Of a stretch of 34,306 nt of DNA, positions 1 to 34,306 are shown piece by piece (position 1 is the stretch's first letter; each line of letters starts with the position of its first letter). The translations under genes and the position numbers were made by a program. Origin of the DNA: Bacteroidales bacterium (GTDB lineage Bacteria; Bacteroidota; Bacteroidia; Bacteroidales; WCHB1-69); contig JAKSMF010000006.1 in the NCBI GenBank assembly GCA_024400775.1, forward strand, positions 1 to 34,306, read 5' to 3'. A model generated the notes under the pieces. It searched no databases and had not been told where the DNA came from. It saw only the letters and a program-made list of their open reading frames with translations.

Positions 1-845
1 CCCGTGCCCAAGTTGGATTTGTAGCGCATCTTTTTGTATTTCTTGTTCACGCCGTCGTCTTTGAGTGCATCGTTGGCTGTTGTATTACGCGGATTCGCGC
101 CATAGTGCGGACGGAAGTCAAACTGATAGCTCACCCCGATGACGGTGTTCCAGACACCTTCGAAATTGCGATGCGTGGAGGGATGCGCATCCAGAAAATC
201 GGTACAGGTCCAGGTGATGCCCGTTTCGAAGAAGACGCGCAGCTCCGGCAGCGGACGATAGCCGACACCCAGCATGACGGGCATCGCGAAAGCACAGCGA
301 TAGCCGCTCGCCATCCATTCATTCCGGTTGGTGTTGTAAATCGCTTCTCCGGGGAAGGTGCTCAAAATATCACCCGTGTTCATATTCCACAACTTGGAAC
401 GAAAGGCATATACGCCAACCCCGATTTTCGGATAAAGCGACCAGTTGGTGGTCAGATTGCATAAGGCCAGAATGTCGAATGAGTTCGTGATCGTCACTTC
501 CGTATTCCACGAAGTGCGAAAAGCCAGGTTCTCGGTTTTGTCTTTCCCGGAAACACGACCGAATTTGAAGTCCAAGGCCAGCGTCCAAAAAGGCGTCATG
601 CGCTTCCCGAAGTAGCCGCCAACTACAAAATGACGGTCTTTATAGAAGGATGCCTGGAACGGAGTGGCCGGAAAAATCTTATTGGTGTTGTCGTTGATAT
701 CTCCGTAAAAAGAGTTTACACCAAAGTTAATGCCACCTTCCCACGCTTCGTGAGCATGGTAAAATGAATAGTTATCTTGTTGAGAATAAGAATGATAAGC
801 CGCAAATGAAAGTAACGCGGTGAACAACAGTGCGTATCTTTTCAT
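1..845 (-). CDS. Outer-membrane beta-barrel protein, C-terminus cut by the window edge
   Basis: The minus-strand reading frame opens with an ATG at 843-845 and stays open to base 1, giving about 281 residues without a stop. The N-terminus (MKRYALLFTALLSFAAYHSYSQQ) is a good Sec signal peptide. What follows is rich in alternating polar and aromatic strands, with GGINFGVNSFYGDIND close to the mature start, as in Bacteroidota outer-membrane barrel proteins. The part past the window edge could be more barrel or an OmpA-like peptidoglycan-binding domain; this cannot be decided here. It lies only 9 bp after the stop of the YfcC-type carrier gene, so the two are probably co-transcribed. The exact family and ligand are not recognised. 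Confidence 0.75.
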   Translation of the reverse strand, partial: MKRYALLFTALLSFAAYHSYSQQDNYSFYHAHEAWEGGINFGVNSFYGDINDNTNKIFPATPFQASFYKDRHFVVGGYFGKRMTPFWTLALDFKFGRVSGKDKTENLAFRTSWNTEVTITNSFDILALCNLTTNWSLYPKIGVGVYAFRSKLWNMNTGDILSTFPGEAIYNTNRNEWMASGYRCAFAMPVMLGVGYRPLPELRVFFETGITWTCTDFLDAHPSTHRNFEGVWNTVIGVSYQFDFRPHYGANPRNTTANDALKDDGVNKKYKKMRYKSNLGT

Positions 846-854
846 GGTTTTATT

Positions 855-2435
855 TTAAAATCCGGTTAAAGGTATATAAATGGTCGGCAAAAGTAATAAA
901 AATCCTACAATTATAAGGAAAATGATGAAAGGTAAAATAAATTTTGCCCATTTTGCATACGGGATGCGTGCGATGCCGAGTACGCCGATAAGTACGCCCG
1001 ACGTCGGTGTGATCATATTGGTGAATCCGTCGCCGAATTGGAACGCCAATACGTTGGTCTGACGGGAGATGCCGATGAGGTCGGAAAATTCGGCCATCAT
1101 CGGGATGGTGAGTGCGGCTTTGGCTGAGCCGGAGGGAATGATGAGGTTCAACAGGTTTTGTATCAGATACATACCACCGAGCGCGCCCTCTTTGCCGCTG
1201 TGCGCCACCGCCGTTGATGAACCGTACAACAGCGTGTCAACAATGTGGCCTTCCTGCAGTACGATGATGATGCCGCCCGCTATACCGACCACCAACGCAG
1301 CCGTCAGCATGTCCTTGCAACCATCCAAAAACTGACGGATGATTTGGTCAAAGCGGGTGTTGAAGGCAAAGCCCGCCGCCAGCCCCATGGCAAAGAATAG
1401 CGCCGCGATTTCGCCGACGTACCAGCCATAACCCAGCACGCCGACTATCAACATGACGATGGTGAGGAAAAGCAGTGTCATGATGTAGGAGTGCACCGAC
1501 TTGCGCGCGCTGAAAAAGCCCCACAGAATGAACAACGGCGCCACAATCGGGAAGAGAAGCAGCTGGCTCTGTCGCCCGCCAATCGTGATGTCGGTGTGGG
1601 GATAGCGGATGGCCAGAAAAATGAGTAGCACGCTGACGACGCCGAAGACGATCCATGTGGCGAGTGTCGATTTTTGCCGCTGGTCGTCAGTTTGTTGCAT
1701 TACCTTTTCACGCCAGAAACCGTCGGCATCGTGCATGAACGATTTTTCGGGATGCTTCTTCACGCGGTTGGCGTACCACAGCGTGAAGATGATGGCGAGC
1801 GTGGTCAGCAGCACCCAACAGAGCAGACGGTAGCCGAGACCTGAGAACGGTTGTAGTCCGGACAGCCCTTGCGCAATGCCGATGGTGAAGGGATTAAACA
1901 GGGCCCCGGCAAAACCGACGTGTGCCGCCACATAGCACATCAGCACGCCCGTAATGGAGTCGTAGCCCATCGAAATGGCAAGCGGTACAAAGATGGCGAT
2001 GAACGCCAACGTCTCTTCACTCATGCCGAAAATCGCTCCGAATGCACTGAACAACAGCATGATGAGAATGATTACCAGATTGTTTACCCCGATCTTTTGC
2101 AGCGGTCCGAACTTTTGTAGTTTTTGGGTGAAATTAAGAAATGAGTAGATTCCCTTGCTGACGGCTTCGGTACAGTTGAGAATCCAAAAGGCACCGCCAA
2201 TCATCAAAATGAAAACGATGATGTTGGCGGTTTTCTGAAATCCGGCAAAAAAGGCGGTGAAGATCTGCCAGGTCTGCGGATTGCTATCTACTTGATGGTA
2301 AGAGCCTTCCACTACGTTTCCGGCGGCATCGCGCGCGTATTCGCCAGCGGGAACGAACCATGTGAGCACGGCACAGGCAATCACGATGCAGAAGACAATG
2401 GTGAAGGTGTGCGGGATTTTGAATTTGGAAGACAT
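855..2435 (-). CDS. YfcC family carrier (DcuC-like, PF03606 type)
   Basis: 526-residue polytopic inner-membrane protein with about twelve hydrophobic segments. It starts with a short cytoplasmic stretch (MSSKFKIPHTFT) followed by a first membrane segment and WFVPAGEYARD, which is characteristic of the YfcC/C4-dicarboxylate anaerobic carrier group. Internal motifs such as FSAFGAIFGMSEETLAF and LIIPSGSAKAALTIPMMAEFSDL match the repeated re-entrant segments expected for this transporter fold. Family members are predicted to move amino acids, peptides or dicarboxylates. The substrate cannot be read from sequence. It lies 27 bp downstream of the signal peptidase gene and directly upstream of the outer-membrane barrel gene, consistent with one transcript. 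Length is normal for the family. Confidence 0.85.
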   Translation of the reverse strand: MSSKFKIPHTFTIVFCIVIACAVLTWFVPAGEYARDAAGNVVEGSYHQVDSNPQTWQIFTAFFAGFQKTANIIVFILMIGGAFWILNCTEAVSKGIYSFLNFTQKLQKFGPLQKIGVNNLVIILIMLLFSAFGAIFGMSEETLAFIAIFVPLAISMGYDSITGVLMCYVAAHVGFAGALFNPFTIGIAQGLSGLQPFSGLGYRLLCWVLLTTLAIIFTLWYANRVKKHPEKSFMHDADGFWREKVMQQTDDQRQKSTLATWIVFGVVSVLLIFLAIRYPHTDITIGGRQSQLLLFPIVAPLFILWGFFSARKSVHSYIMTLLFLTIVMLIVGVLGYGWYVGEIAALFFAMGLAAGFAFNTRFDQIIRQFLDGCKDMLTAALVVGIAGGIIIVLQEGHIVDTLLYGSSTAVAHSGKEGALGGMYLIQNLLNLIIPSGSAKAALTIPMMAEFSDLIGISRQTNVLAFQFGDGFTNMITPTSGVLIGVLGIARIPYAKWAKFILPFIIFLIIVGFLLLLPTIYIPLTGF

Positions 2436-2462
2436 CTCGTTGCTTATTTATGAAAAACTATA

Positions 2463-4076
2463 TTAGTGAATGGTCTTGAACATACGTTTCCAGCGCATCT
2501 TGCCACCGCCCCAGTCGCGATCTTGGTCAAGTGACATCCATACATACACCGGTTTGCCAACGACGTGGTCTTCCGGCACAAAGCCCCAGTAACGAGAGTC
2601 GGCGGAGTTGTGTCGGTTGTCGCCCATCATAAAATAGTAGTTCATCTTGAAGGTGTATTTTGTGGCTAATTTCCCGTTGATGTATATTTTGCCGTTCTTG
2701 ACTTTTAAATCATTCAATTCGTAATTTTTGATGATCCTTTCATAAAGAACGATGTTTTTGTCGTTGATAGCCACGGTTTTGCCTTTTTCCGGAATGACGA
2801 GCGGACCGAAGTTGTCCTTGTTCCACGGATAGCGCGGGTCGTGTGGGAAAATGTCGGGATTGTAGGAGTATTTTTCTTCAATCTGTGGCTCTAAAATCTT
2901 GCCCATCTCGCGCAACTCTTTGGCCTGACCGTCCGACAAGAACATATATTGGTTGCCTGCGGGATCGGTATAGACATCCTGCGCGTTGATGCGCATTTTC
3001 CGGATGACTTTCTGGGTGATGCCACCGCCCGGAATCAGGTAGCAGTACTGACGATTGCGCGGAACCGCCGCCTTGACACCGTTGATATAGACAACGCCCT
3101 TTTGGATGGTGAGCGTGTCGCCGTGGATGGCGATGCAGCGCTTCACGTAGTTCTCTCGTTTGTCGATGGGACGATATTTGACGTTGAACTCGCTGTTCAC
3201 CGCGTAATGCCCGCTCTTGCCGGCGTACTTGTTGCGGATGCCGGCGACGTAGTTCTCACCGTATTTCCCGATAACGGCCGCCAGCTCCTGCTCGTTCGCA
3301 TTGGGATTGAGCATTACGTCGTAGTCGCGGACGATGGCGTAGTAGCTGCGGTCTTGCAACTCAATGGCCACCGTGTCGCCATCGGGATAGTTGAAAACGA
3401 TGGGGTCGTTGTTTTTCACTTCGCTGGTGCCGGGAATACGCATGTACGGCAACTCGATCCAATCAACGAAACTCGGCGTCGCATTGGTCAGCAGCAGCGT
3501 GTGGTGCATGAACGGAACCGCGAGCACGGTTTGCGGAATGCGCTGTCCGTAATGGTATTTGCTTACGGCAAGGTAGTCGCCCACCATCAACGAACCTTCC
3601 ATGGATGATGAGGGAATGGTGTAGAGCTCGATGAGGAAGGTGCGGAAAAGGTAGGCGGCGGCAATGGCGAAAATGATGGCGTCACCCCAACCGCGTGCCC
3701 ACGACTTTTTGAATGCAGGCAGCTTCTTGCGCGGTGTGAAAGTCTCCTTCTTTGAAAACCCAAAGTAGGGGAGGAAGGCAAAATAGAAGAAGGTCCCCGG
3801 AATGAGCCAACGATATTGCGTTTTGCCAAAACATCTTATCGTTTCCCATATCATATAGTAAACCATGAACACCCCGATGAACGGAATCACCCATATCAGC
3901 ATCCACCACCACGGGTGATCAATGACTTTGCGAAGCCATAACCAGGTGCGATATACCGGAATGACGGATTTCCACCCCGGTAGGCCTGCCTTTTCAAATA
4001 TGGTCCATAATCCGATTTGAAATCCGATGACCTGAATGACGGATATAATGATGACTGCAATATAGGATAATGTCAT
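2463..4076 (-). CDS. lepB: Signal peptidase I with an N-terminal membrane domain
   Basis: 537 residues. Residues 1-110 hold three or four Trp-rich membrane segments, an N-terminal extension seen in Bacteroidota signal peptidases. A further membrane anchor lies at about 133-150. The catalytic serine lies in IPSSSMEGSL (Ser158), the general-base lysine in NYVKRCIAIHGD (Lys312), and the conserved GDNRHNSADSR box is at 485-495, followed by WGFVPEDHVVGKP. A large insert (about 330-475) separates the Lys box from the GDNR box, which makes the protein longer than E. coli LepB. It cleaves Sec signal peptides at the periplasmic face of the inner membrane. Its start is 3 bp after the stop of the foldase-lipoprotein gene, so it belongs to an envelope-biogenesis operon with the two PpiC-like genes. 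Confidence 0.93.
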   Translation of the reverse strand: MTLSYIAVIIISVIQVIGFQIGLWTIFEKAGLPGWKSVIPVYRTWLWLRKVIDHPWWWMLIWVIPFIGVFMVYYMIWETIRCFGKTQYRWLIPGTFFYFAFLPYFGFSKKETFTPRKKLPAFKKSWARGWGDAIIFAIAAAYLFRTFLIELYTIPSSSMEGSLMVGDYLAVSKYHYGQRIPQTVLAVPFMHHTLLLTNATPSFVDWIELPYMRIPGTSEVKNNDPIVFNYPDGDTVAIELQDRSYYAIVRDYDVMLNPNANEQELAAVIGKYGENYVAGIRNKYAGKSGHYAVNSEFNVKYRPIDKRENYVKRCIAIHGDTLTIQKGVVYINGVKAAVPRNRQYCYLIPGGGITQKVIRKMRINAQDVYTDPAGNQYMFLSDGQAKELREMGKILEPQIEEKYSYNPDIFPHDPRYPWNKDNFGPLVIPEKGKTVAINDKNIVLYERIIKNYELNDLKVKNGKIYINGKLATKYTFKMNYYFMMGDNRHNSADSRYWGFVPEDHVVGKPVYVWMSLDQDRDWGGGKMRWKRMFKTIH

Positions 4077-4079
4077 AGC

Positions 4080-4910
4080 TTATCTGTTGATTTTGCCTTT
4101 TTTGTTGGCTTTTTGATATAATTCTTTCGTTTTTTTCTGAATAATATCGTTCTTTTTCTGCTGTATCAGCATCGTGCGGACACTCTCAAAGTAGTCGTCC
4201 GATTCTTCACCTGTCTGCTTTGATTTGAAATCAAGGATGACGACGATGTAACTGTCTGTCCCATCGGAGGTTTCGTAAGTGCGCGGGAAATCGTACTGCT
4301 GCGCGTTGTCTAACTCAATCTTCGTCTCCAACTGAATGTCGTCCCAGAAAAGCCATTGGTCGTCATTGATGAAGTATTCGATGGAGTCGGCACAGAGTTC
4401 GGCAATGTGCTCCTTTTCCGACAATCGGCGCTCTTCGTTGAACAATATGTCTCGAAGTTCCGACAGCTGCGGAGAACTTTTCGGCAGCTTCACGTAGTTG
4501 AGGCGCACAATCTCTTTTTCTGCCACCAAACTCACTTTCGTCTGCTGGATGGCGGCGCGCACCTCGTCATCACTCACCTTGAACTGGTCGGCATCGGCGG
4601 TGATTTTTTCGAAATATTTATTCTTTAATAATGTCTTGCGATAGGCCTCGAGTTCTTTGTCAAAGATTTTCTCCTTGACACTCAATGTCTTCTCTGCTTC
4701 TTGCAAAAGAACCTGATCGGTAATCCAGTCGTCGATAATCTGGTTGGCGAGGTCAATGCTGTCTTTGGCGGACAAGCCGGAAGGAATCATGCTGGCGACT
4801 TCGGAGGCGAAGAGCTTTTTGTTATAGACTTCGGCCACAACGGGGTCGCTGTGGCGACAACCGACACACACACACAGAATTACGACCAGAAGTAGAATCG
4901 TCTTTTTCAC
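4080..4910 (-). CDS. PpiC/SurA-like foldase lipoprotein
   Basis: 276 residues with a lipoprotein signal: a hydrophobic core then CVGC, placing the lipidated cysteine at residue 18. After it, PVVAEVYNKKLFASEVASMIPSG resembles the start of SurA N-terminal chaperone domains (residues 24-140, helical, with DWITDQVLLQEAEKTL). The C-terminal half (about 145-265) has the spacing of a degenerate PpiC parvulin domain, but I do not see a complete set of catalytic residues, so a chaperone role is more likely than isomerase activity. It would act in the periplasm attached to a membrane. The gene begins 1 bp after the ancestral stop of the larger foldase gene and ends 3 bp before lepB. Triads of such foldase genes are common in Bacteroidales. 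Confidence 0.75.
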   Translation of the reverse strand: MKKTILLLVVILCVCVGCRHSDPVVAEVYNKKLFASEVASMIPSGLSAKDSIDLANQIIDDWITDQVLLQEAEKTLSVKEKIFDKELEAYRKTLLKNKYFEKITADADQFKVSDDEVRAAIQQTKVSLVAEKEIVRLNYVKLPKSSPQLSELRDILFNEERRLSEKEHIAELCADSIEYFINDDQWLFWDDIQLETKIELDNAQQYDFPRTYETSDGTDSYIVVILDFKSKQTGEESDDYFESVRTMLIQQKKNDIIQKKTKELYQKANKKGKINR

Positions 4911-4911
4911 G

Positions 4912-5028
4912 TTATTTCTTAATGAGGGAGGAGAAGACCTTTTCGTTTACGTAGGGTTGGTATTTCTTGCGCAGTTCCTGAATCCACTTCGCATCAAGAT
5001 ACTACTGGAAGTCGGTGAGGACGATGGC
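4912..5028 (-). pseudogene. Detached C-terminal coding tail of the SurA-like isomerase
   Basis: This continues the reading frame of the upstream isomerase gene past its TGA. It reads AIVLTDFQ, then TAG (5002-5004), then YLDAKWIQELRKKYQP...NEKVFSSLIKK and a TAA at 4912-4914. That is the usual C-terminus of Bacteroidota SurA-like isomerases (DYQ-x-YLD-x-x-W-x-x-ELRKKY). From 6648 to 4912 there are exactly 579 codons with no frameshift, so only the two stop codons break the gene. The next gene starts one base after this tail, as expected if the tail was recently coding. Confidence 0.8.
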
Positions 5029-6648
5029 TCAGAGGTCAGACAACGGCTCGGGCTGCTGCGTGTCCTTGTCTATGTAATTATCCGCGTGTGTGTTGTAGTA
5101 TTCCACCAGACCGAGCGAGTCTTGTACGGCCGCCGCCCACACTTTGGTGGTGTTGATTTCATACAACAACATGCCGTCGTGAAATTCCTGAATGAGGTCG
5201 CGCAGCTCACTGTATTTATCGGTCAGCTGGCTCTTTTCGTAACGTACGATTTTTTCTTGGACATACATATCGAAACGTTCCTGAAGGAAAGATTCAAACT
5301 CGTTTTGTGTCAGACGCATGCCTTTGAAACGATTGAGGTATTTCGCGTATTCTTCAGCCGTTACGGTCACATCTGCAAAGGTGACCATCGGCTTCATCTT
5401 TTCCAAACCTTTGATCTTGGTCAAATCTGTCTCCTTGCTCTGGAAGAACTCTGCGGGCATGTTTTTGAGGAATGTCTTGATGGCTTTGCTGCGTCCCGGC
5501 TCCGCATAGTCGTATTCTCTCTTCAGTTTGGCAATGAAAGACTCTTTGCTCTTGTTGCAGCGACTGTCGCGTGAAATGCGGTTGATTAGGTTGTAACGAC
5601 TGTCTTCGTCAATGACAAACGGCTTGACCTCAATGAGTTGGATGATGTGCCAGCCATTTTGGGTGGCGATGGACTGGGAAATTTCGCCGACTTTCAGGTC
5701 AAGGATGGACTTGACGAAGTCACCTTGGCGACGGTTGGGTGCAAACGGTTCTTGTTTGCCGCCGGTTTCTGCCACATTTTTGTCTTCAGAATATTTCTTT
5801 GCCACATCTTCGAAGGCTACTCCGTTGGCTAACTCTTTCTGGGCATTGGCCAACGCGCCTTTGGTAGATTCGGTCTGCCCGCCGTTTTTCGCCAGCGAGT
5901 CGGAGATGAAAATCTGGGCGATGGAAATCTCCTGCACCGAATTGATGCGGTCTTGCACGTAGATGAGGTGATAACCAAACTGTGTGCGTATCGGCATGGA
6001 GACTTCGCCCACCTTCGTGTTGTACGCGGCAACTTCAAAGGGATAGATGAGGTCGAAAACGGTGAAATAGCCGAGGTCGCCCTTGTTGCCGGCAATGGCA
6101 CGCTGGTTTTGCGGGTTGACCATGTCGCGCGCCGACGGGTCATCGGAATAACGGACGGCCGCATCAGCAAAAGTGATTGATTTAGACATGATCTCATCGC
6201 GAATAGAGAGTGCTTTGGCGTATGCGACCGCGGTATCTTTGGGCTGCGCGTTTTCGCTACAGTTGATCAAAATGTGCGATGCGCGAATGTTGTACATGGC
6301 ATGTGCCAGCACCTCGTCCTCCAAATCCTTCGTCACCTCCTTGTCCACCAAATACTGCTGCTCCGACTGATTCTGATACTGTTTCAACTCCATTTTGAAT
6401 TTGCGGGCGGTGTCCAACTGCAAGAGTTCACCCTCCTTCACCTTGAGTTTGAAGTTGATGAACAGGTCCAAATAGTCGCGTAGTTCGCTCTCCGTGGCGG
6501 TGGCAACGTTGTTGTTCTTGCCGTAAGTTCTCAAGAACTCATCTGCCGTAATAGAGTCTTTCCCAATGATTAACAATACGTTATCGTTCTGTGCACGCAA
6601 TCCGCAAAAGGATGCAACCAGCAAAAAGCCGAGTAGAATTTTTTTCAT
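5029..6648 (-). CDS. SurA-like peptidylprolyl isomerase with two PpiC domains, stopped early by an in-frame TGA
   Basis: The start is placed at 6648 (MKKILLGFLLVASFCGLRAQ, a clear signal peptide); an ATG 69 bp further upstream would put a charged, non-signal stretch in front. A SurA-like N-terminal domain is followed by two parvulin (PpiC) domains: the first contains ASHILI...GNKGDLGYFTVFDLIYPFE...GYHLIYV, the second QIFISD...ETGGKQEPF...GWHIIQLIEV. The protein is a periplasmic foldase for outer-membrane and secreted proteins. The frame ends at TGA 5029-5031, but the same frame continues with family-like sequence to a natural TAA at 4912 (578 codons in all), interrupted by a second stop. The product is therefore about 38 residues short at the C-terminus unless the stops are read through or are sequencing errors. 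Confidence 0.85.
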   Translation of the reverse strand: MKKILLGFLLVASFCGLRAQNDNVLLIIGKDSITADEFLRTYGKNNNVATATESELRDYLDLFINFKLKVKEGELLQLDTARKFKMELKQYQNQSEQQYLVDKEVTKDLEDEVLAHAMYNIRASHILINCSENAQPKDTAVAYAKALSIRDEIMSKSITFADAAVRYSDDPSARDMVNPQNQRAIAGNKGDLGYFTVFDLIYPFEVAAYNTKVGEVSMPIRTQFGYHLIYVQDRINSVQEISIAQIFISDSLAKNGGQTESTKGALANAQKELANGVAFEDVAKKYSEDKNVAETGGKQEPFAPNRRQGDFVKSILDLKVGEISQSIATQNGWHIIQLIEVKPFVIDEDSRYNLINRISRDSRCNKSKESFIAKLKREYDYAEPGRSKAIKTFLKNMPAEFFQSKETDLTKIKGLEKMKPMVTFADVTVTAEEYAKYLNRFKGMRLTQNEFESFLQERFDMYVQEKIVRYEKSQLTDKYSELRDLIQEFHDGMLLYEINTTKVWAAAVQDSLGLVEYYNTHADNYIDKDTQQPEPLSDL

Positions 6649-6752
6649 TGTATTGGTCTTGTTTTTTGATAATCTTATATAACGCAAAAATCGCGCGTTT
6701 AGCATATCCGTCCGCACAAAATTTACCTTTTACACTAATTTTTTTAAGAGTG

Positions 6753-6760
6753 CAAAAGTA
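6753..6760 (-). promoter_or_regulatory. -7 box (TACTTTTG) for the foldase/lepB operon
   Basis: The minus strand reads TACTTTTGCA here, matching the Bacteroidota housekeeping -7 consensus TAnnTTTG. It lies about 105 bp upstream of the isomerase start at 6648. No convincing -33 TTTG is seen at the usual distance, so the assignment rests on the -7 box and the position. Confidence 0.6.
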
Positions 6761-6796
6761 CGAAGTTTTTATCAATTAAGAATGAGGAATTTTGCA

Positions 6797-6845
6797 GGAA
6801 GTGCGAAGCAGTAAGCAATAAGTGGGAAGCAGGAAGCAAGCAACT
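6797..6845. repeat. Degenerate heptamer tandem array (GGAAGCA-like)
   Basis: About seven consecutive 7-bp units related to AGGAAGC (aggaagt, gcgaagc, agtaagc, aataagt, gggaagc, aggaagc). It is oriented opposite to the array at 6990-7080, so the pair could fold into a long imperfect hairpin. It lies in the 408-bp non-coding stretch between the isomerase gene and rsmE, which otherwise holds only the -7 box and no recognisable gene. Confidence 0.75.
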
Positions 6846-6989
6846 TTTAAATTGGGAATTACGCAAGTTGATAAAATAATTATAACAGACTTAGGACTTA
6901 TGACCGAGAAACGAGAACAACGAGAATGAATGGATTTGCCATCATATTTCCAATTCCGACTTGAAAAGTCGCAAGTCTGCATTATCCTG

Positions 6990-7770
<781 letters not shown>

Positions 7771-7777
7771 AAATTTT

Positions 7778-7914
7778 AGTTAGAAGTTAGTAGTGACCAG
7801 TTAGAAGTTAGTAGTGATCAGTGAGGAGTTAGAAGTTAGTAGTGACCGGTTAGAAGTTAGTAGTGATCAGTGACCAGTTAGAAGTTAGTAGTGACCAGTG
7901 AGGAGTTAGAAGTT
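7778..7914. repeat. Heptamer tandem array (AGTTAGA / AGTTAGT / AGTGACC)
   Basis: About 19 consecutive 7-bp units. AGTTAGA-AGTTAGT recurs, alternating with AGTGACC, AGTGATC and AGTGAGG, so there is a higher-order period of 21-35 bp on top of the heptamer. It starts 8 bp upstream of the rsmE start codon, so rsmE expression must come from within or across it. Confidence 0.92.
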
Positions 7915-7925
7915 TTCGTGCACAT

Positions 7926-7971
7926 CTTCTAACTTCTAACTCCTAACTTCTAACTTCTAACTCCTAACTCC
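7926..7971. repeat. Inverted heptamer array (TTCTAAC / TCCTAAC)
   Basis: Six 7-bp units, ttctaac twice, tcctaac, ttctaac twice, tcctaac. They are the reverse complement of the AGTTAGA-type units just upstream. Together with 7778-7914 this makes an extended inverted repeat with a loop of about 10 bp, located 10 bp beyond the htpG stop codon. It could act as a transcription terminator or an mRNA 3'-end stabiliser. Confidence 0.9.
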
Positions 7972-7980
7972 GATTCGATT

Positions 7981-9867
7981 TTACATCATTTCAACGCTGC
8001 GTTTTACAAATTCGCTCAGTTTTTCACCGGTCAGCAGGTTTTGTGACAGCAATGCCAAGTCGATGAGTTGCTGCGTCATCTGTTCTTTCTTGGCTTCGTC
8101 GCCTTCTTCCAAAATCTTGGATGCGAGCGGATGGTTGCCGTTGACCACGAGGTTGTAGCGGTCGAAGTTGCCGAACATACCGTTGTTCTGGCCCGACAGT
8201 TTCTGCATGTCTTTGAAACGGCGCATGAACTCGTTTTGCGTGATCATGATGGGCAGCTCGGTTTCACTGAGGTTGGCAATTTCAACTGTAAACATCTCTT
8301 TATTAGCGCATTTCTCGAATGCTTCCTTCAATGACGTCTGCTCGGCTTCGGAAAGTTTTGCGGGCATCACTTCGTCTTTTTCGATGAGTTTGTCCATGAC
8401 GTCGGCATCTACGCGGGCAAAACGGCACTTCTCGATTTTGGGCTCCAACAGGTTGATGAAGTGAGTGTCCAAAAATCCATCCATCAACAAAACATCGTAG
8501 CCCTTCTCCTTAGCCGACTGAATGTAAACGTGTTGCGTCGCCAGATCGTGAGCGTAGAGGTAAACGACAATGTCGTTTTTGTCCTTCTGACGGGTTTCGA
8601 TGCCGGCACGATATTCGTCCATCGTGTAGTATTTGCCGTCCACGTTCTTGAAAAGGATGAAGTTTTTGGCTCTTTCGTAAAACTTTTCGTCAGTGAGGCA
8701 GCCGTATTCGATGAAGACCTTGAGGTCATCCCACTTCTTTTCAAAATCCTCGCGGTTGTTTTTGAACATCTCCTCCAGTTTGTCGGCCACCTTTTTGGTG
8801 ATGTGGGTGGAGATTTTCTTGACGTTGGAGTCCGACTGAAGGTAGGAACGGGAAACGTTGAGCGGGATGTCGGGCGAATCGATGACACCATGGAGCAGCA
8901 TCATGAATTCAGGGATGACACCTTCGAGTTGGTCGGTGATAAATACTTGATTACAATAGAGTTGTACTTTGTTTTTCTGCATTTCCAGTTGGTTGCGCAC
9001 CTTCGGGAAATAGAGGATGCCGGTGAGGTTGAAGGGATAATCGACATTCAGGTGGATTTGGAAAAGCGGTTCTTCAAAGGTCATCGGATAGAGCTCGCGA
9101 TAAAATTCGAGGTACTGCTCCGGAGTGATGGAAGAGGGCGTCTGCTTCCATAACGGATTGGTATTGTTGATGATGCGGGGATATTTCACCTCCACTTCCT
9201 TCACTTCTTCGCCCTCTTTGGCTTCGGCGTTTTCGGGCTTCTCCCACTTGGTCTCGTCACCGCAGCGAATCGGAATGGGGAGGAAGCGGCAGTATTTGCG
9301 CAGAAGCTCCACGATTTTGGCTTCATCAAGAAATTCCATGGCGTCATCGGCGACGTGCAATACAATGTCGGTACCGCGGTCGGCCTTGTCGGTTTCGCCC
9401 ATTTCATAGTCGGGGGAACCTGTGCAGGTCCATGTAACCGCTTTCGTATCATGCTGGTACGATTTTGTGCAGATATCTACCTTTTCGGAAACCATAAATG
9501 CGGAATAGAAACCGAGCCCGAAGTGACCGATGATGTTGCCGCCTTCGACCTTGAATTTTTCCAGAAATTCTTCCGCGCCCGAGAAGGCGATCTGGTTGAT
9601 GTATTTATCTACCTCTTCGGCGGTCATGCCAATACCGCGGTCGCTCACCGTAATCGTCTTCGCATCCTTGTCCACCTTCACCTGAATGGTGAGGTCGCCC
9701 AGCTCACCATCGAATTTGCCCATGGTGGCAAGCGTCTTCAACTTCTGTGTCGCATCTACTGCGTTGGAAATCAGTTCTCTAATGAAAATGTCGTGTTCTG
9801 AATACAAAAACTTCTTGATGACGGGAAAAATGTTCTCGGTCTGTACGTTGATTTGTCCTTTGTTCAT
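7981..9867 (-). CDS. htpG: Hsp90-family molecular chaperone HtpG
   Basis: 628 residues, full length for a bacterial Hsp90. The GHKL ATP-binding site is intact: ELISNAVDA (Glu31, Asn35), SDRGIGM (Asp76, Gly78, Gly80) and GHFGLGFYSAFMV (114-126). The middle domain contains the catalytic arginine region QLEMQKNKVQLYCNQVFITD and NVSRSYLQSD. The C-terminal dimerisation domain ends in the expected helical segment. It is an ATP-dependent cytosolic chaperone active under stress. The gene stands alone: an exact sigma-54 promoter match and an inverted repeat precede it, and a large heptamer hairpin follows it. This suggests its own stress-responsive transcript. Confidence 0.97.
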   Translation of the reverse strand: MNKGQINVQTENIFPVIKKFLYSEHDIFIRELISNAVDATQKLKTLATMGKFDGELGDLTIQVKVDKDAKTITVSDRGIGMTAEEVDKYINQIAFSGAEEFLEKFKVEGGNIIGHFGLGFYSAFMVSEKVDICTKSYQHDTKAVTWTCTGSPDYEMGETDKADRGTDIVLHVADDAMEFLDEAKIVELLRKYCRFLPIPIRCGDETKWEKPENAEAKEGEEVKEVEVKYPRIINNTNPLWKQTPSSITPEQYLEFYRELYPMTFEEPLFQIHLNVDYPFNLTGILYFPKVRNQLEMQKNKVQLYCNQVFITDQLEGVIPEFMMLLHGVIDSPDIPLNVSRSYLQSDSNVKKISTHITKKVADKLEEMFKNNREDFEKKWDDLKVFIEYGCLTDEKFYERAKNFILFKNVDGKYYTMDEYRAGIETRQKDKNDIVVYLYAHDLATQHVYIQSAKEKGYDVLLMDGFLDTHFINLLEPKIEKCRFARVDADVMDKLIEKDEVMPAKLSEAEQTSLKEAFEKCANKEMFTVEIANLSETELPIMITQNEFMRRFKDMQKLSGQNNGMFGNFDRYNLVVNGNHPLASKILEEGDEAKKEQMTQQLIDLALLSQNLLTGEKLSEFVKRSVEMM

Positions 9868-9912
9868 ATTATTATGTTTTTATTGATTACAAAATTTGAC
9901 AGTCGTTTTGTC

Positions 9913-9924
9913 GACGCCGGCGTC
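9913..9924. promoter_or_regulatory. Perfect 12-bp palindrome at the predicted htpG transcription start
   Basis: GACGCCGGCGTC is a perfect dyad. It overlaps the position (near 9918) where transcription would start if the sigma-54 element at 9929-9945 is used. It could be an operator or an early mRNA hairpin; nothing in the sequence identifies a binding protein. Confidence 0.45.
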
Positions 9925-9928
9925 TTGC

Positions 9929-9945
9929 TGCAATTCTCGTGCCAA
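9929..9945 (-). promoter_or_regulatory. Sigma-54 (RpoN) promoter of htpG
   Basis: The minus strand reads TTGGCACGAGAATTGCA. This matches every position of the -24/-12 consensus TGGCACG-N4-TTGC(A/T), with the required spacing. The predicted start is near 9918, giving a 5' leader of about 50 nt before the htpG ATG at 9867. An inverted repeat suitable for an activator lies just upstream. No TAnnTTTG box was found closer to the gene. Confidence 0.75.
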
Positions 9946-9956
9946 AGCTGTCGGGG

Positions 9957-9969
9957 TGACAAAATGTCA
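9957..9969. promoter_or_regulatory. Inverted repeat TGACA-AAA-TGTCA upstream of the htpG promoter
   Basis: A perfect 5+5 bp dyad with a 3-bp spacer, centred about 45 bp upstream of the predicted htpG start. A related half-site (GTCGGGG/CCCCGAC) follows. Sigma-54 promoters need an enhancer-binding ATPase, and this dyad is a candidate binding site. It could equally be a repressor operator. Confidence 0.5.
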
Positions 9970-10088
9970 GTATCTTTTGTAAATTCGTTAGAGTTGCGGC
10001 AGCCGCCGTCCTGGACTATTGGTGATTATCGGTGCCCGACCTCCGTTTTCTGAACCGCAAATAACAGAAATTCCTTTTCTCTTTTTCG

Positions 10089-11666
10089 CTAATGATACCG
10101 CCCCAAACCTACTTCCTGCTTCCTACTTCCTACTTCTCCGTCGTTTGCAAACAGAAAGAACGAGTTAAACAACAAAAACAGGTTGATGCCGGTGGTGGTC
10201 TCTAACGTGTCTTCAAAGAACATTGAGACGAACAGACAAAGCCAGAAGATGACATAGACCAGATTTTTTTTGCGCGTTTTGTCGAAAAACGGAGCGATGA
10301 GCATCACGATGAAGCAGAGTACGAGCGGTATACCGCCCATCAGAAAGTAGGTGAGGAACTGGTTGTGTGCGCCCATGTCAGGTTGTAATTCAGAATGTTG
10401 GCGTTCCAGCTCTCGGTTGATGGCCGCCTTGTTGCACGCCATGCCGCAGCCGACGATCGGGTGCTGTTTGCCCGCGCCGATGGCCGCCTGCCACAACTCG
10501 AAGCGCTGCAGCACCGACGAGTTCTTCGTGGTATGGTTCAACTGATAGAGCGAAAAACTGAAGTAGCTGGGATACAGCATCTTCTTCAGCCCCAACTGCT
10601 GCAGGTAGGCACTGTTGGCTACGCCGTCTTCAATGGCTTTCACCTCCTCGTCCGTCAGTCGGCTTACGCCTTGCTTGTCTTTGTGGTAATTTTTGGAGTT
10701 GAGGAAACGGATGAGCGTTTTCTGCACGCTTTCGTATGTGCTGTCGCTGCGCTGCGCCCACGCCTCGCGCAACTCCTCTTCACAAACGTATAACCCGATT
10801 TTGTGCCCGTTTTCAACAATCTGACCATCAGGAAATTGCGGTGACAAATGCTGATAGTCGTGACCATCGATGGTGCGGGCGGGAAGGCCCGTTTCCTCGT
10901 TTTTGTCGTAATGGAAATATTGGTAGGTGACGACGGAAAAACAGGTGGCGAAAATCAGGAACGCGCCACCGCAAAAACAGAGCGCCAACGTGCGTATCAA
11001 CGACTTTTTGCCGTAGAAAAGCTGATAGCAAAAGGTGATGACCGCCATAATGGCAAGCATCGCCACCCCCGTAGATACCTGGATATAAAACAGATAGATT
11101 GTCAGCCACAACGTCATCAACAGACAGCCGCCCTGTACGAGCGCACTGTAGGTTTCGCGTTTGAAGGCGAGGTGCAGGCAGAAGAGAATGGAGAGCGCGG
11201 CGCAGATGCTGAAGCGGATGTGCGAGATGAAAAGGCCTCCGTCGCGCACGTCGATGACGCCCTTCGCACGCATCAGCAGAATGCAGAGCGCCGCCGCCAC
11301 TGAGGTGGTGATGGCAAATGCCAGCAGCAAAAACCGCTGCCAGCGCACTTCCGGCTTCGGCGTGGTGGCCATGACCACGGGCAGGTAGAAGAACGGCGTC
11401 TTCGTGAGCCAGTCCAGCGCGGTCGCCGCCGCATCGGTGGTGCCGATGAAGGTGTAACCGAAACAGAAGAAGAACCCCGCCAATACGAGAACCAACTTGT
11501 TGCTTTTCAAAAGGTTCCACTTCTCTTTCCAGTTCCATTCCAAAATCCAGTTGCAAAAAAGCACACCGCCCAACACGTTCGGCAGCGCCACCGAAATCGG
11601 TATCGAAATGGCGAGCAGAATGAGCGTGGCAGTATAGATAAATCGGTGTGCCTTCTTTCCGAACAT
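10089..11666 (-). CDS. O-antigen ligase-like membrane protein
   Basis: 525 residues with about ten to twelve membrane segments and one large periplasmic loop (about residues 240-395), the layout of Wzy_C/WaaL-type proteins (PF04932). The loop contains HPIVGCGMACNKA and then GAHNQFLTYFLMGGIPLV, in which the HNQFL motif and following membrane segment are typical. Such proteins ligate or polymerise surface polysaccharide at the periplasmic face; the substrate here is unknown. The final residues GEVGSRKQEVGLGRYH are low complexity and come from a heptamer repeat, so the native C-terminus was probably lost or extended. It follows the S41 protease gene by 6 bp. Confidence 0.8.
   Translation of the reverse strand: MFGKKAHRFIYTATLILLAISIPISVALPNVLGGVLFCNWILEWNWKEKWNLLKSNKLVLVLAGFFFCFGYTFIGTTDAAATALDWLTKTPFFYLPVVMATTPKPEVRWQRFLLLAFAITTSVAAALCILLMRAKGVIDVRDGGLFISHIRFSICAALSILFCLHLAFKRETYSALVQGGCLLMTLWLTIYLFYIQVSTGVAMLAIMAVITFCYQLFYGKKSLIRTLALCFCGGAFLIFATCFSVVTYQYFHYDKNEETGLPARTIDGHDYQHLSPQFPDGQIVENGHKIGLYVCEEELREAWAQRSDSTYESVQKTLIRFLNSKNYHKDKQGVSRLTDEEVKAIEDGVANSAYLQQLGLKKMLYPSYFSFSLYQLNHTTKNSSVLQRFELWQAAIGAGKQHPIVGCGMACNKAAINRELERQHSELQPDMGAHNQFLTYFLMGGIPLVLCFIVMLIAPFFDKTRKKNLVYVIFWLCLFVSMFFEDTLETTTGINLFLLFNSFFLFANDGEVGSRKQEVGLGRYH
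10107..10137. repeat. Short heptamer array inside the 3' end of the O-antigen-ligase-like gene
   Basis: Four 7-bp units (ctacttc, ctgcttc, ctacttc, ctacttc) identical in type to those at 6990-7080. Read on the minus strand they encode the terminal EVGSRKQEVG of the protein. Confidence 0.85.
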
Positions 11667-11672
11667 GGAACT

Positions 11673-13340
11673 TTATTTGAGGTGCAGGATGGAACGGTAG
11701 CGGGCGCTGTCTTTCAAAATCTCCTTCGCCGTGGCGATGTCGGGATCGACGGAGAGCTCGTTCATGATACGCCCCTTCTGATAATAGTAGCGAACAGCGA
11801 TTTCGGAAGCCAAAAGTTCGCTGATTTCTTCTTTATAAGTTTGTAAATCAGCAGTTTTCTGCTCTTTCAAAACCTGTTCCAACTGTTTGTAAAGTGCCTC
11901 GATTCGGTCGTAGTATTTTTCAAATTCTGCCACTTCTTTCAAGTCGGCCATCGCCTCTTCGGTTTCGGTGGTGTATTCGTAATTCTTGTTTTTGAGGAAA
12001 TCCACAAACTCTTGATAAAGTTCGTCATCTACTCTGAACTGATCCGCCGGCGGAATCATGGTGTGTTCGGCGTGGTACTGGTTGCAGAAGTCGAAAACGA
12101 GATGGTTGAGAATGAGGGCGGTAAGCACGTTGCTGGCATAAACGTCGGGCGTGATGACATCGGGTTCGATGCCGCCCTTGTCATACACGGTACGGCCGTT
12201 TTTGGTTTTGTAGGCGACGGCGAGCGAGTCGGGAATGACGGCGTGCGACTGCGTGGAGTCCTTGCTGAAGTATTCGATTTTCTGCACGCAGCGACCGCTG
12301 GGAATGTAGTATTTGGAAACGGTGAGTTTCATGGATGAGTTGAAACTGAGAGGCACTACATTCTGTACCAAACCTTTACCAAAACTCTTCTTTCCAATGA
12401 TTACGCCGCGGTCCAAGTCTTGGAATGCGCCGGAAACGATTTCGGATGCGGAGGCACTGTTCTCATTCACGATGACAACAACGGGAATCTCTTTGTCGGT
12501 GACGGGCGCGGGGGTGCGGAAGGTGTTGTTTTGCGCTTCCAGTTTGCCTTTCGTGGTGACAATGACCGTGTTTTGGTCAACAAAGATGTTCATGATCTTG
12601 ACGGCTTCTTGGAGCAGACCGCCACCGTTGTTGCGCAGGTCGAAGATGAGCGCCTTCATGCCCTTGGTTTTCAGCTCGTTGAAGGCGTCCTTCACCTCTT
12701 TGCTCGCCTTGTCGGTAAACTGGTCGAGTTTGATGTAGCCGATGTTGTCGTCCACCATCCCGTAATAGGGAACGGTGGGAAGTTGAACCTCTTCACGCTG
12801 GATGTTGAAGGTGAGGGTTTTGTTCTTGCTCGGACGGAAGATTTCGAGGGTGACGGTGGTGCCGGGCTGTCCGCGCATAGCGGTGCTCACGTCGGTGGAG
12901 TTTTTGCCGGCAACGCTTTTGCCATCAATCTTCTGGATGATGTCGCCTGCCAGCAGCCCGGCCTTATGGGCAGGGCAGTCTTCATAGATTTCGGAGATGG
13001 CGACCCTGTCTTTGTCGTATTGCTGAATCAGCGCGCCGATGCCGCCGTACTGACCGGAGGTGAGCATCTTTACATCCTCGATTTCGTTTTCGGTGTAATA
13101 GACCGTGTAGGGGTCGAGGGTTTCGAGCATGGCGTCGATGGCGGTTTTGGTGAGGTCTCCGGGCGTGATTTCGTCGGCATATTTGGCGTTCAGTTCACGC
13201 AAAATCGTCACGAAGATATCAACGTTTTTGGCGATTTCAAAGTCGTTTTGCGCCTGTGCGGGGAGAAGGGTCAGGGCGACCAGCAGCGCCAGTGCGGCAC
13301 ATTTTGCTTTGTGAGTCAGAAAAGAGTGCAATTTATTCAT
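11673..13340 (-). CDS. S41 family C-terminal processing protease (CtpA/Prc-like)
   Basis: The start is set at 13340 (MNKLHSFLTHKAKC), which gives a signal peptide ending at PAQAQ and avoids overlap with yidD; longer frames begin with a non-signal stretch. Domains in order: helical N-terminal region, PDZ domain (GGIGALIQQY...AGLLAGDIIQKIDGKSV), then the S41 catalytic core with LIFDLRNNGGGLLQEA, the serine box VNENSASASEIVSGAFQD and the lysine in GKKSFGKGLVQ, so the Ser/Lys dyad is intact. A helical C-terminal region follows (about residues 430-545). It is a periplasmic protease that trims C-termini of envelope proteins. It lies 10 bp after yidD and is probably in the hemD-rnpA-yidD transcript. 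Confidence 0.93.
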   Translation of the reverse strand: MNKLHSFLTHKAKCAALALLVALTLLPAQAQNDFEIAKNVDIFVTILRELNAKYADEITPGDLTKTAIDAMLETLDPYTVYYTENEIEDVKMLTSGQYGGIGALIQQYDKDRVAISEIYEDCPAHKAGLLAGDIIQKIDGKSVAGKNSTDVSTAMRGQPGTTVTLEIFRPSKNKTLTFNIQREEVQLPTVPYYGMVDDNIGYIKLDQFTDKASKEVKDAFNELKTKGMKALIFDLRNNGGGLLQEAVKIMNIFVDQNTVIVTTKGKLEAQNNTFRTPAPVTDKEIPVVVIVNENSASASEIVSGAFQDLDRGVIIGKKSFGKGLVQNVVPLSFNSSMKLTVSKYYIPSGRCVQKIEYFSKDSTQSHAVIPDSLAVAYKTKNGRTVYDKGGIEPDVITPDVYASNVLTALILNHLVFDFCNQYHAEHTMIPPADQFRVDDELYQEFVDFLKNKNYEYTTETEEAMADLKEVAEFEKYYDRIEALYKQLEQVLKEQKTADLQTYKEEISELLASEIAVRYYYQKGRIMNELSVDPDIATAKEILKDSARYRSILHLK

Positions 13341-13350
13341 TTTTAATATA

Positions 13351-13593
13351 TTAAGGAACAGGATCATAACCACTGCCGCCCCACGGATTGCATGAAAGCA
13401 CGCGCTTTATGGTGAGCCAGCTGCCCTTGAAGGGACCGTGTTTTTTGAGTGCTTCGATGCCGTAGTTGGAACAAGTGGGTGTGTAACGACACGCGCGGCC
13501 TATCAACGGCGACAACGTCCACTGATAAATCTTGATGAAGAAAATCAGCAGATATGCCAACCCTTTTTTGAAGTATGCGTATGCCTTTTTCAT
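13351..13593 (-). CDS. yidD: Membrane protein insertion efficiency factor YidD
   Basis: 80 residues. A hydrophobic N-terminal helix ([20 protein letters not shown]) is followed by the family signature [19 protein letters not shown] and the C-terminal [12 protein letters not shown]. The family assists YidC-mediated membrane protein insertion and normally lies next to rnpA, as here (6 bp away). Confidence 0.95.
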
Positions 13594-13599
13594 GAAGCC

Positions 13600-14013
13600 C
13601 TATGCTTGTTGAACTTTTGTTAAACGATTTAGGACTTCAATTATTTTATTTTCTACCAAATTATAGGGTAAAATTTCGTTGGTGACGTAGCAGATGCAGA
13701 TTTGGAGCCGTTGGCCGGAGGCGCGGAAGACGGGGTCCAGCAGTTGACGCTGGTTTTTGCGGTAGGCCTCGCGGATGAGGCGTTTCATGCGGTTGCGGTC
13801 CACGGCGTGTTTGAAATAGCGTTTGGAAACGCTAATAACCAACTGATTTACAGAACTTTCATCTGTAATCGGTTTGATTTGGTAAAAACATTTAAGAGGG
13901 TAGCAGAAAAACTTTTGCTTTTTCCGTATGAGGTTTTCGATTTCCACCTCGGAACAGAGGCGCTCTTTTTTCGAAAATGTAAATCTCTGGATATTAGCGT
14001 TTTCTGGTTGCAT
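13600..14013 (-). CDS. rnpA: Ribonuclease P protein component
   Basis: 137 residues. The N-terminal FTFSKKERLCSEVEIENLI and the signature KHAVDRNRMKRLIREAYR (69-86) are those of RnpA, the protein subunit that helps RNase P RNA mature tRNA 5' ends. The start lies inside the last 20 bp of hemD, in a different frame, so the two genes are translationally coupled. The gene order hemD-rnpA-yidD is standard in Bacteroidales. Confidence 0.95.
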   Translation of the reverse strand: MQPENANIQRFTFSKKERLCSEVEIENLIRKKQKFFCYPLKCFYQIKPITDESSVNQLVISVSKRYFKHAVDRNRMKRLIREAYRKNQRQLLDPVFRASGQRLQICICYVTNEILPYNLVENKIIEVLNRLTKVQQA

Positions 14014-14761
14014 TGACTTTCAGGAAGGCGTCCAACGCGGTAGAGAGGGACGGGTTTTGGGCGGTACCGGCTTCCACATTGAGGGTGAAACCAGCGTCTT
14101 TGACGGCTTGGCAGGCCGGCGCTCCGAGCGCACCGATGGCGATGTCTTCGCCCTGCTCAAAGTCGGGATAATTGGCTTTGAGTGAGAGAATTCCAGACGG
14201 GCTGAAGAAAATAATCATATCGTATTTGGTGATATCAATCGACGCCTTGAGGTCGGCAGGAACGGTTTTGAAGATGACGGCCTGCGTGTATTTGATGTCG
14301 TGTTCTTTGAAAAATTCCACGTATTGGGTGCCCATAGAGTCCGCGCCGCAGGGAAGAAGGTAGTTCTGGTCGGGATTCTTGAGAAAGAGGTCGAACACGC
14401 CTTTCGGGTTGTTGTTTTTGTTAAAAAAGATTTTACGTTTGCGGAACTGGATGTATTTCTGAAGATAAAAGGCAACCTGGTCGGTGGTGCAGAAGTACTT
14501 CATGTCTTCGGAAAGTTCAATGCGAAGCTCTTTCACCAAGCTGAAAAAGTAATCAACGGTAGTCTTACTGGAGAAAACGACGGCATCATGAGCGGGGATG
14601 CTGACATGCGTTTCACGAAATTCACGTGAGGAAACGCCCTCAATACGGAAGAACTTGAAAAAGTCGATGTTGATGCTGTATTTTTTGGTGAGTTCAGCAT
14701 AAGGAGATTTGTCAAATTCTGCCGGGGCGTTCTGTGAAACCAGGATGTTTTTTACTTTCAT
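13994..14761 (-). CDS. hemD: Uroporphyrinogen-III synthase
   Basis: 255 residues of the HemD fold, two alternating Rossmann-like lobes. Recognisable parts are VKNILVSQNAP (N-terminal strand), DAVVFSSKTTVDYFF (lobe 2 entry), YFCTTDQVAFYLQKY, and the C-terminal MIIFFSPSGILSLKANYPDFEQGEDIAIGALGAPACQAVKDAGF. The enzyme cyclises hydroxymethylbilane with ring D inversion in tetrapyrrole synthesis. The family is poorly conserved, so the call rests on these blocks and on its usual place upstream of rnpA and beside a DUF4271 gene. It has its own -7 box inside the end of the DUF4271 gene. Confidence 0.88.
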   Translation of the reverse strand: MKVKNILVSQNAPAEFDKSPYAELTKKYSINIDFFKFFRIEGVSSREFRETHVSIPAHDAVVFSSKTTVDYFFSLVKELRIELSEDMKYFCTTDQVAFYLQKYIQFRKRKIFFNKNNNPKGVFDLFLKNPDQNYLLPCGADSMGTQYVEFFKEHDIKYTQAVIFKTVPADLKASIDITKYDMIIFFSPSGILSLKANYPDFEQGEDIAIGALGAPACQAVKDAGFTLNVEAGTAQNPSLSTALDAFLKVNATRKR

Positions 14762-14803
14762 ATCCGCAATTCGAATTATAAAAAAATAATACTAAATCGT
14801 TAA

Positions 14804-15508
14804 TTATGAGATATTTGTAAGTATCTTTAGGATAATGAGATAGGGTAGAATTTCAAGGGTGCAAAAATACAAAAAAAATTGAAACAGATTGAGCTGGCCC
14901 GATTTTAAATGTAGGGTTTGATAGAGCATCATGAGGTAGGAGGTGAGAAAGAAGGGAATGTAGAAGAAAAGGCAGGAAAACCAGCCGGTATAGACGGTGA
15001 TCATGAGGATGGGAAGCAGGGCGAGAGAGTTGCAGACTTGATAGAAGAATTTGTTCTGTTTGAAGTTGTTGCGGTCTTCGGGGCATTCGAAGATGCCGGT
15101 GAGGAAGAAGACGTTGATGCGTTTGAGGGTGTAGTCGGTGGCACAAACGGCGGCGCAGGTGAGCCAAAGCAACGGCGCACTGAAGTGCGCGGCAACGGGT
15201 GCGGCAAAGTGACTGATGAGCAGGTAGAAGAGGATGCCTTGGGTGAGGAAAACGTAGGTGAGGAGGAATGCGTAGATCCATTCGCCGAGGGGCTTGCTTT
15301 CACGAAGCAGCTGAGAACGGCTGCGGGCGGAAAAAAGCGCGCGGATGATGAGCGAAAACTTACGCCGCCCGTTGACAATGATGAGGGTGATGAGTATCAG
15401 CAACCCGAAAAACAGGATCGTCAGCCAGTCGGTATCGTTGCCGTTTTGTGGCAACGCGCGCGGCGTGATGTTAAGCATGTTTTTGTAAATTACTGATAGT
15501 AAACTCAT
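14804..15508 (-). CDS. DUF4271 family integral membrane protein
   Basis: The start is chosen at 15508 (MSLLSVIYKNMLNITPRALPQ) because the promoter box at 15542-15549 overlaps the only earlier start codon. The protein has about seven hydrophobic segments and the YFxQVCN/LALLP pattern of the Bacteroidota-specific DUF4271 family. Function is unknown; it is found beside hemD in many Bacteroidales. It ends 42 bp before the hemD start codon, and the hemD promoter lies within its 3' end. Confidence 0.82.
   Translation of the reverse strand: MSLLSVIYKNMLNITPRALPQNGNDTDWLTILFFGLLILITLIIVNGRRKFSLIIRALFSARSRSQLLRESKPLGEWIYAFLLTYVFLTQGILFYLLISHFAAPVAAHFSAPLLWLTCAAVCATDYTLKRINVFFLTGIFECPEDRNNFKQNKFFYQVCNSLALLPILMITVYTGWFSCLFFYIPFFLTSYLMMLYQTLHLKSGQLNLFQFFLYFCTLEILPYLIILKILTNIS
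14862..14869 (-). promoter_or_regulatory. -7 box (TATTTTTG) for the hemD-rnpA-yidD operon
   Basis: The minus strand reads GTATTTTTGCACC, an exact TAnnTTTG match. It lies within the last codons of the DUF4271 gene, about 100 bp upstream of the hemD start. Confidence 0.7.
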
Positions 15509-15541
15509 TACAAAAATGTGGACAAATCCATTTTGAATTTG

Positions 15542-15549
15542 CAAAAATA
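15542..15549 (-). promoter_or_regulatory. -7 box (TATTTTTG) for the DUF4271 gene
   Basis: The minus strand reads GTATTTTTGCAAA, a perfect Bacteroidota -7 box about 35 bp upstream of the chosen start codon. Its position supports the shorter start. Confidence 0.7.
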
Positions 15550-15596
15550 CAAGAAAAAAAATTTCTGCTAAGTAGTTTTACAATTAAAAAAAGTTG

Positions 15597-15604
15597 TATT
15601 TTTG
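15597..15604 (+). promoter_or_regulatory. -7 box (TATTTTTG) for tRNA-Leu
   Basis: GTATTTTTGCAGCC lies 20 bp upstream of the first tRNA base and matches TAnnTTTG exactly. It is divergent from the DUF4271 promoter, about 50 bp away. Confidence 0.75.
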
Positions 15605-15624
15605 CAGCCTCAAAAAACACCGAT

Positions 15625-15708
15625 GCCCAGGTGGCGGAATAGGTAGACGCGTCGGTCTCAAAAACCGATGAGGTAACACTCGTGCCGGTTCGATCCCGGC
15701 CCCGGGTA
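15625..15708 (+). tRNA. tRNA-Leu(CAA)
   Basis: The cloverleaf can be drawn by hand. Acceptor 5' strand GCCCAGG, D-arm with GGTAGAC, anticodon stem TCGGT/ACCGA with loop CTCAAAA (anticodon CAA, reads UUG), a long class II variable arm (GAG...CTC), T-arm GCCGG-TTCGATC-CCGGC, acceptor 3' strand CCCGGGT and discriminator A. CCA is not encoded (CA follows). The acceptor stem has a G-U at 1:72 and an A-C mismatch at 5:68, which is unusual. A rho-independent terminator follows directly. It is the last core gene before the RM island. Confidence 0.95.
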
Positions 15709-15710
15709 CA

Positions 15711-15743
15711 AAAGCTCGAATCATCAGATTCGAGCTTTTTTTT
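15711..15743 (+). terminator. Rho-independent terminator of tRNA-Leu
   Basis: Perfect 12-bp stem AAAGCTCGAATC / GATTCGAGCTTT with a 4-nt loop (ATCA) and a run of eight T overlapping the stem end. Confidence 0.93.
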
Positions 15744-15927
15744 GTGGCTATGCCTTGCCCGTCTATGGTAAGCAAAAGTAAAAAGCCACCCACCGCGAAA
15801 AGCCCTGTTATATGCTACAAATGGGAAATTCGGATTGGGTGATTTCGGTTAGTGATTTTTTTTGTGGACAACTTGTGTCAATTGCACTTTTTCAAGATTA
15901 TTTTACATTTTTTCCTTTAAAAATTGC

Positions 15928-15935
15928 TATTTTTG
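15928..15935 (+). promoter_or_regulatory. -7 box (TATTTTTG) for the hsd operon
   Basis: GCTATTTTTGCAAC matches TAnnTTTG about 30 bp upstream of the hsdM ATG at 15964. The 220 bp between the tRNA terminator and hsdM hold no gene; upstream of the box there is an AT-rich stretch and two related segments beginning TTGTG (near 15863 and 15873) that might be a regulator site. Confidence 0.7.
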
Positions 15936-15963
15936 CAACTTAAAAAATCATTTTTTTCAAATT

Positions 15964-17703
15964 ATGAGCATTGAAGAATTATCTCGTAAAACTACTGTAA
16001 ACATACAGGAAAAGGCCAATCTTATATGGGCGATTGCCGATAAACTTGTAGGAACATACAAACCGCACGAATACGGAAACGTGGTGCTGCCGATGTGCGT
16101 CATCAAGCGTTTCAGCGACGTGCTCGCATCCACCAAGCAGCAGGTATTGGATACCAATGCCCAATTGGACAAGCGCGGCATTGCTGTCAAGGCGGGTTTC
16201 CTCACCAAAGCATCGGGTTACGATTTCTATAACCTCTCACCCTTCACTTTGGAAGGTTTGCTCTCCGATGCCGACAACATCGCCGACAACTTTCGCTCTT
16301 ATCTCAACCACTTCTCCACCAATGTGATTGACATTTTGGAAAAGTTTGATTTCGACAAGGAAATTACCAAACTCGACAACAACGGCATATTATATAATGT
16401 AATTCAGGAGTTCTGTTCCAAGAAGGCGTATATGGGTTTGGATGCGATTTCGGCTGTGGATATGGGTTACATATTCGAGGAGTTGGTACGCAAATTCTCT
16501 GAAAGTTACGACGAGCAGGCGGGAGCGCACTTCACCGCCCGCGACATCATCTACCTGATGGCAGAACTGTTGGTCGCACCGCAGAAAACGAGTTTGAATG
16601 AGGAAGGCATCACCGCCACGATGTACGATATGGCGATGGGCACTTCGCAAATGCTCGACTGCCTTTCAGAGAAACTCCACGAGATTGACCCTGATGCCAA
16701 CCTCACGGAATTCGGTCAGGAACTCAACGAACAGACCTTCGCCATTGCCAAGGCGAATATGCTCATCAAAGGAGGCAATGCCGAGAATATGAAGCACGGC
16801 AACACCCTTTCCAACGATATGTTCGAGGACTTCACCTTCGACTACATCATCTCCAATCCGCCCTTCGGCATTGAGTGGAAGAACGAAAAGGCGAAGGTGG
16901 AGGAAGAACACAAGAAGGGCGAATACGGTCGCTTCGGTGCTGGACTCCCCGCCATTGGCGACAGTCAGCAGTTGTTTGTTTTGAACGGTGTCGCCAAGTT
17001 GAAGGAGAACGGTCGTATGGCGATTATCCAGAACGGCTCCCCGCTGTTCAAGGGCGATGCGGGAAGCGGCGAAAGCAACATACGCGGCTATCTGTTGGAG
17101 AACGACTGGTTGGAGGCGATTGTGCAGATTCCAAACGATATGTTCTATAACACTGGTATCGCCACCTACATTTGGATTGTCACCAAGGACAAGTCCGCCG
17201 ACCGTGCAGGCAAGGTGCAGTTGATTGATGCGAGCAAGTGCAGCGTGAAGCGCAGAAAACCGCTGGGCAACAAGCGCAACGAGTTTGACGAGAATTGCAT
17301 CGCCCTGATAACGAAGGCCTACAATGCCTTTGCCAACGACACCTACACCGATGGCGATTTGGTGGTGGAAAGCAAGGTGAAGGACAACGACGATTTCAAA
17401 TTCCGCAAAGTACAGGTGGAATTTCCATCCGAGAAAGCAAGTGATGACAAGAAGGCGAAACCCGAAAAGGACACCGAGATTATTCCGTGGAAGGAAGACG
17501 TGCAGGCGTATATGGAGAAGAACGTGCTTCCGTTCCAACCACAAGCGAAGATAGTGGAGAAGCAGACCAAGATTGGTTACGAAATCCCGTTCACGAGGGA
17601 GTTCTACAAGTACATTCCGTTGGAACCCAGCGAGAATATCTTTGCCAAGCTGAAGGATTTGGAAGCCAAGGAAACCGAATTGATGAACAAAATATTGGGA
17701 TAG
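15964..17703 (+). CDS. hsdM: Type I restriction-modification system, DNA methyltransferase subunit
   Basis: The start is set at 15964 (MSIEELSRKTTVNIQEKANLIW), downstream of the promoter box; an in-frame ATG 102 bp upstream lies before the promoter. 579 residues: helical N-terminal domain (HsdM_N, 1-150), then an N6-adenine methyltransferase core. SAM motif I appears as YDMAMGTSQML (221-231), a variant common in this HsdM branch, and catalytic motif IV as NPPFGIEW (298-305). With HsdS it methylates adenines at a bipartite site and forms the core of the HsdR2M2S restriction complex. It ends 4 bp before the next gene, so the operon continues. Intact and probably active. Confidence 0.95.
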   Translation: MSIEELSRKTTVNIQEKANLIWAIADKLVGTYKPHEYGNVVLPMCVIKRFSDVLASTKQQVLDTNAQLDKRGIAVKAGFLTKASGYDFYNLSPFTLEGLLSDADNIADNFRSYLNHFSTNVIDILEKFDFDKEITKLDNNGILYNVIQEFCSKKAYMGLDAISAVDMGYIFEELVRKFSESYDEQAGAHFTARDIIYLMAELLVAPQKTSLNEEGITATMYDMAMGTSQMLDCLSEKLHEIDPDANLTEFGQELNEQTFAIAKANMLIKGGNAENMKHGNTLSNDMFEDFTFDYIISNPPFGIEWKNEKAKVEEEHKKGEYGRFGAGLPAIGDSQQLFVLNGVAKLKENGRMAIIQNGSPLFKGDAGSGESNIRGYLLENDWLEAIVQIPNDMFYNTGIATYIWIVTKDKSADRAGKVQLIDASKCSVKRRKPLGNKRNEFDENCIALITKAYNAFANDTYTDGDLVVESKVKDNDDFKFRKVQVEFPSEKASDDKKAKPEKDTEIIPWKEDVQAYMEKNVLPFQPQAKIVEKQTKIGYEIPFTREFYKYIPLEPSENIFAKLKDLEAKETELMNKILG

Positions 17704-17707
17704 CGGT

Positions 17708-18646
17708 ATGGATTTGAATAGATTGATAGAAGTATTGACCGAACGCTACAAGGCTAATCACGAGAAAATTTCTTTGCCCGCACCATACGCCGTGCCGTTG
17801 TTTGCTGAGCCAACCGAAAAACAACTTGAGCAATTGAAATTGGGAGATGGCAACCCGATTGCCGAGATGCACCAAATCAATTCCTCCACTGGACTTGCAT
17901 TCAACTATTACAAATTGTATGAACTTGAGATTAGAAAGCGTCATAACTGCTTTGAAGTCAATTTTGAGGATAAAGTGGCAAAACCATTGAGAATAAGGGG
18001 AGGAAGAAAAGCGAACTTGGATGTGTCGTACTCGTTGGATGGCACACAATATTATATTGAAAGCAAATTCCTTGAACCCTATTACAGCGAGTGCAAGCAC
18101 AACACCTGTTCGTACTACAACAAAGACAAACAAGGCAATGACGTTGACAATTACAAGTTTTCCAAAAAAGAAGAAGAAACGGCATTGTGGTTAGAATTGT
18201 CGGAACACGAAACGGCATTGTGGTTAGAATTGTCGGAACACGAAAAGGCATTGTGGTTAGAATTGTTGGAACACGAAAAGGCATTGTGGTTAGAATTGTT
18301 GGAACACGAAAAGGATTTTCAATATTACGACTTTCCTCAACTTTATCGGCATTTGCTGGCAATACGCCGCGAGCATAACAAACAAGGAAAAGTAGTACTG
18401 CAAAGCGTGTCGTGGAAGATGACTGACACTTTCAAAGAGAAGTATGAATTGAAGGAAGACGATGAAAAAATGCTGAACACATTGGACGTTGAACGGCAGA
18501 AAGCAGAAGAATTGTTCAAAGGTTTCTTGAATGAGATAGGTTGGACTGATTGCCACTTTGAAATGAAATATTACAATGATATGTTGGAGGCAATTAAGGA
18601 TGCGCCAAAATACCAAGAGTTCTGTAAACAATATTTTTTGGATTAG
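17708..18646 (+). CDS. Putative PD-(D/E)XK nuclease with an in-frame 11-residue tandem repeat
   Basis: 312 residues, placed between hsdM and hsdS with 4-bp and 3-bp gaps. A nuclease-like core is visible: LDVSY (Asp105) then YYIESKFLEPYY (Glu118, Lys120), spaced as in PD-(D/E)XK enzymes; the ESKFLEPYY wording recalls the PGN_0703 type of putative restriction endonucleases (from memory, not searched). Residues 159-202 are four copies of ALWLEL(S/L)EHE(K/T), a Leu/Glu-rich segment likely to be helical, encoded by a 33-bp minisatellite. After it, FQYYDFPQLYRHLLAIRREH resumes normal sequence. It may be an accessory restriction enzyme or a cargo gene of the RM operon. Base composition is more AT-rich than hsdM. 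Confidence 0.65.
   Translation: MDLNRLIEVLTERYKANHEKISLPAPYAVPLFAEPTEKQLEQLKLGDGNPIAEMHQINSSTGLAFNYYKLYELEIRKRHNCFEVNFEDKVAKPLRIRGGRKANLDVSYSLDGTQYYIESKFLEPYYSECKHNTCSYYNKDKQGNDVDNYKFSKKEEETALWLELSEHETALWLELSEHEKALWLELLEHEKALWLELLEHEKDFQYYDFPQLYRHLLAIRREHNKQGKVVLQSVSWKMTDTFKEKYELKEDDEKMLNTLDVERQKAEELFKGFLNEIGWTDCHFEMKYYNDMLEAIKDAPKYQEFCKQYFLD
18182..18313 (+). repeat. 33-bp coding minisatellite, four copies
   Basis: Four consecutive 33-bp units start at 18182, 18215, 18248 and 18281. Units differ by a few substitutions (tcg/ttg and acg/aag), with no indels. Because 33 is a multiple of three, copy-number change would lengthen or shorten the protein by 11 residues without breaking the frame. 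Confidence 0.97.
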
Positions 18647-18649
18647 ACT

Positions 18650-19963
18650 ATGGCAGCAACAAAATATAAAGACAGCGGCATCCCGTGGATTGGATTGATT
18701 CCGGAGGATTGGGAAGTAAAAAGATTAAAACATATTGCAAATAAAATCACCAAGGGAAATGGAATAACCAAAGAAGAAGTTTTTGCTGATGGCGAGACCC
18801 CTTGTGTTAGATATGGAGAAATCTATTCTAAATATGAAAATTCATTTTCCCAATGCTTCTCGAGAACCAGGAAAGAAAACCTTTCGGCCTTGCATTTTTT
18901 TCATTATGGCGATATTTTGTGTGCAGGAACTGGGGAATTAGTTGAAGAGATAGGTAAAAGTATTATCTATCTTGGAAATGAAAATTGTCTAGCAGGTGGA
19001 GATATTATCATTTTATCGCCCAATCAAAATCCTATTTTTTTGAATTTTGCATTAAATTCAAAATATGTTCAAAGCCAAAAAAGTTGTGGAAAAGCGAAAT
19101 TGAAAGTTGTCCACATTTCAGCTTCTGATATAGGAAATCTACTTATTGCTCTTCCCCCTCTCCCCACGCAGCAGCGCATTGCCGACTTTCTTGACCGCAA
19201 GTGTGCCGAGATTGACGAACTCGCCGCCTTGCAGGAGACGATGATTGCCGAACTCAAACGCTACAAGCAGTCGGTTATCACAGAGGCAGTCACCAAAGGA
19301 CTTGACCCCGATGTGCCGATGAAGGACAGCGGCGTGGAATGGATTGGGGAGGTGCCGGAAGGGTGGGAAGTGTGTAGGTTGAAAGATATTTTGAAAAGAC
19401 CGTTACAATATGGCGCTAACGAAAGTGGAATACCATACAATGAAGAACTACCAAGATATGTTAGAATAACAGATATTTTAGAGAATTCCCTCCGCGAAGA
19501 TTTAATAAAACAGTCATTATCAGAAGAACAGGCAGCTGGTTATATTCTTGAAGATAATGACATACTTTTTGCCAGAAGCGGCGGTACGGTTGGGAAGGCA
19601 TTTATCTATAAACAGAAATATGGAAGGTGTGCTTTTGCTGGTTATTTGATTAAAGCAGCAATTGAAAAAGGTGATGCTCAATTCATATATTATTATACGC
19701 AATCCCACTGCTATGAAGAATGGAAACGAAGAATATTCATACAAGCAACCATACAAAACATTGGGGCAGACAGATATTCCATTATGGAATTACCTATTCC
19801 CCCACTCACCGAACAGCAAGCGATTGCGGATTACTTGGACGAGAAGTGCAGTGAGATTGACGAGCTGATTGCCATTAAGCAGCAGAAGATTGAGCAACTG
19901 AAAGAATACAAGAAATCCGTCATTTTTGAGTATGTGACGGGAAAAAAGGAGGTGAAAGAATGA
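18650..19963 (+). CDS. hsdS: Type I restriction-modification system, specificity subunit
   Basis: 437 residues with the classic two-half layout. Each half opens with a conserved cap (YKDSGIPWIGLIPEDWEV at the N-terminus; MKDSGVEWIGEVPEGWEV near 222), followed by a target recognition domain and a helical conserved region (LPPLPTQQRIADFLDRKCAEIDEL; IPPLTEQQAIADYLDEKCSEIDEL). The helices between and after the TRDs set the spacing of the bipartite target. The two TRDs are AT-rich while the conserved regions are GC-rich, which points to TRD replacement by recombination. The C-terminus EYKKSVIFEYVTGKKEVKE is the module that recurs as fragments downstream. Its stop overlaps the next start (ATGA). 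Confidence 0.95.
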   Translation: MAATKYKDSGIPWIGLIPEDWEVKRLKHIANKITKGNGITKEEVFADGETPCVRYGEIYSKYENSFSQCFSRTRKENLSALHFFHYGDILCAGTGELVEEIGKSIIYLGNENCLAGGDIIILSPNQNPIFLNFALNSKYVQSQKSCGKAKLKVVHISASDIGNLLIALPPLPTQQRIADFLDRKCAEIDELAALQETMIAELKRYKQSVITEAVTKGLDPDVPMKDSGVEWIGEVPEGWEVCRLKDILKRPLQYGANESGIPYNEELPRYVRITDILENSLREDLIKQSLSEEQAAGYILEDNDILFARSGGTVGKAFIYKQKYGRCAFAGYLIKAAIEKGDAQFIYYYTQSHCYEEWKRRIFIQATIQNIGADRYSIMELPIPPLTEQQAIADYLDEKCSEIDELIAIKQQKIEQLKEYKKSVIFEYVTGKKEVKE

Positions 19964-20694
19964 TTCAAGCATATTTCAAAGGGAAACTGGTCATTCAAGA
20001 CAATTGCATCAAGAAGAACGAGGACTTCAAAACATCTTCATCCATCGGATTGCTTCAATATCTGCCGGACGATATTTTCTGGAGAATACTCCGTAATAGT
20101 TGTGTCGGTTTCAACACAAAGGATTTTGGGAAGATTGAGTCTTTTAATTTTTGGGCGCACACGGATGCGACAGACACAACCAACAACCAACTTGTTGAAC
20201 CCGACGTATGGATTGAAACGGAAAAGTATGACGTTATTATCGAAGCGAAAATAGGAGATATTGTTGGACAAACCAAAGGGCAATGGGCAAAAGAAATCCA
20301 ATCCATAATTAACGAACAAAATAACAATGACAGTTCCAAACCCATAATCTTGATTGCATTAGGAGGCAATGAGAATATGCAGAACGATGAAGTAATGGAT
20401 TGCCCTATCTATAAAGCGAGTTGGTACAACTTGTTGAATGCCATTGTCAATGAACGAAACAACCAAGATGAAAATGGAAATGTTTGCCGTGTTTTGGATG
20501 ATGTGATTGAAATGTTCGCTCGGCAAGGGGTGATGAAGATAGATTGGTTCAACACGTTACCAATCATACGAATTCAAGAAAACGCATTAGAACTTTGGGG
20601 GAAATGTACAAACAAATCCTCCATCGGATTTGCAATGCTAACACAAATGAATATTAACGAAACAATCATACAAAAATGGAAACCAATCAATTAA
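19960..20694 (+). CDS. PD-(D/E)XK nuclease-like protein (RM cargo)
   Basis: 244 residues, starting within the hsdS stop (ATGA overlap) and 7 bp after an AAGGAGG ribosome-binding sequence that lies in the hsdS tail. A canonical nuclease core is visible: PDVWIETEKYDVIIEAKIG with Pro81-Asp82, then Glu95-Ala-Lys97, then GQTKGQW with a following Gln, as in many restriction-like endonucleases. The rest is not recognised. It overlaps the following gene by 19 bp, so the two are translated together and probably work as a pair. It could be a phage-DNA nuclease whose partner (or HsdS coupling) controls it. Function is inferred from the motif only. Confidence 0.65.
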   Translation: MIQAYFKGKLVIQDNCIKKNEDFKTSSSIGLLQYLPDDIFWRILRNSCVGFNTKDFGKIESFNFWAHTDATDTTNNQLVEPDVWIETEKYDVIIEAKIGDIVGQTKGQWAKEIQSIINEQNNNDSSKPIILIALGGNENMQNDEVMDCPIYKASWYNLLNAIVNERNNQDENGNVCRVLDDVIEMFARQGVMKIDWFNTLPIIRIQENALELWGKCTNKSSIGFAMLTQMNINETIIQKWKPIN

Positions 20695-21317
20695 CGGAAG
20701 AACAATTGAAAGTTGCTTTTTGTGAGGTCAGAAAGGCACATCGACTTATTTATGAATACCAACGCCGAATGCAGGATTTGACTTGGTTCATCAAGAACAA
20801 ACTAGGATTTGACCAGTATACGGGATGGAAAAAATTTTCCTATCCGCTAAATTCAAGACACACTATCAGAGTGGATAATTGGTCTTGGGATTGGATTTAC
20901 ACTTATATGTACGAATACCATTTAGGTGAACAATCAAATAAAAAGAATGAAAACTCGTGGAAGTGTTCTGTTATTCAAATATCGGACACTGGATTCTTTA
21001 AAAAACAAAAAGATGGTGCCGAACACACCCAAGTGAATACATTCGCACCTGCCGATGAATCAGAAAGCAAACTTATCTTTTATCTTTCAGTGTCCCCCAA
21101 AAAAACAAAAAATCATATCTGGAATCCAGATGGAATAATTGAAAAATATGCTGATAAAGAGGGTGGGTACACAATAAAAAACGATACTAAAACGCAAATC
21201 GTATTTTCGGTTTCTATGACAAAATTCGTCAATGAGGAAGCAACGATGCAGATACTCCGAGATTTCGTAAAATATTGCAATGACAATGCTGGTACGGATT
21301 TGAAAATTCAAGAATAA
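20676..21317 (+). CDS. Unknown protein, partner of the upstream nuclease-like protein
   Basis: 213 residues, not recognised. It begins with a helical segment (EEQLKVAFCEVRKAHRLIYEYQRRMQDLTWFI) and continues as a Trp/Tyr-rich mixed alpha/beta region with no signal peptide or membrane segment. The start is chosen at 20676, 19 bp inside the preceding gene; this overlap means coupled translation. As a helix-led soluble protein paired with a nuclease it could be an immunity, sensor or regulatory subunit, but no motif supports one choice. It is followed at once by the first HsdR-start/HsdS-end fusion ORF. Confidence 0.6.
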   Translation: METNQLTEEQLKVAFCEVRKAHRLIYEYQRRMQDLTWFIKNKLGFDQYTGWKKFSYPLNSRHTIRVDNWSWDWIYTYMYEYHLGEQSNKKNENSWKCSVIQISDTGFFKKQKDGAEHTQVNTFAPADESESKLIFYLSVSPKKTKNHIWNPDGIIEKYADKEGGYTIKNDTKTQIVFSVSMTKFVNEEATMQILRDFVKYCNDNAGTDLKIQE

Positions 21318-21322
21318 TCACT

Positions 21323-21418
21323 ATGCAAACAAAGGAAAAGAACTTCGAGCAACTAAAAGAATACAAGAAATCCGTCATTTTTGAATATGTGACGGGAAAG
21401 ATGAAAGTGGAAAGATGA
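21323..21418 (+). pseudogene. Junction 1: HsdR start fused to HsdS end (31 codons)
   Basis: An open frame of 31 codons reading MQTKEKNFE (start of HsdR) then QLKEYKKSVIFEYVTGK (end of HsdS) and a short tail from the heptamer array. The fusion point lies in GAGCAA, which is present both in hsdR (FEQ) and in hsdS (EQL), so it looks like joining at a 6-bp microhomology. The order (hsdR start before hsdS end) is the reverse of a normal operon and is what a tandem join of two hsdS-cargo-hsdR units would leave. Confidence 0.85.
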
Positions 21419-21440
21419 AAGTGGAAAGATGAAAGTGGAA
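21399..21440. repeat. Heptamer tandem array (AGATGAA / AGTGGAA)
   Basis: Six 7-bp units, AGATGAA and AGTGGAA alternating three times, followed by TTTTCCACTTTTT in the inverse sense at about 21457-21470. It splits junction 1 into two hsdS tails. It is the same kind of 7-bp array as those in the housekeeping block. Confidence 0.9.
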
Positions 21441-21477
21441 AGTTCTCCGTTTCCCGTTTTCCACTTTTTAACTTAAC

Positions 21478-21526
21478 AAAGTCCGTCATTTTCGAGTACG
21501 TGACGGGAAAAAAGGAGGTCTTATAA
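21478..21526 (+). pseudogene. Second hsdS 3'-end fragment after junction 1
   Basis: Reads KSVIFEYVTGKKEVL and a stop. It differs from the hsdS gene and from the fragment just upstream at several synonymous positions (for example ttcgagtacgtg versus tttgagtatgtg). It keeps the AAGGAGGT stretch at 21512-21519. It forms the left edge of the lipoprotein cargo unit. Confidence 0.8.
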
Positions 21527-21548
21527 TTGAAACTTTAATATTGAAAAT

Positions 21549-22397
21549 ATGAAAGGCAAATTATTGTTATTATTGGCATTATGTTGCGTTCTATGCTCTT
21601 GTGAATCCAGTCGAGAAAAGAAAGCTATTCAAATCTGCCAGGAGACAAAAATCCAAGTTTCTTTGTCACAGGAGGAGAACAACATTGACGACCCACTGAC
21701 GCTATTAGTGACAAAAATCGGATTCTCCTTGCTAGGATTGGATCTGGAAACCTCTACGTGGCTGGATTTCGCAAATATGGTGGCGGAGCAAAGTCCTAAC
21801 GAAAAGTTCCACTGGATGGCAAAGGCAACTGACACCAAGAATGTGTATCAAGTTGGATTTGTAAACGAAGAGAATTGGGGACATTTTTGGGAAGTGAATA
21901 TCAAAGAAAAAACGGTTATGCACCTAAACCAAAAGGAATACAAGTCAAGGGAATATGGTCACTCACGATTAGATAAGGATGCCCCGTTCAAGATTACAGA
22001 TATTGCCGCCGACACCTTGATGCTATCGAATGAAGGTGTTTCCTATAAAATCCAAGGAAAAGTGGTCAATCATACGGGAAAATCCATCAGCCACGCGGAT
22101 ATGAGTGGTAGTCTGAAGGTTATTTTCGAGAATAAGACCGAGGAAGTAACCAATAGATATTCCAAGAACCATAAGATTTTGAAAAAAGAGGTGTCGGAAT
22201 CCCATCCTTGGAAAGACGGGGAGGCCATTGAGTTTACCGTGATTACGAGCGAAATCAAGCAAATCTATTTGGATTACGACCCGCAATATGTTTTCTTTAC
22301 GATAGAGATGACGGCGAGCGACCCAATCGGGTATTCATACAACAAGGCGATATATGAAGAGGATATGAAAGGTAGATGGAATGCCATTAGAAAATAA
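21549..22397 (+). CDS. Unknown lipoprotein inside the RM cargo region
   Basis: 282 residues. The N-terminus MKGKLLLLLALCCVLCSCESS is a lipoprotein signal with the lipidated cysteine at residue 18 (LCSC). The mature part is soluble, mixed alpha/beta, with a stretch DPLTLLVTKIGFSLLGLDLETSTWLDFANMV and a C-terminal beta-rich half. No family is recognised. A membrane-anchored lipoprotein is unexpected in an RM operon; it might sense or block phage at the envelope, or simply be a passenger. Its last 142 bp, with the junction after it, occur a second time at 24852 as a truncated copy. Confidence 0.65.
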   Translation: MKGKLLLLLALCCVLCSCESSREKKAIQICQETKIQVSLSQEENNIDDPLTLLVTKIGFSLLGLDLETSTWLDFANMVAEQSPNEKFHWMAKATDTKNVYQVGFVNEENWGHFWEVNIKEKTVMHLNQKEYKSREYGHSRLDKDAPFKITDIAADTLMLSNEGVSYKIQGKVVNHTGKSISHADMSGSLKVIFENKTEEVTNRYSKNHKILKKEVSESHPWKDGEAIEFTVITSEIKQIYLDYDPQYVFFTIEMTASDPIGYSYNKAIYEEDMKGRWNAIRK

Positions 22398-22444
22398 TAG
22401 GAAATTATGGAAACCAAGGAAAAGAACTTTGAGACATTGAAGGA
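22255..22444. repeat. 190-bp direct repeat, copy A
   Basis: Identical base for base to 24852-25041 (offset 2597). It covers the lipoprotein 3' end and the HsdR-start part of junction 2. Identity stops inside the hsdS-tail part, where the two copies carry different alleles. The two copies bracket the TIR, small-protein and caspase genes. Confidence 0.95.
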
Positions 22445-22508
22445 GTACAAGAAATCCGTCATATTTGAGTATATGACGGGGAAAGAAGGAAATATAGAAA
22501 TAATTTAA
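22407..22508 (+). pseudogene. Junction 2: HsdR start fused to HsdS end (33 codons)
   Basis: Reads METKEKNFE (HsdR start) then TLKEYKKSVIFEYMTGK (HsdS end) and a short unrelated tail. The hsdS part is a different allele from junctions 1 and 3 (ATA for Ile, ATG for the usual Val). It lies 9 bp after the lipoprotein stop and 13 bp before the TIR-like gene. Confidence 0.85.
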
Positions 22509-22521
22509 CGAGGAAATAGTT

Positions 22522-23325
22522 ATGGAAAAATCAAAAAGTGTGCTAATTAAAAGTAGAAGAGAAGTTGAAAAAACGATCAATAACTATATTGATAAGGGAA
22601 ATAATATCCTTCGGTATTTTAACAAAGATAATTTTAGTAGTTGGCGTTCTTATATGAGTGAATTTTTGAAACAAGCATTTGATAACCCCGAAAATGAATA
22701 TAAGAAGTCTTTTGACAGCGCAGGTGTTCCATTTATGTACACTAACCTCACAGATTTCCACCAAGTTGCTATTGACGAATTAAATGCAAAGATTTTGAAT
22801 TTAAGTAACTTAAAACAAAAATTGGAACTTATTCCGTGTGAGGTAAAAGAAGATATGAATACCGTTATTAAATGTGATTCAAAAAGGATTTTTATTGTAC
22901 ACGGTCACGATACAGCATTAAAAGTAACAGTCGCGCGCATATTGGAAAAATTAGACTTGGAACCCGTAATTCTCCACGAACAAAAGAATAATGGTAAAAC
23001 AATTATTGAAAAATTCGAGAGTAATGCAGATAATTGCGGTTTTGCTGTTATCCTATTGACTGCTGACGATTGGGGATATCCCGAAGAAAAAAAAGACGAT
23101 TCAAAAAGACATCGTGCAAGGCAGAATGTTGTTTTTGAGATGGGCTTTTTTATGGGGAAACTTGGTCGTGATAGAGTGTTCCTTTTATTGGATAATGATG
23201 TTGAAAAACCTGGCGATTTGGATGGCATTATATATCATCCTACAAATAACGAAACTTGGAAATATGATTTAGTGAAGGAACTGAAATCAAGCGGATATAA
23301 TGTCGATGCTAATAAATTATTATAA
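22522..23325 (+). CDS. TIR-like nucleotide-binding protein (PF10137 type), putative defense sensor/enzyme
   Basis: 267 residues. The N-terminal 115 residues are helical and not recognised. From about 121 the protein is a TIR-like domain: KRIFIVHGHDTALKVTVARILEKL (first strand, loop and helix), EPVILHEQKNNGKTIIEKFE, AVILLTADDWGY, then ARQNVVFEMGFFMGKLGRDRVFLL, in which Glu206 fits the catalytic glutamate of NAD-cleaving TIR enzymes. This TIR-like family occurs in CBASS and Pycsar effectors and as stand-alone defense proteins. Here it is followed by a small protein and a caspase-like protease. One reading is that it makes an NAD-derived signal that activates the protease. Alternatively it is itself an NAD-depleting effector. 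The gene is markedly AT-rich. Confidence 0.82.
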   Translation: MEKSKSVLIKSRREVEKTINNYIDKGNNILRYFNKDNFSSWRSYMSEFLKQAFDNPENEYKKSFDSAGVPFMYTNLTDFHQVAIDELNAKILNLSNLKQKLELIPCEVKEDMNTVIKCDSKRIFIVHGHDTALKVTVARILEKLDLEPVILHEQKNNGKTIIEKFESNADNCGFAVILLTADDWGYPEEKKDDSKRHRARQNVVFEMGFFMGKLGRDRVFLLLDNDVEKPGDLDGIIYHPTNNETWKYDLVKELKSSGYNVDANKLL

Positions 23326-23391
23326 ATCCGATGTGTTCGTGTGTAACGGTGAAAAGGAAATAGAAAACATAATAATTATAATTTGTTCAAT

Positions 23392-23745
23392 ATGATTATA
23401 GGAATTGATAGTTATAAAGGTGTAAATGGATTTACAGACAATGAAATCAATGAAATGTGCTCTTTTTTACAAGGTGCAGTTTATTGTTGGTGTAAAAACC
23501 GCAAAGATGAATGGTTTGTAGCAAGAGACCTGATAGGCGGGGATAATTATTTTTGGGAAGGTACACCTCTTATGCGGTTATATGAATACTATCTCAATGA
23601 TGAGCAAGACAATGGTGAGTATGCCGTTGAAGAAGCGGGAAAGGCGGCAGGTCGTTTATTAAAAAAAGTTCTTTTTGAAGATAAACGTGTTTTTGAAACC
23701 CAAGAAGGTTATACCAGAATGTATCGCTGGACGGGAGAAGAATAA
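23392..23745 (+). CDS. Small protein of unknown function between the TIR-like and caspase-like genes
   Basis: 117 residues from the ATG at 23392 (MIIGIDSYKGVNGFTDNEINEMC); an in-frame TTG 9 bp upstream is possible but less likely. It is soluble, with several Trp and Tyr residues (YCWCKNRKDEWFVARDLIGG, YFWEGTPLMRLYEYY) and an acidic C-terminal helix. No family recognised. It lies 66 bp after the TIR-like gene and 52 bp before the caspase-like gene with the same AT-rich composition. It could be an adaptor, inhibitor or protease substrate of the pair, or unrelated cargo. Confidence 0.55.
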   Translation: MIIGIDSYKGVNGFTDNEINEMCSFLQGAVYCWCKNRKDEWFVARDLIGGDNYFWEGTPLMRLYEYYLNDEQDNGEYAVEEAGKAAGRLLKKVLFEDKRVFETQEGYTRMYRWTGEE

Positions 23746-23797
23746 CATCACACTATTTCAAAATAAAGTCAGTGTAAGAATTTCATAATCAGAAAAG

Positions 23798-24556
23798 ATG
23801 CAAAGGAGACTTTTACTTTTATGTAATCCAGGATATGAAGAGTGTGGAAATTATGTTCCACAGGCTATTAAAATAATTGAAGCATATAAACAATATTTTC
23901 AAAGTTCAGTTGGGGGAGTGTGGTGTGACGATGAAATAGATGAAATGCCAAAACACCTTATTGGAATGGGACAAAATTATTGGCTTGCCAAAAAAATTGA
24001 ACAATACGACAAATTGGATTACTCAATAATTGTTTTTATTGGTCACGGAGGTTCTTTTGACAATTCAGATTATATTCAACTTTCAGGCGGAAAAGTGTTT
24101 GCAATAAAAGATTTGTATAGGAATGAAAATACGATAAAAAGAACTATTATAATTGACTCTTGTAGAAGTTACATTGAACCAAATATTTTTAATTTACTTT
24201 TAGAAACGCTTGAAAAAAACACCGAGGATTGCAGATATTTATACGATGAGATTATTAAAGATGCCGAGCTTCATTGTGAACTTTTACAAAGTACTCAATA
24301 TGGAGAACTCGCTAAAACAACAGAAACTGGCAGTGTTTTTTCGGATGCTTTTTTCAATGTGCTAAAAAAGAACATATCTCTTTGGAAAACAGAGGCATTA
24401 TCTAATCCTGAAAAACAGGTCGTCAAAACAATACAGGACATACTTGACCCAATAAGAACAGAAATGTCGATATATGGACAAGTCCCACAATACACCAGCA
24501 AATCACATTCTCATTTTCCAATTTTTGCTGTTAAAAGAGAAAGTGTTTTGATATAG
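23798..24556 (+). CDS. Caspase-like cysteine protease (peptidase C14 type)
   Basis: 252 residues. The caspase-fold hallmarks are in order: a first strand LLLLCNPGYEECG, the catalytic histidine in YSIIVFIGHGGS (His83), and the catalytic cysteine in TIIIDSCRSY (Cys122), 39 residues apart. An extension of about 120 residues follows, including GELAKTTETGSVFSDAFFNVL, a region where caspase-like proteins build substrate or activation loops. There is no signal peptide or membrane segment, so it acts in the cytosol. Its neighbour two genes upstream is a TIR-like protein. Caspase-like proteases activated by TIR-made nucleotides are known in type IV Thoeris, and this pair has the same logic, although homology to those proteins is untested. 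Confidence 0.82.
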   Translation: MQRRLLLLCNPGYEECGNYVPQAIKIIEAYKQYFQSSVGGVWCDDEIDEMPKHLIGMGQNYWLAKKIEQYDKLDYSIIVFIGHGGSFDNSDYIQLSGGKVFAIKDLYRNENTIKRTIIIDSCRSYIEPNIFNLLLETLEKNTEDCRYLYDEIIKDAELHCELLQSTQYGELAKTTETGSVFSDAFFNVLKKNISLWKTEALSNPEKQVVKTIQDILDPIRTEMSIYGQVPQYTSKSHSHFPIFAVKRESVLI

Positions 24557-24586
24557 TAAGTTGCTTTTTCAGATAGAATTATAACT

Positions 24587-24851
24587 ATGCAAACAAAGGA
24601 AAAAAACTTCGAGGCAGACATAGAGCATTACCTGCTCAACTATGGCGGATATATCAAGGGCAACCAAAGCACCTACGACAAGAAACGGGCGATTGATATG
24701 CCCGTGCTGTTGCAGTTCATTCAGACCACGCAACCAAAGGTCTGGCAACGCTATGTGAACCTCTATGGAGACAAGTCGGCAGACCAACTCTACAAGGTGT
24801 TCCAATCGGATGTCGCCTAATACGGATTGGTTCACGTTCTGCGTAACGGTG
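24587..24851 (+). pseudogene. hsdR: hsdR 5' fragment, about 88 codons with an internal stop
   Basis: Reads MQTKEKNFEADIEHYLLNYGGY and continues to DQLYKVFQSDVA, then TAA (24818-24820), then YGLVHVLRNGVK. It aligns over its whole length with the N-terminus of the intact HsdR (28711 on) at high but incomplete identity, so it is a diverged allele. The stop replaces an Asn codon. At 24852 it switches to the copy of the lipoprotein 3' end; the shared TCAAG in both parents marks a microhomology join. Confidence 0.92.
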
Positions 24852-25041
24852 TCAAGCAAATCTATTTGGATTACGACCCGCAATATGTTTTCTTTACGAT
24901 AGAGATGACGGCGAGCGACCCAATCGGGTATTCATACAACAAGGCGATATATGAAGAGGATATGAAAGGTAGATGGAATGCCATTAGAAAATAATAGGAA
25001 ATTATGGAAACCAAGGAAAAGAACTTTGAGACATTGAAGGA
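24852..25041. repeat. 190-bp direct repeat, copy B
   Basis: Perfect copy of 22255-22444. Here the lipoprotein part has no start and is a silent fragment. The stretch from 24557 to 25139 therefore holds no intact gene, only the hsdR fragment, this repeat and junction 3. Confidence 0.95.
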
Positions 25042-25096
25042 ATACAAGAAGTCCGTCATCTTTGAGTATGTGACGGGAAAGAGAGAAGTGGAGTAA
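25004..25096 (+). pseudogene. Junction 3: HsdR start fused to HsdS end (30 codons)
   Basis: Reads METKEKNFE then TLKEYKKSVIFEYVTGKREVE and a stop. The HsdR-start part is identical to junction 2 (it lies in the 190-bp repeat). The HsdS-end part carries its own synonymous differences (aagtccgtcatctttgag). It forms the left edge of the next cargo unit, 43 bp before the 588-residue gene. Confidence 0.85.
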
Positions 25097-25139
25097 TGAT
25101 GGATGTATTCACTTTAAAGCGAATTATATTTACTAAAAA

Positions 25140-26906
25140 ATGAGCATAAATAGTATAGATGATTTGAGGTTTTCTGAGAATGCCTATTTTTATAAAAGGA
25201 ATGGAGCACCTTTTACAAATAATAATATTGAAAAAATGTTCGCTGAAATCACTAGCGATAGTACTCGTTGTTTTTTAGTTAATATTGTGCGGGATAGTGT
25301 TTTATCTGATGTGGAATATTCCATAAGAGTTTTTAAAACGAACAAGAAAAAGCCATCCTTTATTAATCAGTACGACGAGTATTGGACAGAGCAAAAGATA
25401 GGATATTTCATTTTTATTGAATACCAAGAACACGTTGCTATCTTAAAAAAATATGCTTCAATTCCCAAAGAGATTAATGAAAAACTAGATCCAATTGACT
25501 ATAATTCTCTTGTGAATATGTTTACTAAATCGGATACGAATTTTCGTAAAATCACATTGCAGAATCTTGATGGCTCTGATTACGCATTGAGGAACAAAAG
25601 TTTTGAATCATTAGATTTGAGGAACAATATATCTCCAATAGGTTCTAATCGATATTATATCCGTTCAGTAAATGGAAATAATGGGAACGACAAATTTTCC
25701 GTTTCTCCAAATTCTTCTCGAATAAACGAATATATTTCAAGCAAAACAATTACAGAACTATGTGAATGGGTGAAAATGACTGTTGATAGAATTAATTCTA
25801 TTTGTACAAGTCAAGACAGTTTTCTTTCTGTTTTCGCAGAACCTGTTAATTTTCCGACAACGAATTCGGCACTTGAGCCATCTTCGATATTGATTTTTTA
25901 TAGCAAAATTCTTGAAATTGCAGAAAATGAAGACACGAAAATATTCCACCGAGGAAAAGAATTGACAAACAAAAGTTTGTTCTACAAATACATAGAAATG
26001 ATTTCTCGTTCTTTTGATGTTTGTAAAGAGGGGAAAACTTATAGAATTCCAAATTCGTTTTTGTTTGTTAAACAACAAAAAAATGGGTACAAATTGAAAA
26101 ATAAAACCTGGGATAACATTAGTTTTCAGTCTACTCCAAATGGAGAATATGATGGGACATTGTCTTCGTTCATAAATCAAAACTATCTATTCAATATTTA
26201 TTTTTCAGAACTAGAATACATTTATAGTAATAATAAGTTATTTAAAGATTCCAAGCTGCTTGCAAGTAAAGGTGTTTTTCTAGAATATCTACACGAGTTA
26301 AAAGAGTTAAATAATACTGAATATGAGAAGTTCTCTTTCCAAAGAGCCCATTCCATTCAAAACGAATGGGGAACGAAAAGTATCTTCAAGGTTGTAGAAG
26401 ATGAATTCCGAAACAATTATTCGTTTTTTATTTGTGATGATTTAGGAAAAGAATGGGCGGATCATATAGGCATTGGCAAGAGCAAAGTGTCTTTTTTTGT
26501 CTCCAAAAGCAAAAAATCAAAACATTCTGCTTCAGATTTTCAAGATGTGGTTGGACAAGCATTGAAAAATCTCGGTAACATGACACCCTCCCGAGCACAA
26601 TTGGACAATAAAAAGTCACTATGGCTCCAAAAATATTCCCAAACAGACATTAGTAGGTTTTGGTCGTCTGATAGCAATAACAATATTGATGATGCAATTT
26701 CTCTATGGTTGGAAAATATGTACAAACCTAATTACATCAAAGAGATGTGTTTGGTTGTCGATTTTTTATCCAAAGAAGAAATAAAAAAAAATATGGAATA
26801 TGCAGAACCCAAATCAGAAACGCTTCAAAGATTATGGATTATCTCATCATTCGTTCACGACTGTTTGGAATCCGGAGTGACCCCCAAAATATATTGTAAG
26901 CCATAA
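25140..26906 (+). CDS. Unknown 588-residue protein (RM cargo), possible C-terminal nuclease domain
   Basis: 588 residues, not recognised as a named family. No signal peptide or membrane segment. The N-terminal 200 residues are mixed alpha/beta and rich in Asn, Ser and Lys. The middle (about 200-390) is mainly helical. Around 430-490, FFICDDLGKEWADHIGI...VSFFVSKSKKSKHSASDFQDVVGQALKNLG has an acidic Asp-Asp-x-x-x-Glu-x-x-Asp cluster, a strand ending in Lys, and a Gln-containing helix. That order is compatible with a PD-(D/E)XK-type nuclease, but this is only a pattern reading. The gene is strongly AT-rich, unlike hsdM and hsdR. It lies between two hsdR/hsdS fragments, like the other cargo, and is a good candidate for a single-gene defense protein. 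Confidence 0.6.
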   Translation: MSINSIDDLRFSENAYFYKRNGAPFTNNNIEKMFAEITSDSTRCFLVNIVRDSVLSDVEYSIRVFKTNKKKPSFINQYDEYWTEQKIGYFIFIEYQEHVAILKKYASIPKEINEKLDPIDYNSLVNMFTKSDTNFRKITLQNLDGSDYALRNKSFESLDLRNNISPIGSNRYYIRSVNGNNGNDKFSVSPNSSRINEYISSKTITELCEWVKMTVDRINSICTSQDSFLSVFAEPVNFPTTNSALEPSSILIFYSKILEIAENEDTKIFHRGKELTNKSLFYKYIEMISRSFDVCKEGKTYRIPNSFLFVKQQKNGYKLKNKTWDNISFQSTPNGEYDGTLSSFINQNYLFNIYFSELEYIYSNNKLFKDSKLLASKGVFLEYLHELKELNNTEYEKFSFQRAHSIQNEWGTKSIFKVVEDEFRNNYSFFICDDLGKEWADHIGIGKSKVSFFVSKSKKSKHSASDFQDVVGQALKNLGNMTPSRAQLDNKKSLWLQKYSQTDISRFWSSDSNNNIDDAISLWLENMYKPNYIKEMCLVVDFLSKEEIKKNMEYAEPKSETLQRLWIISSFVHDCLESGVTPKIYCKP

Positions 26907-26911
26907 TATAA

Positions 26912-26996
26912 ATGCAAACCAAGGAAAAGAACTTCGAGCAAGACATTGAAACCTACCTTCTCAACGAAGGCGGCTATGTAAAAGGCGACCAAAGCA
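26912..26996 (+). pseudogene. hsdR: hsdR 5' fragment, 28 codons
   Basis: Reads MQTKEKNFEQDIETYLLNEGGY then VKGDQS. Bases 26931-26972 are nearly identical to the start region of the intact hsdR at 28713 on. After 26996 the sequence departs into the repeats upstream of the ATPase gene, so the fragment is the left stump left when the ATPase unit entered, or was captured at, the hsdR 5' end. Confidence 0.9.
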
Positions 26997-27010
26997 GGGA
27001 ATATAATAAA

Positions 27011-27084
27011 ATCCGGGGTCGCGGTATGTGTTTCGCTTTAGAATTTCGGGGTCACGGTATATTTTTCGTAAAAAGATTTCGGGG
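27011..27084. repeat. Three imperfect 33-bp-spaced repeats upstream of the ATPase gene
   Basis: The unit ATTTCGGGGTCACGGTAT occurs at 27043-27060, in a variant at 27011-27027 (atccggggtcgcggtat) and as a partial at 27076-27084 (atttcgggg). Starts are about 33 bp apart, close to three helical turns, as in operators that bind a protein repeatedly on one DNA face. Confidence 0.75.
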
Positions 27085-27099
27085 AAAATGTTTTTTTAC

Positions 27100-27107
27100 T
27101 ACTTTTG
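27100..27107 (+). promoter_or_regulatory. -7 box (TACTTTTG) for the ATPase gene
   Basis: ACTACTTTTGCAGC matches TAnnTTTG, 20 bp before the ATPase start codon and directly after the repeats. This gives the ATPase its own promoter instead of reading through from the hsd operon. Confidence 0.7.
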
Positions 27108-27127
27108 CAGCATAATTCTCAAATCAA

Positions 27128-28459
27128 ATGGAGCACATATTCAAACGCAAACTATATGATAAACTGTTAGCTTGGAAGAATCTTCGTCCAGGAAAGACTG
27201 CCCTCTTGATAGAAGGAGCGCGCCGCGTAGGAAAATCCACATTGGTGACACATTTCGCCCAACAAGAATACGAGTCTTTCATCTTGATTGATTTTAATAA
27301 AGTTGGATCAGACATAAAAAGCCTCTTCGAGAATTTAATGGACCTAAATTCCATCTTTTTAAAATTACAACAAACTTACCAGACCATACTCAAACCTCGC
27401 AAATCACTTATCATTTTCGATGAAGTTCAAAAATGTCCGTTAGCACGGCAGGCCATCAAATATTTGGTTCAAGATGGGCGCTACGACTATATTGAAACGG
27501 GTTCGCTTATTAGCATTAAGAGCAGCGTCAGCGATATTACACTTCCAAGTGAGGAAGAGCGTGTCACGATGTATCCGATGGATTATGAGGAATTTTTGTG
27601 GGCGCAAGGAGATGATGCCTCCATTCCCATTCTGCAACAATTCTATCAAACAAAAACACCTTTGCAGCAAGCTCATCGTTCTGCATTGCAAAACTTCAGG
27701 CTTTACATGCTTGTCGGAGGTATGCCCCAAGCTGTTGACGAATACATATCAACAAACAACCTCAGTCTTGTAGATCAGGTCAAACGCAATATCCTACAAC
27801 TATATGCTGACGATTTCAATAAAATAGACCCTTCGGGACGAATAGAAAAACTATTCCTTAATATCCCTTCACAGTTAAGCAACCAAATTTCTCGCTATCA
27901 ACCATTTCCCATTGTTGGTCAAGTGGAAGACAAAAAAATGGCACAACTGCTCAAAGACCTTGAAGACAGCAAGACGGTGCTTTTCTGCTATCATTCCAAT
28001 GATCCAAATGTGGGCATGTCTCTCAGCAAAGATTCCTCCCGCTACAAATTGTTTTTGGCTGACACAGGATTGTTCATCACACTTTGTTTTTGGGATAAAG
28101 ATTATACAGAGAATGTCATATATGAAAAATTACTCTTCAACCGATTGGAAGCAAATTTGGGGTATGTTTATGAAAATATGGTAGCACAAATGCTTGCCGC
28201 ATCAGGCAACAAGCTGTTTTATTATACATTTCCTAAGGATCCGAAACACAATTACGAAATTGACTTTCTCATATCCAAAGGCAAAAATGTCTGTCCGATT
28301 GAGGTGAAATCTTCCGGTTATCGCACACATACCTCATTAGATGCCTTCTGCGACAAATTCGCCAACCGCGTATCAGAACGATATTTGATATATACTAAAG
28401 ACTTACAGCAAAGCGACAAAATCACACTTCTACCAGTTTATATGACGGGACTGATTTAA
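27128..28459 (+). CDS. AAA_14/DUF4143 family ATPase
   Basis: 443 residues. The AAA domain has Walker A GARRVGKST (30-38) and Walker B LIIFDEVQ (94-101), then the sensor-like region YIETGSLISIK and YPMDYEEFLWA typical of this family. The C-terminal DUF4143 part (about 225-443) contains EIDFLI (Asp379) and CPIEVKSS (Glu392, Lys394), a degenerate PD-(D/E)XK-like core. Such ATPases are very numerous in Bacteroidales, of unknown role, sometimes considered mobile or toxin-like. The start at 27128 follows a -7 box by 20 bp. It is bracketed by short direct repeats on both sides and has different codon usage from hsdR, so it looks like a self-contained unit placed between an hsdR stump and hsdR. Confidence 0.9.
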   Translation: MEHIFKRKLYDKLLAWKNLRPGKTALLIEGARRVGKSTLVTHFAQQEYESFILIDFNKVGSDIKSLFENLMDLNSIFLKLQQTYQTILKPRKSLIIFDEVQKCPLARQAIKYLVQDGRYDYIETGSLISIKSSVSDITLPSEEERVTMYPMDYEEFLWAQGDDASIPILQQFYQTKTPLQQAHRSALQNFRLYMLVGGMPQAVDEYISTNNLSLVDQVKRNILQLYADDFNKIDPSGRIEKLFLNIPSQLSNQISRYQPFPIVGQVEDKKMAQLLKDLEDSKTVLFCYHSNDPNVGMSLSKDSSRYKLFLADTGLFITLCFWDKDYTENVIYEKLLFNRLEANLGYVYENMVAQMLAASGNKLFYYTFPKDPKHNYEIDFLISKGKNVCPIEVKSSGYRTHTSLDAFCDKFANRVSERYLIYTKDLQQSDKITLLPVYMTGLI

Positions 28460-28471
28460 CGTTTGTTGCTT

Positions 28472-28511
28472 TCCACATTTCACGGAATTAAAATCCACAT
28501 TTCACGGAATT
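28472..28511. repeat. 18-bp direct repeat pair upstream of hsdR
   Basis: TCCACATTTCACGGAATT occurs at 28472-28489 and 28494-28511, exactly 22 bp apart (two helical turns), ending 3 bp before a -7 box. It recalls the ATTTCGGGGTCACGG repeats before the ATPase gene. It could be an operator for the promoter that follows. The remaining part of 28460-28653 shows no gene. Confidence 0.85.
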
Positions 28512-28514
28512 TCG

Positions 28515-28522
28515 TATTTTTG
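28515..28522 (+). promoter_or_regulatory. -7 box (TATTTTTG) upstream of hsdR
   Basis: CGTATTTTTGCATT matches TAnnTTTG exactly. A start near 28530 would give a leader of about 125 nt before the hsdR ATG. hsdR thus appears to be transcribed apart from hsdM and hsdS. Confidence 0.65.
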
Positions 28523-28653
28523 CATTCCAGATAATCTTGAAAAGATGTGAATTATTTTTATGAAGATAAAGATTTACAATAAGTTATCAGATTGAACGAA
28601 GTCGCGTAGTGCCGACGCTGTATATGACCCCATTGATATAAAAAACGATACTT

Positions 28654-31600
28654 ATGGAAATTAGCTATACATCTTATAAAACCACCCTTCACCCGAAAGA
28701 TCGGCTCAAGGAAAAAAACTTCGAGCAAGACATTGAAACCTACCTTCTCAACGAAGGCGGTTACATCAAAGGAGACCAAAGCACCTACGACAAGAAGCGG
28801 GCGATTGATATGCCCGTGCTGTTGCAGTTCATTCAGAACACACAGCCGAAGGTGTGGCAACGCTATGTGAACCTTTATGGCGAAAAGTCGAGCGACCAGC
28901 TCTACAAGGTTTTCCAACAAGATGTCGCCAACTACGGTTTGGTTCACGTCCTGCGAAACGGTATCAAGGACAGGGGCGTGGCCATCAGGTTCTGCTACTT
29001 CAAACCGAGCAGCAATCTCAATCAGGACCTGGTGGACCGCTACAACGCCAACATCCTGCAATGCACCCGGCAGTTCGCCTATTCCACGCAGAATCACAAC
29101 ACCCTTGATATGGTGCTTTCCGTGAACGGCATTCCCGTAATTGCCCTGGAACTGAAAAACCAGCTCACCGGACAGACGGTCGCCAATGCCAAGCATCAGT
29201 TTATGTACGACCGCGACCCGAAGGAGCTTATCTTCAACTTCAACACCCGCATTCTCGCCTACTTTGCCGTTGACCTCTACGAAGTGGCAATGACCACCCA
29301 GCTGCAAGGCGACAAAACCCGCTTCCTTCCGTTCAACCAAGGCAGCAACGGAGCGGGCAACATCGGCGACGGCGGCAATCCTGAAAATCCCAATGGCTAT
29401 TCAACCTCATACCTTTGGGAACGTGTGCTGCATCGTGAGATGCTGCTATCTTTGTTGCAACGATACATCTCCAAGATTACGGAAGAAAAAATTTCTCTCG
29501 TAAAAGGCAAGCAGGAGAAGAAGAAAAAGACCTTCCTGATTTTCCCCCGCTATCACCAGTTGGACGTGGTGGAGAAACTCATTGCCGACACCAAGGCGAG
29601 CAAGGAGGGAAAGAACTATCTGTTGCAGCATTCGGCGGGCAGCGGCAAGTCCAATTCGATTGCGTGGCTGTGCTACCGTCTGGCTTCCCTTCACAACGAC
29701 TTGGACAAGGAAATGTTCCAAACCGTTTTCGTGGTAACGGACAGACGAGTGCTCAACTCCCAACTTCAATCCACCATTCTTGGATTCGAGCATTTAGAAG
29801 GCCAGATTGAAACCATCACCGACAACGACAACTCCTCCAAACTCAAGGATGCCATCAACGACAAGAAGCGCATCATCATCACCACTTTGCACAGATTCCC
29901 GATTATCTATAAAGAGTTGGACGAACACATCGGCAAGAACTTCGCCATTATTGTGGATGAGGCGCACAGTTCGCAATCGGGCAAAAGTGCCGAGAAACTG
30001 AAGGCGGCATTGGCGGATACCGACGAGGCATTGAAGGAAATGGCGGAAATCGAGGAAAAAACGGAGGAGGAAATCAAGGACGAAATGGACTTGATGACCG
30101 AAACACTGCTCACGCAAGGCCAGCACAAGAACCTATACTTCTACGCCTTCACCGCCACCCCGAAGCCCAAGACTTTGGAAACTTTCGGTGTGAAGACCGC
30201 CAAAGGATACGATGCTTTTCACCACTATTCAATGCGGCAGGCCATTGACGAAGAATTTATTTTGGACGTACTTCAATTCTACACCACCATAGAAACCTCC
30301 TACGAAATTGCCAAGTCCGTTGAGGAAAATCCCGAATACGAGGAACCGCCAGCGACACGGGCGGTCAAGGCCTACCACGACAATCACGAATTTGTGGTCA
30401 ATCAGATGGTGGAAGTGATGGTGGAGAAGTTCCGTGAAATCACTTTGAACAAGATTGGCGGCAACGCAAAGGCGATGGTGGTGTCGCCATCACGCGCCCA
30501 CGCCGTCCGATTCTACTTTGCAATGAAAGACTATTGTAAGAAGAAGGGCTATGACGAAGTGAAACCTTTGGTTGCGTTCAGCGGCACGGTGAAGTACAAC
30601 GAAACCGAATACACCGAAAGCCAAATCAACTCGGCGGACGGACAGAAGATTACGGAGGCGAAACTCCCCTTGTTCTTCGCTTCAGAAATGTACAACATTC
30701 TGATTGTAGCCGACAAATATCAGACGGGGTTCGACGAACCTTTGCTCCATACGATGTTCGTGAACAAGAAACTCAAAGGAGTGAAGGCGGTGCAGACACT
30801 TTCCCGCCTGAACCGCAGCTGCGCTGGCAAGAACGACACCTACGTTTTGGATTTCGTGAACGATACGGAAAGTATCAAGCAGTCCTTCCAACCCTTCTTC
30901 GAGGACACGCTGTTGGAGGAAGGCGTGGATGTCAATATGGTTTACAAATATCTGAACGATATCCAGCAATACCATTTGTGGAATCAGGATGACGAGGAGA
31001 AGGTTTACGGGATATACAGCACCAAGAAACAGAGCAGCACCGATATGGGCAAGTTGGCGGGGGCGTTCAAATCCATAATGGCGGCATACGAAGACCTATT
31101 GATAGAGGACAAGTTCAAAATTCGTTTCCTTATCCGCAACTTCAACCGTTTCTACGCCTATATGGCACAGGTCGTCCGCACATTTGACAAAGAGTTATAC
31201 AAGACCTACGTCTTCACCGAACTGCTTTACAAGTTGCTGCCGAAGAACGCACACGAGAAGGTGGACTTGACCAACAAACTTGCCCTAATCAACAACAAGC
31301 TGACGGAAACTTTCAGCGGCAGCATTCAGTTGGAACACGGTAAGAACAAGGTCAAGGCGGAGAATGGCGGCAAGGGGGCTTTCAAGGAGGAGAAGCGTGA
31401 TTTGTTGGCGAACATCATCGACAAAATCAACCTGATGTACGCAGGTCAGTTCACTGAAGCGGACAGGGTAATTGTGGAAACCATTTTCGACAGGATGAGC
31501 AAGAGCAATGCCGCATTGAAGAAGCAGGCAAAGAACACCGATGCCGCTATGTTCGCATCGGCAATCTTCCCGAAGGCGTTTCAGGAAATCGCCCAGCAGT

Positions 31601-31716
31601 GCTATATGGAATCAATGGACGCATTCGCCAAGCTGTTTGAGGACCCGCAATTCTACGAGAGAGTGATGAAGGAGATGGCGGAGGCAATGTATTTGCGGCT
31701 GCGAAACGGTAAGTAA
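28654..31716 (+). CDS. hsdR: Type I restriction endonuclease subunit R
   Basis: 1020 residues. The N-terminal nuclease domain carries Asp152 (TLDMVLS) and Glu166-x-Lys168 (IALELKNQ). The SF2 translocase has Walker A LLQHSAGSGKSNS (Gly331-Lys332), the DEAH-like box VDEAHSSQSG (434-443), motif III FTATPKPKTLETFG, and motifs V and VI in KYQTGFDEPLLHTMFVNK and QTLSRLNRSCAGKND. A helical C-terminal part binds the methylase core. It translocates and cuts unmodified DNA. The first 18 residues (MEISYTSYKTTLHPKDRL) are not those of the other hsdR 5' copies in this window, which begin M-x-TKEKNFE. The 5' end was evidently rebuilt when the ATPase unit was inserted. Otherwise full length and intact. Confidence 0.95.
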   Translation: MEISYTSYKTTLHPKDRLKEKNFEQDIETYLLNEGGYIKGDQSTYDKKRAIDMPVLLQFIQNTQPKVWQRYVNLYGEKSSDQLYKVFQQDVANYGLVHVLRNGIKDRGVAIRFCYFKPSSNLNQDLVDRYNANILQCTRQFAYSTQNHNTLDMVLSVNGIPVIALELKNQLTGQTVANAKHQFMYDRDPKELIFNFNTRILAYFAVDLYEVAMTTQLQGDKTRFLPFNQGSNGAGNIGDGGNPENPNGYSTSYLWERVLHREMLLSLLQRYISKITEEKISLVKGKQEKKKKTFLIFPRYHQLDVVEKLIADTKASKEGKNYLLQHSAGSGKSNSIAWLCYRLASLHNDLDKEMFQTVFVVTDRRVLNSQLQSTILGFEHLEGQIETITDNDNSSKLKDAINDKKRIIITTLHRFPIIYKELDEHIGKNFAIIVDEAHSSQSGKSAEKLKAALADTDEALKEMAEIEEKTEEEIKDEMDLMTETLLTQGQHKNLYFYAFTATPKPKTLETFGVKTAKGYDAFHHYSMRQAIDEEFILDVLQFYTTIETSYEIAKSVEENPEYEEPPATRAVKAYHDNHEFVVNQMVEVMVEKFREITLNKIGGNAKAMVVSPSRAHAVRFYFAMKDYCKKKGYDEVKPLVAFSGTVKYNETEYTESQINSADGQKITEAKLPLFFASEMYNILIVADKYQTGFDEPLLHTMFVNKKLKGVKAVQTLSRLNRSCAGKNDTYVLDFVNDTESIKQSFQPFFEDTLLEEGVDVNMVYKYLNDIQQYHLWNQDDEEKVYGIYSTKKQSSTDMGKLAGAFKSIMAAYEDLLIEDKFKIRFLIRNFNRFYAYMAQVVRTFDKELYKTYVFTELLYKLLPKNAHEKVDLTNKLALINNKLTETFSGSIQLEHGKNKVKAENGGKGAFKEEKRDLLANIIDKINLMYAGQFTEADRVIVETIFDRMSKSNAALKKQAKNTDAAMFASAIFPKAFQEIAQQCYMESMDAFAKLFEDPQFYERVMKEMAEAMYLRLRNGK

Positions 31717-31737
31717 TTATCGTTTGAATTGATAAGG

Positions 31738-31765
31738 AAGGCGACCATTGATTTGGCCGCCTTTT
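31738..31765 (+). terminator. Probable rho-independent terminator after hsdR
   Basis: AAGGCG (31738-31743) pairs with CGCCTT (31758-31763), extended by ACC/TGG in the loop, followed by a short T run. It lies 22 bp after the hsdR stop, between convergent genes. Confidence 0.6.
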
Positions 31766-31767
31766 AG

Positions 31768-31797
31768 TCGGTCCCAAGTCCTACGTCCCACCTCTCA
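31768..31797. repeat. Degenerate heptamer array near the hsdR 3' side
   Basis: On the minus strand the units read GAGAGGT, GGGACGT, AGGACTT, GGGACCG in 7-bp register. It is short and imperfect, but of the same type as the other heptamer arrays in the window. Confidence 0.5.
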
Positions 31798-31834
31798 ATC
31801 ACAATAAAAAACGGTATGTGAAGGTTGGTTCAAT

Positions 31835-33004
31835 TTAAAAGTTTTTCGCTTTCCGTATCTTGCCTATCGCCTTTTCCAGTTCCCGCCAGTGTTCCTCCGT
31901 CATCCGGTCGGGCGTGAACAGACAAAAACCTACCGCCCCCGCCCTCAGCGAGTGACGCACCGCCACCTTCAACTCCTTCGGCGACAGCCCTAATCCTTCC
32001 GGGTCGGTCACCGTTGACCGCCCCCGCCAGTCGTGACAGATGAATAGCCCGCTGACGACGGGACGGCGCGTGCTGCGTACCGCCTCGCGCGTCACTTGCC
32101 CCACCCATCGCGCTGACTGCAAATAGAAGTCGTTGTAGTTCATCGGGAAAAACAGGTCGCACGACCAACGGCTCCACTGCTGGCGCACCATCGGCTCGGC
32201 ATAACTTCCTGGACCGGGAAAGACGTCGGCACTTACCTTGAAACCTTTGTCGTGCAGCGTTTTGCAAATTGTGTCAACCAAACGGGTGATGTTGTCGCAA
32301 CGGAACTGCGCCCACTCTGGAATGGTCGCGGGGTCAGTGCCTTCCGCCAATGCCGCCCTGATGTCAATGCCGGTGCGCGCCTTGAAGTCGGCACAGCAGG
32401 CATCGCAGTAGCAATAGTCTGCGCCGGGGTATTCGTGTACGTGTCCCTTCGCATCGCGCCACTCGTGCGGATTGCGCTTCTGGTACTTCTGCCACAGTCC
32501 TTCCGCCAGAATCACGTCAGCGTAACGGATGTAGTCAAGTTGCACGTAATCAACATTGGGGACACTGGCGAGTTGCAGGTATTGCTCCACCAACCACGCC
32601 ACCACTTTCGGATTGTGTGGGTCAAGTGTTTGATAATAATCGACATACGCACGGTATTGCGGCACAAATGCCGACTGCCCCCAGCGGTTGACGGTGTACC
32701 AAGTGGAATCCTTGCCGCCGTGCAGCATTGTGGGAGCCCAAGCGTGGTACTCCAACCCGACTTCGTGGGCAATGGCAGCACAACGGGCGGTCTTCTGCAG
32801 GTCGAAACCGCAGTTCATGCAGATGCCCGTCAAACCGTGCTGCTTCCAAGTGACAAGCTGCGCGCGCAGACTGTCTTCCGAAACATGCTCGCGGTCCCAC
32901 GAACTCCAACCATAGATTTTCACTGTCGGCTTTTGCGCAAAGGTCGGAAAACAGGTTAGCGCAAAGACAAAAAGGATAAGGGGTAAAAATCTTTTCATAT
33001 ACAT
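31835..33004 (-). CDS. Secreted glycoside-hydrolase-like TIM-barrel protein (GHL10/DUF187-like)
   Basis: 389 residues (an in-frame ATG two codons later, at 32998, may be the true start). The signal peptide MKRFLPLILFVFALTCFPTFAQ is clear. The rest reads as a TIM barrel: VKIYGWSSWDREHVSEDSLRAQLVTWKQHGLTGICM, AHEVGLEYHAWAPTM, VPNVDYVQLDYIRYAD, GFKVSADVFPG, WSCDLFFPMNYNDFY and AGAVGFCLF. The LDYIRY and ADVFPG blocks are those of the GHL10 (DUF187) group and hold likely acidic catalytic residues. A cysteine cluster DYCYCDACCADF suggests a metal or disulfide site. The substrate is unknown, probably a glycan. The gene follows the CBM9-like gene with no gap, so they probably act together outside the inner membrane. 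Confidence 0.75.
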   Translation of the reverse strand: MYMKRFLPLILFVFALTCFPTFAQKPTVKIYGWSSWDREHVSEDSLRAQLVTWKQHGLTGICMNCGFDLQKTARCAAIAHEVGLEYHAWAPTMLHGGKDSTWYTVNRWGQSAFVPQYRAYVDYYQTLDPHNPKVVAWLVEQYLQLASVPNVDYVQLDYIRYADVILAEGLWQKYQKRNPHEWRDAKGHVHEYPGADYCYCDACCADFKARTGIDIRAALAEGTDPATIPEWAQFRCDNITRLVDTICKTLHDKGFKVSADVFPGPGSYAEPMVRQQWSRWSCDLFFPMNYNDFYLQSARWVGQVTREAVRSTRRPVVSGLFICHDWRGRSTVTDPEGLGLSPKELKVAVRHSLRAGAVGFCLFTPDRMTEEHWRELEKAIGKIRKAKNF

Positions 33005-34099
33005 CTATCGTCTTCTAATACAGCCATTTTCATCAATGCTGACCGTCTTTCCGTCGGCTTTGGTGACGGTGATTTCAAATTTGTGTGCGGTGGCTTCGAT
33101 GGATATTTGGGCGTCGGGAGGAAGTATCGCGCGGTCTTCGCGGCTCAGTCTGAACGGTTTGAGCTGGCGGAAGTAGGTGCCGGCGGCATCGTACTGTTCG
33201 TGTTGCGTGTAGTACATCGCCCAAAGCAGTTTCTCGATGTCGCGGTCGGCGGGGAAGGGGAAGTCACTGTTGCCGGCCGTCAGCTCCGAAAAGTAAAGGT
33301 AGTTCCACCGTTCGGGCATGTGCATGTTGATTTTGCCGGTGGCGGGCCAGGTCCAGTTGTATTCGGGTACGAAGGAACCGTCGGTGTTCTGCTTGCGGAC
33401 GATTCTGCCGTTGTCGGTTTGTGTCTGCCATTCCACGCGAGAAAAGCCGAGGCGCCAGTAGGTGCCGGCGTGTAGGCAAGTGTCGAAGTTGTGGGTGAGC
33501 GCTCGCTGCGGGATGGCGATTTCCAGACTCCATCCTTGGTCGGTGTCGCGGTCGTTGTTGAGCGTACCGTTGATGTGGGTGGCGAGGCGGACACCGGGTG
33601 CGTCCCACGCCACGCTGATGAACGTGCCGGACGCGGTGCGGTAGGGATGCGTGAGCAGCAGGTCGAATAGAGTGCCGATGGCGTTGACCTCCATCTCAAA
33701 GTAGTTCTGCGCATCATTGTCGGGATCGATGAAAACCTCGAAGTCGGGGTCGGCATAGACCACCTCGTCGTGCTGGGTGACGTAAGCCCACACGTTCGGC
33801 TCCTCCAGCTCGGCGGCGATGTAGAGCGTGTCGTCGGTCCACAACATACGGGCGGCGGTGCGGTAGAGCGGCAGCGGAAAGCCCTCGCCGCTGATGTCAC
33901 GGAAGTCGTCGATGACGGGCGCGTTAAGCCATGCGGCTTCGTCGGGTACACCATCGATGATGATGGGCGCGGAGGCACGATAGACCACGTAGCCTTGCGG
34001 GTCGGTGAGCAGCCGACTGTAGCGTTCAACAAGCCCCTGCGCGCCTGCGCTGGCATCACACAAAATCAACAAAAACAATAGAATGCGGGCTCTTTTCAT
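33005..34099 (-). CDS. Secreted CBM9-like carbohydrate-binding protein
   Basis: The start is set at 34099 (MKRARILLFLLILCDASAGAQG, a good signal peptide); an in-frame ATG 30 bp upstream adds a non-signal stretch. 364 residues. The CBM9-like fold is seen in YRASAPIIIDGVPDEAAWLNAPVIDDF, TAARMLWTDDTLYIAAELEEPNVWA, DPDFEVFIDPDNDAQNYFEMEVNAIGT and GWSLEIAIPQRAL, then WRLGFSRVEW and WTWPATGKINMHMPERW. Proteins of this group bind sugars and often accompany glycan-processing enzymes. The downstream neighbour (stop and start adjacent) is a glycoside-hydrolase-like protein, so the two probably form a small operon. Confidence 0.85.
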   Translation of the reverse strand: MKRARILLFLLILCDASAGAQGLVERYSRLLTDPQGYVVYRASAPIIIDGVPDEAAWLNAPVIDDFRDISGEGFPLPLYRTAARMLWTDDTLYIAAELEEPNVWAYVTQHDEVVYADPDFEVFIDPDNDAQNYFEMEVNAIGTLFDLLLTHPYRTASGTFISVAWDAPGVRLATHINGTLNNDRDTDQGWSLEIAIPQRALTHNFDTCLHAGTYWRLGFSRVEWQTQTDNGRIVRKQNTDGSFVPEYNWTWPATGKINMHMPERWNYLYFSELTAGNSDFPFPADRDIEKLLWAMYYTQHEQYDAAGTYFRQLKPFRLSREDRAILPPDAQISIEATAHKFEITVTKADGKTVSIDENGCIRRR

Positions 34100-34208
34100 A
34101 AGGATAAATGCTGAGGAAACGGCTGACATTCAATATGTTTTTCCAAAATTGTGTAGAAATCCGTGAGGTTGACAATGTGAATTTTGTGCAAAACACGTTT
34201 AACGACTG

Positions 34209-34216
34209 CAAAAATA
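34209..34216 (-). promoter_or_regulatory. -7 box (TATTTTTG) for the CBM9-like/glycosidase operon
   Basis: The minus strand reads GTATTTTTGCAGTC, an exact TAnnTTTG match, about 110 bp upstream of the CBM9-like start. Nothing else is recognisable from 34217 to the end of the window. Confidence 0.7.
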
Positions 34217-34306
34217 CAAAAAGTTTCATTGATACTGAAAACTTGTTTTCAAACTAGTACTGTTGCGATATTTATTTTGAAGATAAAAAATCAAGCGTCA
34301 GCATGA

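Follow-up and report, generated by a model that had tools for sequence, protein, structure and literature searches.

A putative activator site beside a sigma-54 promoter recurs before htpG and other chaperone genes of Bacteroidales

Bacteroidota are a dominant phylum of the gut. Their chaperone genes are known to have sigma-54 promoters, and the activator that serves these promoters is not named in the literature we examined. Which protein this might be, and at which DNA site it might act, are questions raised by a single htpG locus that had been read as an exact sigma-54 promoter with a perfect dyad just upstream. The locus lies in a window of 34,306 nucleotides, the whole stretch of DNA analysed here, which is contig C121 of a Bacteroidales-type draft genome (2.12 Mb in 164 contigs, approximately 80% complete). 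Its elements are the following.

7981..9867, minus strand: htpG (Hsp90), the regulated gene; 628 aa, Pfam HSP90 1.8e-51, homologues 60-90% identical
9868..9918, minus strand: predicted 5' untranslated leader of the htpG mRNA, from the geometry of the sigma-54 promoter
9929..9945, minus strand: sigma-54 -24/-12 promoter element TTGGCACGAGAATTGCA, exact consensus, the sole strict match in the window
9957..9969, minus strand: putative activator-site dyad TGACATTTTGTCA, 12 nt upstream of TGGCA, centre at about -45

The nearest named relatives of this htpG are Bacteroidales MAGs. Elsewhere in the window, positions 28654-31716 (+) encode a 1020-aa protein with the domains of a type I restriction subunit R (HSDR_N, SWI2_SNF2 and ResIII).

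Both the promoter and the dyad of the original prediction held up. The element at 9945-9929 is the single match to TGGCA[CT][GA]-N4-TTGC in the 34.3 kb window, and within it TGGCACGAGAATTGC (9944-9930, -) fits TGGCAC/T-N5-TTGC/T with its GG and GC 10 nt apart. The dyad is perfect and is likewise the only TGACA-N3-TGTCA in the window. The promoter had been placed 50-60 bp upstream of the htpG start codon; its location stands, and the distance has to be corrected to the 62 nt that separate the end of TGGCACGAGAATTGC from the ATG at 9867. Transcription is predicted to begin about 12 nt after the -12 GC, some 50 nt from the ATG, and relative to this start the dyad extends from about -51 to -39. 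Attention had also been drawn to the palindrome GACGCCGGCGTC at the predicted start. It is present and centred there (9913-9924, -), as one of nine perfect 12-nt palindromes in the window, and it is absent from all ten nearest relatives. We therefore dropped it as a functional part.

Genome-wide scans, carried out as pattern and family searches, revealed that rpoN is present (PF04552, E 9e-46; a 502-aa open frame). The strict sigma-54 pattern had 7 matches in the genome compared to 2 for controls. Because some of these matches fall inside genes (e.g. L003 and L008) and the genome-wide signal is weak, we rejected the pattern by itself as proof of a promoter.

We compared 80 related htpG loci, anchoring each on its best sigma-54-like site. 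Such a site was found upstream of htpG in 75 of the 80, and 39 of these site-bearing loci had TGNCA-N3-TGNCA at a gap of 10-13 nt, an arrangement that occurred 0 times in 2000 in shuffled sequence. The spacer of the dyad was almost wholly A/T, and many of the other 36 loci carried a near-variant of the dyad in the same slot (e.g. L045, L066 and L071). At the htpG spacing, the pair formed by dyad and sigma-54 site is strongly conserved, beyond chance. L041, L043 and L048-L053 kept the sigma-54 site and had no dyad; together with L044, these loci belong to one group of relatives in which the htpG dyad was lost and the sigma-54 site retained. In several members of the group, a GC-rich hairpin-like repeat (CAGGGGTG...CACCCCTG) adjoins the htpG promoter.

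Within the window's genome, we counted 3 copies of the exact 13-mer TGACATTTTGTCA (opposite strand TGACAAAATGTCA), where approximately 0.2 would be expected. One precedes htpG, one precedes dnaK, and the third lies 59 nt ahead of the start codon of the gene for an AAA+ protein that we call P0001. The remaining three TGACA-N3-TGTCA places have other spacers and apparently lie within coding sequence. Searching for the pair before other chaperone genes, as the original prediction had suggested, yielded dnaK in this genome, where the identical 13-mer and an exact sigma-54 site are separated by 84 nt from dyad to TGGCA, and chaperone genes throughout the order and the phylum.

For the order, we scanned 294 Bacteroidales genomes for TGACA-N3-TGTCA followed after 3-33 nt by TGGCA-N6-TTG, with the reversed pattern as control. 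The pair was found in 47 places and the control in 1. The gaps between dyad and promoter were 10-13 nt (32 places), 21-24 nt (8), 27 nt (1) and 30-33 nt (6). The cluster at 10-13 nt has a p of 4e-18 when compared with uniformly distributed gaps; of the 15 remaining gaps, 14 fall within 21-24 or 30-33 nt (p 4e-7). The clusters were drawn up after the data were seen, and both values ignore shared ancestry, with sister species included. Clustering at these three distances means that the dyad keeps to a single side of the helix as seen from the promoter. In 38 of the 47 places the downstream gene, named by eye from its N-terminal sequence, was htpG (10), a clpB-type gene (8), dnaK (7), grpE (7), groES (4) or hsp20 (2). 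A phylum-wide scan of 392 genomes returned 21 pairs and 0 controls, mostly before dnaK in other orders of the class and with a gap of 12-13 nt.

Two further candidates did not survive this survey. Among 11 groES loci of the window's genus, we found no convincing sigma-54 site or dyad, and groES was rejected as a member of the chaperone set in that genus. Control by HrcA and CIRCE was rejected as well: hrcA (PF01628) was found in 0 of 59 family genomes, and there is no CIRCE element in the 300 nt before htpG. In single genomes, the pair precedes ferritin-, OsmC- and thioredoxin-like genes (L150, L137 and L280), a hint of a connection with oxidative stress. Near position 1501 (+) of L194, in genome C78, a sigma-54-like site TTGGCATACAGGTTGT and a one-mismatch dyad TGACAATTTGACA have the same 12-nt spacing to TGGCA; the product of the gene behind them is at least 457 aa long and was not recognised by eye.

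The genome encodes two full enhancer-binding proteins (EBPs), P0001 on contig C44 and another on C16. P0001 has an N-terminal AAA+ domain (PF00158, residues 18-184), a C-terminal Fis-type helix-turn-helix (PF02954, HTH_8, residues 355-396) and no sensor domain. Its GAFTGA loop motif is the variant GAFSGA, and a GAF[ST]GA-type motif is present in most of the orthologues examined. In P0001 orthologues the recognition region AAxELGISERTLYRKIKEYGL is nearly invariant, which fits an operator that hardly varies. The P0001 gene is directly followed by an lptE-like frame, an identification made by eye and from the EBP-LptE gene order reported in PMC9723704. The EBP on C16 (L015 2415-1240, -) consists of a receiver and an AAA+ domain and stops after the AAA+ lid; since it has no helix-turn-helix, P0001 is the only DNA-binding EBP found in the genome. 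As a receiver-AAA+ regulator without a DNA-binding domain, the C16 protein could perhaps work on sigma-54 promoters while free in solution. P0001 is a good candidate for the enhancer-binding regulator that had been proposed for the dyad.

EBPs were present in all 48 family genomes (47 of at least 93% completeness and the window's genome), with exactly one in 22 of the 48 and 2-6 in some. The single-EBP genomes include G059, G060, G064 and G067 of the window's genus, which identical EBP match coordinates tie to the htpG loci L031, L024, L025 and L026, and in each of them htpG carries the dyad and sigma-54 pair. In the window's genome, the copy of the 13-mer before the EBP gene (L009 1441-245, -) lies immediately before a housekeeping-type TAAATTTG box, an arrangement that could reflect autoregulation by the EBP. 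No dyad was seen before the EBP gene in the relatives examined, so the link between dyad and EBP gene comes from one genome, and autoregulation was rejected as a general rule.

We consider it likely that sigma-54 transcribes htpG and that the dyad is the site of its activator, with P0001 as the best candidate. In the mechanism we propose, sigma-54 RNA polymerase would transcribe htpG from the -24/-12 element at 9945-9929, and the dyad at 9957-9969 would bind a dimer of a Fis-type helix-turn-helix activator, most plausibly the sensorless, PspF-like P0001. Bound at about -51 to -39, approximately one helical turn upstream of -24 and on a fixed face, the dimer would build its AAA+ ring against the upstream side of the closed complex formed with sigma-54, touch sigma-54 directly or with minimal bending of the DNA, and remodel that complex. 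The same module would drive dnaK in this genome and dnaK, grpE, groES, clpB and hsp20 in relatives, and would represent the Bacteroidota form of the heat-shock regulon in genomes without HrcA. Binding of the dyad by P0001, activation by P0001, and protein-folding stress as the signal are what we infer from this arrangement. As P0001 has no sensor domain, the signal would have to arrive via another protein. PspF is an EBP controlled by its inhibitor PspA, and our guess, by analogy, is a chaperone-linked inhibitor that acts on P0001 in trans.

The position of the dyad bears on how such an activator would work. EBPs bound at upstream sites act by looping (PMC3844500, PMC7175178), and their sites commonly lie 70-150 bp upstream, although other distances are known (PMC3844500). 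The htpG dyad is outside this range and the dnaK dyad lies at its 84 nt from TGGCA; we regard the range as typical rather than defining. Because two- and three-turn versions of the module occur, in addition to the distance at dnaK, DNA looping may be possible as well. In its broadest form our proposal is that one dedicated sensorless sigma-54 activator, sitting on TGACA-N3-TGTCA beside -24 on a fixed helix face and acting with little or no looping, runs the cytoplasmic heat-shock response of Bacteroidota, with a chaperone-linked inhibitor probably setting its activity in trans. We judge the case for and against this broad form to be evenly balanced. If true, it would add a third heat-shock control logic beside sigma-32 and HrcA.

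The main competing explanation retains the sigma-54 promoter and assigns the dyad to some other protein, a repressor or an accessory factor positioned against the polymerase, with the EBP acting from elsewhere or from solution. It would account for a dyad that is unusually near the promoter for an EBP site and for the several relatives that have the htpG sigma-54 site without a dyad, and activation from solution is possible in principle for the one EBP of this genome that has no DNA-binding domain. However, the family genomes have no HrcA, the 13-mer also precedes the EBP gene, the phased positions at two and three turns suit an activator better than a steric repressor, and the 5-3-5 layout of the dyad agrees with that of a site bound by the EBP LuxO (PMC3352281). 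On balance, we find a separate repressor unlikely. It is more doubtful still that the dyad is read by a different EBP that the draft genome lacks. Another EBP could be missing, since the draft is incomplete, and some family members have several; yet single-EBP genomes of the genus and the family still carry the module. Finally, a fortuitous sigma-54-like match, with htpG driven by a housekeeping promoter, seems very improbable despite the strict matches inside genes, given the conservation and fixed geometry of the pair, a nearest housekeeping-type TAnnTTTG -7 box that lies at -244 (the single match in the 300 nt upstream of htpG, with none within 240 nt), and the htpG sigma-54 promoter with a mapped transcription start site (TSS) in Flavobacterium psychrophilum (PMC9723704).

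Activation by P0001 from the dyad thus remains our preferred explanation. Because it joins a conserved operator to a single candidate protein, the question of the activator can be put to a direct test in Bacteroides or Flavobacterium species that grow in culture. The close, phased site would also offer a natural system in which to study activation by an EBP that sits right beside RNA polymerase; according to a review, the influence of site binding on EBP activity is unknown because the site is missing from the structures obtained to date (PMC7175178).

Several known systems resemble the one proposed here. The original prediction treated sigma-54 control of an Hsp90 gene as a departure from the usual; the reading stands, but such control is less unusual than first thought because Bacteroidota are already known to place chaperone genes, htpG among them, under sigma-54. 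In F. psychrophilum, sigma-54 (SM4) promoters have been TSS-mapped for htpG, dnaK, grpE, groES, lon and clpB, and the accessible part of that paper lists three candidate EBPs with the activator not assigned among them (PMC9723704). The sigma factor, the -24/-12 motif and target genes including htpG are alike in the two cases; the species belongs to another order, and the same part of the paper describes no operator (PMC9723704). A 2025 in-silico survey of sigma-54 regulons found Bacteroidota chaperones, with Hsp90 in Bacteroidia, enriched behind sigma-54 promoters, and a search of its text returned no upstream site, inverted repeat or palindrome (PMC12316311). Our literature searches, with most subscription papers outside their scope, found no description of the dyad and do not prove novelty; within the searchable literature, the helically phased operator close to the promoter and our attribution of it to the EBP encoded beside lptE, both predictions from sequence, appear to be new. 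HrcA/CIRCE and sigma-32 heat-shock control act on the same kind of target genes, and the HrcA/CIRCE system differs in the two components, repressor and element, that were missing above (hrcA from 59 of 59 family genomes). PspF, the phage-shock activator, shares with P0001 an AAA+ domain, a Fis-type helix-turn-helix and the lack of an N-terminal sensor domain; the targets differ, and the PspA-like inhibitor that PspF has is only conjectured for P0001. Lastly, LuxO is an EBP whose box, TTGCA-N3-TGCAA, lies upstream of a sigma-54 promoter and shares the inverted 5-3-5 arrangement of the dyad; the half-site sequences differ, and LuxO, unlike P0001, has a receiver domain (PMC3352281).
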